A DNA stretch of 64,000 bases from Gammaproteobacteria bacterium. Its GTDB lineage: Bacteria > Pseudomonadota > Gammaproteobacteria > Pseudomonadales > Pseudomonadaceae. Where the stretch lies: the NCBI GenBank assembly GCA_023475025.1, contig JAMCWB010000004.1:62001-126000 (forward strand). The letters run 5' to 3'. A model generated the notes under the pieces. That model did no database searches. It saw only the letters and a program-made list of their open reading frames with translations, and was not told where the DNA came from. The translations under genes were made by a program, and so were the position numbers. Shown piece by piece: positions 1 to 64,000 of this stretch. Positions within the stretch are counted from its first letter, which is position 1; each line of letters starts with the position of its first letter.

Positions 1-1
1 C

Positions 2-757
2 CGCGAACTCCTGCAAGAGGAATGGTTCTTGCGCCGGGTTGCCAGCCAGTCGGTGCCCGAGCTGCATCCGCTGCCTGAACGCAAGCACCTCTATCTGGTG
101 ATGCGTGATTATTCCGGTCGCACCCTGGCAGATGCCCAGGCCAGCGAAGGACTCTGGTCGTTGGCGCAACTGCAGCAGCGGGCACCGGCCCTGATCCATG
201 CCATGGGACTCTTGCATCGGCGCAACCTGATCCACCGCGACATCAAGCCAGACAATGTGCACATCGATAACGATGGCACCCTGCGACTGCTCGATTTTGG
301 TCTGGCCTGGTGTCCCGGGCTGACCGATTGGCAGCCTGGCTTGCCCGCCGGCACGCCGAGCTATATGGCACCCGAGGTGTTTCAGGGTGCCGAACCCGAC
401 CCCCAGCAGGATATTTACAGCACGGGTGTCACCCTGTATTACCAACTCACCGGTCACTTTCCCTACGGTGAGATCGAAGCCTTCCAGCGTCCACGCTTTG
501 GCCGTCCGACACCACCCAGCCGCTATCGTCCGGACCTGCCCAACTGGGTGGACAACTGGTTGCTGAAAGCGCTGGCGAAAGACCCCGAAGACCGCTACGA
601 GACAGCCGAGGAATGGTTATTGGCCCTGGCACGTGGTGAGGACCTGCTGACCCCGCAAAAACCGCTCATTGAGCGCGAACCGCTGCTGGTCTGGCGAACG
701 CTGGCGCTGGTTTCGCTGGGCATCAACCTGGCTGGTGCGATTGCCTGGCTGTACTGA
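2..757 (+). CDS. Ser/Thr protein kinase, C-terminal part (5' end outside window)
   Basis: The reading frame is open from base 2 with no start, so the N-terminus lies upstream of the window. Visible kinase motifs, in order: catalytic loop HRDIKPDN, DFG (LLDFGLAW), APE (SYMAPEVF) and the C-lobe. A single hydrophobic segment ends the protein (LALVSLGINLAGAIAWLY), suggesting a membrane anchor. In Pseudomonas a kinase next to nirB is commonly a fused PP2C phosphatase/kinase; that N-terminal phosphatase cannot be checked here. Its position before nirB-nirD-nasA suggests a link to nitrate assimilation, but the substrate is unknown. A perfect inverted repeat spans the stop codon. Confidence 0.88.
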   Translation, partial: RELLQEEWFLRRVASQSVPELHPLPERKHLYLVMRDYSGRTLADAQASEGLWSLAQLQQRAPALIHAMGLLHRRNLIHRDIKPDNVHIDNDGTLRLLDFGLAWCPGLTDWQPGLPAGTPSYMAPEVFQGAEPDPQQDIYSTGVTLYYQLTGHFPYGEIEAFQRPRFGRPTPPSRYRPDLPNWVDNWLLKALAKDPEDRYETAEEWLLALARGEDLLTPQKPLIEREPLLVWRTLALVSLGINLAGAIAWLY

Positions 758-776
758 GCCAGGCAATCGCACCAGC
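731..776 (+). terminator. Perfect 20-bp hairpin across the kinase stop codon
   Basis: Arms 731-750 and 757-776 are perfect reverse complements with a 6-nt loop (GTACTG). The left arm encodes the last kinase residues and the TGA stop (755-757) sits at the loop/right-arm border. No T-tract follows, so it is not a textbook intrinsic terminator. It may protect the mRNA 3' end or end transcription by another route. Confidence 0.55.
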
Positions 777-855
777 GCGGTGCAGACTGCTTCATCAGGG
801 TGCGAAAAACCCGCCGCCTGAGCCTGCAAACCCTTGAATCCTCAGGATTTTGAAG

Positions 856-873
856 TTGGCACAAAGACTGCAT
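856..873 (+). promoter_or_regulatory. Sigma54 (-24/-12) promoter of the nirB operon
   Basis: TTGGCAC-N5-CTGCAT has GG at 858-859 and GC at 870-871 with exactly 10 nt between, the spacing required by RpoN holoenzyme. It predicts a transcript start near 882-884 and a leader of about 145 nt before nirB. Nitrogen (NtrC-type) control is what is known for assimilatory nitrate genes in this lineage. No upstream NtrC site was confirmed. Confidence 0.75.
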
Positions 874-882
874 TAATACTCT

Positions 883-950
883 TAGCTAAGGCAGCTATTA
901 CATACAGTGCCATTGTCAACGGCGACAGTGCACTCCTGATCTGATCAGGA
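883..950 (+). promoter_or_regulatory. nirB leader hairpins, candidate NasT/ANTAR RNA target
   Basis: A short hairpin (883-897, stem TAGCT/AGCTA) is followed by a strong one at 906-934: an 11-bp stem with one bulged C and a hexaloop AACGGC (918-923). A at loop position 1 and G at position 4 is the signature of ANTAR-protein targets. A third palindrome, CCTGAT/ATCAGG, lies at 935-950 directly before the terminator. Two-hairpin targets followed by a terminator are the known architecture for NasR/NasT antitermination. The first loop is 5 nt rather than 6, so the match is imperfect. Confidence 0.55.
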
Positions 951-960
951 ACCGGACAAA

Positions 961-999
961 GGCGTCCTTACCGTGTGAACGGTGGGGACGCCTTTTTTG
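961..999 (+). terminator. Leader intrinsic terminator upstream of nirB
   Basis: GGCGTCC (961-967) pairs with GGACGCC (986-992), with an inner ACCGT/ACGGT stem (970-974/979-983), followed by six T. It lies only about 30 nt before the nirB start and after the promoter, so it can only act as an attenuator of the nir/nas operon. Confidence 0.8.
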
Positions 1000-1027
1000 T
1001 TATGCGCTCAAGACTATGGAGCTCAGG

Positions 1028-3484
1028 ATGCAAAAGCTCAAATTGGTGATGGTAGGCAACGGCATGGCAGGGGTTCGTACCCTGGAAGAATTGCTCAAGC
1101 TGACGCCCGATATGTACGACATCACGGTGTTCGGGGCTGAACCGCACCCGAACTACAACCGCATCCTGCTTTCGCCAGTGTTGGCTGGCGAGCAGAATTT
1201 TGATGACATTATTCTCAACCCGCTGGACTGGTATGCCGACAACGGCATCACCCTGCACACTGGCCGCAAGATCGTCGAGATCGACCGCCGCAACTGCAAG
1301 GTGATCGCCGACGATGGCACCGAGGCAGAATATGACCGCTTGCTGCTGGCCACTGGCTCCAACCCTTTCATGCTGCCGATTCCCGGCAATGATCTCGAAG
1401 GGGTAATCGGCTACCGCGATATTGCCGATACCCAGCAAATGATGGACACCGCCAAGACGCACAAACATGCGGTGGTTATCGGTGGTGGTCTGCTCGGCCT
1501 GGAAGCGGCCAACGGTCTGATGATGCGCGGTATGGACGTGACCGTGGTCCACATTGGCGAATGGCTGATGGAGCGCCAGCTCGACCGTAACGCTGGCGAA
1601 CTCTTGCAACAATCGTTGGAAGAGCGCGGCCTGAACTTCCTGTTGCCACAATTTACCAGCGAACTCGTGGATGATGGTCAAGGCCGGGTCAAGACGGTGC
1701 GCTTCAAGGATGGTACTGAGGTACCTGCGGATCTGGTGGTCATGGCTGCCGGTATCCGGCCCAATACCGAACTGGCGGAAAGTGCGGGCCTTGCCTGCAA
1801 CCGCGGCATTCTGGTCAGCGATACGCTGCAGACATTTGATCCGAAAATCTACGCCATCGGCGAATGCGCCAGCCACCGGGGCATCGCCTACGGGCTGGTT
1901 GCCCCCTTGTTTGAGCAGGCCAAGGTCTGTGCCAATCATCTGGCCATGCTCGGCTATGGTCGTTACGAAGGCTCAGTCACCTCGACCAAGTTGAAGGTAA
2001 CCGGCGTCGACCTGTTTTCCGCCGGCGACTTTATGGGTGATGAGGACAGTGAGCAGATCACCCTCTCCGACCCCATCGGCGGTGTCTACAAGAAGCTGGT
2101 AATCCGGGACAACGTGCTGGTTGGCGCCTGCATGTACGGTGACACCGCCGACGGCGGCTGGTATTTCCGCATGATCAAGAACAACCAGAATGTCAGCGAG
2201 ATCCGCGACCATCTGATGTTCGGGGAAAATGCCATCGGCGACACGGGTCACCAGGGCCAGAACAAGGCTGCCAACATGCCCGATGATATGGAAGTCTGTG
2301 GTTGTAACGGCGTGTGCAAAGGCACCATCGTTAAAACCATTCAGGAACACGGTTTGTTCAGTGTTGATGATGTCAAACAGCACACCAAGGCGGGCAGTTC
2401 CTGTGGCTCCTGTGTCGGGCTGGTCGAGCAGATTGTATTGAATACCGTGGGCGGTGCAGCGGATGTGAAGCCAAAGAGCGATCGTCCGGTGTGTGGTTGT
2501 ACTGACCTGAACCATGGCCAGGTGCGCAAGGCCATCCGCGACAACCATCTGACCAGCATTCCCGAGGCCATGGCCTTTATGGAGTGGCGCACGCCCAATG
2601 GCTGTGCGACCTGCCGCCCGGCGATCAACTACTACCTGATTTCCACCTGGCCGGGTGAGGCCAAGGATGATCCGCAGTCGCGCTTCATCAATGAACGCGC
2701 GCACGCGAATATCCAGAAAGATGGTACCTATTCGGTGGTGCCGCGCATGTGGGGCGGTGTTACCAATGCTTCGGAGCTGCGCCGGATTGCCGATGTGGCC
2801 GACAAGTACCAGGTGCCCATGGTCAAGGTGACCGGGGGTCAGCGTATCGATCTGCTGGGTATCAAGAAGGAAGACCTGCCCAGCGTGTGGAAGGATCTGG
2901 ATATGCCTTCCGGGCACGCCTATGGCAAGTCGATCCGTACGGTCAAAACCTGTGTGGGTAGCGAGTTCTGCCGCTTCGGTACGCAAAATTCGACGCAGAT
3001 GGGTATCGATCTGGAGCATGCCTTGTTCAATATGTGGTCGCCGCACAAGGTCAAGCTGGCGGTCTCGGGTTGCCCGCGCAATTGTGCCGAGTCGGGCATC
3101 AAGGATATCGGCATCATCGGCGTGGATTCCGGCTGGGAGCTCTATATCGGCGGTAACGGCGGGATCAAGACTGAGGCCGGTGAGTTCTTCGTCAAGGTGA
3201 AAACCGAGGACGAGGTGATGGAATATTCGCTGGCGTTCCTGCAACTCTACCGTGAAGAGGCCTTCTACCTGGAGCGTACCGTGCATTATCTGCATCGCGT
3301 CGGCATGGAGCACATCAAGCAGGGTGTGCTGGCCGACCCGGATCGACGCAAGGCGCTGCATGAGCGGCTGTTGTTCTCGCTGTCCTTCGAGCAGGATCCG
3401 TGGAAGGAGCGCATCGAGAAGGAAGAGTTGAAGCAGGAATTCCGCCGTATTGCGGTACAGCAGCTGGATGAGGTGAACGCATGA
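1028..3484 (+). CDS. nirB: Assimilatory nitrite reductase [NAD(P)H], large subunit
   Basis: Reduces nitrite to ammonium in the cytoplasm with NAD(P)H. The 818-aa product shows an N-terminal FAD/NAD(P) oxidoreductase domain (about 1-300, VGNGMAGVRTLEELL and VVIGGGLLGLEAANGL). Two BFD-like [2Fe-2S] Cys clusters follow (about 420-470, CGCNGVC...CGSC; about 490-540, CGCTDLN...CATC). Next is the sirohaem/[4Fe-4S] half with CVGSEFC and SGCPRNC at about 640-685. The start at 1028 is chosen over 1016 because GGAG at 1018-1021 sits 6 nt upstream. The stop overlaps nirD by 4 nt (ATGA), so the two are translationally coupled. Expression is probably set by the sigma54 promoter and leader terminator upstream. 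Confidence 0.96.
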   Translation: MQKLKLVMVGNGMAGVRTLEELLKLTPDMYDITVFGAEPHPNYNRILLSPVLAGEQNFDDIILNPLDWYADNGITLHTGRKIVEIDRRNCKVIADDGTEAEYDRLLLATGSNPFMLPIPGNDLEGVIGYRDIADTQQMMDTAKTHKHAVVIGGGLLGLEAANGLMMRGMDVTVVHIGEWLMERQLDRNAGELLQQSLEERGLNFLLPQFTSELVDDGQGRVKTVRFKDGTEVPADLVVMAAGIRPNTELAESAGLACNRGILVSDTLQTFDPKIYAIGECASHRGIAYGLVAPLFEQAKVCANHLAMLGYGRYEGSVTSTKLKVTGVDLFSAGDFMGDEDSEQITLSDPIGGVYKKLVIRDNVLVGACMYGDTADGGWYFRMIKNNQNVSEIRDHLMFGENAIGDTGHQGQNKAANMPDDMEVCGCNGVCKGTIVKTIQEHGLFSVDDVKQHTKAGSSCGSCVGLVEQIVLNTVGGAADVKPKSDRPVCGCTDLNHGQVRKAIRDNHLTSIPEAMAFMEWRTPNGCATCRPAINYYLISTWPGEAKDDPQSRFINERAHANIQKDGTYSVVPRMWGGVTNASELRRIADVADKYQVPMVKVTGGQRIDLLGIKKEDLPSVWKDLDMPSGHAYGKSIRTVKTCVGSEFCRFGTQNSTQMGIDLEHALFNMWSPHKVKLAVSGCPRNCAESGIKDIGIIGVDSGWELYIGGNGGIKTEAGEFFVKVKTEDEVMEYSLAFLQLYREEAFYLERTVHYLHRVGMEHIKQGVLADPDRRKALHERLLFSLSFEQDPWKERIEKEELKQEFRRIAVQQLDEVNA

Positions 3485-3807
3485 ACTGGTTGGATATCTG
3501 TGCTCTGGAAGAGATTCCACAACTGGGCTCACGGGTGATCAATGGCCCCAAGGGGGATATTGCGCTGTTTCGCACCGGTGCGGATGAGGTATTTGCGCTG
3601 GATGACCGCTGCCCGCATAAGGGCGGGCCGCTGTCGCAGGGGATTATCTACGGCAAGCAGGTAGCCTGCCCGCTGCACAACTGGCAAATCCAGCTGGAAA
3701 GCGGTGAAGCGGTCGCGCCGGATGTTGGCTGCGCCCACAGCTACCCAGTTCGCGTTGAGGATGGGCGGGTGCAGTTGGCGCTGGACAAGGTACGGGAGTC
3801 GGCTTGA
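3481..3807 (+). CDS. nirD: Nitrite reductase small subunit (Rieske-like)
   Basis: 108 aa, the usual NirD size. It carries the Rieske [2Fe-2S] ligand pairs in CPHKGGPLSQG and CPLHNWQ, so it probably keeps a cluster, unlike many enterobacterial NirD proteins that lack the ligands. It partners NirB in cytoplasmic nitrite reduction. The start ATG overlaps the nirB stop. Confidence 0.94.
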   Translation: MNWLDICALEEIPQLGSRVINGPKGDIALFRTGADEVFALDDRCPHKGGPLSQGIIYGKQVACPLHNWQIQLESGEAVAPDVGCAHSYPVRVEDGRVQLALDKVRESA

Positions 3808-3853
3808 TGGCTGAGTGGGAAGCACAGATTAAACCGGGTTCGGTGCAGGCGTC

Positions 3854-3952
3854 ATTGGGTACGACCTGCTCTGGACACGCTGTGAACCCATCCCTGGGAG
3901 CTCGACGATGCCCGTCCAGGGCATCGACGGTCCAGAGCAGGTCGTACCCAAT
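3854..3952. repeat. Intergenic inverted-repeat element, copy A
   Basis: In the 184-bp nirD-nasA gap, a 23-bp perfect inverted repeat (arms 3854-3876 and 3930-3952) encloses a second hairpin (CGATGCCC 3906-3913, GGGCATCG 3919-3926). The core from CTGGACACGC to about 3905 matches, on the other strand, a segment at 17985-18030. It lies inside the nir/nas operon, so the transcript must carry it as a large stem-loop. No gene was found in the gap; the open frame at 3804-3995 is an artefact of the repeat. Confidence 0.75.
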
Positions 3953-3991
3953 AACGCTTGCCAATAATGTGCAACCAATTAGTGCTCGCTT

Positions 3992-6706
3992 ATGACAACT
4001 TCCAGAACAACAGCATCCACCTGCTGCTATTGCGGTGTCGGCTGCGGGGTATTGATCGAGCATGATGACGAGAAAATTCTCGGCGTCACGGGTGACCCGA
4101 AGCACCCGGCGAACCTGGGTCGCTTGTGCAGCAAGGGCTCTACCCTGCACAAGACCGGGGATCTGACCGCGCGGGCCTTGTATCCCGAGTTACGCCTGGG
4201 CAAGGGCATGGCCCGCAGCCGCACCGACTGGGATACCGCCATGGATCATGCTGCCGAGGTGTTCGGCCGAACAATTGCCGAGCATGGGCCGGACAGCGTG
4301 GCCTTTTATATCTCCGGGCAGTTGTTGACCGAGGACTACTACGCCTTCAACAAGCTGGCGCGGGCCCTGGTCGGCACCAACAATATCGACAGTAATTCGC
4401 GGCTGTGCATGTCGAGCGCGGTGGTGGGTTACAAGCGTAGTCTGGGTGCCGATGCCCCGCCCTGCTCGTACACCGATATCGAGACCAGTGATTGTCTGCT
4501 GATTGCGGGCAGTAACATGGCCTTTGCCCATCCGGTGTTGTTTCGTCGGCTGGAAGCGGCCAAGGAAGCCAACCCGGACAAGCGGATTATCGTGATTGAT
4601 CCGCGACGCACCGAAACCTGCGACATTGCCGATCTGCATCTGGCGGTGCAGCCAGGCACCGACGTGGCGCTGTTTCACGGCCTGTTGCACATTATGCTGT
4701 GGGAAGGCTGGATAGACAGAGCCTTTATCGACGCGCATACCGAAGGTTTTGATGCGCTGAAAAGCCTGGTACGTGATTACAGCCCGGCGATGGTCAGTGA
4801 GCTGTGTGGTATCCACCCGGATGATCTGCAGGCAGCGGCGCGAATGATTGGCAGTGCGCCGAGCTTTATGTCGCTGTGGTGCATGGGCCTGAATCAGTCC
4901 AGTTCCGGCAGTGCCAAGAACAGTGCCTTGATCAATCTGCATCTGGCGACCGGACAGATCGGTAAGCCGGGAAGTGGTCCCTTCTCCCTGACCGGTCAGC
5001 CCAATGCCATGGGCGGGCGAGAGACCGGTAGTCTGTCCAATTTGTTGCCGGGCCATCGCGATGCGGCCAATGCCGAGCATCAGAGCGAGGTGGCCGCCTA
5101 TTGGGGTGTCGAGCAGATGCCCCTGAACCCTGGCCTGAGTGCGATCGAGCTGTTTGAGGCGGTGCGTTCAGGCAAAATCAAGGCGTTGTGGATTGCCTGT
5201 ACCAATCCTGCGCAATCCATGCCGAACCAGACGCTGGTGCATGAGGCTCTGGCCAATTGCCCCTTCGTCGTGGTGCAGGAAGCCTTCGCCACCACGGAGA
5301 CGTGCCGTTACGCCGATCTGTTGTTGCCGGCAGCCAGCTGGGGTGAAAAAGAAGGCACGGTGACCAATTCCGAACGCTGCATCAGCCATGTACGCCCGGC
5401 GATTCCGGCACCGGCCGAGACGCGCCCGGACTGGGCCATTGTCTGTGATCTGGCACAGCGGCTGGAGAAGCAGTTGCGCCCCGGACAACCGAGCCTGTTC
5501 GACTTTTCCCGGCCAACCGAGCTGTTTGACGAGTACAAGGGGCTGACGGCCGGGCGTGATCTGAATTACAGCGGGCTGAGCCATGACATGATCGATGAAC
5601 TCGGGCCGCAGCAATGGCCGTTTCCGGTTGGCGCTGAACGGGGTACTGCGCGCTTGTACAGTGACGGTCAGTTTCCTACCCCGGATGGCCGCGCGCGCTT
5701 TATTGCCGAGCAGTACCAACCGCCGCAGGAAAAACGTGATGCACGCTTCCCGCTGTTGCTGAACACCGGCCGCCTGCGTGATCAGTGGCATGGCATGAGT
5801 CGCACCGGTACCGCAGCACAGCTGTTCGGCCATGTCGAGCAGGCACTGATCAGTCTGCATCCGGACGAGCTGCGCAGCCGCAAGCTGCAGGATGGCCAGT
5901 TGGTCCGGGTGAAGAGCAAGCGCGGTAGCCTGATTCTGCCGGTGCAGGGTGATGAGCAGGTGCGTTCTGGCCAGGCCTTTATTCCCATGCACTGGGGTGA
6001 TCGTTTTCTCAAGGGGCTGGGGGTCAATGTGCTGACCCAGCCAGCCTTTGATCCACTGTCAAAACAACCGGAACTCAAGCAGGCCGCGATCAGCCTGCAG
6101 CCGGTCGCCCTGCCCTGGGAATTGTTTATTCTGGTGGAAGGCCGGGTACAGGAACAGCTATCGGCCTTGCGCCCATTGTGTGAAGACTTTGACTACGCCA
6201 GCTTCAGCCTGACCGGACGTGAGCGCTCGGCCCTGCTGGTCCGCGTTGCGCATACCCAAGCAGCATCGGCTGACTGGCTGTCCCGGGTTGACGCCTTGCT
6301 GGGTCTGGATAGCGGGCCGGTGGTGGCCTACGATGATCCGCGTCGTGCTGTGGGCAAACGGGTGCGTATCGAGGATGGGCGCATCACGGCAATCCGCCTG
6401 ACCGGTGAAACAGCCGCCCGTGACTGGTTGCGCAATGTCTGGACCAGTGGCGAAGCCGATGCAGCCCTGCGCCAGTGGTTTATGGCACCGCTGAGCAGTC
6501 CGCCCGGTGGCGCGGCCATCAGCAATGACAAGACGCTGTGCAACTGCATGAATGTGAGCCAGAGCCAGATCGAAGCCGGCATTGCCCGCGGTCTGGATCT
6601 GGACGGGCTCAAAGCTGAACTGGGTTGCGGCACCGAGTGCGGGTCATGTGTACCCGAAGTGCGGCGCTTGCTTGGCAACCGCTTGAATGTTGCGGCAACG
6701 ACATGA
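3992..6706 (+). CDS. nasA: Assimilatory nitrate reductase catalytic subunit
   Basis: 904 aa, a molybdopterin oxidoreductase reducing nitrate to nitrite in the cytoplasm. N-terminal [4Fe-4S] ligands lie in CCYCGVGCGV (about 10-20) with a further Cys in RLCSKG. The bis-MGD domains fill about 50-700. A BFD-like [2Fe-2S] domain ends the protein (about 850-895, LCNCMNVSQ...GCGTECGSC). No separate FAD electron-transfer subunit is adjacent, so the electron donor is not shown here. The Shine-Dalgarno signal is weak. The stop (6704-6706) overlaps an ATG at 6703, consistent with coupling to cobA. Confidence 0.94.
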   Translation: MTTSRTTASTCCYCGVGCGVLIEHDDEKILGVTGDPKHPANLGRLCSKGSTLHKTGDLTARALYPELRLGKGMARSRTDWDTAMDHAAEVFGRTIAEHGPDSVAFYISGQLLTEDYYAFNKLARALVGTNNIDSNSRLCMSSAVVGYKRSLGADAPPCSYTDIETSDCLLIAGSNMAFAHPVLFRRLEAAKEANPDKRIIVIDPRRTETCDIADLHLAVQPGTDVALFHGLLHIMLWEGWIDRAFIDAHTEGFDALKSLVRDYSPAMVSELCGIHPDDLQAAARMIGSAPSFMSLWCMGLNQSSSGSAKNSALINLHLATGQIGKPGSGPFSLTGQPNAMGGRETGSLSNLLPGHRDAANAEHQSEVAAYWGVEQMPLNPGLSAIELFEAVRSGKIKALWIACTNPAQSMPNQTLVHEALANCPFVVVQEAFATTETCRYADLLLPAASWGEKEGTVTNSERCISHVRPAIPAPAETRPDWAIVCDLAQRLEKQLRPGQPSLFDFSRPTELFDEYKGLTAGRDLNYSGLSHDMIDELGPQQWPFPVGAERGTARLYSDGQFPTPDGRARFIAEQYQPPQEKRDARFPLLLNTGRLRDQWHGMSRTGTAAQLFGHVEQALISLHPDELRSRKLQDGQLVRVKSKRGSLILPVQGDEQVRSGQAFIPMHWGDRFLKGLGVNVLTQPAFDPLSKQPELKQAAISLQPVALPWELFILVEGRVQEQLSALRPLCEDFDYASFSLTGRERSALLVRVAHTQAASADWLSRVDALLGLDSGPVVAYDDPRRAVGKRVRIEDGRITAIRLTGETAARDWLRNVWTSGEADAALRQWFMAPLSSPPGGAAISNDKTLCNCMNVSQSQIEAGIARGLDLDGLKAELGCGTECGSCVPEVRRLLGNRLNVAATT

Positions 6707-6732
6707 CAACCATGACCACACAGGAACACCTC

Positions 6733-7494
6733 ATGACCACAAACATCTGGCTGGTTGGCGCTGGCCCCGGCGACCCTGAACTGATCACCCTCAAGGCCGT
6801 GCGCGTGCTCAACCAGGCCGACGTGGTCATGGTGGATGACCTGGTCAACCCGGCGATTCTCGAGCACTGCCCGCAGGCGCGGATTATCCGCGTTGGCAAG
6901 CGCGGCGGTTGCCGCTCCACCCCACAGGCCTTCATCAACCGCCTGATGCTACGCTATGGCCGGCAAGGCAAGCGGCTGGTGCGGCTCAAGGGCGGCGACC
7001 CCTGTATTTTCGGTCGCGCCGGCGAAGAAGCCCAGTGGCTGGCCGAGCGCGGCGTCCAGGCCGGTATTATCAATGGCATTACTGCTGGCCTGGCCGGCGC
7101 AACCCAGTGCGGCATACCGCTCACCCTGCGCGGCGTCAGCCGTGGCGTTACCCTGGTCACCGCACACACCCAGGACGACAGCGAACCGAACTGGTCAGCC
7201 CTGGCCGCCGGTGGCACGACGCTGGTGGTCTATATGGGGGTCGCCCGTTTGCACCAGGTGCAACAGGGTTTGCTGGCGGGTGGGATGCCCGCCAGCACCC
7301 CGGTAGCGATCATTGAGCGGGCCAGCCTACCCGGTCAGCGGGAGACCCGTTGCACGCTGATGGATCTGTGTCAGCGTGCTACCGAGATCGCAGTGCAAAG
7401 CCCTGCCATTCTGGTCATCGGCGCAGTCTGCGCGCAGGAACACTTACTGCCGGGCACGCTGGACAGCAAAGCAGGTGCGCTGGCGATAGGCTAA
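6733..7494 (+). CDS. cobA: Uroporphyrinogen-III C-methyltransferase
   Basis: Transfers two methyl groups from SAM to uroporphyrinogen III to give precorrin-2, the route to sirohaem. 253 aa. Motifs: VGAGPGDPELITLKA at the N-terminus, VDDLVN, and RLKGGDPCIFGRAGEE. ATG 6733 is chosen (AGGA 7 nt upstream, and the length fits the family). ATG 6703, which overlaps the nasA stop, is a possible alternative adding 10 residues. Its place at the end of the nir/nas operon fits supply of sirohaem to NirB. It lacks the CysG oxidase/chelatase part. Confidence 0.92.
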   Translation: MTTNIWLVGAGPGDPELITLKAVRVLNQADVVMVDDLVNPAILEHCPQARIIRVGKRGGCRSTPQAFINRLMLRYGRQGKRLVRLKGGDPCIFGRAGEEAQWLAERGVQAGIINGITAGLAGATQCGIPLTLRGVSRGVTLVTAHTQDDSEPNWSALAAGGTTLVVYMGVARLHQVQQGLLAGGMPASTPVAIIERASLPGQRETRCTLMDLCQRATEIAVQSPAILVIGAVCAQEHLLPGTLDSKAGALAIG

Positions 7495-7527
7495 GCTGCC
7501 GGTATCGTCTTTGCTCAGGATACCTGC

Positions 7528-9780
7528 ATGTTCCGTCACCTTGATTTTCCGGTGCTGCTGATTGCACCGGACAACGGCCTGGCCAGCATCAGCGGGCAAC
7601 AAGTGTCAGCCTTGATCAAGGCACTGCAAGGCCGTGATCTGGAGGTGCTGGCAGCCAACAGTCTGGAGGAAGGCCGACTGATCGCCGAGGCGCACCGCGG
7701 CTTGTCCTGCATTCTCTTCAGCATCGATCACCTGAGCGATCTGGGTCCAGTACAAGCACTGTTTTCCGCTGCCCACAGCCGCTCACCGGAATTGCCTATG
7801 CTGGCCCTGAGCAGTGGGCAAACCCTGGCCAGCGAGCTGCTCGATGCCCTGCGCGGGCTGCATCAATTGCGTGGCATTATCTATCTGTTTGAAGACACCC
7901 TGGATTTTCTTGCCGGGCAGATTGCGCGGACTGCTGAGGATTATCTGGCGCAGCTGTTACCGCCCTTTTTCAAAGCGCTGTTGAACTACACCGCGCGTGC
8001 CAGCTACTCCTGGCACTCACCGGGACACGGCGGCGGCGTGGCCTTCCGCAAAAGCCCGGTCGGACGTGCTTTCCATGATTTCTTCGGGGAAAACACCCTG
8101 CGCTCCGACCTCTCGGTCTCGGTGCCCGGGCTAGGCTCGCTGCTGGATCACACCGGACCGCTGGCCGACGCTGAGCGACATACAGCGCGGGTATTCGGTG
8201 CCGACCACAGTTTTTATGTGATCAACGGCACCTCAACGGCCAACAAGATCATCTGGCATGCCTATGTCAGCCGTGATGATGTCGTGCTGGTGGACCGCAA
8301 TTGCCACAAATCCATCCTGCATGCGATTGTCATGACCGGTGCCATCCCGGTCTACCTGACCGGCTCACGCAATGCGTATGGCATCATCGGGCCGATCGAC
8401 CGGACGGCGTTCGAGTCCGCTGCCTTGCAGCGGGCTCTGGCCGCCCACCCGTTGATTGCCGATGGCCAGGCGCGCATTCGCCTGGCCGTGCTGACCAACT
8501 CGACCTACGACGGACTCTGCTACAACGCCGAGCAGATCAAGCAGACGCTGGCTGACCGGGTAGACATCCTGCATTTTGATGAGGCCTGGTTCGGCTATGC
8601 CGCCTTCCACCCCTTCTATGCCAGCTATCATGCCATGGGGCGCAATCATGGCTTTTCGCCGGCGAGGCACCCACTGGTGTTTGCCACCCAGTCGCCGCAC
8701 AAGGTCCTCGCTGCCCTGTCGCAGGCATCCATCATCCTTGCCGAAAACAGCCAGACCCAGCAACTGGACCCGCAGCGCTTCAATGAAGCCTTCATGCTGC
8801 ATACCTCGACCTCGCCACATTACGGCATCATCGCCTCCATTGATGTCACCAGCGGCATGCTGTCAGGCGCCCCGGGGCGCTCGCTGGTCAACGAAACCCT
8901 GGAGGAAGCCCTCGCTTTCCGACAGGCCATGCAACACGTGGGCACGCGCTTGCCGGCGGATGCCTGGTGGTTTGCCACCTGGCAACCCACGGCACCGGGT
9001 AGCATCCCGGCTGATCCTGCGGATTGGCGGCTGGCAGCAGATGATTGGCATGGGTTTGGGGCGCTGCCGCCGGATTACGCACTACTCGATCCCTGCAAGG
9101 TCACCTTGCTGACCCCGGGCCTGGCGGACGCCGGCCGACTGGCAGGACAAGGTATTCCCGCAGCGGTAGTCAGCCGTTTTCTGGCCGAACGCGGGTTGGT
9201 GGTGGAAAAGACGGGCCTGTACAGCTTCCTGGTACTCTTCTCACTGGGTATCACCAAGGGCAAATGGAGCACCCTGGTGGCCGAGCTGCTCGAGTTCAAG
9301 CGGTTGTATGACGCCAATACAGCGTTGAGCCAGGTACTGCCGCGACTGGCCGGGCACTACCCGGACACCGGCCTGGCCGACCTGTGCCAGCGTCTGCATC
9401 TGTTCTATCAGCGCCATCAGTTGCCGCAGCGCCTGCGCGCGCTGTACACCGAGTTGCCGGAGATGCGCTTACGTCCTGCCGATGCCTGGCAGGCCATGGT
9501 ACGCGGTCAGGTGGAAGCCGTGCCGGTAGACGCCCTGGCCGGACGCACCAGCGCAGTCATGCTGGTACCCTATCCGCCGGGTATTCCGCTGGTCATGCCC
9601 GGCGAAGTGTTCCCGGCCGATGATCCGGCCGTCAGTCGCTACCTGGCGGCAGCGCAGGCGCAGGATGCCGAGTTCCCGGGCTTTGCCAGTGATATTCACG
9701 GCGTGCGCCATAGCCGCTCAGCGGATGGTCAGGTCACCTGGGCGGTGGACTGTATTCGACTGGACGCGCCGCTCGGCTGA
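7528..9780 (+). CDS. ldcA: PLP-dependent Orn/Lys/Arg decarboxylase, LdcA-like
   Basis: Fold-type I decarboxylase of 750 aa. It has an N-terminal wing domain (about 1-130), a PLP domain with SWHSPGHGGGVAF, and the Schiff-base lysine in QSPHK (about residue 392). FDEAWFGYA follows the usual pattern of the family. The overall sequence resembles Pseudomonas LdcA (lysine to cadaverine), so lysine is the best substrate guess; arginine or ornithine cannot be excluded. Start at 7528 has AGGA upstream. It is convergent with gltX with only 8 bp between the stop codons and no terminator visible. Polyamine catabolism may be shared with the PuuB-like gene at 15.2 kb. Confidence 0.82.
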   Translation: MFRHLDFPVLLIAPDNGLASISGQQVSALIKALQGRDLEVLAANSLEEGRLIAEAHRGLSCILFSIDHLSDLGPVQALFSAAHSRSPELPMLALSSGQTLASELLDALRGLHQLRGIIYLFEDTLDFLAGQIARTAEDYLAQLLPPFFKALLNYTARASYSWHSPGHGGGVAFRKSPVGRAFHDFFGENTLRSDLSVSVPGLGSLLDHTGPLADAERHTARVFGADHSFYVINGTSTANKIIWHAYVSRDDVVLVDRNCHKSILHAIVMTGAIPVYLTGSRNAYGIIGPIDRTAFESAALQRALAAHPLIADGQARIRLAVLTNSTYDGLCYNAEQIKQTLADRVDILHFDEAWFGYAAFHPFYASYHAMGRNHGFSPARHPLVFATQSPHKVLAALSQASIILAENSQTQQLDPQRFNEAFMLHTSTSPHYGIIASIDVTSGMLSGAPGRSLVNETLEEALAFRQAMQHVGTRLPADAWWFATWQPTAPGSIPADPADWRLAADDWHGFGALPPDYALLDPCKVTLLTPGLADAGRLAGQGIPAAVVSRFLAERGLVVEKTGLYSFLVLFSLGITKGKWSTLVAELLEFKRLYDANTALSQVLPRLAGHYPDTGLADLCQRLHLFYQRHQLPQRLRALYTELPEMRLRPADAWQAMVRGQVEAVPVDALAGRTSAVMLVPYPPGIPLVMPGEVFPADDPAVSRYLAAAQAQDAEFPGFASDIHGVRHSRSADGQVTWAVDCIRLDAPLG

Positions 9781-9788
9781 GGCCTCGG

Positions 9789-11264
9789 TCAAAGCGCCTG
9801 CAAGCGCTTTTCCCAGGCCTTGACTTCCTTTTTCGAGCCCGGCCCCAGCAATTCGAGCGCCTGGCGCAGCCGGAACCGGGTCAGGTCCGGGCCCAGGTGT
9901 GCCATGGCGTCCAGTACCGAGACCGAGCTGGCCTGACCGGTAATGGCCGGGAACAGCAAGGGCATCAGATCACGCAGTTTGAGCTCGAAAGCGCCAGCAA
10001 TCTGGTTGATCGCCGCGGTAATACCGTCCTTGTCCCAATGGCGCAGCCCTTCCAGCTTCCATAACAACAGCTGCAGGGCTTCGCGTACCTGGTCCGGGGT
10101 CAGTTTCTTGTGGGCAAAGAGTGCGGGATCGGGGTTCACCTTGCCGGTGAGAAAAACACCCGCCAGCGGCAGCATGTCACTGAAGGTCTCGACCCGGGTC
10201 TGCAGCAGGGGCACCAGCGGCTTGAGGTAATCGGCATTCAGCGCCCAGGCCTGGGCGGCCTGTACAAAGGCCTCGGTATCCAGTTCGCGCAGCCATTGAC
10301 CGTTCAACCAGGACAGCTTCTCAACATCGAAAATCGGCCCGCCGAGGGAAACCCGCTGAATGTCGAAGTGCTCGACCATTTCGTCCAGCGAGAACTTTTC
10401 CCGCTCATCCGGCATCGACCAACCCATGCGGCCAAGGTAGTTGACCACAGCCTGGGGCAGATAGCCCATGCGCTCATAGAAGGTAATGCTGGTCGGGTTC
10501 TTGCGCTTGGACAGCTTGCTCTTGTCCGGGTTGCGCAACAGCGGCATGTGACAGAGTTCGGGCATGTCCCAGCCGAAGTACTGATACAGCAGCATGTGCT
10601 TGGGCGCCGAGTTGATCCACTCCTCGCCGCGCAGCACATGGGTAATCCCCATCAGATGGTCATCCACCACGTTGGCCAGATGATAGGTCGGCAGGCCGTC
10701 GGCCTTCATCAACACCTGCATGTCGATCTGTTCCCAGGGGATCTCGATCTCGCCGCGCAACATATCCTTGACCGTACAGATTCCCGCCGTGGGCACCTTC
10801 ATGCGCACCACATGCGGCTCACCCGCGGCTAGCCGGCGTTCTACCTCGGCCGCATCCAGGTGCAGGCAGTGGCCGTCGTACCCGGGAGTCTGCTTGTTGG
10901 CCATTTGCTCGCTACGCAGTTCATTCAGGCGTTCGGTGGTACAGAAACACCGAAAAGCATGGCCCTGTTCGATCAGTTGTTCGCTGTGCTGCTGATAAAT
11001 GGCACTGCGCTCGCTCTGCCGGTAGGGGCCATGCGGGCCTCCTACATCCGGACCTTCGTCCCATTCCAGCCCGAGCCAACGAAGGGCGTCCAGAATCTGT
11101 TGCTCGGACTCGGGGGTCGAGCGCACCTGGTCGGTATCTTCGATGCGCAGAATGAACTGGCCGCCGTGCTGGCGGGCGAAGCACAGATTGAACAGGGCAA
11201 CATAAGCGGTGCCAACATGCGGGTCGCCAGTGGGTGACGGAGCTATACGGGTACGAACAGTCAT
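9789..11264 (-). CDS. gltX: Glutamate-tRNA ligase
   Basis: Charges tRNA-Glu with glutamate. 491 aa, class I synthetase. The HIGH-type motif is in [13 protein letters not shown] close to the N-terminus and the KMSKS-type motif is KLSKRK. The start at 11264 ([11 protein letters not shown]) is preferred to the upstream in-frame codon because GAGAG lies at Shine-Dalgarno distance and the family begins this way. Its cognate tRNA-Glu is in this window at 39.4 kb. Confidence 0.96.
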
Positions 11265-11398
11265 GGCATCTCTCTTCGGGTGGGCCGGTGCCCGACAGGG
11301 CAATGGCGGCATTCTACCTGAGCACTGGCCATGCTTGAATCACGGATCGCACCGGGCTCACTCTGGATGGCCGCGGAACCACCCCAGCGGCCGACTGG

Positions 11399-12316
11399 CT
11401 AGTTGATCAGAGCCAGCAACTCTTCATCGAGACCCAGATTGACCCGCTCTTCCAGGCGGGCGATCACAAAGTCGATAAACGCCTTGACCTTCATCGACTG
11501 GAAACGCCGAGAAGGATAAAGGGCGTAGAGCTCGCTGCAGGGTAGTTTGCAATCGTGCAGCAAGCGGCAAAGCTTGCCCTCTTCAACCTGCGGGTCGGCA
11601 ATAAAACCCGGTACATTGATGATGCCGGCACCGGCAATGGCAGCTTCACGGGCAAAGGTGATGTTGTTGACGGTAAGCACCGGGGTGATATTGATGCTGA
11701 TATCCGGCTCTTCAAAGCGCCATTTGCGGCTGCTGTCCATCACCGTATGGATACAACGATGCTGCATCAAATCCTGAGGCGTTTGCGGGGTACCGTGTTG
11801 ACGTAAATAGTCCGGACTGGCAAAGAGTTGACGCGGGCTGGCCATCATTGGCCGCGCGACCAGGCTGGAGTCCTGCGGGCGGCCACGGTGAATGACCACA
11901 TCCACCCCCTCTTCTACCGGATCAATTACCCGCGTAGTCAAATCCACTTCTACCTGAATTTCCGGGTAACGGCACATGAACTCACCGACCACGCCCCCAA
12001 GAAACAGCTGACCAAACTCGATCGGCGAACTGACCCGCAGCAAGCCTGTGGGCTCGCTCTGCAACTGCATGATCGCCTGCTCGGCTTCGGCGAACTCCTG
12101 CATGATCTGACGGCAACGTTCGTAATAGGCCTGCCCCACTTCGGTCAGGCGCAACTTGCGCGTGGTGCGGTTGAGCAGACGCACACCCAGGCGCTCTTCC
12201 AGCTGCACAATCCGCCGACTGACCGTGGATTTCTGCATCCCCAATGTGGTTGCCGCGCTGGTGAAACTATGGCACTCAACAACCCGGGTAAAAATCAGTG
12301 CATCGTCCAGACCCAT
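11399..12316 (-). CDS. LysR-family transcriptional regulator
   Basis: 305 aa. N-terminal winged HTH (FTSAATTLGMQKSTVSRRI, about 20-40; LLNRTTRKLRLTEVG) and a LysR substrate domain. Start 12316 has AAGGAG 8 nt upstream. It is divergent from the EmrAB-type efflux genes with a 150-bp shared region, the common arrangement for a local regulator, so control of that efflux operon is inferred. The inducer is unknown. Confidence 0.88.
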   Translation of the reverse strand: MGLDDALIFTRVVECHSFTSAATTLGMQKSTVSRRIVQLEERLGVRLLNRTTRKLRLTEVGQAYYERCRQIMQEFAEAEQAIMQLQSEPTGLLRVSSPIEFGQLFLGGVVGEFMCRYPEIQVEVDLTTRVIDPVEEGVDVVIHRGRPQDSSLVARPMMASPRQLFASPDYLRQHGTPQTPQDLMQHRCIHTVMDSSRKWRFEEPDISINITPVLTVNNITFAREAAIAGAGIINVPGFIADPQVEEGKLCRLLHDCKLPCSELYALYPSRRFQSMKVKAFIDFVIARLEERVNLGLDEELLALIN

Positions 12317-12466
12317 ACTACCGCTCCTTATACTGTTCCCTGAGTGCAACAAAGTTTCCAGATTCTAACTGCTGTTTAGGCATGCGCGACAGTGCTAGTG
12401 TTGCTAAAGGCTGCCAAAGCACTGACGCAGTTTAAACCAAATAACAATCATTATCAGGTAATATCC

Positions 12467-13501
12467 GTGTCCGCTCGTGTCCGTCTTCGACTCCTGGGTT
12501 TTTTCTTCGTGGTCCTCTTGGCCCTTGCCAGCTATGGCGCTTACTGGTGGCTGGTTGGCCAGCACTTCACCAGTACCAACAATGCCTATGTGCAGGCCGA
12601 TATTACCCGCGTCAGCAGCCAGCTGCATGGGCAGGTCAGCGAGATTCTGGTCACCGATAATCAGCCGGTAAAGCGTGGCGATGTCTTGCTGCGCCTGGAC
12701 CCGCGTGACCACCAACTGGCCTTGCGCCGCGCCCAGGCACGCTATGCAGCGACCGAAGCAACGGTCAGCCAGGTGCGCGCTCGTCTGGCACAACAAGACA
12801 GCCTGCTGGCCGCCGCCAGCGCCAGTGTCAGCGCCCGGGCCGCCGAGCAGCAACGCTTTCAGCGCGACCTGGACCGTCTGGCCCCATTACTGCGTTCCGG
12901 CTACGCCGCAGTCGAGCAACAAAGCACCCTGCAAGCCAGCGTGGCGGTTGCCCGAGCCCAGCAACAGCAAGCCGAGGCCGAACTGACTACCCAGCGCCTG
13001 GCCGCCGCCAGCCTGGAAGCCGAACTGGAGCAACTGGCCGCCGAACTGGAAGCCATTGCCAGTGATATTGACCAGGCGCACTTGAGTATCGAGCGCAGCG
13101 AGGTGCGCGCACCCATTACCGGCATTATCGGCCAGCGTCATGTGCGCCTGGGTCAGAGTGTGCAACCGGGGCAACATCTGCTGGCGGTGGTACCCATGGA
13201 GCAACTCTGGGTTCAGGCCAACTTCAAGGAAACCCAGATCAGTCGCATGCAGCCTGGCCAGCCGGTGCGCCTGAGCCTGGATGCCTATCCCGGCGACACC
13301 ATTGATGGGCATATCGATAGCCTGTTTCCCGCTGCCGGCTCACAGTTCAGCCTGCTACCGGCAGATAATGCCAGCGGCAATTTCACCAAGGTAGTGCAGC
13401 GCATACCGGTGAAAATCCTGCCTGACCCGGCCCACCCCTTGAGCGCACTGATGCGCCCTGGCATGTCGGTATCGGTGCGGGTCGACTTGCGTGACCAGTA
13501 A
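12467..13501 (+). CDS. emrA: EmrA/HlyD-type membrane fusion protein of an efflux pump
   Basis: 344 aa with a GTG start (12467) preceded by AGGTA. There is one N-terminal membrane segment (FFFVVLLALASYGAYWWLV), a lipoyl-like half (NAYVQADITRVSSQLHGQV), a long Ala/Gln-rich coiled coil (about 95-210), and the second lipoyl/beta-barrel half (VRAPITGIIGQRHVRLGQ). It links the inner-membrane EmrB to an outer-membrane channel; no TolC-like gene is adjacent. The 3' end overlaps emrB by 11 nt, so the genes are co-translated. Confidence 0.88.
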   Translation: MSARVRLRLLGFFFVVLLALASYGAYWWLVGQHFTSTNNAYVQADITRVSSQLHGQVSEILVTDNQPVKRGDVLLRLDPRDHQLALRRAQARYAATEATVSQVRARLAQQDSLLAAASASVSARAAEQQRFQRDLDRLAPLLRSGYAAVEQQSTLQASVAVARAQQQQAEAELTTQRLAAASLEAELEQLAAELEAIASDIDQAHLSIERSEVRAPITGIIGQRHVRLGQSVQPGQHLLAVVPMEQLWVQANFKETQISRMQPGQPVRLSLDAYPGDTIDGHIDSLFPAAGSQFSLLPADNASGNFTKVVQRIPVKILPDPAHPLSALMRPGMSVSVRVDLRDQ

Positions 13502-15044
13502 GCCGCTTACCCCACTGCTGCCCGAGCAGATTCCACCACCGACCCGGCGTGACTGGATCGCAATACTGGCGGCGATTCTGGGTGCTTTTATGGCGATTCT
13601 GGATATCCAGATCGTCAATGCCTCGCTGAAGGAAATCCAGGGTGCCCTCTCGGCCACGCTGGAAGAAGGTTCGTGGATTTCCTCGTCCTACCTCGTCGCT
13701 GAAGTAGTGGTGATTCCGCTGGCAGCCTGGCTGACCGTGGTCATGTCGCCACGCCGCTTTGCCGTCAGCGTTTCGGTGCTTTTTGTCATTGCCTCGCTGC
13801 TCTGTTCTATGGCCTGGAGCCTGGAAAGCATGGTGGCCTTCCGTGTGCTGCAAGGGCTGGCTGGCGGCGCGCTGATCCCCTTTGCCTTTACCCTGGTGTT
13901 GACCAAGCTGCCGCTGGAAACCCGCCCCAAGGGTATGGCGCTGTTTGCCATCACCGCCACCTTCGCCCCCTCGATCGGTCCGGCTATGGGTGGCTGGCTG
14001 ACCGAGCATTTTGGCTGGGAATACATCTTCTATATCAATGTCATTCCCGGCGCATTGATGATCGCCGGCCTGCTCTATGGCCTGGACAAGCAGCCACCGC
14101 GCTGGGAATTACTGCGCAAGGGCGATTACGCCGGCATTCTGACCATGCTCATCGGTCTCGGTTGCCTGTTGGTATTCCTTGAAGAGGGCTACCGGGAAGA
14201 CTGGTTCGAGTCGACCCTGATGCGGGTGCTGGCCCTGATAGCCTTTGCCAGCCTGGTCACCTTTGTGATTTTGCAGTTATCGCGGGATAACCACCTGGTC
14301 AACCTGCGCCTGTTTGGCGAGCGCAATTTTCTGCTCGGCAGTCTGGCCAATGTCGGTCTCGGGGTCGGCCTGTTTGGCACCATTTTCATTTTGCCGCTGT
14401 ACCTGGCCCAGGTGCAGGCCTATACCCCATTACAAATCGGTCAGGTCATCATGTGGATGGGCTTACCGCAACTGCTGGTCATCCCGCTGGTACCGCTGCT
14501 GATGCGGCACCTGGATGCGCGCTGGGTCTGTGCCTGTGGCTTTATGCTGTTTGCCTCCGCCAGTTTTCTCAGTGGTCGTTTGAATCTCGACTTTGCCGGT
14601 GACCAGCTGATAGCTATCCAGATCATTCGCGCCCTGGGCCAGCCGATGATCCTGGTGCCGCTATCGATTCTGGCAACTGCGCTGATACCCCCATCCCAGG
14701 CTGGCTCGGCGTCCACGCTCTACAACATCCTGCGCAATATCGGCGGTGCCCTGGGTATTGCCTTGCTGGCCACCCTGCTGGACAACCGCAGCAGCGTGTA
14801 TTACGAACAGCTGCGGGTACATATTCACCCGGGCAACCCGGAACTCGCTGAACGCCTGACCATCCTGCAGGCCCAGCTGGGCAGTGAGCAGGCCGCCTTG
14901 CAGGCGCTGCAGAACCAGGTGATCCAGCAAGCGCAGATTCTGGCCTATAACGATGCCTTCCATTTTATCGGTGGCATGCTGGCCTTCTCGGTCGCCTGCA
15001 TACTGCTGACCAGAGCCCTGCCAAAAGCACCGAACGCCGGCTAG
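13491..15044 (+). CDS. emrB: EmrB-type MFS (DHA2) drug:H+ antiporter
   Basis: 517 aa with about 14 hydrophobic segments, the DHA2 pattern. It opens RRDWIAILAAILGAFMAILD and contains the family motif around VFRVLQGLAGGALIPF. GTG start inside the emrA 3' end. It probably exports hydrophobic compounds together with EmrA, under the divergent LysR regulator. The last 60 residues form a Gln/Leu-rich periplasmic loop and a final membrane segment. Confidence 0.9.
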   Translation: MTSKPLTPLLPEQIPPPTRRDWIAILAAILGAFMAILDIQIVNASLKEIQGALSATLEEGSWISSSYLVAEVVVIPLAAWLTVVMSPRRFAVSVSVLFVIASLLCSMAWSLESMVAFRVLQGLAGGALIPFAFTLVLTKLPLETRPKGMALFAITATFAPSIGPAMGGWLTEHFGWEYIFYINVIPGALMIAGLLYGLDKQPPRWELLRKGDYAGILTMLIGLGCLLVFLEEGYREDWFESTLMRVLALIAFASLVTFVILQLSRDNHLVNLRLFGERNFLLGSLANVGLGVGLFGTIFILPLYLAQVQAYTPLQIGQVIMWMGLPQLLVIPLVPLLMRHLDARWVCACGFMLFASASFLSGRLNLDFAGDQLIAIQIIRALGQPMILVPLSILATALIPPSQAGSASTLYNILRNIGGALGIALLATLLDNRSSVYYEQLRVHIHPGNPELAERLTILQAQLGSEQAALQALQNQVIQQAQILAYNDAFHFIGGMLAFSVACILLTRALPKAPNAG

Positions 15045-15153
15045 AGGGTGTCATTTTTATTGAGCACTATGGCTCAGATTACTGTGGCAGAAAGCCTGAT
15101 TAGGCGGTAGCATCAGGCGATGCTTGTAAAATATTTTCCACAGAGTCGCCATC

Positions 15154-16437
15154 ATGGATAATACCCAGCACACCTCGTCCTATTATGCCGCCTCGGCCAA
15201 CCCCAGCCCCGAGCGAGCGCCTCTGGTTGGCGCAGCCGATACCGATGTCTGCATTATCGGCGCCGGCTTTACCGGTATTTCAGCCGGGCTGTTTCTGGCG
15301 GAGCAGGGCTTCAAGGTGACGGTTCTGGAAGCCGCCCGCGTCGGCTGGGGGGCCTCCGGGCGCAATGGCGGCCAGATCGTCAACAGCTACAGCCGTGATA
15401 TCGATGTCATCGAGCGCACGACTTCACCGGAACACGCCGCCCTGCTGGGCGAAATGGCCTTTGAAGGTGCGCGCATCATTCGTCAGCGCGTGGCGCAGTA
15501 CAATATTCAGTGTGATCTGCAGGATGGCGGTATTTTTGCTGCCCTGACCGACAAGCAGCTGGGGCATCTGGAACAACAGCAGCGCCTCTGGGAACGTTAT
15601 GGCAATGACCAGCTGACCCTGCTGGATCAGTCTGCCATTGCCCAACGCGTCGGCAGTTCGCGCTATGTGGGGGGCTTGCTGGATATGCACGGCGGCCATA
15701 TCCATCCACTGAATCTCGTGCTCGGTGAAGCGGCTGCGCTGGAATCACTGGGCGGCATCATTCATGAGCAGTCTGCGGTCACTCGCGTCGAGTCCGGCGA
15801 ACGGCCCGTTGTGCATACCGCAGAAGGACAAGTGACAGCCCGCTTTGTCATCGTCGCCGGTAACGCCTACCTGGGCAACCTGATCCCGCAGCTGGCAGCC
15901 AAGTCGATGCCCTGCGGCACCCAGGTGGTCACCACCGAAGTACTTGATGATGAGCTTGCCCACAGTCTGCTACCGCACAATGACTGCGTGGAAGACTGCA
16001 ATTACCTGCTCGATTACTACCGCCTGACGGCTGACAACCGCTTGATCTACGGTGGCGGCGTCAGTTACGGCGCACGCGATCCAGCCAATATCGAGGCCCT
16101 GATTCGCCCGAACATGCTGAAAACCTTCCCCCAGCTCAAGAACATCAAGATTGATTACGCCTGGACCGGTAATTTCCTGCTGACCCTGTCTCGCCTGCCG
16201 CAGGTAGGCCGGCTGGGGGATAATATCTACTATTCGCAAGGCTGCAGCGGACATGGCGTGACCTATACTCACCTGGCTGGCAAGATTCTGGCAGAGGCGC
16301 TGCGCGGTCAGGCTGAGCGCTTTGATGCCTTTGCCAGCCTGCCGCACTACCCCTTCCCCGGCGGGCGCCTGCTGCGCGTGCCTTTTACTGCAATGGGTGC
16401 CTGGTATTATCAGATGCGGGACAAATTCGGTTTTTAG
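15154..16437 (+). CDS. puuB: FAD-dependent oxidoreductase, PuuB/OrdL-like (DAO family)
   Basis: 427 aa with a Rossmann FAD motif (CIIGAGFTGISAGLFLAEQG, from about 31) and the DAO-family segment GWGASGRNGGQIV. The C-terminal half has the conserved YSQGCSGHGVTYTHLAG. The closest known relatives oxidise gamma-glutamylputrescine in polyamine catabolism. No gamma-glutamyl-polyamine synthetase gene is adjacent, so the substrate is inferred. The 109-bp upstream gap shows small hairpins but no clear promoter. Confidence 0.75.
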   Translation: MDNTQHTSSYYAASANPSPERAPLVGAADTDVCIIGAGFTGISAGLFLAEQGFKVTVLEAARVGWGASGRNGGQIVNSYSRDIDVIERTTSPEHAALLGEMAFEGARIIRQRVAQYNIQCDLQDGGIFAALTDKQLGHLEQQQRLWERYGNDQLTLLDQSAIAQRVGSSRYVGGLLDMHGGHIHPLNLVLGEAAALESLGGIIHEQSAVTRVESGERPVVHTAEGQVTARFVIVAGNAYLGNLIPQLAAKSMPCGTQVVTTEVLDDELAHSLLPHNDCVEDCNYLLDYYRLTADNRLIYGGGVSYGARDPANIEALIRPNMLKTFPQLKNIKIDYAWTGNFLLTLSRLPQVGRLGDNIYYSQGCSGHGVTYTHLAGKILAEALRGQAERFDAFASLPHYPFPGGRLLRVPFTAMGAWYYQMRDKFGF

Positions 16438-16516
16438 CGGTCACAACCGCTTGAAGCTCAACTGACGTCAAAAATCAGCTATGCTTGATAACACCAACAG
16501 CAAAGGAGTGAACCTG

Positions 16517-16918
16517 ATGTCCTATATGTATTCGATCAAGCGTTACATGGCGATCATTCTGTCTGTGGTCTTTCTGCTCGGCAGCATTACCACTGCCTAC
16601 GCCCAACCCAGCATGATCGGCACCCATGAAGTTGTTGCCGAGCAACAAATGAATGTGGACCGTGACGCCTTGCTCGCCATGCTCGATGAGAGCGAGGTCA
16701 AGGACAAGCTTGCCAGCATGGGTGTTTCGCCGGACCAGGTTGAACAGCGCATCAACAGCCTGACCGCCGCCGAATTGGCCGAATTTAACCAGCAACTGGA
16801 GAATGCCCCGGCCGGTGCCGGCGTGGCAGGGATCATAGTGCTCTTCCTGCTGGTTTTCATCATTACTGACATGCTCTGCGCGACCAATATCTACAGCTTC
16901 ATCAACTGCGTGCGTTAA
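16517..16918 (+). CDS. PA2779-family (DUF6627-like) small exported membrane protein
   Basis: 133 aa. Start 16517 is set by AAGGAG at 16503-16508. It has a signal peptide or anchor (MAIILSVVFLLGSITTAYA) and a charged, helix-rich middle (DRDALLAMLDESEVKDKLASM onward). The turn ENAPAGAGVAG is followed by a strongly hydrophobic segment (IIVLFLLVFIITDMLCA) and a short tail with two Cys. Function is unknown. It is followed after 71 bp, across a hairpin, by a C39-like peptidase gene; the pairing is also known in Pseudomonas, suggesting a functional link. Confidence 0.72.
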   Translation: MSYMYSIKRYMAIILSVVFLLGSITTAYAQPSMIGTHEVVAEQQMNVDRDALLAMLDESEVKDKLASMGVSPDQVEQRINSLTAAELAEFNQQLENAPAGAGVAGIIVLFLLVFIITDMLCATNIYSFINCVR

Positions 16919-16935
16919 ATCGCCGGTGAAGACCA

Positions 16936-16970
16936 CACTCAGGGGCGCCATGCGCCCCTGAGTGCTTTCT
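16936..16970 (+). terminator. Hairpin between the DUF6627-like and peptidase genes
   Basis: A perfect 13-bp stem (16936-16948/16952-16964) with a 3-nt loop, followed by a weakly T-rich CTTTCT. It may partly terminate transcription and set the ratio of the small protein to the peptidase. Confidence 0.6.
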
Positions 16971-16989
16971 GCTCAGGACCTCCCCTCTC

Positions 16990-17955
16990 ATGCCCCTTGT
17001 TTCATCAGCCCCATTACGCCTTGCCGCTCTGCTTACAGCCCTGCTCATGCTGGCTGCCTGTGCAGGGCGCGGCCCGCTACTGCCGGATGCCAGCGACCTG
17101 ATTGATCTGCCGCGCCAGGTCAAGCTGGACGTACCTTTTCATGCCCAGGATGAATACCAGTGCGGCCCGGCGGCACTGGCGATGGTTTTCAACCATCATG
17201 GTCTGCCTGGCCACCCTGACCAGTTAAAGGACAGGGTCTATCTGCCTGAACGCCAGGGCAGCATCCAGCTGGAAATGGTAGCCGCCAGCCGTGAACGCGA
17301 TCTGGTTGCCTATCCGCTGGCTACTGACCTGGAAGCCCTGCTGACCGAACTGGCCGCCGGCCATCCGGTGCTGGTGATGCAGAATCTGGCGTTCAACTGG
17401 CTGCCTCAATGGCACTATGCCGTGGTGATCGGCTACGACCTGGATGCGCAGCACCTGATTGTGCACAGCGGCCTGAATGAGGCACAGAATGAGCCTTTCC
17501 CGATGTTTATGCGCACCTGGGGCCGGGCTGATAACTGGGCCCGGGTAATGCTGCCAGCTGGCCGTATCCCGGCAACCGCTGAACCTTTGCGTTACCTGCT
17601 GGCGGCCAGCGAGCTGGAGCAGACCGGCCGCTTGCTGGCAGCGGCCCAGGCCTATACAAGCGCGCAGGCACAATGGCCCGAGCAACCCGGGGCAACCTTT
17701 GGTCTGGGCAATATTGCCTGGGCCCAGGGCCGCAATGCCGATGCGATCGAGCACTTCAGCCGTCTGGTTGATGATTTCCCTGACCTGGCCGCCGGCTGGA
17801 ACAATCTGGCCGTAGGACTGGAGAGCAGTGGCTGCCCCTTGAGTGCCGAGGTGGTGCGGCGGTGCGAGGATGGTGAACTTGATGCTGAATTGGGTAGACG
17901 TGTGCAGAGTGATGAGAACAATAACCTGTGTCAGTTGCCTGAGCGCTGTAAATAA
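16990..17955 (+). CDS. PA2778-family C39-like cysteine peptidase lipoprotein with TPR repeats
   Basis: 321 aa. The lipobox LLMLAAC gives a lipoprotein. The peptidase half has the catalytic Cys in EYQCGPAALAMV (about 55-65) and the His in QWHYAVVIGYD (about 140), as in bacteriocin-processing C39 peptidases. The C-terminal part (about 200-290) shows TPR-like helices (GATFGLGNIAWAQGRNADAIEHF, FPDLAAGWNNLAVGLE). Location is the periplasmic face of a membrane. Its substrate is not known; the small neighbour upstream is a plausible one. Confidence 0.8.
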   Translation: MPLVSSAPLRLAALLTALLMLAACAGRGPLLPDASDLIDLPRQVKLDVPFHAQDEYQCGPAALAMVFNHHGLPGHPDQLKDRVYLPERQGSIQLEMVAASRERDLVAYPLATDLEALLTELAAGHPVLVMQNLAFNWLPQWHYAVVIGYDLDAQHLIVHSGLNEAQNEPFPMFMRTWGRADNWARVMLPAGRIPATAEPLRYLLAASELEQTGRLLAAAQAYTSAQAQWPEQPGATFGLGNIAWAQGRNADAIEHFSRLVDDFPDLAAGWNNLAVGLESSGCPLSAEVVRRCEDGELDAELGRRVQSDENNNLCQLPERCK

Positions 17956-17984
17956 GTCACCAATACTTTTCCCGAAAATGTGCA

Positions 17985-18030
17985 TGGTGGCATTGCCAGC
18001 CCCCAGGGAAGGGTTTACGGCGTGTCCAGG
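17985..18030 (-). repeat. Intergenic repeat, copy B (related to 3871-3915)
   Basis: Read on the - strand from 18030, the segment CTGGACACGC, then GT(A/G)AACCC, TCCCTGGG and GCT, aligns with copy A with a few substitutions. The long flanking arms of copy A are absent. It occupies the 270-bp gap between the peptidase gene and the ETF-QO gene. Confidence 0.65.
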
Positions 18031-18133
18031 GCCGGTCCGCGCCAAGCAGGCTGATACACTTATACCTGTTTAATCAGTATTTCCTTAACAGCACTGCACC
18101 CGACCTGAAAACACAACGCAAAAAACAAGCCGA

Positions 18134-18162
18134 TTGGAGCGAAACCCGCCTGCTGTTATACT
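18134..18162 (+). promoter_or_regulatory. Candidate sigma70 promoter of the ETF-QO gene
   Basis: TTGGAG (18134-18139), 17-nt spacer, TATACT (18157-18162), 64 bp before the start codon. The -35 is weak. Confidence 0.45.
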
Positions 18163-18225
18163 AATTGGCTATTCGATCACGGAAGATCAACATTCAAATT
18201 GCCAGCCTTGATTAGGAGATAGCTT

Positions 18226-19893
18226 GTGGAACGCGAATTCATGGAGTTTGACGTTGTCATCGTAGGTGCGGGCCCGTCCGGTCTGGCCGCTGCCTGTCGC
18301 TTGAAAAAAGAAGCCGCTGAATCCGGCCAGGACGTCAGTGTCTGCGTCGTCGAGAAAGGCTCTGAAGTCGGCGCCCACATTCTGTCCGGTGCCGTGTTCG
18401 AACCACGCGCCCTGGAAGAGCTGTTTCCTGACTGGAAAGAACTTGGCGCGCCACTGAATACGCCGGTTACCCGTGACGATATCTACCTGTTCAAGGATGC
18501 CGAGAAAGCCAGCAAGCTGCCCGGTGCACTGGTACCCAAGCCGATGCACAACGAAGGCAACTACATTATCTCCCTCGGCAACCTCTGCCGCTGGCTGGCT
18601 GAGCAGGCGGAAAACCTCGGTGTTGAGGTTTACCCCGGCTTTGCTGCCCAGGAAGCCCTGATCGACGAGAATGGCGTTGTGCGCGGCATCATCACCGGTG
18701 ACCTGGGTATCGACCGTGAGGGCAACCCCAAGGCCGGCATGCACACGCCTGGCATGGAACTGCGCGCCAAGTACACCCTGTTTGCTGAAGGCTGCCGCGG
18801 CCATATCGGCAAGCAGCTGATCGCCAAGTACAAGCTCGACAGTGACGCCGATGCCCAGCATTACGGTATCGGCATCAAGGAGCTGTGGGAAATCGATCCG
18901 GCCAAGCACGAACAGGGCCTGGTTGTGCATACCGCAGGTTGGCCGCTCGACCTGATGAAGGGTGAGAACACCGGTGGTTCTTTCCTCTATCACATCGAAG
19001 ACAATCAGGTTGTGGTCGGTCTTATTGTCGACCTGTCCTACAGCAACCCGCACCTGTCGCCCTTTGATGAGTTCCAGCGTTACAAGCAGCATCCGGTCAT
19101 CAAGCAGTACCTGGAAGGCGGCAAGCGTATTGCCTATGGTGCGCGCGCCATCTGTAAAGGTGGCCACAACTCGCTGCCGAAATCCGTCTTCCCTGGTGGC
19201 GTGCTGATCGGTTGTGACCTGGGCACACTGAACGCGGCCAAGATCAAAGGCAGCCACACCGCCATGAAGTCCGGCATGCTGGCTGCTGACGCGGTACTCA
19301 AGGCGCTGAAAGACGGCCGTGAAGGTGGTGACGAGCTGAACGAATACCCCGAGCTGTTCAAGAACAGCTGGCTGTATGACGAGCTGTTCCGTGCGCGTAA
19401 CTTCAGCGCCGCGATCCACAAGTTCGGTACGTTCATGGGCGGCGCCTTCAACTTTGTCGACCAGAATATCTTTGGTGGCAATATCCCGGTCACCCTGCGT
19501 GACACCAAGCCGGACTACGCCTGCCTGAAGAAGGCCTCTGAGGCGCCGAAGATCGACTATCCGAAACCGGATGGGGTGATCAGCTTCGACAAGCTGTCTT
19601 CCGTGTTCATGTCCAACACCAACCATGAAGAAGATCAGCCGGTTCACCTGACACTGAAAGACGCCAGCGTGCCGCTGAATGTCAACTTGCCGGAGTATGA
19701 CGAGCCGGCACAGCGTTACTGCCCGGCGGGTGTGTACGAGATCGTGACCAGCGAAGAAACCGGCGAGAAGAAGTTCCAGATCAATGCGCAGAACTGCGTG
19801 CATTGTAAAACCTGCGATATCAAGGACCCGTCGCAGAATATCAACTGGATTGCACCGGAAGGTACCGGCGGCCCGAACTACCCCAACATGTAA
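18226..19893 (+). CDS. Electron transfer flavoprotein-ubiquinone oxidoreductase
   Basis: 555 aa. Passes electrons from reduced ETF (acyl-CoA and other dehydrogenases) to ubiquinone at the inner membrane. FAD motif VIVGAGPSGLAAACRL at the N-terminus. The C-terminal ferredoxin-like [4Fe-4S] ligands are NCVHCKTCDIKDPSQN plus an upstream Cys (YCPAGVYE). The GTG start at 18226 follows AGGAGA, and the N-terminus MEREFMEFDVVIVG fits the family. The etfBA genes, often close by, are not in this window. A terminator follows. Confidence 0.95.
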   Translation: MEREFMEFDVVIVGAGPSGLAAACRLKKEAAESGQDVSVCVVEKGSEVGAHILSGAVFEPRALEELFPDWKELGAPLNTPVTRDDIYLFKDAEKASKLPGALVPKPMHNEGNYIISLGNLCRWLAEQAENLGVEVYPGFAAQEALIDENGVVRGIITGDLGIDREGNPKAGMHTPGMELRAKYTLFAEGCRGHIGKQLIAKYKLDSDADAQHYGIGIKELWEIDPAKHEQGLVVHTAGWPLDLMKGENTGGSFLYHIEDNQVVVGLIVDLSYSNPHLSPFDEFQRYKQHPVIKQYLEGGKRIAYGARAICKGGHNSLPKSVFPGGVLIGCDLGTLNAAKIKGSHTAMKSGMLAADAVLKALKDGREGGDELNEYPELFKNSWLYDELFRARNFSAAIHKFGTFMGGAFNFVDQNIFGGNIPVTLRDTKPDYACLKKASEAPKIDYPKPDGVISFDKLSSVFMSNTNHEEDQPVHLTLKDASVPLNVNLPEYDEPAQRYCPAGVYEIVTSEETGEKKFQINAQNCVHCKTCDIKDPSQNINWIAPEGTGGPNYPNM

Positions 19894-19911
19894 GTTCAGC
19901 GCCAAACCAGG

Positions 19912-19942
19912 GAACCCGGCCTCAGTGCCGGGTTCTTTGTTT
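19912..19942 (+). terminator. Intrinsic terminator of the ETF-QO gene
   Basis: GAACCCGGC (19912-19920) and GCCGGGTTC (19927-19935), 6-nt loop, then TTTGTTT. Confidence 0.85.
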
Positions 19943-20075
19943 GCAGCTGGCCAATCCCAAAAGAAGAATGCGAATCTGTTACATGGCGATAAACGACTAT
20001 TGGGGTATTCCAAATCAGTTTATCAAAGGCCGGATATCGACTGGAAAACAGCCAGTTTTCAACAATACTGAATAC

Positions 20076-20194
20076 ATCAGCCGACGCATTTCCCCCAAGT
20101 GTGTTGACTGACGAAGCCAGCGCCTGGCGCCGGTTTCAGTAACACTCCTAATGGTCTTGACCCGAATTCCTCCCCCAGAATTCGGGTTTTTTTT
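20076..20194 (+). ncRNA. Candidate small RNA in the ETF-QO/tatD gap
   Basis: The 317-bp gap 19894-20210 holds no gene but has a second strong + strand terminator (20161-20194) 270 bp after the ETF-QO stop, beyond that gene's own terminator, so an independent short transcript is implied. Upstream are a small hairpin (GCCAG/CTGGC, 20116-20128), an unpaired stretch, then the terminator with a C-rich loop. The 5' end is a guess; a possible -10 (AATACT) lies near 20064. Its targets are unknown. Confidence 0.4.
20161..20194 (+). terminator. Strong intrinsic terminator with C-rich loop
   Basis: CCCGAATTC (20161-20169) pairs with GAATTCGGG (20178-20186), loop CTCCCCCA, followed by eight T. The T-tract shows it acts on + strand transcripts, not on the convergent tatD. 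Confidence 0.85.
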
Positions 20195-20210
20195 GTCAGC
20201 TGGAAATGGC

Positions 20211-20987
20211 TCAGGCGGCCAGGGGAAATAAACGATGGAAGTTGTCAGTGGTGCTCTGCTGCAACTGCTCGAAAGACTCACCCCGCAACTCGGCAAGAAA
20301 ACTGGCAACGTCATGCACAAACTGCGGCTCATTGGGCTTGCCGCGATGCGGCACCGGTGCCAGATAGGGTGAGTCGGTCTCTACCAGAAGCCGGTCTGCC
20401 GGAACCTGGCGGGCGACCTCGCGCAATTCACTGGCATTGCGAAAGGTCACGATGCCGGACAGCGAGATGTAATAACCCAGGTCCAACGCCTGCCGCGCCA
20501 TATCCCAGTCTTCGGTAAAACAGTGCAATACGCCTGCGTTCGGCAGATCAGCCTCGCGCAGCATGCGCAAGGTATCTTCTTTGGCGCTGCGGGTATGAAT
20601 AATGACTGGCTTGCCGCTCTGCTCTGCCGCTTGCAGGTGCGTGGCAAAGGAGGCTTGTTGCGGATCAGCGTGCTCTGGGTGGTAGTAATAATCCAGCCCG
20701 GTTTCACCAATCGCCACCACACGCGGATGATCAATAGCCTGTAACAGCCAGTCCAGGCTGGCTTGTCCGTTGCTGGCCAGATCCAGCGGGTGTATTCCCA
20801 CACTGCAATAGACATCGGCATACTGCTCGGCTATCCCCTTCACCACAGGGGCATTTGCCGCATCGACCCCGATACAGAGAAACTTGCCGATACCCCGGGT
20901 CCGGGCAGCATCCAGCGCACCATCCAGCGAGCCTTGGTAGGCGGTGAGGTCCAGACGGTCAAGGTGGCAATGGGAGTCAATCAACAT
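20211..20987 (-). CDS. tatD: TatD-family metal-dependent hydrolase
   Basis: 258 aa, TIM-barrel metallohydrolase. Metal ligands appear as DSHCHLD at the N-terminus, GETGLDYYY, VIIHTR, VLHCFT and ETDSPYLAP, the usual TatD order. Family members act as 3'-5' exonucleases or deoxyribonucleases; the in vivo role is unsettled. The start at 20987 has GAGG 7 nt upstream. Nine heptamer repeats end immediately upstream of that Shine-Dalgarno site. Confidence 0.88.
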   Translation of the reverse strand: MLIDSHCHLDRLDLTAYQGSLDGALDAARTRGIGKFLCIGVDAANAPVVKGIAEQYADVYCSVGIHPLDLASNGQASLDWLLQAIDHPRVVAIGETGLDYYYHPEHADPQQASFATHLQAAEQSGKPVIIHTRSAKEDTLRMLREADLPNAGVLHCFTEDWDMARQALDLGYYISLSGIVTFRNASELREVARQVPADRLLVETDSPYLAPVPHRGKPNEPQFVHDVASFLAELRGESFEQLQQSTTDNFHRLFPLAA

Positions 20988-20998
20988 AAAAAACCTCT

Positions 20999-21064
20999 AG
21001 CTGAAAGCTGAAAGCTGAAAGCTGAAAGCTGAAAGCTGAAAGCTGAAAGCTGAAAGCTGAAAGC
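20999..21064. repeat. Heptamer tandem repeat AGCTGAA x 9.4
   Basis: Nine perfect copies of AGCTGAA plus AGC, uninterrupted, starting 12 bp from the tatD start codon. A perfect short-unit array is prone to slippage, so copy number may vary between cells or strains. The repeat is adjacent to a G-rich stretch (TTTGGGGGCAGGACC, about 21069-21083). Confidence 0.95.
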
Positions 21065-21137
21065 AATAGTTTGGGGGCAGGACCTGACCGCATGCAAGCC
21101 GACTGTCGTTGTTTTTTTCTGACCTGTAACCAGCCCG

Positions 21138-21494
21138 CTACATGGTGTGCGTGGGGCGATCGGACTTGAGGGCGCCGGCGAGGTAGGTTTCGATCTTGCT
21201 GCGAGCCGTATTGTCCTGATCACTGAACTGCACGCCAATGCCTGCGGCGCGGTTGCCCTGAGCGCCTCGAGGGGTGATCCAGATAACCTTGCCGGCGACG
21301 GGAATTTTTTCCACTTCATCCATCAGGTTGAGCAGCATGAAGACTTCATCACCCGGGCGGTAATGCTTGTTGGTCGGAATAAACAGGCCGCCATGCTTCA
21401 CGAAGGGCATATAGGCTGCATAGAGAACCGACTTGTCCTTGATGGTCAGTGACAGGATACCGTTACGCGGACCTGGAGCAGCTGGGTTGTTCAT
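21138..21494 (-). CDS. pilZ: PilZ-domain protein (type IV pilus biogenesis)
   Basis: 118 aa. Resembles the PilZ protein proper, which is required for type IV pilus assembly and, unlike most PilZ domains, lacks the RxxxR c-di-GMP motif at the N-terminus; none is visible here. Conserved core: YMPFVKHGGLFIPT, YRPGDEVFMLLNLMDE, GKVIWITPRGAQGNRAAGIGVQF. It follows holB with a 114-bp gap, in the same orientation. Confidence 0.9.
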   Translation of the reverse strand: MNNPAAPGPRNGILSLTIKDKSVLYAAYMPFVKHGGLFIPTNKHYRPGDEVFMLLNLMDEVEKIPVAGKVIWITPRGAQGNRAAGIGVQFSDQDNTARSKIETYLAGALKSDRPTHTM

Positions 21495-21608
21495 CGTCGA
21501 TCGTTCCCGCTTCGAATGAATGTCTCGTCAAGATAATACAGTAACTGCTTGTCATGCCAGAGTTTGTGACCTTGCCATCGGGCATTGCCCTGCACAAGAG
21601 TCAGCAGC

Positions 21609-24295
<2,687 letters not shown>

Positions 24296-24299
<4 letters not shown>

Positions 24300-25126
24300 G
24301 ACATAACCTGTTGTGCCAGGGTTTGAGCCTGACGTGTATTCGGGCCGATAGACCACTGATGATTGCCCAGACCAACAACCGGCCAGACACCGTAAACACT
24401 ATTGCAGCAAAAGACCTCGCTGCTGCTGAGCAGTTCAGCCTGTGAGACCGCTCGCACCCTGACCGGCTGCCCAATGGCGGCCAACTGATCGCAGAGGTAA
24501 TCACGCATGACGCCTTGCACACCGCACTGATCGACAGCCGGCGTCACCCAACCATCCTGCAGGCGCAAAAAAAGATTGCTTACCGTGCACTCAACCGGCT
24601 CACCTTGCTGGTTACAGACCAGGCCTTCGGCATAGGCCGGATCATCCCATTCAGCCCGCGCCAACACCTGCTCCAGTCGATTGAGGTGCTTGATCCCCGC
24701 CAGCAAGGGTTGTTGCCCCAGGCGGGTAGCACAGGGAAACAGACGAATACCCTGCGCAGCATGACTGGCAGGATAGGTCGGCAAGGCGGCTAATTGGATA
24801 ATACGTCGAGGCTGTTGCGGCAGGGGCAAGGCATAGCCACGTTGCCCATCCCCCCGGGTCAGGATCAGCTTGAGTATGCCGCTATCGAGCTGAGCCGCGA
24901 GCCGGGATAGCTCCTGCTCGATGGCACTGGTGTCGCAGGCCAGCTGCAAGCGACTGGCGCCGCGAACCAGGCGCGCCAGATGCTGCTGCAGCAAGGGAAT
25001 ACGACCATTGACCACGCGCAGCGTCTCGAAGAGCCCGTCACCATAGGCCAGGCCGCGATCGCGCACACTGAGCTGCGTTTGCGGCTGACCATCAATCAGT
25101 GTGAAACCCGGGCTCAACTCAGCCAT
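24296..25126 (-). CDS. pabC: Aminodeoxychorismate lyase
   Basis: 276 aa, fold-type IV PLP enzyme making 4-aminobenzoate for folate. N-terminal RDRGLAYGDGLFETLRV and the PLP-lysine segment GIKHLNRLEQV. It sits 8 bp after fabF and overlaps mltG. Confidence 0.92.
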
Positions 25127-25134
25127 GTTGCTCC

Positions 25135-26373
25135 TCAGAGACGGCGGAATACCAGGCTGCCGTTGGTGCCACCAAAGCCAAAGGAATTGGAAACAACCAC
25201 ATCCAGCTTGCGCTCCTGGGCCTGATGCGCGACATAGTCGAGATCACAGCCGTCGTCCGGGTCATCCAGGTTGATGGTCGGTGGAGCCACCTGATCACGC
25301 AGCGCCAAAACGCTGAAGATGGCTTCAACCGCACCGGCGGCACCCAGCAGGTGACCCACCATGGACTTGGTCGAACTGATTGCCAGCGCCCTGGAGTGAT
25401 CACCAAACACGGTTTTCACCGCCTGGGTTTCGGCCAGGTCACCGGCTGAGGTCGATGTGCCGTGCGCATTGATATAACCAACAGCATCCGGGTTCACTCC
25501 AGCATCGCGGAGTGCATTGGCCATGCACTTGGCCCCGCCGCGACCATCTTCCGGCGGAGCCGTCATATGGTAAGCATCCCCGCTCATACCGAAACCAATC
25601 ACTTCGGCATAGATAGTGGCGCCACGTGCCCTGGCCTGCTCGTACTCCTCCAGCACCATGGCACCGGAACCGTCAGACAGCACAAAGCCATCGCGACCGC
25701 GATCCCAGGGGCGACTGGCACCCTGCGGGTCATCATTGCGCGTGGACAAGGCCCGCGCGGCACTGAAGCCACCCAGGCCCAGCCCGGTAGTCGCCATTTC
25801 AGAACCGCCGGCAATCATCACATCGGCTTCACCGTAGGCTATGTTACGCGCGGCCATGCCGATACTGTGGGTACCCGTGGTGCAGGCTGTGGTAATGGCG
25901 TAATTGGGGCCCTGCAGCCCGTATTTGATCGACAGGTAACCGGCCACCATGTTGATGATCGAGCCGGGGACAAAGAAAGGTGAAATACGCCGTGGGCCGC
26001 TGTTGAGCAAGACTTCAACATTCTTCTCGATGTTGGTCAGGCCACCAATCCCCGAGCCCATGGACACGCCGATACGGTCACGGTTGTCATCGGTTACTTC
26101 CAGTCCGGAGTCCGTCAGCGCCTGTACGCAGGCAGCAATGCCGTATTGAATGAACAGATCCAGCTTGCGGGCTTCCTTCGGCTCCATATAGGGCGTGATA
26201 TCAAAATCACGCACCGAGCCACCAAAGCGGGTACCAAAGGCACTGACATCCATGTGTTCTATAGTAGCGATGCCGCTTTTGCCTGCCACCACACCCTGCC
26301 AGGTCTGTTCAACGGTGTTGCCCAGAGAGGTCAACATACCCAAACCGGTTACTACGACGCGTCTACGCGACAC
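25135..26373 (-). CDS. fabF: 3-oxoacyl-[ACP] synthase II
   Basis: 412 aa condensing enzyme of fatty acid elongation. Catalytic triad Cys-His-His in [20 protein letters not shown] and [12 protein letters not shown]. Full family length. It lies downstream of acpP across a terminator, so it may be transcribed separately or by read-through. Confidence 0.96.
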
Positions 26374-26538
26374 AGCGCACTCCTTATTATCTGTTCTGAA
26401 CCTGGACCCCGTCTGCGGCGCATTGCACGTGGCGGCAACCGCTCAGCAGGTGTCGGAAAACCGCTTTATTGTCCGGATAAACCGGCCTGACGGCAACCTC
26501 CACGTGCTGGCAACACCGGTTACTGGCCGCTGGAAACC

Positions 26539-26572
26539 AAAAAGCCGCAGTACCCGTGAGGGTGCTGCGGCC
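26539..26572 (-). terminator. Intrinsic terminator after acpP
   Basis: On the - strand: GCCGCAG, CACCC, loop TCAC, GGGTA, CTGCGGC and then five T. It probably makes acpP the most abundant message of the cluster, with fabF read by partial read-through or its own promoter. The rest of the 226-bp acpP-fabF gap shows nothing else clear. Confidence 0.85.
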
Positions 26573-26599
26573 TTGGCAACCTTTCAGTTGACTGCGTGA

Positions 26600-26836
26600 T
26601 TACTTCTGGTGAGCGTTCACGTAGTCGATAGCTTCCTGAACGGTAGTGATCTTCTCGGCATCTTCATCCGGAATTTCGGTCTCGAATTCTTCTTCGAGCG
26701 CCATGACCAGCTCCACGGTGTCCAGGGAGTCAGCGCCAAGATCTTCAACAAAAGAAGCACTATTGGTTACTTCTTCCTCTTTGACGCCGAGCTGTTCGGC
26801 TACGATTTTCTTGACGCGTTCTTCAATGGTGCTCAT
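26600..26836 (-). CDS. acpP: Acyl carrier protein
   Basis: 78 aa, acidic. Carries acyl chains on 4'-phosphopantetheine attached to the Ser of [12 protein letters not shown] (about residue 38). A promoter and a terminator flank it. Confidence 0.97.
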
Positions 26837-26886
26837 ACCTTGTTCTCACTCCTGTTTGCAGTGCCGAGATACCGGACTGCACGTAG

Positions 26887-26914
26887 TTTATAGAAACAAT
26901 TTGCAACTTTTCAA
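26887..26914 (-). promoter_or_regulatory. Candidate sigma70 promoter of acpP
   Basis: On the - strand TTGAAA (26914-26909), 16-nt spacer, TATAAA (26892-26887), about 50 bp before the acpP ATG, within the 184-bp fabG-acpP gap. A dedicated strong promoter fits the high demand for ACP. Confidence 0.65.
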
Positions 26915-27020
26915 GCGCGAATCACTTCTACCTGCAAATGGTCGAAATCAGTCAACTCCGACCCGGTTGATTCTTGCCAGACGCAAAGGATGCCACGACA
27001 GTGGCTGCGTGACCAGCCAT

Positions 27021-27764
27021 TCAGCTCATAAACATGCCGCCGTTCACCGGAATGGTCGCGCCGGTGATGTAACCAGCGCTGTCACCGGCCAGGAAGGCAA
27101 CGGTCGCAGCAATCTCTTCAGCAGCGCCCAGACGGCCGAGCGGGATCTGTTCCAGCATTACCGAACGCTGGCTGTCGTTCAGCTCACGGGTCATGTCAGT
27201 GTCGATAAAACCCGGTGCCACAGCATTGACGGTAACCGAGCGCGAGCCCACTTCACGGGCCAGGGCGCGGGTAAAGCCCTCCAGGCCTGCCTTGGCAGCT
27301 GCATAGTTGGCCTGACCGGCATTACCCATGCCACCGACGACCGAACTGATGTTGATGATGCGACCCCAGCGAGCCTTGCTCATGCCACGCAGTACCGCTT
27401 TCGACAAACGGTATACCGAGGTGAGGTTGGTGCTGATGATATCGTCCCATTCATCGTCCTTCATGCGCATCAACAGGTTGTCGCGGGTGATACCGGCATT
27501 GTTGACAAGAATTGCCGGTGCGCCATATTCCTTGTTGATGGTCTCCAGCACGCTGGCAATCGAGTCCGGATCGCATACGTCCAGCTTCAAGCCGGTACCA
27601 CTGTAACCCGCTGCTGTCAGCTTCTCACCAATGGCTGCAGCGCCCTGGTCGCTGGTAGCGGTACCAATGACGGTAGCTCCCTGGGCCGCCAGCGCGTGGG
27701 CAATGGCCTGCCCGATGCCTCGACTGGCACCGGTGACCAGTGCAACTTTTCCTTGCAAACTCAT
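27021..27764 (-). CDS. fabG: 3-oxoacyl-[ACP] reductase
   Basis: 247 aa SDR. Cofactor motif TGASRGIGQAIA, NNAG, catalytic Ser/Tyr/Lys in NISSVVGG and NYAAAKAGLEG. The start at 27764 is fixed by AAGGAG inside an upstream in-frame extension. It begins 1 nt after the fabD stop. Confidence 0.96.
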   Translation of the reverse strand: MSLQGKVALVTGASRGIGQAIAHALAAQGATVIGTATSDQGAAAIGEKLTAAGYSGTGLKLDVCDPDSIASVLETINKEYGAPAILVNNAGITRDNLLMRMKDDEWDDIISTNLTSVYRLSKAVLRGMSKARWGRIINISSVVGGMGNAGQANYAAAKAGLEGFTRALAREVGSRSVTVNAVAPGFIDTDMTRELNDSQRSVMLEQIPLGRLGAAEEIAATVAFLAGDSAGYITGATIPVNGGMFMS

Positions 27765-27765
27765 A

Positions 27766-28713
27766 TCAAGCTCCTTGTTCAACTACTTGCAACGCAGCGA
27801 CCAGGCCTTCCACGCTGTCAATGTTATGCGTACCCACGCCCTTGGCGCAGCGCTTGTTCAGACCGCTGAGCACCTTGCCCGGGCCACACTCAACCAGGTC
27901 GGTGACGCCCTGCGCCGCGATCCAGGATACGGATTCGACCCAGCGCACCGGGCTGTAGAGCTGCTCAACCAGTTGCTGACGCAGGCTATCCAGGTTCTCT
28001 GGCGCAGCCGCGCTGACATTCTGCACCAGTGTCATGGCCGGCTCCTGCCATTGCAACCCGGCCAGATCCCTGGCCAGTTCTTCGGCGGCCGGACGCATCA
28101 AGGCGCAATGTGACGGCACGCTGACCGGCAGGGGCATGGCCCGCTTGGCGCCAGCAGCCTTGCAGGCATCCACTGCGCGCTGAACGGCTGCGGCCTGACC
28201 GGCGATCACCACCTGTCCAGGCGCATTGAAATTGACCGCGCTGACGACATCACCCTCGGCCACTTGCGCACAGATATCGATAATCTGCTGATCTTCCAGA
28301 CCCAGAATAGCCGCCATGCCGCCCTGTCCTTCCGGTACCGCCTGCTGCATCAGCTGACCACGACGCTCAACCAGACGTACCGCATCGGCAAAGGAGATCA
28401 CCTCCGCTGCCACCAACGCGGAATACTCACCCAGGCTATGACCGGCGACGTAAGCGGGACGCTTGTCAGTTTTTGCGCACCACAGCCGCCACAAGGCTAC
28501 CGAAGCAGTGAGGATAGCGGGCTGGGTGCGATCTGTACGATTGAGATCGGCCTCTGGTCCCTGCTGGCACAGTTGCCACAGATCATAGCCCAGCACCTCG
28601 GAGGCCTCGGCAAAGGTCTGCTTGATCACTGCATGCTTGTCAGCTTGCGCCGCCAGCATACCGACCGCCTGGGAGCCCTGACCGGGGAAAACAAAAGCAA
28701 GGGATTGCGTCAT
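27766..28713 (-). CDS. fabD: Malonyl-CoA:ACP transacylase
   Basis: 315 aa. Loads malonyl groups on ACP. FVFPGQGSQAVGM at the N-terminus, nucleophile Ser in GHSLGEYSAL, catalytic His in VPSHCALM. Start 28713 (MTQSLAFVF) with GAGGAA upstream. Confidence 0.96.
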   Translation of the reverse strand: MTQSLAFVFPGQGSQAVGMLAAQADKHAVIKQTFAEASEVLGYDLWQLCQQGPEADLNRTDRTQPAILTASVALWRLWCAKTDKRPAYVAGHSLGEYSALVAAEVISFADAVRLVERRGQLMQQAVPEGQGGMAAILGLEDQQIIDICAQVAEGDVVSAVNFNAPGQVVIAGQAAAVQRAVDACKAAGAKRAMPLPVSVPSHCALMRPAAEELARDLAGLQWQEPAMTLVQNVSAAAPENLDSLRQQLVEQLYSPVRWVESVSWIAAQGVTDLVECGPGKVLSGLNKRCAKGVGTHNIDSVEGLVAALQVVEQGA

Positions 28714-28794
28714 GCCACATTCCTCATTGTTAGATTTGATCCTGAGCAATCTGAGTGCCCTTTGAGTTGTTGGAAGCCTGGTAACCGAGCGGGG

Positions 28795-29808
28795 TCACAG
28801 CGCCGAACTGGCCAGTCGCTCAGCGATGCGCTGCGGCAACCCCGCCTGACTGGCCAACCAGGCACGCTCGATGGCTGCGGCAAAGGCCTGCTCACCGGCA
28901 GCACCGTGACTCTTCACTACCACACCCTGCAAACCGAGCAAGCTGGCACCATTATGCAAGGCCGGGTCATGCCGCTCACGCACTGGTGCAATCACGCGGC
29001 GCAGGAGCGGTGCAAGCCAGCGTATCAGGGGATGCTGATCCACTGCCCGGCGCATTTCAAGCTGCAGGTAATCCGCCAGGCCTTCACTGGCCTTGAGCAC
29101 TACATTACCGACAAAGCCATCGCAGACCACTACATCAGCCTGGTCGCGAAACAGCCCGTCACCCTCGACGGAGCCCACAAAGTTAAGCTGCTTGCAGTTA
29201 TGCAGTCGCTCAGCCACTTCACGCACACGCTGACTGCCCTTATGCAGTTCGGTGCCTATATTCAGCAGACCGACTCGCGGCGCCGGGTTGCCTGTCAGCT
29301 CACTGACAGCAACCGATCCCATAACAGCAAAAGAGAACAGTTGATCCGCCGTACAATCCACGTTGGCCCCCAGGTCCAGCAGGTAGCAAGCTTTGCCGGC
29401 TACCGGCAGGGCCGCCATGAATGCAGGCCGGTCGATACCCGGCAGGGTGCCCAGCACAGAGCGCGCCAGCACCATCAGCGCGCCGGTATTGCCCGCACTG
29501 AGGCAGCCAGCCGCCTGGCCATCACGCACCAGCTCGATCGCCACACGCATGGACGCATCGGTCTTGCGGCGCAACACACTGGCAGGGGAATCATCGGCAA
29601 GAATTACTTCGGAGGTATAGCGAAAACTGACACGGTCAGACGGCAACGAACAGCTACGCAGGGCACTTTCGAGGGCAGCCTGATCACCCACCAGAATGAC
29701 ATTCAACTGGGGCAAACGGGCCAAACAGCGGGCAACAGCAGGGACGATGCAGCGGGGACCGAAGTCCCCACCCATCACATCAATCGCGAGTCGGATTGAC
29801 GGGGACAA
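28795..29808 (-). CDS. plsX: Phosphate acyltransferase
   Basis: 337 aa. Makes acyl-phosphate from acyl-ACP for phospholipid synthesis. AIDVMGGDFGP at the N-terminus and SAGNTGALM are family hallmarks. The start is a TTG (29808) only 3 nt after the rpmF stop with no strong Shine-Dalgarno site, so translation is probably coupled to rpmF. Confidence 0.92.
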   Translation of the reverse strand: MSPSIRLAIDVMGGDFGPRCIVPAVARCLARLPQLNVILVGDQAALESALRSCSLPSDRVSFRYTSEVILADDSPASVLRRKTDASMRVAIELVRDGQAAGCLSAGNTGALMVLARSVLGTLPGIDRPAFMAALPVAGKACYLLDLGANVDCTADQLFSFAVMGSVAVSELTGNPAPRVGLLNIGTELHKGSQRVREVAERLHNCKQLNFVGSVEGDGLFRDQADVVVCDGFVGNVVLKASEGLADYLQLEMRRAVDQHPLIRWLAPLLRRVIAPVRERHDPALHNGASLLGLQGVVVKSHGAAGEQAFAAAIERAWLASQAGLPQRIAERLASSAL

Positions 29809-29811
29809 GAC

Positions 29812-29994
29812 TTATTCGTCGTTGTCCTTGTTGACTACCTGACGACCACGATAGAAACCGTCCGGAGACACGTGGTGACGCAGGTGAGTTTCACCGGTGG
29901 TGTTTTCCACCGACAGGGCCGGTGAGGTCAATGCATCGTGTGAACGACGCATGCCACGTGCGGAACGGGACTTTTTGTTCTGCTGTACAGCCAT
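29812..29994 (-). CDS. rpmF: 50S ribosomal protein L32
   Basis: 60 aa, basic N-terminus [20 protein letters not shown]. No zinc Cys pairs, i.e. the Cys-less L32 form. It is between yceD and plsX, the standard order. Confidence 0.96.
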
Positions 29995-30014
29995 GACGTT
30001 TAAGCTCCTGAGCT

Positions 30015-30536
30015 TTAGGTATCGCGTTTCAACTTGGCCAGCACACTGAAGGGATTGGGGCGTTCTGCCGCCTCTTCCTCAGGCCCCTCATCCGGCACAA
30101 AGCCGTCGGGATGCTGACATTTATCCAACGGATGCATGGGCACTGCCGGCAAAGCCAGCAGCAGCTCTTCTTCAATCAGCGACAGAAGATTGAGCTTTTC
30201 ATCATCCACAATGACCGGTTCATAATGCCGTGGCAGCTGTTTGGCCGCCTCGTCACTGACCACAAATCCGACTTCACAGCGGCTGTCCAGTGGCAGGATT
30301 ACCCCTTCCAGACAACGCTGACAGGTCATCACTACTTGTGCCTGGTAATGCCCATGCAAAGTGGCGAGACCCTGTTCATCGCGCGCAAAGTTCAACTCGA
30401 CGCTTACTTCGTCAGTCACTGCATTGACGGCAGCCAACAGACGCGGCAAACGATCGGCGCTGATTGCCCCCTGCAGGGCGACGCCGCGATCCGCCAGCCG
30501 GCGCGGATCAATGAATTCAGGTATGGGTCCAGACAT
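30015..30536 (-). CDS. yceD: YceD (DUF177) family protein
   Basis: 173 aa. Contains [16 protein letters not shown] and a later Cys (LDKCQHPDG), the typical YceD Cys pattern. Associated with ribosome/23S rRNA accumulation in other bacteria and plants; the exact function is not settled. First gene of the yceD-rpmF-plsX run, 20 nt before rpmF. Confidence 0.9.
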
Positions 30537-30645
30537 AAGCGCGCAATTCTAGGGAGCAGCGCGCCTACTGTCAAAGCTATTTGACGCCAAAGGTCGGATT
30601 TTTCTCGTTACACTGGTCACTTGCAACCCAAAACGGAGTTTTACA

Positions 30646-31224
30646 ATGCCCGATCTGCTGCTGGCATCAAGCTCGCCCTGGCGCCGCGAACTGCTTGCCC
30701 GTCTGGGGCTGCCATTTGCGTGTGCCAGCCCGGACATAGATGAAAGCCCCTTACCCGGTGAAAACGCCGAAACCCTCTGTCTGCGCCTGGCGGAAGCTAA
30801 AGCACGCGCATTGGCAGCGGATTACCCACAACACCTGATTATCGGCTCTGACCAGGTACTCCTGCTCGACGGCGAAGCCGTCAGCAAACCGGGCAATCAC
30901 GCCGCTGCCGTCAGGCAACTGCAGCTGTGCAGCGGTCGCCGCATTCGCTTCAGTACCGCTATCTGCCTGCTGAATAGCCGCAGCGGCCATATTCAACAGG
31001 CCGTTGAGCCTTTCGATGTTGTCTTCCGTGAACTGGATAACGCCAGCATTGAGCGCTACTTGCTAGCAGAACAGCCCTATGACTGTGCCGGCAGCTTCAA
31101 ATCAGAAGGCCTGGGTATCAGCCTGTTCGAGTCACTGCAGGGCGAGGACCCGAACAGTCTGATCGGCCTGCCGCTGATCAGACTCTGCACGATGTTGCGC
31201 AATGAAGGCCTGCAACTACCCTGA
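30646..31224 (+). CDS. yceF: Maf-like nucleotide pyrophosphatase (YceF type)
   Basis: 192 aa. Starts LLLASSSPWRRELLARLG, with IIGSDQVLLLDGE and YDCAGSFKSEGLG. YceF enzymes hydrolyse 7-methyl-GTP; dTTP/UTP-type Maf enzymes are the alternative. Divergent from yceD, with a 109-bp gap. Confidence 0.88.
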   Translation: MPDLLLASSSPWRRELLARLGLPFACASPDIDESPLPGENAETLCLRLAEAKARALAADYPQHLIIGSDQVLLLDGEAVSKPGNHAAAVRQLQLCSGRRIRFSTAICLLNSRSGHIQQAVEPFDVVFRELDNASIERYLLAEQPYDCAGSFKSEGLGISLFESLQGEDPNSLIGLPLIRLCTMLRNEGLQLP

Positions 31225-31238
31225 CGCAGGCCAGCCGC

Positions 31239-32240
31239 TCAACGAATCACCGGTCCACTGAGCCCAAGGTGCACTGCCAGGGTATTACCCACAGTGGTAC
31301 CCAGCTGGCGGGTAAAGCGCTCAAAGGGTGACTCGCGGTAGGTAAAGTCTGCGGTCTTTTCAACGCCGACCAACTCGCGCGCCACCATGGAGGTACTACC
31401 CAGCCCATCAATCAGTCCCAGCTCAAGTGCTTGCTCGCCATTCCAGATAAGGCCGGTAAACAGCTCATCGTTATCGGCCAGCCGGTCGCCACGCCCTGCT
31501 TTTACCCGCTCGATAAACTGCTGATGGGTGTTATCCAGCACCTCTTCCCAGAACTGGCGCTCATCCTCACGCTCAGGCTGGAAGGGATCAAGAAAGGCCT
31601 TGTGCTCACCGGAGGTGTAGGTGCGCCGCTCGATACCCAGCTTGTCCAGCGTACCGACAAAACCGAAACCGGCCGCAGTCACACCGATAGAGCCAACCAG
31701 GCTGGAGCGATCGGCATAAATCTCGTCCGCCGCAGCCGCAATATAGTAGGCCCCTGAAGCACCCAGGTCGGTAATCACTGCGTACAAGGGGATATCTGGA
31801 TGCTCAGCCCGCAAGCGCCGGATCTCGTCATAGATATAACCCGACTGCACCGGGCTACCACCAGGGCTATTGATGCGCATGACAATGCCACGCGTGTTCT
31901 CATTCTCAAAGGCCCGGCGCAAACTGGTCACCAGGTTATCGGCACTGGCCTGCTGCTGATCGGCAATGATGCCGCGCACCTCAATCACAGCTGTATGCGG
32001 CCCCGTCGACCGACTGGTCGAATCCATCCCGCCCAGCGGTGAAAAAATCATTACCGCGCCAAACAGGTATAAAAAGGTCAGGCTTTTGAAAAAGATACCC
32101 CAGCGTCGGGCACGACGCTGCTCCTGCAAGGAAGCTTGCAGGGTATTTTCCAGCAATTTCCAGGCTTTGGCGTCTTCCTTGCTGGCCTGCGCCTGCTGCG
32201 TGCTGATCATTTCACCCTGCGTCCACCGATCTGATGACAT
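31239..32240 (-). CDS. sppA: S49-family signal peptide peptidase
   Basis: 333 aa, short (single-domain) SppA. One membrane anchor (FFKSLTFLYLFGAVMIF, about 50-66). The nucleophile Ser is in LGASGAYYIAAAA and the general-base Lys in YTSGEHKAFLDPF. AAGGAG precedes the start. It is 9 nt after the HAD gene, same strand. Confidence 0.9.
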   Translation of the reverse strand: MSSDRWTQGEMISTQQAQASKEDAKAWKLLENTLQASLQEQRRARRWGIFFKSLTFLYLFGAVMIFSPLGGMDSTSRSTGPHTAVIEVRGIIADQQQASADNLVTSLRRAFENENTRGIVMRINSPGGSPVQSGYIYDEIRRLRAEHPDIPLYAVITDLGASGAYYIAAAADEIYADRSSLVGSIGVTAAGFGFVGTLDKLGIERRTYTSGEHKAFLDPFQPEREDERQFWEEVLDNTHQQFIERVKAGRGDRLADNDELFTGLIWNGEQALELGLIDGLGSTSMVARELVGVEKTADFTYRESPFERFTRQLGTTVGNTLAVHLGLSGPVIR

Positions 32241-32249
32241 GCGTGCTCC

Positions 32250-32927
32250 TTAAACACTGACACCCTGAGCCTGCTCGCGCATGACCCAATGGTAGAAATC
32301 ACTGAAGGCATCCAGGCAATGCTCTGGCTCGCAGGCCATCAGCTGCTCTCGACTCATCGCCCCGTAGCTGACCGCAACCGGACGCACGCCCGCATTATGG
32401 GCCATTTGCAGATCAAAGACACTGTCACCCAACATCAGGGCCTGCTCTGAGGGGGTATCCAATTGATACAGGATTTGAGCAAGCATCAGCGGATCGGGCT
32501 TGCTCAAGGTTTCGTCAGCACAGCGGGTGGCATCAAAAAAATCGCCCAGGCCATGCTGATCAAGAACCCGCGCCAGGCCTCGACGCTTCTTGCCGGTCGC
32601 TACGGCCAGCTTGAAGCCAGCGCGGCGAAAAGTATCCAGCGCGTCCCGCACCCCTTCAAACAAGGGTGAGGGCTGCTCCTCAAGAGCCAGATAATGTCGA
32701 CCGTAGGCCTCACCCAGCCTGTCTACCCGACGCGGATCATCCATGTCCGGGTACAACACAGCAATGGCCTCAGGCAGACCCAGGCCAATAATCCCTCTGA
32801 TCGCCTGCGTCGAGACCGGCGGCAAACGCAGTTCATCGGCGGCGCGTTGCATCGAGATGACAATCTTTTCAATCGAATTGGCCAGCGTCCCGTCCCAGTC
32901 GAAGATCAAGGTCTTGAGCTCAGCCAT
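32250..32927 (-). CDS. HAD-IA family hydrolase (Gph-like)
   Basis: 225 aa. Motif [11 protein letters not shown], motif II/III region [14 protein letters not shown] and motif [15 protein letters not shown]. Looks like a phosphoglycolate phosphatase relative, but the substrate is not determined. Overlaps rluC by 8 nt. Confidence 0.85.
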
Positions 32928-33882
32928 CGGTCAACCTCCGTACCGTCGCATCCCACTGCCGCCCGGGCTCAGCGCGCAATTCAAGCCGCTGACCATCAGG
33001 CAGCTCGACCGCCAGAGAGACTGCGTGCAGGAACAGCCGCTTGCCACCCAATTCGCGAATCTGCCGGGAAAACTCATCATCACCGTACTTGGCGTCACCG
33101 GCAATCGGATGCCCGGCATGCCTGGCATGCACCCGGATCTGATGCGTGCGCCCGGTGATCGGCCGCGCTTCAACAAGGGTCGCCAGATCACCAAAGCGCT
33201 GCACCACGGAAAACTCGGTAAGTGACGGCTTGCCCTCGGTATTGACCTCGACCATGCGCTCACCCGAGCGCAGATTGTTTTTCTGCAGCGGCGCCTGCAC
33301 CCGCTTGGTCGCGGTCGGCCAACGGCCCTTGACCAGTGCCAGGTAGCGCTTGTCGACCCCACCCTCGTTACGCAAGGCCGCATGCAGATGGCGCAACATG
33401 CTGCGGCGCTTGGCAATCATCAGACAACCAGAGGTGTCGCGATCGAGCCGATGCACCAGCTCCAGCTGCTGGCAGTCCGGCCGCAACTGGCGCATGGCCT
33501 CAATCACACCGAAATGCAAGCCACTACCACCATGAACCGCCAGCCCGGCTGGCTTGTTGACCACAATCAATGCCTTGTCTTCGTAGATGATGGCATCTTC
33601 CAGAGCGGTCAGAATGCCCTGCCCGACCAGCACCGGCTCGTCAGCCTCCGGCAGACGCACCGGCGGGATGCGCAGGAGGTCACCGACCTGCAGCTTGTAA
33701 TCAGGCTTGATCCGACCTTTATTGATACGCACTTCACCCTTGCGCAAAATCCGGTAGATCAGGGTTTTCGGTGCGCCCTTGAGGCGAGTGATCAAAAAAT
33801 TGTCGACACGCTGCCCGGCCTGCTCGGCCGAAATGGTTTCAAACTGCACCTGGGCAGGGGAATTGCTGGCTGTTTCTTTCAT
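32920..33882 (-). CDS. rluC: 23S rRNA pseudouridine(955/2504/2580) synthase
   Basis: S4 RNA-binding domain ([12 protein letters not shown]...[14 protein letters not shown]), then the RluA-family catalytic domain with the Asp in [15 protein letters not shown]. 320 aa from ATG 33882. In-frame starts at 33897 and 33918 are possible, and no strong Shine-Dalgarno signal separates them. Divergent from rne. Confidence 0.92.
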
Positions 33883-33909
33883 TTGCGCATGATACATTTT
33901 TTCATCTAA

Positions 33910-33938
33910 TTGAAGCACTTAAAAAATACTGCTATATT
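33910..33938 (+). promoter_or_regulatory. Candidate sigma70 promoter of rne
   Basis: TTGAAG (33910-33915), 17-nt spacer, TATATT (33933-33938). It predicts a start near 33945 and an rne leader of about 470 nt. It overlaps the likely rluC control region. Confidence 0.6.
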
Positions 33939-33944
33939 CCGCAA

Positions 33945-34413
33945 AGCTGCTATAACCGCAGCCGGGGAAATACCGACCACGTGCAGACACGGGTTGCGTC
34001 CCCAGAAATACTGTCAGACGGGCGCTGCTGGCGCCGATCAGGAAGTGCCCCGCCCGCTGACCACAGAAGCCCCGCCCCAATTGGCGGGTCATTTTAACCC
34101 GCTCTCCGGACAGTCGACGAGCGGCACCCGATTCAGATGGGTAAGTGTATAGGTGGAGATGTACAGTATCAGGATGATGTGACGCGTGCCGACATGACCA
34201 TTAAATGTCCCCGTCCCAATCCGGCTGATTCCTCCATTAAGACGTTTTTCTGTACTCGCCAGACACAGCTAGTCAGCGCCCTGCCACGGCATTGCGCGAA
34301 CACTGCAAAAGGGCAAGGTTGGCCCAAACAGAAACACACCTGACACCTAACGGAAGAGTCGCAGGTGCCGTACTCGTGTGCTCCGGACAGCATCGGAAAC
34401 ACAACGGTACTTC
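33945..34413 (+). promoter_or_regulatory. Long structured 5' leader of rne
   Basis: No gene fits this 495-bp rluC-rne gap. Visible stems: GGCGC/GCGCC (34021-34035), CCCGCC/GGCGGG (34071-34088, 6-nt loop) and CCGCTC/GAGCGG (34099-34124). RNase E genes carry long leaders through which RNase E autoregulates its own mRNA; Pseudomonas has a described leader class (rne-II) that this probably belongs to. Confidence 0.6.
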
Positions 34414-37400
34414 ATGAAAAGAATGCTGATTAACGCAACTCAACCCGAAGAGTTGCGTGTTGCTCTTGTCGACGGCCAGCGCCTGTATGATCTCGATATC
34501 GAGTCTGGCGCCCGCGAACAGAAAAAGGCCAATATCTACAAAGGCCGCATCACCCGCGTCGAACCCAGCCTGGAAGCCGCTTTTGTCGACTTTGGCTCTG
34601 AGCGTCACGGCTTTCTGCCGCTGAAAGAAATTGCCCGCGAATACTTCTCCAAGCAGCCGGAAGGCCGCGCCAACATCAAGGAAGTGATCAAGGAAGGCCA
34701 GGAAGTCATTGTCCAGGTCGACAAGGAAGAGCGTGGCAACAAGGGTGCGGCATTGACCACCTACGTCAGCCTGGCTGGCCGCTACCTGGTATTGATGCCG
34801 AACAATCCGCGCGCCGGTGGCATCTCCCGCCGCATTGAAGGCGAAGAGCGCAACGAGCTGCGCGAAGCGTTGAACAGCCTCAATGTCCCCGCCGATATGG
34901 GCATGATCGTCCGTACCGCCGGCCTTGGCCGCAGTGCCGAAGAGCTGCAATGGGACCTGGATTACCTGCTGCAACTCTGGGATGCGATCAAGTCTGCGTC
35001 AGAAAAATCAGCGCCCTTCCTGATCTATCAGGAAAGCAATGTGATCATTCGCGCCATCCGTGATTATCTGCGCCAGGACATCGGTGAAGTACTGATCGAC
35101 AATCCCTCGGTACGCGACGACGCCATGGCATTCATTGATCAGGTGATGCCGCAGTTCGCCAGCAAGATCAAACTCTACGAAGACAGCGTGCCGCTGTTCA
35201 ATCGCTTCCAGATCGAAAGCCAGATCGAAACCGCCTTCGAGCGTGAAGTCAAACTGCCCTCCGGTGGCTCGATCGTTATTGACCACACTGAAGCTCTGGT
35301 CTCCATCGATATCAACTCTGCGCGCGCCACCAAGGGCGGCGACATTGAAGAGACGGCGCTGAACACCAATCTGGAAGCTGCCGAAGAAATCGCCCGTCAG
35401 TTGCGCCTGCGTGATATCGGCGGCCTGATCGTGATCGACTTTATCGACATGACACCGGCCCGCAATCAGCGTGCTGTGGAAGACCGCATGCGCCAGAGCC
35501 TTGAGGCCGACCGCGCCCGTGTTCAGGTTGGTCGCATCTCACGCTTTGGCCTGCTGGAAATGTCCCGCCAACGCCTGCGCCCGTCACTTGGCGAAACCAG
35601 CGGCATCGTTTGCCCACGCTGTAACGGTCGCGGCACTATCCGTGACGTTGAGTCCCTGTCACTCTCGGTTCTGCGCCTGATCGAAGAAGAGGCCCTGAAG
35701 GACCGTACCGCCGAAGTGCGTGCCCACGTACCTGTGGCCGTGGCCACCTTCTTGCTGAATGAAAAGCGTGAGGCCCTTGCCGCCACCGAACAGCGCACCC
35801 GCGTGCGCATTCTGGTGCTGCCCAGCGAGCATATGGTCACCCCGCACTTTGATGTCCAGCGCCTGCGCGATGACAGCGAAGCGGTCATGAACGCTGAAAG
35901 CAGTTACAGCATGAGTACCGAAGCCGAGACTGAAGAGCCAACCCCGGTCAGCCAGACCAAAGCGATTGTGCGCCCGGAAGCGGCCGTCAAGCGGATCGAA
36001 CCAACCCGCCCGGCACCCAGCGCAGCCGCACCCGCAGCACCCATTGCTGCCACCCAGGCCGTGCAAGCGAATCAACCTGGCCTGTTCAAGGGCCTGATCA
36101 AGTCACTGGTAGGCTTGTTCGCCGCCGACCAGAATGAAGCTGAAGACAGCAACAACCAGGCCGCCAAACCCAGGGCAGAGGAAGAGGCGCGCAAGAACCG
36201 CAACAATCGTAGCGGTACCGAGCGTCGCAACAACCGAAATCGTCGCCCCCGCAACGAACGAGCAGATCGCAACGACACGGATAACGCCAAGCAGGCTGCC
36301 AGCAGCCCGGCACGCAGCGAAGCACCAAGCGAGAAGCGCGACAACAGTAGCGAAGAACGCCCACAAGGCCGTCGCCGTCGTCGTGCACCCAGCGGTGCCA
36401 GCAACGCGGCCGCCGTTACCGACGGCGAACAGAGCAATGAAGCCCGTCAGGCCAAGCCAGCACCGGCTCAGGAGCGCCGGCCACGCAAGGAAGCCAATGA
36501 CGAGGTCGACAATGAGGCCGTTAAGCAAGCCGACACCGGCTCAGAAGAGTCAAGCGAGGGCGAACGCCCACGTCGCCGCTCGCGCAACAGCCAGCGTCGT
36601 CGCAATAACCGCCGCCGCGCTTCTCAGGATGACAATCAGTCCACCGAGAACTCAAGCGAGCAAGCCGAGCAGACTGATCAGTCCAGCGCCACTGCCGACA
36701 ATACCGCCAAAAGCGACAAGGCAGAGCAAGCGCCGGTAACCGACCTGCAGAAGCCGGTAGAAGCCAGCTTGAACCAGGCCGCCGATCAGGCTGAAGCCAG
36801 CATTGAGCAAGCGGTCGATGCCTTTGCCCAGGCACAGCCCCAGGAAACTGACGTCGAGCCCAGCGACAAGGCACCAACCACCGCCAAGACTGCAGACCAG
36901 GCAGACAGCGAGCAGGCTCAAGTATCCGCTGATACCGCTACCGAGGTTGAGGAAACACCAGCACCTGTTGCCAAGCCTCGCCGCGAGCGCGGTCAGCGCC
37001 GGGAACGTCCAGCCAAGCCAGCTGCGAGCGAAGCGGAGACCAGCACGCAGCAAGCTAATGAGGATAAACCGGTCACGTCTGACAGCAGCAACGCCACTGC
37101 AGCAACGCCAGCAACCGATACCGCAAGCACTGCAAGCGAGCCTGAAGCAGCCAGCGAGGCCCTCGCACCTACTGTCAGCATCAGCGCCCAACAGCCTGCC
37201 GAGGCCGAGACTGCGCCTGAAGTCAAGGTGCAGGCCGACCCGGCTCCGGTAGCTGAAGAACCTGTTGCTGCTAAGGTCGAGGAGCCAGCCAAGCCTGCCG
37301 CCGAGGCACCTGCCTTGACCGCATCGGGTCGCGCCTTCAATGACCCGCGCGAGATTCGCCGCCGCCGCGAAGAGGAAAAGCGCAAAGCCGCCGAACAGGC

Positions 37401-37716
37401 CAGCGCATCCGCTCAAGCTGAGGCAGAAGCTGCAGCACTGGCCCAGCCCGCCGAGGCCGACACAGCAGAAGCCGCAACGACCAGCCAGCCGGCAACTGAC
37501 ACGCAAGCTGAGGAAGAAGCAAAAGCACAGGCAGGCAAGACACCTGAGCCCACTGCCGATGCTGCAGCCAGTGATCAGCAAGCCCTCGACAACGCCCCTG
37601 AGCAGCGTGAGGCCAAGCCGGCAGCCGCGCCACAGCAAAGCGCCTTGCCGATTGATAGCGGCGAGCAGAGAGCCGATACAACTGCGTCATCTGAGTCAGA
37701 TGACAAGCGCAGCTGA
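34414..37716 (+). CDS. rne: Ribonuclease E
   Basis: 1100 aa, core of the RNA degradosome. The catalytic half (1-about 520) has the S1 domain, magnesium Asp residues in [13 protein letters not shown] and [11 protein letters not shown], and the zinc link CPRCNGRG. The C-terminal half (about 520-1100) is low-complexity, with Arg-rich blocks ([26 protein letters not shown]) that should bind RNA, among Ala/Glu/Gln-rich acidic stretches. A membrane-binding amphipathic segment may be [17 protein letters not shown] (about 550). Start MKRMLINAT; the Shine-Dalgarno site is poor, consistent with leader control. Confidence 0.96.
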
Positions 37717-37730
37717 TCAAGGCTGAAGCA

Positions 37731-37768
37731 ATACAAACAGGGGCGCTTATGCGCCCCTGTTTGTATCT
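37731..37768 (+). terminator. Terminator hairpin after rne
   Basis: A 16-bp perfect stem (37731-37746/37751-37766) with loop TTAT. The A-rich 5' side and T-rich 3' side (TGTTTGTAT) lie inside the stem. Confidence 0.8.
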
Positions 37769-37847
37769 GCAAGCCCGGCTTACACAACACAGCCACGCTG
37801 AATCGGTTATGCTCTGGGCTTTACTGCCATAGCGGAATACCTCAGTC

Positions 37848-38654
37848 ATGCCAGATATCCAGCTTAACGGTCATCGCCTGCACTATACCGACCAGGGCCA
37901 GGGGCCGGTCGTCCTGTTGATCCACGGCCTTGGTTCCAGCGGTATGGACTGGGAATATCAGCTGCCGGCGCTCACACCCCATTATCGGGTACTGACGCTG
38001 GATATGCTGGGCCACGGGCAGAGTGAAAAACCCATTCACGGTTACAGCATCCAGGCTTTTGCCGACGACACCCTGGCTTTTATCCAGCAAATGGACCTGC
38101 AACAGCCCCACATCGTGGGTATCTCCATGGGCGGCATGATTGCCTTTCAACTGGCGGTTGACCACCCGGAGATCCCTGCCAGCCTGACCATTGTAAACAG
38201 CGGCCCTGAGGTAGTACCACGCAGCTTTGCGGATTACCGCATGGCCGGCAAACGACTGTTTTTCGCCCATGTATTGCCATTGAAGACAGTTTCACGCGGA
38301 CTGGCCCGCCTGCTCTTCCCCAAGCCCGAGCAAACAGAACTGCGCAGCAAGTTCGAGCAACGCTGGCAAAGCAATTTTCGCCCGGCTTACCTGGGCTCGA
38401 TGCGCGCCATTGTTGGCTGGAGTGTACGTGACCGCCTAGCTTCGATTCAGTGCCCGGTACTGGTGGTGTGCGCTGATCAGGATTACACCCCGGTTGAGCA
38501 GAAGCGAGCCTATGTCGCTGAGCTGGCCAATGCCCAGCTGAAAGTGGTGAGCGATTCACGCCACGCTACGCCGGTTGACCAGCCGGAGGTATTCAATACA
38601 CTGCTGCTGGACTTTCTTGGCGCTCATGCCGCTGCCGATCAACCATCCCTGTAA
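37848..38654 (+). CDS. Alpha/beta hydrolase
   Basis: 268 aa. Oxyanion HGLGSSG (about 27), nucleophile Ser in VGISMGGMIAF (about 95), acid Asp in VCADQDYTPVE and His in DSRHATPVDQP. Substrate unknown; the family includes esterases and C-C hydrolases. It is 17 nt upstream of the cyclophilin gene and may share its transcript. Confidence 0.85.
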   Translation: MPDIQLNGHRLHYTDQGQGPVVLLIHGLGSSGMDWEYQLPALTPHYRVLTLDMLGHGQSEKPIHGYSIQAFADDTLAFIQQMDLQQPHIVGISMGGMIAFQLAVDHPEIPASLTIVNSGPEVVPRSFADYRMAGKRLFFAHVLPLKTVSRGLARLLFPKPEQTELRSKFEQRWQSNFRPAYLGSMRAIVGWSVRDRLASIQCPVLVVCADQDYTPVEQKRAYVAELANAQLKVVSDSRHATPVDQPEVFNTLLLDFLGAHAAADQPSL

Positions 38655-38671
38655 TCGAAAGAGACTGCACC

Positions 38672-39238
38672 ATGCTGAAAACCCTGCTTGCCTGCCTGAC
38701 TACGCTATTGCTGCTTGTCAGCCCCTTGTCCGCTGCTGACAACACCCAACCGCAAGTCACTCTGCATACCAACCTGGGCGAAATCACGCTGTCATTGAAT
38801 GCCGAGAAGGCGCCAATCAGCGTGGCCAATTTCTTGCGCTATGTTGATGCCGGCCACTATGAGGGACTGATCTTTCACCGGGTGATTCCGGGCTTCATGA
38901 TCCAGGGCGGCGGCTTTACCCCGGATATGCGCCAGCGTGATACCGCTGCTCCGATCAAGAATGAAGCCGACAATGGCCTGAAGAACCGTCGCTACACTGT
39001 CGCCATGGCCCGCACCAATGTGCTGGACAGTGCTACCAGTCAGTTTTTTATCAATGTCAGCAACAATAGTTTTCTTGACCATAGCGAGGACAGCTTCGGC
39101 TATGCTGTGTTTGGTGAGGTAGTGGATGGTCAGCACGTGGTTGAGACCATCGCCAAGGTGCCGACTGGAATGCAGGGCAGTCACGGTGATGTGCCGCGCA
39201 ATCCGGTGGTTATCGAGCGCGTCAGCCGGGTTGAATGA
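38672..39238 (+). CDS. Exported cyclophilin-type peptidyl-prolyl isomerase
   Basis: 188 aa. Sec signal peptide (MLKTLLACLTTLLLLVSPLS, cleaved near SAAD), so periplasmic. Active-site FHRVIPGFMIQGGGF and SQFFINVSNN. A PpiA-type fold helper. Confidence 0.9.
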   Translation: MLKTLLACLTTLLLLVSPLSAADNTQPQVTLHTNLGEITLSLNAEKAPISVANFLRYVDAGHYEGLIFHRVIPGFMIQGGGFTPDMRQRDTAAPIKNEADNGLKNRRYTVAMARTNVLDSATSQFFINVSNNSFLDHSEDSFGYAVFGEVVDGQHVVETIAKVPTGMQGSHGDVPRNPVVIERVSRVE

Positions 39239-39253
39239 GGCTCTGACAGACAC

Positions 39254-39281
39254 AAAAAAGCCGGCGTGAGCCGGCTTTTTT
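39254..39281. terminator. Bidirectional terminator, cyclophilin gene / tRNA operon
   Basis: AAAAAAGCCGGC, loop GTGA, GCCGGCTTTTTT. It has a T-tract on both strands, so it ends the + strand cyclophilin transcript and the - strand tRNA operon, whose last gene ends 6 bp away. Confidence 0.92.
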
Positions 39282-39287
39282 GTTTAA

Positions 39288-39363
39288 TGGTGGAGCTAAG
39301 CGGGATCGAACCGCTGACCTCCTGCATGCCATGCAGGCGCTCTCCCAGCTGAGCTATAGCCCC
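39288..39363 (-). tRNA. tRNA-Ala (GGC), second copy of operon
   Basis: 76 nt including encoded CCA. Acceptor GGGGCTA/TAGCTCC, anticodon loop ATGGCAT giving GGC, T arm GGTTCGATCC. Identical to the copy at 39568-39643. Confidence 0.97.
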
Positions 39364-39406
39364 GTGGTCTTGCGACCCTGCCACCAGACATCATGGCAGT
39401 AATAAA

Positions 39407-39482
39407 TGGCGTCCCCTAGGGGACTCGAACCCCTGTTACCGCCGTGAAAGGGCGGTGTCCTAGGCCACTAGACGAAGGGGAC
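39407..39482 (-). tRNA. tRNA-Glu (TTC)
   Basis: 76 nt with encoded CCA. Acceptor GTCCCCT/AGGGGAC, anticodon loop CTTTCAC giving TTC, T arm GGTTCGAGTCC. Lies between the two tRNA-Ala genes. Charged by the GltX encoded at 9.8-11.3 kb. Confidence 0.97.
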
Positions 39483-39567
39483 GCAAACCCTTCTGATTCA
39501 TCCTTTGCTGGTAAGGACAAACCCTAGATTAAAACAGGTCAATGAACGAGTCACTGACCTAAAAACG

Positions 39568-39643
39568 TGGTGGAGCTAAGCGGGATCGAACCGCTGACCT
39601 CCTGCATGCCATGCAGGCGCTCTCCCAGCTGAGCTATAGCCCC
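39568..39643 (-). tRNA. tRNA-Ala (GGC), first copy of operon
   Basis: 76 nt with encoded CCA, same sequence as the copy at 39288-39363. First gene after the promoter at 39662-39690. Confidence 0.97.
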
Positions 39644-39661
39644 GTCTCGAGGACGGGGCGA

Positions 39662-39690
39662 ATATTAGGGTCAGGGGGCTTTGCTGTCAA
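39662..39690 (-). promoter_or_regulatory. Consensus sigma70 promoter of the tRNA operon
   Basis: On the - strand a perfect TTGACA (39690-39685), 17-nt spacer, TAATAT (39667-39662). The discriminator after the -10 is GC-rich (TCGCCCCG), as in stringently controlled stable-RNA promoters. Confidence 0.88.
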
Positions 39691-39724
39691 TAGAATTTTT
39701 TCCAAAACAGCGACTTAAAAGCCC

Positions 39725-42457
39725 TTACCCCGCCAACAACCCTCGCAAGACATAATGCAGGATGCCACCCGCCTTGAAGTAGTCAATCTCGTTGCCGGTG
39801 TCGATACGACAGATCACGTCGAACTTGACCTGATCGCCGTTGGTGCGGGTAGCGACCACAGACAGGGTTTGACCGGGTTTGAGATGGTCATCCAGCCCGT
39901 TGATATCAATGCGTTCATGCCCATCCAGACCCAGGGCTGAAACACTCTGGCCTTCCTGGAACTGCAGGGGCAAGACACCCATACCGACCAGGTTGGAGCG
40001 ATGGATGCGCTCAAAGCTCTCGGCAATGACGGCCTTGACGCCCAGCAGGTTGGTGCCTTTGGCTGCCCAGTCACGACTGGAGCCGGTGCCGTATTCCTTA
40101 CCGGCCAGCACAACCAGGGGCGTGGCGTCCTTCTGATAGCGCATGGCAGCATCGTAGATCGACATGCGATCACCGCTGGGTACGTGAATGGTTTCGCCAC
40201 CCTCCTCGCCGGCCAACATCAGGTTGCGGATGCGGATATTGGCAAAGGTACCCCGCATCATGACCTCGTGATTACCGCGGCGTGAACCGTAGGAGTTGAA
40301 GTCATCAGGCTTGATTCCCAGACTTTGCAGATATTCGCCTGCCGGTGAACTGGACTTGATGGAGCCCGCCGGGGAGATATGGTCGGTAGTGATGGAGTCG
40401 CCGAATACGGCCAGCACATAGGCCTGCTCGACCGGCTCAACCGCCAAAAGCGGCTGGTCAATCTGCTCGAAGTACGGGGGATTCTGTACATAGCTGGATT
40501 TGTCATCCCAGGCATAGGTACTGCTGTCTGGCACCTTGATGCCTTGCCAGTGCTCGTCGCCACTGAATACATCAGCGTAGCGTTCACGGAACATGTCTTG
40601 TTCAACCAGGGCAACAGCGTCGGCAATTTCTGCATTGCTGGGCCAGATATCCTGCAGGAAAACCGGCTGGTTGTTGGCGTCCAGCCCGAGTGGCTCGGTG
40701 GCCAGGTTCATGCGCGTATTACCGGCCAACGCATAGGCGACGACCAGCGGCGGCGATGCCAGCCAGTTGGCCTTGACCTGCTGATGCACGCGGCCTTCAA
40801 AGTTGCGGTTCCCGGAGAGTACCGAGGAGACCACAAGATCGTGTTCGGCAATGGCGTTGCTGATTGCGTCAGGCAGCGGGCCTGAATTACCGATACAGGT
40901 GGTGCAGCCGTAACCCACCAGGTTGAAACCCAGCTTGTCCAGGTAGTCATCCAGCCCCGCCTTGGCCAGGTAATCGGTGACCACCTTGGAGCCCGGTGCC
41001 AGCGATGACTTGACCCAGGGCTTGCGCTGCAGGCCTTTTTCCAGCGCTTTTTTCGCCACCAGGCCAGCGGCCATCATGACGCTGGGGTTGGACGTATTGG
41101 TACAGGAGGTAATGGCTGCGATGACCACGGCGCCATGGTTGAGCACCTGCTCCTCGCCGTCGATCACCACCACTGCCTCACCTTGCTGAGAGCCGACGGC
41201 GGTGCCACCACCGCCCTCACTTTCCAGTCGCGCTTCTTCCTGGTCCTCAGGCACGACCTGCAAGGCCAGCAAGTCGTCAAAGGCCTTGGGTACATTGCCG
41301 AGTGCAACGCGGTCCTGCGGGCGCTTGGGGCCGGCCAGGCTGGCCTCTACATCATTCATGTCCAGATGCAAGGTGGCGGTGAATACTGGTTCGTGTCCCG
41401 GCTCCCGCCATAGGCCCTGGGCCTTGCAATACGCTTCGACGCGCTCGATGACGGTATCCGGCCGCCCGGTCTGGCGCAGATAGCCCAGGGTCACTTCGTC
41501 GACCGGAAAGAAACCACAGGTGGCGCCGTATTCTGGTGCCATATTGGCAATTGTGGCGCGGTCGGCCAGCGGCAAATCAGCCAACCCGTCACCATAGAAT
41601 TCTACAAACTTGCCCACAACGCCGTGGGCGCGGAGCATCTGGGTGACGGTCAACACCAGGTCGGTCGCCGTCATACCCTCTTTCATCTTGCCGGTCAGCT
41701 TGAAGCCAACCACTTCGGGGATCAGCATAGAGACCGGCTGACCGAGCATGGCGGCTTCCGCCTCGATACCACCGACGCCCCAGCCAAGTACACCCAGGCC
41801 ATTGATCATGGTGGTATGTGAGTCGGTGCCCACCAGGGTATCCGGATAGGCACACTGTTCGCCGTCGCGTTCTTCGGCCCAGACGCTTTCCGCCAGATAC
41901 TCCAGGTTGACCTGATGGCAGATCCCGGTGCCCGGAGGCACCACGCGGAAATTATTGAAGGCCTGTTGCCCCCAGCGCAGAAAGGCGTAACGCTCACCGT
42001 TACGCTCCATTTCGATGGCGACATTGTCCTTGAAGGCGCTGGCATCGGCAAAGCGATCCACCATGACCGAGTGATCAATGACCAGATCTACCGGTGACAA
42101 GGGGTTGATCTGTTGTGGATCACCGCCCGCTTTGGCCACGGCATCGCGCATGGCGGCCAGGTCCACGACGGCCGGTACGCCGGTGAAGTCCTGCATCAGC
42201 ACCCGTGCCGGGCGGAACTGGATTTCCCGGGTTGAGCGCTGATCCTTGAGCCAATCAACAACAGCCTGACAGTCCTCCAGGGTGACTGTCGAGCCATCTT
42301 CATTGCGCAGCAGGTTTTCCAGCAGAACCTTGAGCGACATGGGCAGCCGACTGATATCACCCAGCTTTTCCGCCGCTTTGGGCAATGAGTGATAGTGGTA
42401 AGTCGCTGCACCAACAGCGAGTTCTTGCTGGCTGTTCAGGCTGTTCTTGACGCTCAT
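39725..42457 (-). CDS. acnA: Aconitate hydratase A
   Basis: 910 aa. Interconverts citrate and isocitrate. [4Fe-4S] ligands in [10 protein letters not shown] and [13 protein letters not shown]-terminal swivel domain with [13 protein letters not shown]. The start at 42457 follows AGGAGG; a further in-frame codon upstream is less likely. Back to back with aer, as in Pseudomonas. Confidence 0.96.
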
Positions 42458-42629
42458 GCTGACTCCTCCTGACATAACGCTGGCAGATGACCAGCGCCAA
42501 ATTGGTTATACTCCCCAGACTACAGGGTCTGATGTGGATACTTCAATGCAGATAAAGATCTGCAACCTGATGCCGATAACCACAGCATAGACCAATATAA
42601 GTCCTAGCCTTGCCGTCACCAGGATGCCC

Positions 42630-44186
42630 ATGCGAAACAACCAGCCCGTCACTCAGCGCAATCAGACGTTTCCCGACACCCAACGGCTGATCTCCACAAC
42701 TGATCTCAAGGGCATCATCCGCTATGCCAATGACGACTTTGTGGCTATCAGCGGTTTCAGTGCCGATGAACTGATCGGCAGTCCGCACAACCTGGTCCGC
42801 CATCCGGATGTGCCGGCAGCGGTTTTTGCTCACATGTGGGCCGACCTCAAGGCAGGCCGCAGCTGGATGGGCATCGTCAAGAATCGCTGCAAGAACGGTG
42901 ATCATTACTGGGTCAACGCCTATGTCACCCCGGTCTGGGAACGGGGTCAGGTCACCGGCTATGAGTCGGTCCGGGTCAAACCCACGGAACAACAGGTCAA
43001 GCGTGCCGAGGTGCTCTACCAGCGTCTCAATCGTGGCGGTAAGGCGATTCCTGGCAACTGGCAAGGTTTACTGGGCGATCTGGCGCCGATGCCCATCGTT
43101 GGTGGCATTACCGCCACACTCGGCAGCACATTCGGTGGTTGGGGCATTGCTGCCGGCCTGATTGTCAGTGTCCCCGCAGCCATGGCCTGGCGCGCCTGGC
43201 AGGAAGCGCGCCTGCAACGGATTATTCGCCAGGCATCACAGAGCATCAGCGACCCGCTGCTGGCGCAGATGTATACCCCCTACCGTGGCAGCCTTGCACA
43301 GCTGGAAATGGCGCTACTGAGCCAACAGGCCCGTTTACGCACCAGCCTCACCCGCCTGCTCGACAGTTCCGGGCAACTACGCCTGCAGGCCACCGAGGCC
43401 AGCCAGCTAGCGCTGGACAGCTCACACGGCCTTAGCCAACAGCGGCAGGAAACCGAGCAGGTCGCCACCGCGGTGAATGAAATGGCCGCGGCAACCCAGG
43501 AAGTATCCGGCAACGTTCAGCGCACAGCGGAATCAACCCGCCATGCCAGCGAGCTGGCCAGCCAGGGCAAGGCAGTGACCGAAGCAACCCGCCGTGCGAT
43601 CGAGCAACTGGCCAGTGCCGTGAATGCAGCTGCCGATGTCTCCAGTCAGTTAGCCAGTGATGCCCGGCAAATCGGTACTGTGGTAGATGTGATCAAGGGG
43701 ATTGCCGAACAAACCAATCTGCTGGCACTCAATGCCGCCATCGAGGCGGCCCGGGCCGGTGAGCAAGGACGCGGCTTTGCCGTGGTTGCCGATGAAGTGC
43801 GCGCCCTGGCCAGCCGCACAGCTGATTCCACCGAGCAGATTCACGGATTGATTGCCAATCTGCAGCAAGCGGCAGAAAAGGCCGTTACAGCCATGCAGCA
43901 AGGGCATGAGCAAGCGGATCACGGACTGGAGCGGGTAGTAGCGGCAGACGAGGCGCTGGACGGCATCAGTCAGGCCATTGTGCAGATCAATGATATGGCC
44001 AACCAGATTGCCAGTGCCGCCGAAGAGCAAAGCGCTGTGGCGGAAGAAATCAACCGCAATATCACCACCATTGCCGACTTGTCGGAATCAACTGCCGCCA
44101 AGGCTCAACGCAGTGCTGATCTGAGCATCGAGCTTGCCGATACCGCAGGGCAACAGGCCGAGCTGGTAGAGCGCTTCAACCGCTAG
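42630..44186 (+). CDS. aer: Aer-like aerotaxis receptor (PAS + methyl-accepting domain)
   Basis: 518 aa. The N-terminal PAS domain (about 10-115) is of the FAD-binding Aer kind ([28 protein letters not shown]). Two hydrophobic runs (about 150-190) form a membrane hairpin. The signalling tip is [20 protein letters not shown] (about 365-385). Start at 42630, with AGGA 5 nt upstream, is preferred to 42624. Senses redox or energy state and signals to CheA. It sits divergent from acnA, which gives it redox-related company. Confidence 0.92.
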
Positions 44187-44195
44187 TCAAACCAA

Positions 44196-44224
44196 CCGGG
44201 GCTGGCGACAACGGACAGCCCCGG
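44196..44224. terminator. Hairpin between convergent aer and uspA
   Basis: CCGGGGCTG (44196-44204) pairs with CAGCCCCGG (44216-44224), 11-nt loop. No strong T-tract on either side. Confidence 0.55.
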
Positions 44225-44230
44225 GCGCAA

Positions 44231-44659
44231 TTATTTCACCAACAACACCGGCACCGGCACTTCGTGCACAATCCGCGTGGCGACTGAACCGAGCACCAGG
44301 TTGCCCAGATTGCTCATACCCCGCGTCCCCATTACTACGGTGTTGCAACCGAAGCTCTTGACCGCCTTGACCACTTCACCAATCACCTCTCCGATCACGG
44401 CATGGGTCTCAAAATCAATGCCCGCCGCTTCCAGCAGTCTGGCGGCATCGACATTGGTTTCCTGACCGTGCTGCAGTGCACCCTCACGTAATTGCTCCAG
44501 CATGCTGGCTGACACATAGTTGCCATACAGCTTGGGTTCGCTCTGCACGTTGATCACATGCACCTTGATGGCCGGATACTCGGCAGAAAAATCGACCAGA
44601 TATTGAATTGCGCGTTTGGCGCTGGATGACCCGTCGAAGGGTACCAATACGTTTTGCAT
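44231..44659 (-). CDS. Universal stress protein, UspA family
   Basis: 142 aa single Usp domain. N-terminal VLVPFDGSSSAKRA and the ATP-binding signature GTRGMSNLGNLVLGSVA, so probably nucleotide-binding. A possible ANR/FNR box lies upstream, consistent with anaerobic induction of Usp proteins in Pseudomonas. Confidence 0.92.
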   Translation of the reverse strand: MQNVLVPFDGSSSAKRAIQYLVDFSAEYPAIKVHVINVQSEPKLYGNYVSASMLEQLREGALQHGQETNVDAARLLEAAGIDFETHAVIGEVIGEVVKAVKSFGCNTVVMGTRGMSNLGNLVLGSVATRIVHEVPVPVLLVK

Positions 44660-44701
44660 AGAGCGTCCTTTTGGTTTCCAATAATCAGCATGGCTTGCAG
44701 C

Positions 44702-44758
44702 AGTATAGCCAACTTTGAGTGTCGCAAATCAGCCCAGCCCTTAACTGACCCAGATCAA
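44702..44758 (-). promoter_or_regulatory. Candidate uspA promoter with ANR/FNR-like box
   Basis: On the - strand TTGAT-CTGG-GTCAG (44758-44745) matches the TTGAT-N4-ATCAA consensus at 8 of 10 positions. A -10 TATACT lies at 44707-44702. The box-to-promoter distance suits a class I arrangement better than -41.5. The box also sits 2 bp from the divergent GNAT start codon. Confidence 0.45.
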
Positions 44759-44760
44759 GT

Positions 44761-45165
44761 ATGCGCATAGAAATAATCGCAGAGATCGCACACCCCCTGG
44801 TCAACCGCTTCTACAAGTCACAGGGCAGCCGCATGCGCGCGCGGGGTGGCCACCAGGTCTGGGTATTGCGTAATCCGGATATCGCCTGCGCGCTATGCCT
44901 TGAGCCGATCGGCGGGGGCTTCTGGCTGACCAGCCTGTGCACCGCTGTAGAGCAACGTCACCAGGGACTGGCCAGACACCTGATAACCGGCTGCCTGGAC
45001 CACCTCAACAGCCCTGTATGGCTATTCTGTGCGCCGGAACTGGCCCCGCTCTATCTCGCCTGCGGCTTTACGCCCGCTGCTCAGCTGCCCCTCACCTTGC
45101 AGCAACGTCTGCAGCGTTATCAAAGGCACAAGCGCCTGATTGCCATGCAGTGCACCAGCGTTTAA
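44761..45165 (+). CDS. GNAT-family N-acetyltransferase
   Basis: 134 aa. The acetyl-CoA motif is in VEQRHQGLARHLITG (about 60-75), followed by the CAPELAPLYLACGF segment typical of GNAT folds. Substrate unknown. No Shine-Dalgarno signal is seen before ATG 44761, which abuts the ANR-like box. Confidence 0.78.
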   Translation: MRIEIIAEIAHPLVNRFYKSQGSRMRARGGHQVWVLRNPDIACALCLEPIGGGFWLTSLCTAVEQRHQGLARHLITGCLDHLNSPVWLFCAPELAPLYLACGFTPAAQLPLTLQQRLQRYQRHKRLIAMQCTSV

Positions 45166-45236
45166 CCCCAAGCGCCATCATGGTGCGTAGCGGAACTGAA
45201 ATCACAGCGACATAAAACCGTAAAATAACCCTAACC

Positions 45237-45257
45237 ATTTGTTTTAATTCAACAAAT
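45237..45257. promoter_or_regulatory. Palindrome upstream of the porin promoter
   Basis: ATTTGTT, 7-nt spacer, AACAAAT: a perfect inverted repeat just upstream of the -24 element, placed like an operator. It does not match the NtrC consensus. Confidence 0.4.
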
Positions 45258-45263
45258 AGAAAC

Positions 45264-45279
45264 TGGCATAGTTTCTGCT
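45264..45279 (+). promoter_or_regulatory. Candidate sigma54 promoter of the TorF-like porin
   Basis: CTGGCAT-AGTTT-CTGCT: GG at 45265-45266 and GC at 45277-45278 with 10 nt between. Close to the consensus but with T in place of the C at the end of the -24 element. It predicts a start near 45290. Confidence 0.55.
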
Positions 45280-45340
45280 CAGGTGTTATCGCCAACGCAT
45301 TCAACACGATTGAATTTTTCACACAACGGGGATACACCAC

Positions 45341-46042
45341 ATGATGAAGAAACTTGCCATTGCCATCGCTACCGCCAGCACCTTGAGTGTTGCCAGCATG
45401 GCGCAAGCCGAAACCTTTGACACCGCTATCGGCGAGCTGGATGTCAGCATGACCGCCACACTGGCCACTGACTATATCTGGCGCGGTCAGTCGCAAACCG
45501 CCGGCAAAGGTGCGGTACAGGGCAGCCTGGATATCGCCCATGAAAGCGGCCTGTATATTGGCGCCTGGGGCTCCAACGTTGACTTCGGTGATGATGACGA
45601 CTCCACCATCGAGCTGGACTACTATGTTGGTTTCGGCGCTGATATCACGCCGGATGTCAGCTACGACATCAGCTGGAACTCATACACCTTCCCTGGTGCA
45701 AACGACAATAACGTCGAGGAATGGGTTCTGGGCGTAGGTCTGTTCGGCTTTGATCTGGCGGCCAAGTACGCCTATGATCCCGAAAGTTCACGTTATTACA
45801 GTGTCGGCTACGGCTTTGACTTACCACAGGGCTTTGGCCTGGGCCTGCATGTTGGCTACGGCGATAACAGCGATGACACCTACCGCGACTGGGCCGCCAC
45901 CGTATCTAAAGAGTTCCTCGGCCTTGATCTGGCATTGATGTATTCTGACACCAACATCAGCAGTGACGACTGCCGCGCAGACTACGGAACCAGCCGTTCC
46001 TGCAGCTCCAACTGGACGCTGTCAGCCACCAAGAGCTTCTAA
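45341..46042 (+). CDS. TorF-family putative outer-membrane porin
   Basis: 233 aa. Signal peptide (MMKKLAIAIATASTLSVASM, cleaved near AQA-E), then alternating beta strands and the family opening LATDYIWRGQSQT. C-terminal Phe (LSATKSF), the usual outer-membrane signature. Close relatives often sit next to glnK-amtB and respond to nitrogen status, which fits the putative sigma54 promoter. Transported solute unknown. Confidence 0.82.
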   Translation: MMKKLAIAIATASTLSVASMAQAETFDTAIGELDVSMTATLATDYIWRGQSQTAGKGAVQGSLDIAHESGLYIGAWGSNVDFGDDDDSTIELDYYVGFGADITPDVSYDISWNSYTFPGANDNNVEEWVLGVGLFGFDLAAKYAYDPESSRYYSVGYGFDLPQGFGLGLHVGYGDNSDDTYRDWAATVSKEFLGLDLALMYSDTNISSDDCRADYGTSRSCSSNWTLSATKSF

Positions 46043-46049
46043 GCTCGTA

Positions 46050-46128
46050 CCCATAGCGCAGCTGCGCTATGGGGTTGAAAAGTGCTTCTTCAGCTTTAAC
46101 CCGGTAGCCACGACTGCCGGGTTTTTTT
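46050..46128 (+). terminator. Two consecutive hairpins after the porin gene
   Basis: A 24-nt palindrome (46050-46073, CCCATAGCGCAG half-site) is followed by an intrinsic terminator (AACCCGGTAG 46098-46107, CTGCCGGGTT 46113-46122, T7). Confidence 0.82.
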
Positions 46129-46384
46129 ATGCCGGCAAACTGACCTGCTCCAGCAGGCTAATAATCTGCATGGCCTCTTCGCGGCTGTCACCACAGATTG
46201 CCATTTCCGCCTGGAATCCAGCACACACAGCCGGCCGCTCCGGCTTACCAAACAAGCGACAACGCCAGGCAGCATCCAGGTGTGGACAGGCAACGCCTGC
46301 AGGCTTACCCTCTGGCAACCCTGGCATGGGGCTGGAAATCGATGGCGCTATACAGCAGGCGGCGCAGCCACTGCGGCACTGCAT
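46127..46384 (-). CDS. YkgJ-family cysteine-cluster protein
   Basis: 85 aa. Cys pattern CRSGCAACC ... VACPHL ... WRCRLF ... VCAGF typical of YkgJ, probably a zinc or iron-sulfur site. Function unknown. ATG 46384 overlaps the preceding stop by 1 nt (TGATG); a GTG one codon earlier is the alternative. Confidence 0.82.
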   Translation of the reverse strand: MQCRSGCAACCIAPSISSPMPGLPEGKPAGVACPHLDAAWRCRLFGKPERPAVCAGFQAEMAICGDSREEAMQIISLLEQVSLPA

Positions 46385-47253
46385 CACGCACCCTTGAGCC
46401 GGGTAATCAGGCTGGAGGTATCCCAGCGTCCCCCGCCCTTCGCCTGTACATCGGCATAGAATTGATCGACCAGCGCAGTCACCGGTAACTGACTGCCATT
46501 GCGCCGTGCTTCATCCAGCACGATAGCCAGATCCTTGCGCATCCAGTCAACCGCAAAGCCGAAGTCAAACTCCCCGGCCAGCATGCTCTGATGGCGATTA
46601 TCCAGTTGCCAGGACTGGGCTGCTCCCTGACTGATGACCGCCATCGCGGCCTCACCATCCAGACCTGCCTGCTGGGCAAAATGCAGCGCCTCGGACAGCC
46701 CCTGCAAGAGGCCAGCAATACACACCTGATTGACCATTTTGGTCAATTGACCGCTACCGACCGGGCCCATCAGTCGCTGCATGCGAGCGTAGGCGCCAAG
46801 CACTGGCGAGACCTGCTGATAAGCCGACTCCTCACCACCCAGCATGATGGTCAGCTGGCCCTTCTCGGCCCCGGCCTGCCCGCCGGATACCGGTGCATCG
46901 AGAAAGCACACGCCCTGCTCTGCCGCTTTGGCAGCCAGTTCACGTGCCACGTTGGCTGACGCCGTGGTGTGATCGACAATCACAGCTCCAGCAGATACAG
47001 CGGACAACACCCCATGCGGGCCACTGACAACGGCGCGCAGGTCATCATCGTTACCGACACAGATAAACACCATATCCTGCCCCGCTGCGGCGGCAGCGGG
47101 CGTTGCCTCGCTACGGCCTGGAAACTCGGCCAGCCACTGCTTGGCTTTTGCCGCGGTTCTGTTATACACAGTTACCTGATGCCCAGCGCGGGCCAGATGA
47201 CCGGCCATGGGGAAGCCCATGACACCCAGCCCGAGAAATGCCACTTTTGCCAT
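46384..47253 (-). CDS. NAD(P)-dependent beta-hydroxyacid dehydrogenase
   Basis: 289 aa, 3-hydroxyisobutyrate dehydrogenase family. Rossmann motif FLGLGVMGFPMAGHLARAG, signature DAPVSGGQAGAEKG and catalytic Lys in GSGQLTKMVNQ. Substrate could be 3-hydroxyisobutyrate, tartronate semialdehyde, serine or another beta-hydroxyacid. Confidence 0.85.
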   Translation of the reverse strand: MAKVAFLGLGVMGFPMAGHLARAGHQVTVYNRTAAKAKQWLAEFPGRSEATPAAAAAGQDMVFICVGNDDDLRAVVSGPHGVLSAVSAGAVIVDHTTASANVARELAAKAAEQGVCFLDAPVSGGQAGAEKGQLTIMLGGEESAYQQVSPVLGAYARMQRLMGPVGSGQLTKMVNQVCIAGLLQGLSEALHFAQQAGLDGEAAMAVISQGAAQSWQLDNRHQSMLAGEFDFGFAVDWMRKDLAIVLDEARRNGSQLPVTALVDQFYADVQAKGGGRWDTSSLITRLKGA

Positions 47254-47324
47254 ATTTCACCTCCGCAAACAAAACAGCCACACCCAAAGGCGTGGCTGAT
47301 AATGCTGCTGATAATACCAAAGAG

Positions 47325-48674
47325 TCAGTCTTCGTGTGGAATCGGATCCGGGTTGCGATCCCAGCCCACCAGCAACACCGTTGCCAGCACCCCAAAGGTC
47401 AGACCGATCCAGGGCTCGAAAAATGCCAGTGCCGCCCCGATCAATACAACGGTACCACGCGACGTATTGTTCTGCGGGATGGACATTGCCACATAGGCGC
47501 AGGCAAAACCGGTCAGCACCAGGGTCAGGGACAGCGCCACACCCAACAGTGGCTGCAGACCGGTCAACAAGGGCAGCAGGAAGAACAGCAGCGGAATACC
47601 CATCAGGTAATAGGATGCCAGACCGCTATGCAGGCTGTTCATGCCTTTGACGCCCTGCTTCCAGCGCTGCACGATAATGACCTGAACCCCGGTCCACATG
47701 GCACCCTGGGTCGGGAAGAAGGGAGCAAAGACCCCCATCAGGGCATTACGGATACCGACCGACAAGTGCGTGCGTGTCGGATTGATATCGATATGCTCAT
47801 CCTGACGCTTGGTCAGACCATCGCGAATCACCTCGTTACCGGTCACCATGTCACCGAACAGGATCACATAGGTAATGATCGCCAACGGGATACCCTGCAG
47901 GAACATCTCCAGGCTGGGCCAACCAATGGCAAAGGGAGACATCTGGTTCCAGGCGTCAGCCACCGGCGGAATCAGGATACCCCACTGGATGTCGTAGCTG
48001 ACCTCGCCCACCATGGGACCGACCACACCCGCAATAATGAAGCCAGGTAGCAGGCCCAGGGCGCCAATAATGGCAAACACCTTGTACTTTTCCTTGAGCT
48101 TCTGCATCGGCAAGGAGAAGGCAAAGATCAGGCACACGGCGCACGCCAGAGTGATCGCAATCGGCTGTTGGAACAGAAAACGCTCGGCATCGTCAATGAA
48201 TACCCGCTTCAAGGCGGCAATGGCTGCGCCGAGAATAATCCCGGCCTTGAGCGTATCAGGCAGCCAGAGCACGAACTTCTTGCCGAGTCCGCTGACCCCG
48301 AGAAATACCAGAAGTATGGCAAAGTTAAGCGATAGAGCGGTCATCGCCTGGAAGCGTGATGCCGGGTCGTCATACCCACCGAGAACATAGGCGAGCACCA
48401 GAGGCAATGCTGGCGTAATCCACCCGGGCGCGTAGGGCTCACCAAATATAATGATCGCCGATCCTAACAGGATCGAATGAATCATGGAGACGGCCACGGC
48501 CTCTTCAAAGCTGAGGCCGAAAAACTCCATCATCAATGGAATCAGGGCAAGGCCTGTAGCTGCTGCCACAAACAGCCCCTGCAAGGCTTCCTGCCAATAG
48601 AACCGTGTGTGATAGAAGGGAAGGCGAAAGGTGAAGGGGCCCCAGCGCCAGCCGGGAAGCTCGGGTTTTGACAT
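47325..48674 (-). CDS. NCS2-like (xanthine/uracil-type) permease
   Basis: 449 aa with about 12 hydrophobic segments. Family-like features: an early FFGLSFEEAVAVSM region and a polar segment DMVTGNEVIRDGLTKRQDE. The start at 48674 (MSKPELPGW) has GGAG upstream and drops a 34-residue non-conserved extension. Substrate unknown. The assignment to the nucleobase:cation symporter family comes from overall architecture, so it is less certain than the topology. Confidence 0.6.
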   Translation of the reverse strand: MSKPELPGWRWGPFTFRLPFYHTRFYWQEALQGLFVAAATGLALIPLMMEFFGLSFEEAVAVSMIHSILLGSAIIIFGEPYAPGWITPALPLVLAYVLGGYDDPASRFQAMTALSLNFAILLVFLGVSGLGKKFVLWLPDTLKAGIILGAAIAALKRVFIDDAERFLFQQPIAITLACAVCLIFAFSLPMQKLKEKYKVFAIIGALGLLPGFIIAGVVGPMVGEVSYDIQWGILIPPVADAWNQMSPFAIGWPSLEMFLQGIPLAIITYVILFGDMVTGNEVIRDGLTKRQDEHIDINPTRTHLSVGIRNALMGVFAPFFPTQGAMWTGVQVIIVQRWKQGVKGMNSLHSGLASYYLMGIPLLFFLLPLLTGLQPLLGVALSLTLVLTGFACAYVAMSIPQNNTSRGTVVLIGAALAFFEPWIGLTFGVLATVLLVGWDRNPDPIPHED

Positions 48675-48796
48675 GGCACTCTCCGTGACTTTTTGACTTG
48701 TTCTAGTAATTTCCGAGACGGATCGGATTTGCTGGTCATTATGCCGTGTGTTGCCTGCCCGTGCATACGGCCGCATGCAGCAAAGCCCAGCACTGA

Positions 48797-48865
48797 CCAG
48801 AGCGCCTTGTCAGCCCTGCCGAGTCAGCGCAACCCATGCAAACCAGCGCTGACAGGGGGCTCTGG
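48797..48865 (-). promoter_or_regulatory. Structured region with alternative helices upstream of the permease
   Basis: On the - strand an outer stem CCAGAGC/GCTCTGG (48865-48859 with 48803-48797) encloses GTCAGCGC, which can pair with GCGCTGAC (8 bp, 48853-48846 with 48830-48823). The overlapping TGTCAGC can instead pair with GCTGACA (7 bp, 48854-48848 with 48814-48808). The two helices exclude each other. It lies 120-190 bp before the permease start and about 80 bp after the RND permease stop. Confidence 0.4.
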
Positions 48866-48942
48866 CCGTTCGCCGCAATTACCAACCGATGCGAACAGCT
48901 CTCAACCACACCACACCTGCATTATCACAAGCATGAATAGCG

Positions 48943-51900
48943 TTAAACGGCACCTTTGGTCTGCTCCTCACGTTCCAGTTGTTGACGCGTTGCCGAGGGC
49001 GACCCTGTACCCCGAGCCATCAGGCTGTACAGCACAGGAATCACAAAAAGGGTCAGGAACATGGATACGCTGACCCCCGACATAACCACAATACCAATCA
49101 CTGAACGCGTCTCGGCGCCCGGCCCGAAGGCCATCACCAAGGGCAGTGCACCCGCCACCGTGGTTACCCCGGTCATCAGGATCGGACGCAGACGCAGGGT
49201 GCTGGCTTCAACCAATGCCTCATCAAAGGGTTTACCGGCATCGCGTAACTGATTGGCAAACTCGACAATCAGAATGCCGTTCTTGGCCGCCAGGCCAATC
49301 AGCATGACCAGCCCAATCTGGCTGTAGAGATTAAGGGTGTTACCGGTAATCCAGAGCCCAAGCAAGGCGCCACCAATGGCCATGGGTACCCCGAACATGA
49401 TCACCAGAGGATGCACAAAGCTTTCGAACTGGGCTGACAAGACCAGGAACACCACCACCAGGCCCAAGGCAAAGACAAACAGCAAGGACCCGCCCGCATT
49501 GCGCAAGTCCAGCGACTGCCCCTTGTAATCGATCACCAGGTTGTCTGGCAGATGCTCTCTGGCCAGGGCCTCGACATGATCGAGCGCATCGCCCAGGGCC
49601 ACACCGTCAGCCAGGCCCGCCTCAAGAGTGATGGCCCGGTTGCGGTTGTAGCGGTTCAGTGTTGTGGAGCCGGCATACTCCTCCAGACTGACCATATTGG
49701 ACAGCGGAATCAGCTCACCACTGGTGGCTGAACGCACATAGATATTCTCCAGGCTGGTGGGCTGGCGCTGACTTTCCGGCTCACCCTCAAGAATCACATC
49801 ATATTCCTCGCCATCCTCGATATACGTAGTGACCCGACGTGACCCCAGCATGGTTTCCAGTGTGCGCCCCAGGGTGCCGACGTTGACCCCCAGATCCGCA
49901 GCGCGGTCATAATCGACGATGACTTCCAGCTGCGGCTGGGTCTCCTTGTAATCCGAATCCAGATTGATCAGACCCGGGTTGTCCGCCTGAATCTTTTCCA
50001 TCAGGGTATCGCGCCATTCGGCCAGCTCGGCATAGCTGCCGGCCCCGCCGATCACCATCTGGAAGGGTTGCTGCTGGCCTCCCCCAAACCCCTGACGCAT
50101 GACCGGGAAGGCGCGCACTCCGGGCAGATCGGCGAGACGCTGCTGGATATCGGCCATGATATCCCAGCCGGAGCGTCGCTCTCCCCAGTCCTCCAGCACA
50201 ATGATCACGATCCCGGTATTGAAGGTCTCAACGCCACCAAAGGCCCGTGGTGCTCGAACCAGCAGCCGCATGATGTCACCCTCATCAACCAGCTCCATCA
50301 AGCGTGTTTCTATCTCGTTCATGTAATCGAGCATGTAGTCGTAGGTTGCACCTTCCGGACCGTTGACGATCAGGAACATGGAACCACGGTCTTCACGCGG
50401 GGTGTATTCAGTGGGCAGCTGGCTGAATAGCCAACCGGTACCGCCAAACATGACCAGAAACACCAGCAGGGCCACCCAACGCCAGCGCAGTACCTTGACC
50501 AGAAGCCCCGCATAGAAGTTTCGCGCCCTGAACAGGGTGCTCTCTACCTTGCGCGTCAACCAGTTTTCGCCATCTCTGGGCTTGAGTACCTTGGAGGCCA
50601 GCATGGCAGAGAGTGTGAGTGCGACAAAGCTGGAAAAAGCAACCGCTGCCGCCATGGTCAGGGCAAATTCGGAAAATAGCCGCCCGACATCACCCTGCAG
50701 GAATGCAATAGGCACAAAGACCGCAATCAGTACCAAGGTGGTCGACACCACCGCAAAGGCGACCTGACGAGTCCCATAAAAGGCGGCAACCAGGGGCGTT
50801 TCGCCCTCTTCATCAATCCGCCGACGGATATTCTCCAGCACGATGATGGCATCATCCACCACCAGACCAATCGCCAGCACCAACGCCAGCAAGGTCAGCA
50901 GATTGATGGTAAAGCCGAACAACAGCAGGGCACTGAAAGTCGCAACAATGGATACCGGCAAGGTAACTGCGGGAACCAGAATGGCCCGCGGACTGCCAAG
51001 AAAGAGGAAAATCGCCAGCACTACCAGCACCAGTGCGATAGCCAGGGTGCTGTAGACTTCCTTGATCGCCCCTTCAATAAACACCGAACCATCGAAACTC
51101 GGCTCGATACTCATGCCTTCGGGCAAGGTTTCATTCAGCTCGGCAACCAGTGCCCGCGAGTCCCGTGACAACTCCAGGGTATTGGCGGTGGACTGGCGCT
51201 CCAGGCCAATACCCACCATGGGCACGGTATTGCCGCGGAACAGATTGCGTGCCTCTTCGGTACCCCGCTCGACCCGCGCCACATCCGACAAACGCACCAG
51301 GTAATTATCGCCGCGGGCGACCACCAGACGGGCAAAATCATCCGCCGTGTTGAAGCTGCGCACAACGCGGACGGTAAACAGACGGTTGTACGATTCAATG
51401 TTACCCGCAGGCAACTCGACGTTTTCCGAGCGCAGCGCATCCTCGACATCACTGACGGTCAGGTTGCGTGCTGCCAGCGCTTCGCGATCCAGCCAGATAC
51501 GCATGGCATAGCGCTGCTGGCCACCGATACGGACCGCGCCCACCCCATCCAGCGTCGAGAAGCGGTCAACCAGAAAGCGCTCGGCATAGTCCGTCAGCTC
51601 GGTCATATTCAGCCGGTCACTGGTCAGGTTCCACCAGATCACCACATCCTGGTTGGCGTCCACCTTGCGCACGGCAGGCGGGTCAGCTTCATCCGGCAAC
51701 AGACGCAGGACTGCCGATACCCGGTCACGAATATCATTGGCCGCTTCATTGACGTCACGGTTGATGGAGAAACGGATGGTAATGCGTGAGCGACCATCTT
51801 CACTGCGCGAATCGATGAACTCGATCCCCTCGATGCCGGCAACCCGCTCCTCGATTACCTGGGTAACCTGGGAATCGATCACGCTGGCTGCAGCACCGCG

Positions 51901-52053
51901 ATAATTGGTCTCGATAGTGACCACCGGCGGGTCGATATCCGGATATTCCCGCAGCGGCAGCATGTTGAACGAGACGATGCCAAAGATCACCAGCAGCAAG
52001 GCAAGAACAGTCGCAAAAACCGGCCGGGTAACCGCGATGTCAGACAGAATCAT
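48943..52053 (-). CDS. RND (HAE1-type) efflux permease
   Basis: 1036 aa, full family length. Starts MILSDIAVTRPVFATVLALL. The proton-relay Asp pair is in GLVVDDAIIVLENI (TM4), with periplasmic loops after TM1 and TM7. It probably exports drugs or other toxic compounds through the adaptor encoded 9 nt upstream. No outer-membrane channel or regulator gene is adjacent. Confidence 0.93.
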   Translation of the reverse strand: MILSDIAVTRPVFATVLALLLVIFGIVSFNMLPLREYPDIDPPVVTIETNYRGAAASVIDSQVTQVIEERVAGIEGIEFIDSRSEDGRSRITIRFSINRDVNEAANDIRDRVSAVLRLLPDEADPPAVRKVDANQDVVIWWNLTSDRLNMTELTDYAERFLVDRFSTLDGVGAVRIGGQQRYAMRIWLDREALAARNLTVSDVEDALRSENVELPAGNIESYNRLFTVRVVRSFNTADDFARLVVARGDNYLVRLSDVARVERGTEEARNLFRGNTVPMVGIGLERQSTANTLELSRDSRALVAELNETLPEGMSIEPSFDGSVFIEGAIKEVYSTLAIALVLVVLAIFLFLGSPRAILVPAVTLPVSIVATFSALLLFGFTINLLTLLALVLAIGLVVDDAIIVLENIRRRIDEEGETPLVAAFYGTRQVAFAVVSTTLVLIAVFVPIAFLQGDVGRLFSEFALTMAAAVAFSSFVALTLSAMLASKVLKPRDGENWLTRKVESTLFRARNFYAGLLVKVLRWRWVALLVFLVMFGGTGWLFSQLPTEYTPREDRGSMFLIVNGPEGATYDYMLDYMNEIETRLMELVDEGDIMRLLVRAPRAFGGVETFNTGIVIIVLEDWGERRSGWDIMADIQQRLADLPGVRAFPVMRQGFGGGQQQPFQMVIGGAGSYAELAEWRDTLMEKIQADNPGLINLDSDYKETQPQLEVIVDYDRAADLGVNVGTLGRTLETMLGSRRVTTYIEDGEEYDVILEGEPESQRQPTSLENIYVRSATSGELIPLSNMVSLEEYAGSTTLNRYNRNRAITLEAGLADGVALGDALDHVEALAREHLPDNLVIDYKGQSLDLRNAGGSLLFVFALGLVVVFLVLSAQFESFVHPLVIMFGVPMAIGGALLGLWITGNTLNLYSQIGLVMLIGLAAKNGILIVEFANQLRDAGKPFDEALVEASTLRLRPILMTGVTTVAGALPLVMAFGPGAETRSVIGIVVMSGVSVSMFLTLFVIPVLYSLMARGTGSPSATRQQLEREEQTKGAV

Positions 52054-52062
52054 CAGTTACCC

Positions 52063-53148
52063 CTAGTTGACGGCGTCATCGTTGCGCAAGGCATCGGCCA
52101 CTGATTGGCCAATATCCAACTCGGCCTTGATACTGACAGCCTGGCCCGGGCGCAGCTTGAAACCGCCGTGACTGACCACCTTGTCATCCAGCGAAAGGCC
52201 GGAACGTATTTCCACAAAACCGGCAAAGCGCTGGCCCAGCTCAACTTGCTGGCGGGCCACCGTCCAGCTGTCATTGTCACCCGCTTCCAGGCGCATGACG
52301 AACTGACGCAAACCTTGCGGCAGCAGCGCCTCTTCGGGCACGACCAGGGCGTCACGGGGCAGGCTGGCGATACGGATACTCATCAACATCCCCGGCCGCA
52401 ACTGCCCGTCCGGATTGGGAATCAGGGCACGGACGCGCACGGTACGCGTGAGCGGGTCAATCTCGTTGTCCAGCACACTGATTTCACCTTCGAACACCTG
52501 GTCCGGCCAGGCGCGGCTGGTGGCGCGGATAGTCAGTCCGGGGCGCAATTCGGCCATACGGGTTTCCGGCACGCGAAAATCCAGCTTCATCACGCTGTCA
52601 TCGTGCAAGGTGGCGACCGGCGTACCTGGTGTGAGCAGGCTGCCGACACTGACCTGACGCAGGCCAACCACGCTGTCAAAGGGCGCACGGATCTGGCGGT
52701 CGGCCAGGCGCGCTTCAACTGCCTGAATACGTGCGCGGGCTATATCGAATTCACGCTGTCGGTCTTCCAGCTCCTGGTTGGAGACGAAGCGGCTTTCCAC
52801 CAGCTGTCGTGCGCGCTGCAGCTGGCCTTCAGCATTGGCCAATGCCACTCGGGCCTCGTCCAGCTGCGCCTGTTGCTCGCGGCTGTTGAGTTCAACCATC
52901 AAATCCCCTGACGCAACGCGCTGGCCGTCGGTAAAGTGGATACGACTGATGGTTTCTGTCAGGTTAGCCGTGACCACTGCCGTTTCATTGGCCATCAGGG
53001 TGCCCAGTGCTTCGATATCCGTTGCCAGGGCGCGCTCTTCAGCGGCTGCCACAATTACCGGCATAGCAGGCTGCGCCTGCGCTTGTGCTGCACCGACCAA
53101 CGCAATAAGCGGCACTAATCCTCTGAGCAGTTTTCTTACAGCAGTCAT
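52063..53148 (-). CDS. RND efflux periplasmic adaptor
   Basis: 361 aa from ATG 53148. Signal peptide (LLRGLVPLIALVGAAQAQA) without a lipobox, lipoyl halves (ISRIHFTDGQRVASGDLM and IRAPFDSVVGLRQVS), coiled-coil hairpin between them, then beta-barrel and membrane-proximal domains. GTG 53157 or the in-frame ATG 53205 are alternative starts. Confidence 0.88.
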   Translation of the reverse strand: MTAVRKLLRGLVPLIALVGAAQAQAQPAMPVIVAAAEERALATDIEALGTLMANETAVVTANLTETISRIHFTDGQRVASGDLMVELNSREQQAQLDEARVALANAEGQLQRARQLVESRFVSNQELEDRQREFDIARARIQAVEARLADRQIRAPFDSVVGLRQVSVGSLLTPGTPVATLHDDSVMKLDFRVPETRMAELRPGLTIRATSRAWPDQVFEGEISVLDNEIDPLTRTVRVRALIPNPDGQLRPGMLMSIRIASLPRDALVVPEEALLPQGLRQFVMRLEAGDNDSWTVARQQVELGQRFAGFVEIRSGLSLDDKVVSHGGFKLRPGQAVSIKAELDIGQSVADALRNDDAVN

Positions 53149-53287
53149 CCTGATCACCCGAGCTGTCGGCGCTCCCCCTGACAGGGAAGCGCGAGTAAAA
53201 TTCAAGCTGCCTATGATGACGTGATCAGTGCAGACTGCCCAGCCCTGATTGGTGGGGATTTTCGAACACTATGTGACGGGCGTTTAT

Positions 53288-54070
53288 CTACTCCGCCAAG
53301 CGCTCGCGCAGAAACTGGTGCATGGCCGCAAAAGAACGCTCGGCAACCAATGGATGGTATTCGGCCTGGCCAGGCATGGCGGCCGTCGGGTCGGTGAAGG
53401 AATGCACGGCACCACCGTAACTGATCAGCTGCCAATCCACCTCAGCATCACGCATTTCCTGCTCGAAGGCCTGCACCTGCTCTGCAGGTACATAAGGGTC
53501 ATCGGCGCCATGCAACACCAGAACGGAGGTCTTGATCGCCTTGGCATCCTCCGCGTTGGGCGTATCCAGGTTGCCATGGAAAGACACCACGCCGCCAATC
53601 TCAGTCCCGGAGCGTGCCAGCTCGAGCACCGTACCACCGCCAAAACAGAAGCCGATGGCCGCGATCTTAGTGGTATCCAGTGCGACCTGATCGGCTTGTG
53701 CCTTGAACACCTCCAGCGCGGCATTGACCCGCTGACGTTGCAGGGCACGATCATTACGCACAAAACTCGCTGCCTTGCCCGCCTCATCAGCATCCTGCGG
53801 GCGGATATCCTTGCCATACATATCGGCGATAAAGACCACATACTCGGAACCGCCAGCGCGGTAGGCCTTCTCGGCAGCACGCTCGGTCACACCCATCCAG
53901 TTAGGCACCATTAACAGGCCCGGGCGCATATCACTGACGCTACCGTCATAGACCAGCATGCCCTGATAGGGCTCGCCGTCAACCTCATAGGCAACAGTCT
54001 GGGTAACCCTATCGGCCTGCGCGGCGGCAGCCACACCGGCAAACACCAGGGTGGTGAGTATTCTTTTCAT
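53288..54070 (-). CDS. Exported dienelactone hydrolase-family protein
   Basis: 260 aa. N-terminal signal peptide (RILTTLVFAGVAAAAQA), so periplasmic, unusual for DLH enzymes of aromatic catabolism. Nucleophile Cys in GFCFGGGTV, Asp in HGADDPYVP, His in GGAVHSFTDP. Start 54070 has AAGGA 8 nt upstream. Lies just upstream of htpG's terminator in a conserved neighbourhood; substrate unknown. Confidence 0.85.
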   Translation of the reverse strand: MKRILTTLVFAGVAAAAQADRVTQTVAYEVDGEPYQGMLVYDGSVSDMRPGLLMVPNWMGVTERAAEKAYRAGGSEYVVFIADMYGKDIRPQDADEAGKAASFVRNDRALQRQRVNAALEVFKAQADQVALDTTKIAAIGFCFGGGTVLELARSGTEIGGVVSFHGNLDTPNAEDAKAIKTSVLVLHGADDPYVPAEQVQAFEQEMRDAEVDWQLISYGGAVHSFTDPTAAMPGQAEYHPLVAERSFAAMHQFLRERLAE

Positions 54071-54165
54071 TACGTGATCCTTGTAAGGCAACGGGTTGAA
54101 TCACGATTCAAGTGGCCAGACCAGACCTTGTCAACCTGAACCGGGCAGTAAAAGCGTTAGCAATA

Positions 54166-54205
54166 AAAACGGGTGGGGTTGCCTGCAGCAACACCCACCC
54201 GTTTT
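54166..54205 (-). terminator. Terminator after htpG
   Basis: A long stem, ACGGGTGGG-type 5' side with CCCACCCGT-type 3' side, one bulge, loop of about 5 nt. On the - strand it ends in a run of T. Located 17 nt after the htpG stop. Confidence 0.8.
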
Positions 54206-54221
54206 GTCACGCCTGATCAGC

Positions 54222-56126
54222 TCAACGGCTGAGCTCAACCAGCAGTGCGTTCAAGCGACGCACATAGCTGCCCGGGTCAGGCAAGGCCTCACCTGCCGCC
54301 AGCGCCGCCTGGTCAAACAGGATATGCGTCAGGTCGGCAAAGCGGGCCTCGTCCTGCTCGGCATCCAGCTTTTCCAGTAACGGATGGGTCGGATTGATTT
54401 CCAGGATCGGCTTGCTGTCCGGGGCTTTTTGTCCGGTCGCTTCCAGGATCTTGCGCATCTGCACGCCCATACCGTCTTCATTGATCACCAGTACTGCCGG
54501 TGAATCCGTCAGGCGGTGCGAGACCTTGACCTCATCCACGCCGTCCTTGAGTACGTCCTGAATACGCTTGACCAGGTCCTGCTTGGCCTTGGCCGCTTCT
54601 TCCTGGGCCTGCTTGTCGTCATCCCCTTCCAGCTTACCCAGATCCAGGTCGCCACGGGCGATGTCAACGAACTGCTTGCCCTGATACTCATTGAGGTGGC
54701 TCATCAGCCATTCGTCAATGCGGTCGGTCAGCAGCAGCACCTCAATGCCTTTCTTGCGGAAGATTTCCAGGTGCGGGCTGTTCTTGACCTGGCTGTAACG
54801 CTCGCCGGTCAGGTAATAGATCTTGTCCTGCCCTTCCACCATGCGCTCCAGGTAGGCGTCCAGGCCAACCACTTCACTGTCGTCACTCTGTGCCGTGGAG
54901 GCAAAGCGCAGCAATGCCGCAATTTTTTCGCGATTGCCGAAGTCTTCCGCCGGCCCTTCTTTCAATACGCTACCAAACTGCTTCCAGAAGGTGGCGTACT
55001 GCTCCGGCTCTTTTTTCGCCAGTTTTTCCAGCATGTCGAGCACGCGCTTGGTCAGCGCCGACTTCATGCTGTCGATCGCCGGATCCTTCTGCAGAATCTC
55101 GCGCGAGACGTTCAGCGACAGATCATTGGAGTCGACGACACCCTTGATAAAGCGCAGGTAGAGCGGCAGGAACTGCTCGGCGTCATCCATGATGAAGACG
55201 CGCTGCACATAGAGCTTGAGACCACGCGGCGCTTCACGCTGATACAGGTCGAAAGGCGCCCGGCCCGGCACGTACAGCAGGCTGGTGTATTCCAGCTTGC
55301 CTTCTACCTTGTTGTGGCTCCAGCTCAGCGGGTTCTCGAAGTCATGCGCCACATGCTTGTAGAACTCCTGATACTCGTCATCCGTCACCTCGGTACGTGG
55401 ACGCGTCCACAGCGCACTGGCACGGTTGACACTTTCCCACTCGACCTCGACCGGCTGGTCCTTGTCTTCGCCCATGTGCTGCTTGGGCAGTTCAATCGGC
55501 AGGGAAATATGATCGGAATACTTCTTGATGATATTACGCAGGCGCCAACCGTCGGCAAATTCGCTTTCAGCCGCTTTCAGGTGCAACACGATACGCGTGC
55601 CGCGCTCGGGCTTGTCGATAGTGGCGATACTGAACTCACCCTCGCCCGCTGACTCCCAGTGCACGCCCTCGGCAGCGTCGGCACCGGCACGACGGGTAAA
55701 GACTTCTACCTTGTCAGCAACAATAAAGGCGCTGTAGAAGCCGACGCCGAACTGGCCAATCAGGCTGGCATCCTTTTTCTGGTCACCGGTGAGTTGCTGC
55801 ATGAAGGCAGCGGTGCCGGACTTGGCAATGGTGCCGAGGTTTTCGATGACCTCAGCGCGGGTCATGCCAATGCCGTTATCTTCAATGGTCAGGGTCTTGG
55901 CGGTTTCATCGGCACTGAGGCGAATACGCAGTTCCGGATCGCTTTCCAGCAGCTCAGGCCGCGCAATGGCTTCAAAGCGGAGCTTGTCCGAGGCGTCAGA
56001 AGCATTGGAAATCAATTCACGCAGAAAGATTTCCTTGTTTGAATACATCGAATGGATCATCAGGTGCAGAAGCTGCTTCACTTCAGTCTGAAAACCCAGC
56101 GTTTCCTTTTGCGTTTCCACGGTCAT
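54222..56126 (-). CDS. htpG: Chaperone HtpG (Hsp90)
   Basis: 634 aa. GHKL ATPase domain ([43 protein letters not shown]), middle and dimerisation domains. Start 56126 ([16 protein letters not shown]) agrees with the family; the upstream in-frame codon adds 19 unlike residues. The C-terminus lacks the eukaryotic MEEVD tail. Confidence 0.96.
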
Positions 56127-56234
56127 GGCGTCAGTGTCTCCATCAGTCCCAGGGGCCGCCGATGCGGCGTTATCATCCGGCATGCCTTGCCCAGCAAGGC
56201 TGCACGCTTGGGAGGTAAATGGGGACAGTCTGGA

Positions 56235-57215
56235 TTATTTCAAGGGGCGCGCTTCGACGCTGCGCACATCCAGTGGATTGAAATGCAGCGCTACCTGACT
56301 GGCGCCGTGATGCTGCAACAACACCAGGCGTTGATTGTCACTGATGCCCTGCAAGCGCCCCTGATGGGTGCGCCCGGACCAGGTCACCAGACGAACTTCC
56401 TGCCCGATATAGTCTGCGGGCTGCTCAACCAGGGCCATCAGGCTGAGCAATTGCCAGCTGTCAGCCGATGCCTCCGCTACCGGAACCAATGGCTCTGCAG
56501 CAACAGGTTCGGGCTCTGTAGCAGCGACCGTCGACCCGCGCTGTAACCACTCCGGTGTCTGTTGCAAGGTGACGCTGCCACGCACGGCAGTCTGGTAATT
56601 TGCCGGCAGACGCAGGTCCAGCAATAGCCGCTGATGGTCGCGGTCCTGCGGGGTGATAATCAGGGTATAGGGGGCATTGACCTGACGCCAGCCGGGCGCC
56701 GAGAGTGCACCGTCATGCCACTGCATGACCACTTCTGGCCAGGGACCCTCATCACCGGGCAACCATTGCAGGCCCGATGCCGGCAAGTGGTCGAGCATAC
56801 TGAAGCGCAATCGCAGCGAGCGCCGCAAGCGGTGGGCGTCACGCTCTTCCAGCACCAGATCCTGACCGGCCCAGAACACCTGGGTCGGACGGAAGGCCTG
56901 GCCCATCAAATGCCCGGACAAGGACGTCTCACTCACGGGTTCAGCCGACGACCAGTGACCGCTGACCAGAGCATCAAAGCGCTCAGGTTGCTGCTGTTGC
57001 AACCACCACAAGCCACCGGCCAGCATCAGCAGGCCGGCCAGCAACATGACGCGGGGCCAGACCGCAAACCCACGCCCACGCACCAGCAACAACACCGGCG
57101 CAAGCAGCACGGCAGCGAAAAAATGCCCCAACGACTGGCGCCAGGCAGTCATGACCAGGCCGAGCCAGCCAGACAGCAGCAAGAGTATCCCGAAGATAAT
57201 CAGCAGAGCATCCAT
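56235..57215 (-). CDS. Conserved hypothetical membrane protein
   Basis: 326 aa. Three N-terminal hydrophobic segments (about 1-72), then a soluble region. The last 70 residues (IGQEVRLVTWSGRTHQGRLQGISDNQ...VALHF) read like a small beta-barrel (Sm/RNA-binding-like) fold. No catalytic motif recognised. It keeps a conserved place next to htpG in Pseudomonas. Confidence 0.7.
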   Translation of the reverse strand: MDALLIIFGILLLLSGWLGLVMTAWRQSLGHFFAAVLLAPVLLLVRGRGFAVWPRVMLLAGLLMLAGGLWWLQQQQPERFDALVSGHWSSAEPVSETSLSGHLMGQAFRPTQVFWAGQDLVLEERDAHRLRRSLRLRFSMLDHLPASGLQWLPGDEGPWPEVVMQWHDGALSAPGWRQVNAPYTLIITPQDRDHQRLLLDLRLPANYQTAVRGSVTLQQTPEWLQRGSTVAATEPEPVAAEPLVPVAEASADSWQLLSLMALVEQPADYIGQEVRLVTWSGRTHQGRLQGISDNQRLVLLQHHGASQVALHFNPLDVRSVEARPLK

Positions 57216-57232
57216 CTCGGCCGGACTCCTGT

Positions 57233-57673
57233 TCAGTCGAGCTTGAAGTGGGCCCGTGCAGTCGCAATCGGCTCTTCCGATCGCGTTTGCCAGGCCGTTA
57301 CGGCCACATTACCCACTCGCCGCCCCTGACGCCAGACCTGACAGGTCGCATAGGTGTCGCGATCCAGCCCGGCACGCAGATAATCGATGGAAAAATCAAT
57401 GATCTTGGGAAAGTTCTGGCTGCCCATGAATACCATCAGGTGTAACCAGGCGGCCTGCTCCATGAAACCGGCAATAACCCCGCCATGAATGGCAGGCAGC
57501 ACCGGATTGCCGATATTGCCGGGCGAGGTCGGCAGGTGAAACACCACCTCTTCGCCCAGCCGCATGACCTGAATGCCAATGGTGCGGGCATAAGGTATCA
57601 GCTCGATCACCGGTGCGTAGTTACCACTGGTGTGGGCATCGCGTAACAGCTGCTCGATCTGTACGGAACTCAT
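57233..57673 (-). CDS. PaaI-type hotdog thioesterase (downstream paralogue)
   Basis: 146 aa. The hotdog-fold signature AIHGGVIAGFMEQAAWLHLM aligns with the first member's VVHGGAITTLMDTCCGIS. Its ATG overlaps the preceding stop (ATGA). Substrate unknown, presumably an acyl-CoA. Probably forms an oligomer with, or duplicates, its partner. Confidence 0.85.
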   Translation of the reverse strand: MSSVQIEQLLRDAHTSGNYAPVIELIPYARTIGIQVMRLGEEVVFHLPTSPGNIGNPVLPAIHGGVIAGFMEQAAWLHLMVFMGSQNFPKIIDFSIDYLRAGLDRDTYATCQVWRQGRRVGNVAVTAWQTRSEEPIATARAHFKLD

Positions 57674-58134
57674 GCTGCACCTCCGGCTGAGCCGACGTTA
57701 CCCGGCACTATGCCGGACTTGCCCAGGCGCATGAAGGCACCGACTACATGGGCAATAGGCTCATCCCGGCTATCCTGATAGGCCACGCCGCGGGTAAAGA
57801 TCACTGCCGGTGTCAGGCGGTAGCACTCGGCGAAGCCATAGATAGGCTTGTGCGGTTCAGCCGGATGCATATAGTCGATCCGCAGATCCAGCGTCGGGCA
57901 AATTTCAAACTCCGGCAAATAGCAGACAGTTGAAATCCCGCAACAGGTATCCATCAGGGTGGTGATCGCACCACCATGCACCACTCCGGTAAAGGGGTTG
58001 CCGACAATGGCATCCGAATAGGGCAACTTGAGCACCAGGCCGTCTTCATCCGCCTGCTCAACAGACATGCCCAACTCCTGACAATGCCGCAGGATAGACA
58101 AAAAATTGTTCGCTCGTTCAGCGATAGAACTCAT
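57670..58134 (-). CDS. PaaI-type hotdog thioesterase (upstream paralogue)
   Basis: 154 aa from ATG 58134 (MSSIAERANNF). Motif VVHGGAITTLMDTCCG, LDLRIDYMHPA. Overlaps the downstream paralogue by 4 nt. Divergent from the lipoprotein gene. Confidence 0.85.
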   Translation of the reverse strand: MSSIAERANNFLSILRHCQELGMSVEQADEDGLVLKLPYSDAIVGNPFTGVVHGGAITTLMDTCCGISTVCYLPEFEICPTLDLRIDYMHPAEPHKPIYGFAECYRLTPAVIFTRGVAYQDSRDEPIAHVVGAFMRLGKSGIVPGNVGSAGGAA

Positions 58135-58283
58135 GCAAAAACACCTGAAAAGAACCGATAACCTGCATATGTTACCTCGTATGACCGCATTCGGGTTTGC
58201 TTTTGTCAGCGACCCGGCTCTATTCTTGTCACGGGCTGCAGGAACGATAGAGCCCCTTCCACAGTACACCCAAGGAGTTCGCA

Positions 58284-58616
58284 ATGAAAAAGCTTGTTGT
58301 TACTACCGCACTACTGGCAAGTCTCGGCCTTGTGGCCGCCTGCTCGAGTGATCCAGAGCCGGAAGACCACATGGAGTCCGCCGCCGAATCCATGTCTGAC
58401 GCCGCAGAAAACGTCGGTGATGCCGCTTCTGACGCCGCCGACGCTACTGAAGAAAGCGTACGCGAAGCAACCGGTAACGAGCGCACTACAGGCGATCACA
58501 TTGAAGACTCCATGGAGTCTGCTGGCGAAAGCATGGGCGATGCCTATGACAGCGCCACTGATTATATGGATGAGCAGGCTGAGCGTGCCCGCGAGGCCAT
58601 GTCGTCAGACGACTGA
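58284..58616 (+). CDS. Small acidic lipoprotein
   Basis: 110 aa. Lipobox LGLVAAC; the Ser after the Cys predicts outer-membrane sorting. The mature part is rich in Ala, Asp, Glu and Ser with repeated ESM/DAA units (MESAAESMSDAAENVGDAASD, EDSMESAGESMGDAYDSA), helical and LEA-like. Role unknown; a stress or envelope function is possible. AAGGAG precedes the start. Confidence 0.8.
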   Translation: MKKLVVTTALLASLGLVAACSSDPEPEDHMESAAESMSDAAENVGDAASDAADATEESVREATGNERTTGDHIEDSMESAGESMGDAYDSATDYMDEQAERAREAMSSDD

Positions 58617-58627
58617 TGACCGACCGC

Positions 58628-58660
58628 CTGGCCGGGGCTGTTACCCCGGCCAGACTTTGT
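58628..58660 (+). terminator. Terminator after the lipoprotein gene
   Basis: CTGGCCGGGG (58628-58637) pairs with CCCCGGCCAG (58644-58653), 6-nt loop, then ACTTTGTT. It abuts the convergent MAPEG gene. Confidence 0.8.
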
Positions 58661-59056
58661 TCAGGCGAGCAAGGGGCTCAGCAGCAAGAGTACAGAGCTG
58701 ATAAAACCTACCCCCCAGACCAGGCTGCGCAACAGGTGCACATCCTTGATGTAGAGCACCGTATAGCCAATTCTGGCAATGATAAACAACACCGCCAGCG
58801 TATCAATCAAGGCACCTGAGCTGCCTGTCACCTGTGCCACCAACACCCCGGCAGCAAAGACCGGAAAGGCTTCGAAGTGGTTGGCGTGAGCGGCCATGGC
58901 GCGCGCACCCCAGCCTGTCAGCGCTGCTTGCTGCGCCCGCGGGTGCCGATTGTCATAGCCCTTTTTGCCCTCACGGGCCATGGCGACAGCCACAGGCGCC
59001 TTGGTCGCTACCAGCAGCAAGGCAGCAATAAACAGACACCAGAGAGGAAGACTCAT
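58661..59056 (-). CDS. MAPEG-family membrane protein
   Basis: 131 aa, about four hydrophobic segments. MAPEG-like sequence RHPRAQQAALTGWGARAMAAHANHFEAFPVF. Eukaryotic relatives act in eicosanoid and glutathione metabolism; the bacterial role is unknown. Its start overlaps the DUF599 stop by 1 nt (TGATG). Confidence 0.85.
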   Translation of the reverse strand: MSLPLWCLFIAALLLVATKAPVAVAMAREGKKGYDNRHPRAQQAALTGWGARAMAAHANHFEAFPVFAAGVLVAQVTGSSGALIDTLAVLFIIARIGYTVLYIKDVHLLRSLVWGVGFISSVLLLLSPLLA

Positions 59057-59805
59057 CAGACAGACTCCTTGTTATTGTTGTCAGTGTGCGGGGTCGGTGT
59101 ATACAGCATCGCCCGCAGCACATCGGAATGGAACTCGCGTCGATACAATACGCCAACCACACCGGCCGTCACCAGAATAAATATCCACGGATTGATAAAC
59201 CAGCTCAAGGTCGCCAGCGCAAAGTAATAGGCCCGCAATCCCAGGTTGAACTCGTGCGCAGCCATCGACAAGACCCGGGCACTCCGTTCAGCATAGGCCT
59301 TGCGCTCAGCCTCGGTGACACTCTTCTCACCAACGATAGGGGCTGAGCCAACCAGCACCGAAGCGAAGTTGTATTGGCGCATACCCCAGGAGAAGGTAAA
59401 GAACGCGTAAACAAAAATACCCACCAGCACCAGCAGCTTGAGCTCGGACACCTCGCGACTGACACTGGCCACAAAAGGTAGCCCCTGCAGCAGGCTCTGG
59501 GCCCGCTCGCCAGCACCCAGCACGGCCAGCAAACCCGCCAGAATCAACAGGGTACTCGAGGCAAAGAAGGCCGTATTGCGCTCCAGGTTACCCACCACAC
59601 TGGCATCAGCGATGCGCTGATCGCGCAACAGCAGACGGTTCATCCAGTCCAACCGGTACAGGTGCAGAATGCTGGCCAGACAGGCTGTATTCTTTGCCTT
59701 GCGGTCAGCATAGTGGGTGTAGCCAACCCAGCAGAACACCAGCCAGATAAAGGCCAGCATATTCAGCCAGATGTCATCGGCAGCAGGAATGGCAGGCAGG
59801 TACAA
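59056..59805 (-). CDS. DUF599 family membrane protein
   Basis: 249 aa, about four membrane segments, with YADRKAKNTACLASILHLYRL and FSWGMRQYNFASVLVGSAPI. TTG start at 59805 with AGGAG 10 nt upstream; the first ATG, 15 codons in, would cut into the first membrane segment. Function unknown. Confidence 0.82.
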   Translation of the reverse strand: MYLPAIPAADDIWLNMLAFIWLVFCWVGYTHYADRKAKNTACLASILHLYRLDWMNRLLLRDQRIADASVVGNLERNTAFFASSTLLILAGLLAVLGAGERAQSLLQGLPFVASVSREVSELKLLVLVGIFVYAFFTFSWGMRQYNFASVLVGSAPIVGEKSVTEAERKAYAERSARVLSMAAHEFNLGLRAYYFALATLSWFINPWIFILVTAGVVGVLYRREFHSDVLRAMLYTPTPHTDNNNKESV

Positions 59806-59940
59806 GGCTCTCAGACTCCTCAGCGTAGTTGTATAGGGCCACCTGTCGGCAACCCTTTCCTGCCGCTACTCTAGCACCAAAAGTCACTGCCTGGCGCTGC
59901 AGGCCAACCCACAAAGGCAGTTAAAAATATCCGGGCAATA

Positions 59941-59975
59941 AAAAACCGCGGCCAGAAAGCCGCGGTTTTTTTTAA
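59941..59975 (-). terminator. Terminator after sucD
   Basis: AAAAACCGCGGC (59941-59952) and GCCGCGGTTTTT (59959-59970), 6-nt loop, with T-runs on both strands, ending the suc operon. Confidence 0.88.
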
Positions 59976-59989
59976 ACAGACCCGGGATA

Positions 59990-60874
59990 TTACTGCTTGA
60001 TTTCCCAGCCGGTCAGTTCAGCCAGTGCATTGCCGATTTCCGCCAGCGAACGCACGGTTTTCACGCCAGCATCTTCCAGGGCAGCAAACTTCTCGTCTGC
60101 CGTGCCCTTGCCGCCAGAAATGATAGCGCCAGCATGGCCCATGCGCTTGCCAGGAGGGGCAGTTACACCAGCAATATAAGACACTACCGGCTTGGTTACG
60201 TTGGCCTTGATATAGGCTGCAGCTTCTTCCTCGGCGCTACCACCGATCTCACCGATCATGACAATGGCTTCAGTGGCCGGGTCTTTCTCGAACAGCTCCA
60301 GGATGTCAATGAAGTTGGAACCCGGGATCGGGTCACCACCAATACCGACACAGGTAGACTGGCCAAAGCCTGAGTCTGTGGTCTGCTTGACCGCTTCATA
60401 GGTCAGGGTACCAGAGCGAGATACGATACCGACCTTGCCCGGCAGATGGATGTGACCCGGCATGATACCGATCTTGCACTCGCCAGGAGTGATGACGCCC
60501 GGGCAGTTTGGCCCGATCAGACGCACGCCCAACTCATCACATTTGACCTTGGCATCCAGCATATCCAGGGTCGGGATACCTTCGGTGATGCAGACGATCA
60601 GCTTGATGCCGCTGTTGGCCGCTTCCAGGATCGAGTCCTTGCAGAACGGAGCCGGTACGTAGATCACACTGGCTTCGGCGCCGGTTTCGGCAACCGCTTC
60701 GGCAACCGTGTTGAACACCGGCAGACCCAGGTGGGTAGTACCACCCTTGCCAGGCGTTACGCCACCCACCATCTTGGTGCCATAGGCAATGGCTTGCTCG
60801 GAGTGGAAAGTGCCCTGTGAGCCGGTAAAGCCCTGGCAGATGACTTTGGTGTCTTTATTGATCAGGATGCTCAT
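59990..60874 (-). CDS. sucD: Succinate-CoA ligase, alpha subunit
   Basis: 294 aa. CoA-binding Rossmann N-half ([19 protein letters not shown]) and the phospho-His in [19 protein letters not shown]. The ATG overlaps the sucC stop (TAATG). Confidence 0.97.
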
Positions 60875-62040
60875 TATTTACCCTCCGCGGCCTTGACGAC
60901 TTGCTGGGCAGCGTCGGTCAGACTGGTTGCAGCAATGATGTTGAGGCCACTGTCGGCCAGAACCTTGGCGCCAACATCGGCATTGTTACCTTCGAGGCGA
61001 ACCACAACAGGTACTTTTACCCCGACTTCCTTGACGGCACCGATGATGCCTTCGGCAATCATGTCACAGCGCACAATACCGCCGAAGATGTTGACCAGCA
61101 CCGCTTTGACATTGCTGTCAGACAGGATGATCTTGAAGGCTTCGGTAACGCGCTCCTTGGTCGCACCACCACCGACATCAAGGAAGTTGGCCGGCTTGCC
61201 ACCGTGCAGGTTGACGATATCCATGGTACCCATGGCCAGGCCAGCACCGTTGACCATGCAGCCGATATTGCCTTCCAGAGCGACATAATTCAGCTCGAAC
61301 TGGGCAGCGTGGGCTTCGCGCGGGTCGTCCTGCGATGGATCATGCATGGCGCGCAGCTTGGGCTGACGATACATGGCGTTGCCATCAATGTTGATCTTGG
61401 CGTCCAGGCAATGCAGGTCCCCGTCTTCCTTGATCACCAGCGGGTTGATTTCCAGCAGTGCCAAATCGTAGTCGGCAAACAGTTTGCCTAGACCGACAAA
61501 GATGTTGGTGAACTGCTTGATCTGGTTACCGGTCAGGCCCAGCTGGAATGCCAGCTCACGACCCTGATAAGGCATCGGACCCACCAAGGGGTCAACGGTA
61601 GCCTTGAGAATCTTCTCCGGCGTTTCTTCAGCAACCTTCTCGATTTCAACGCCACCCTCGGTGGAGGCCATGAATACGATACGGCGAGTTGAGCGATCAA
61701 CGACCGCGCCCAGATACAGCTCCTGGGCAATATCAGTGCAGGATTCAACCAGAATCTTGCTCACCGGCTGACCGTTGGCGTCTGTCTGGTAGGTCACCAG
61801 GCGCTGGCCTAACCACTGCTCGGCGAATGCCTTGGCATCGTCCTTGTTCTTGATCAGCTTGACGCCACCGGCTTTACCGCGGCCACCGGCGTGAACCTGG
61901 GCCTTGACTACCCACATATCACCGCCAATTTTTTCGCAGGCTTCAACCGCGGCTTCGGGCGTATCCACAGCAAGGCCCTTGGAGACGGGAAGGCCATACT
62001 CGGCAAAGAGTTGTTTTCCCTGATATTCGTGAAGATTCAT
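60874..62040 (-). CDS. sucC: Succinate-CoA ligase [ADP-forming], beta subunit
   Basis: 388 aa. ATP-grasp N-half ([33 protein letters not shown]) and the ligase C-half ([23 protein letters not shown]). Conserved TCA-cycle order with lpd and sucB. The 171-bp gap to lpd shows no clear promoter or terminator. Confidence 0.97.
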
Positions 62041-62211
62041 GCTTGTCTACCGTTTTGATCGTGTAGGAATTGCGTTATCGGCTACAGCAAACCATCCTGC
62101 AACCGGCCTGGATCCTGTTCAGGAACCTGCCGACCGGAGCCGGCGTACCATCCTGGGGTCAACCGAGACCGATGAATCCGACTGCGACTCACCGGTCAAG
62201 CGGGCGCTAGT

Positions 62212-64000
<1,789 letters not shown>

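Follow-up and report, generated by a model that had tools for sequence, protein, structure and literature searches.

A co-inherited C39-like lipoprotein peptidase and small membrane protein as a probable enzyme-substrate pair

The C39-like lipoprotein peptidase encoded in the 64,000-nucleotide stretch of DNA analysed here (the window) probably cuts the small membrane protein encoded directly upstream of it, at a P-A-G motif ahead of the C-terminal hydrophobic helix of the small protein. The evidence counted for this pairing consisted of the joint presence of the two genes, the lack of a conserved third gene, the near-invariant motif, the leader-like spacing of the residues before it, the match of the peptidase fold, the loss of the catalytic Cys only in a copy that lacks a partner, and the restriction of the C-terminal module to PA2779-family copies in 16 genomes. 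The two genes would form a dedicated one-to-one processing pair of the periplasm. In the proposed mechanism, both proteins would be exported by Sec, as their N-termini suggest. The small protein would lose its signal peptide and would be anchored by the C-terminal hydrophobic helix, so that both the helical domain and the motif face the periplasm. The peptidase would then grip the amphipathic helix just ahead of P-A-G, in much the way that leader peptides are gripped by C39 domains. The cut would fall at G100 or beside it and would free a soluble domain of about 70 residues from its membrane tail.

The genome containing the window is 3.10 Mb in 71 contigs. The two genes of the pair are located on the same strand and are separated by 71 bases. 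The small gene begins with ATG at 16517, has a stop ending at 16918 and is preceded by AAAGGAG, a ribosome-binding-like sequence just upstream; an alternative longer in-frame start lies at 16481. Family scans of the window neighbours, which were an MFS exporter, an FAD oxidoreductase and ETF-QO, showed that the pair is flanked by an FAD-dependent oxidoreductase and an ETF-ubiquinone oxidoreductase. The nearest named relatives at the locus were 'Candidatus Pseudomonas excrementavium' and Halopseudomonas bauzanensis, with 64% identity in the best segment, in a listing that may omit records very close to the window's own genome. The features of the locus are as follows.

16517..16918, + strand: PA2779-family small membrane protein, predicted to be exported, 133 aa, proposed substrate (NF033919, 136 bits; PF20332; open reading frame)
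16517..16603, + strand: putative signal peptide, residues 1-29, ending TTAYA and followed by QPSM (judged by eye)
16763..16801, + strand: leader-like amphipathic helix, residues 83-95 (low-confidence AF2 helix; hydrophobic spacing)
16808..16822, + strand: P98-A99-G100-A101-G102 junction motif, proposed cleavage region (conservation; AF2 model)
16823..16873, + strand: C-terminal hydrophobic helix, residues 103-119 (sequence; AF2 model)
16874..16915, + strand: short tail that contains two Cys and ends in Arg, residues 120-133 (sequence)
16936..16964, + strand: perfect 13-bp hairpin, terminator-like, intergenic (hairpin search)
16990..17955, + strand: PA2778-family C39-like lipoprotein cysteine peptidase with TPR repeats, 321 aa (NF033920, 325 bits)
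17050..17061, + strand: lipobox L21-A22-A23-C24, +2 residue Ala (sequence)
17125..17565, + strand: C39 peptidase domain, residues 46-192 (PF13529/PF03412; structural matches)
17161-17163, + strand: Cys58, within the C39 domain
17413-17415, + strand: His142, within the C39 domain
17584..17868, + strand: TPR repeats, residues 199-293 (PF13432 and others; helix run in the model)

Both open reading frames and their family features are far above chance. The small protein scored 136 bits with NF033919 (PA2779_fam, cut-off 40), over positions 2-123 of the 123 of the profile, and 125 bits with PF20332 (DUF6627). The peptidase matched NF033920 (C39_PA2778_fam) with 325 bits against a cut-off of 150, its residues 47-291 corresponding to positions 4-248 of 255, and was also matched by PF13529/PF03412 (C39) and TPR_16. 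The pair is widespread and both families are already catalogued. The initial annotation had called the system possibly unrecognised, which was only half right since both families are named in NCBIfam. No functional study of PA2778/PA2779 or of the named families was found in the open-licence literature, and no published role was found there for a pair that is common, being present in 64/274 genomes of the class. In print, a transposon insertion has been mapped to the region that separates PA2779 from bswR, a divergently oriented regulator gene (PMC3985676), a PA2779-family gene of P. stutzeri DSM4166 was among the strong constitutive promoters picked, with a strength equal to that of the reference Pgenta (PMC10155442), and the start codon of PA2778 is lost in P. 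aeruginosa clone CHA (PMC3697988). The function of PA2778/PA2779 is put to the test in none of the passages of these three papers that mention the genes.

Co-occurrence of the two families was analysed in 274 genomes of the class, and only matches over the curated cut-offs were counted. At E <= 0.001, NF033920 matched 262/274 genomes; matches below the cut-off were not counted and, among the matches listed, covered almost always the TPR half only. There were 66 copies of the peptidase, spread over 64 genomes, and 77 copies of the small protein, spread over 67 genomes, which included every one of the peptidase genomes. Three genomes (G185, G210, and G011) had the small protein without an over-cut-off peptidase. 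In G185 (locus L134), an intact small gene adjoined a peptidase gene with a broken frame, which could reflect gene decay or an assembly error, and in G210 and G011 the small gene was truncated by a contig end. Upstream of 64 of the 66 peptidase copies there was a small gene on the same strand, and the spacing between the family matches was 114-290 bases in 63 copies and 1395 in one. The two copies without such a gene were that of G214, located at a contig end, where another contig begins with the small gene and the start of the peptidase, and the second copy of G154 (L126, 2866-3831), which is an extra PA2778-family copy with no PA2779 neighbour and with the catalytic Cys changed to Gly. Loss of the partner and loss of activity appear in L126 as if they were linked.

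The raw association gave a hypergeometric P of about 2e-59 with kinship ignored, for which reason the control by taxonomic family is the better measure. Of the 36 taxonomic families with at least two sampled genomes and at least one match each, 19 were uniform, 14 showed joint change and 3 did not, the last being accounted for by the same genomes G185, G210, and G011. The small gene also adjoined the peptidase gene in 80/80 named loci, which had been collected by peptidase similarity alone, at an intergenic distance of at most 146 bases with script-chosen starts. In most loci, the two genes nearly abutted or overlapped in the same-strand order. The genomic co-occurrence put forward as a check by the initial annotation was thus borne out by 64/64 peptidase genomes, 14 of the 17 varying families and all of the named loci. 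In view of this nearly constant joint inheritance, cleavage of the small protein by the peptidase is very probable.

In four genomes, a single peptidase gene was preceded by two small genes. Five small genes, one of them with an inner stop, had no peptidase within 5 kb, the pair being present elsewhere in those genomes. Clustering of 362 ORFs around the 66 peptidase copies (ORFs of at least 80 aa, about 3 kb on either side) gave no conserved third neighbour, with no family present in more than 6 genomes. It is quite improbable that the two are envelope proteins of one operon that share a process but do not act on one another. An operon alone is no proof of contact, but 0/274 genomes had an over-cut-off peptidase without the small protein, and a peptidase with a fold akin to that of helix-Gly cutters adjoins a protein with such a motif. 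In the phylum sample, the small protein was over the cut-off in 36/299 genomes. Beyond the window's class it was over the cut-off in 15/299 genomes, 13 of them in one taxonomic family; the carriers of other classes were family f191 and two more.

The sequence of the peptidase contains the lipobox LAAC (C24), Q53, C58, H142, and TPR repeats, and family scans found no ABC transporter domain in its 321 aa. The initial description of a lipoprotein with the Cys and His motifs of C39 peptidases and TPR-like repeats, and with no ABC fusion, was therefore confirmed (LAAC; C58 and H142; TPR_16; no ABC domain). The lipobox was detected by script in 57/66 copies and in 77/80 named copies. Eight of the nine copies missed by the script showed, by eye, a Cys after a hydrophobic stretch, and the ninth (L119) was truncated by a contig end. 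Lipoproteins with a +2 residue other than Asp are sorted to the outer membrane. Asp at +2 after the lipid Cys occurred in 0/57 and 0/77 copies, the window having Ala, and so the peptidase is predicted to be on the outer membrane.

The catalytic Cys58 was kept in 64/65 copies with data, being lost only in L126, and His142 in 66/66. Gln53, which by its spacing we take to be the oxyanion position, was kept in 63/65 copies. The usual third catalytic residue of C39 enzymes is Asp. At the presumed Asp position (S160, judged by spacing), 60 of the 66 copies had Ser and 4 had Thr, and it seems that the Asp is replaced by Ser/Thr in the PA2778 family. Another papain-like enzyme also has Ser at the third position (PMC10318531).

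The AF2 model of the peptidase had a pLDDT of 93.5, and its TPR region was a run of helices. The modelled domain (residues 40-192) matched the C39-like peptidase 3erv with a Z of 16.4, the leader-bound double-glycine peptidase 6mpz_D with a Z of 15.5, and ComA (3k8u) with a Z of 15.4. The pseudomurein endoisopeptidase PeiR, which by its name is no C39 enzyme, tied with these at a Z of 15.0, so the fold match is not exclusive to C39; in Foldseek, 3erv was the best match, with PeiR second and third. Among the matches listed, PCAT1 entries had Z values of 11.9-14.9, and staphopains and cathepsins of about 11-13. The C39 peptidase fold was thus found by structural match and was accompanied by the catalytic Cys and His. 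The TPRs probably help to bind the substrate. Many of the related peptidases had four Cys at the C-terminus.

The conservation of the small protein was analysed in several overlapping sets. Relatives in alignment A1 omitted 4/77 small proteins (L133, L135, L136, and the window's own L094), and relatives in alignment A2 omitted 10/66 peptidases (L094 and nine without an automatic lipobox). Alignments A3 and A4 contained 78/80 named loci (without L148 and L170), and alignment A5 contained 43 rows picked for spread, two rows with a misplaced motif having been removed. The combined set had 155 copies, of which 150 were distinct over the last 75 residues; two small-protein sequences were common to both of its sets, and its motif counts omitted L135 and L136. 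The motif pattern applied to the combined set requires Gly/Ala in third place and one of G/A/S/E/Q in fourth place. It was found in 155/155 copies, and the pattern-free alignments agreed on the Gly (73/76 and 133/136).

The 133-aa neighbour was, as had been noted, small and export-signal-bearing: a signal-peptide-like start ending in AYA is followed later by PAGAGVAG and then by the hydrophobic stretch. The family keeps A-x-A followed by [AGS]M[VI][GS]T. The Gly/Ala turn directly before the hydrophobic stretch, also described earlier, proved to be among the best-conserved parts of the protein. In the 76 aligned copies (of 77) that reach the motif, P98 was kept in 74, A99 in 75, and G100 in 73, and only G69 (77/77) and R78 (76/76) were kept better. 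G100 was also kept in 133 of 136 rows of the second, pattern-free alignment, and the combined set had it in 146 of its 150 distinct members. The four-letter motif read PAGG, PAGS or PAGA in 67/76 copies, and the fourth motif position was G, A or S in 73/76 class-wide copies.

Among the 150 distinct copies, the residue after Gly100 was G in 49, A in 43, E in 28, S in 23, and Q in 7. Judged by their letters, the 35/150 copies with Glu or Gln, mostly from the named relatives nearest the window, do not have a double-glycine site. Their presence points either to another specificity or to a cut that follows G100, in which case P2 is mostly Ala, with Val and Thr as well. The earlier guess of a peptidase with its substrate is partly supported: it agrees with the co-occurrence, and some relatives seem to depart from the strict double-glycine specificity of C39 enzymes. 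Covariation of position 101 with the residues of the peptidase was examined in 136 pairs (56 + 80), of which 126 had a classable letter and 10 a gap. The best columns tracked one clade and were absent in the distant Gln bearer L099, so the signal was set aside as phylogenetically confounded.

Ahead of Gly100, the residues L/I/V/M/F occurred in the 150 distinct copies at -3 in 48%, at -6 in 100%, at -10 in 99%, at -13 in 93%, and at -18 in 99%, and in 11% or fewer at any intervening position. In the leaders of PCAT substrates, hydrophobic residues occupy positions -4, -7, -12, and -15 relative to the cut, and the sites end in Gly-Gly, sometimes in Gly-Ala or Gly-Ser (PMC7018657). A cut after G100 would place the first two of these positions in register and leave the last two displaced by one residue, and a cut after residue 101 would do the opposite. 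Such leader-like spacing is also expected of any amphipathic helix. The AF2 model of the small protein was weak (pLDDT 64) and, in a numbering that begins one residue later than that of the sequence, showed helices at 36-55, 58-66, 71-79, and 83-94, followed by the membrane helix. The junction was non-helical in this model, partly with a pLDDT below 50.

The likeness to the double-glycine peptidases (ComA, PCAT1, 6mpz) consists of the fold, the Cys and His, and a predicted helix of spaced hydrophobic residues before a Gly motif. PCAT exporters carry C39-fused ABC domains, whereas the window peptidase has no ABC domain and would be exported as a lipoprotein. Unlike in PCAT substrates, the motif of the small protein is on the N-side of a membrane helix, and Glu/Gln are tolerated after the Gly. 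A free-standing enzyme is known in FapD, a Sec-exported C39 peptidase active in the periplasm, whose catalytic Cys is needed for Fap secretion; its target was left unclear in the passages of the 2017 paper that deal with it (PMC5557850). By published description, the window peptidase resembles FapD as a free-standing C39 peptidase predicted to be exported to the periplasm, but FapD belongs to the six-gene amyloid secretion operon of Pseudomonas Fap, and here a TPR lipoprotein has one partner gene. If the proposed pairing is true, a free-standing exported C39 peptidase gains an obvious single candidate substrate, and a two-gene system would allow a direct test of how specific the periplasmic C39 enzymes are.

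The near-invariant Gly could also be held by the enzyme and not cut. A role of the small protein as a substrate-like inhibitor or membrane tether of the peptidase, with the Gly motif lying unreleased in the active-site cleft and the true substrate elsewhere, is regarded as unlikely. Most of the data fit such a role, and the one-to-one pairing and the near-invariant exposed Gly would fit it equally well; staphostatin B is a known substrate-mimicking inhibitor of a papain-like bacterial peptidase, and the staphopain-staphostatin pair resembles the present one in joining a papain-like cysteine peptidase to a cognate substrate-mimicking protein (PMC10254297). Staphostatin is an inhibitor, whereas the small protein is proposed as a substrate. 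Staphostatin is not known to have a leader-like helix or a membrane anchor. Against an inhibitor or tether, there was no other conserved candidate substrate gene within about 3 kb, the leader-like helix and the unstructured junction before a membrane helix resemble a cut site, and the tandem and orphan copies of the small protein are more easily understood as several substrates.

The C-terminus of the small protein, which would be left in the membrane by cleavage at P-A-G, was compared with other C-terminal signals. In the GlyGly-CTERM/rhombosortase system, a dedicated enzyme adjoins its single target in some genomes (PMC3237569; PMC6219818). The likeness to it is the tripartite C-terminus of a Gly motif, a hydrophobic helix and a basic residue, the window protein ending in Arg. 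Rhombosortase is, in the relevant passages of these papers, an intramembrane rhomboid serine protease and the enzyme here is a lipoprotein C39 cysteine peptidase, so the pair falls outside that system. A profile of the C-terminal 50 residues found nothing else better than E 0.36 in the window's own genome, and in 15 other picked genomes it gave 24 matches at E <= 0.1, all of them known PA2779-family copies. The enzyme therefore appears dedicated as far as these 16 genomes go, and the idea of more targets, or of a many-to-one sorting signal, was dropped since the C-terminal profile gave no sign of it in them. In contrast to GlyGly-CTERM, the target here is a dedicated family in the genomes searched.

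A Lys or Arg was present in the last 14 residues of 129/153 relatives and absent in 24/153. The tail always contained two Cys or none (73 and 63 of the 136 pairs; 72 and 62 of the 134 distinct pairs). This pattern could reflect a disulfide, which would contradict a cytoplasmic tail, and shared ancestry may explain most of it. In a short-tail class, the small protein ends directly after the hydrophobic stretch. The short-tail copies were a second copy (L075, L124), an orphan (L131, L132, L133) or the only partner (L110). Since the short-tail form is the only partner in G019, the tail beyond the helix is unneeded for pairing.

These tails also bear on whether the membrane part might be the product. 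Maturation of the bacteriocin or signal-peptide type, in which the hydrophobic tail of about 32 residues would be active and the peptidase would remove a leader, would agree with the leader-like helix, the small-residue motif and the C39 domain, but it is very improbable: the ORFs of at least 80 aa in the surrounding 3 kb or so include no conserved exporter or immunity gene, the tail is conserved across the sample and not diversified, the short-tail class stops right after the hydrophobic stretch, and both proteins have export-signal-like starts.

For the preferred reading, cleavage of the small protein at P-A-G, the predicted locations do not coincide, as the +2 Ala of the peptidase predicts the outer membrane and the anchor of the substrate, with Lys or Arg near its end in most relatives, fits the inner membrane. 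A reading that joins the two, in which an outer-membrane C39 lipoprotein acts on an inner-membrane-anchored partner at P-A-G as an undescribed class of dedicated C-terminal processing in Gram-negative bacteria, is speculative and unlikely. If it were true, cutting would require the partners of two membranes to meet, and the pair might serve as a sensor of the envelope state or in a sortase-like transfer of the released domain.

A likeness of the helices of the small protein to the repeats of the 'lysozyme' chain 5i8l, which is presumably a CW_7 cell-wall-binding module, was also considered. The phmmer whole-sequence E was 4e-4 and the profile E was 0.0028, and the likeness was dropped, the single repeats having i-E values of 26 or worse.

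The perfect hairpin at 16936-16964 is present as a single copy in the genome. One such hairpin was found where shuffling at the same threshold gives an expectation of 1.5, and this number by itself carries no evidential weight. A comparable intergenic gap is absent from most relatives. Among the gaps of the relatives and the window, 6/56 folded below -12 kcal/mol, with differing sequences (one gap could not be folded because of its length), and the hairpin was accordingly rejected as a feature of the family. In the window itself, the terminator-like hairpin between the two genes suggests that the peptidase may be expressed at a lower level than, or separately from, the small protein.
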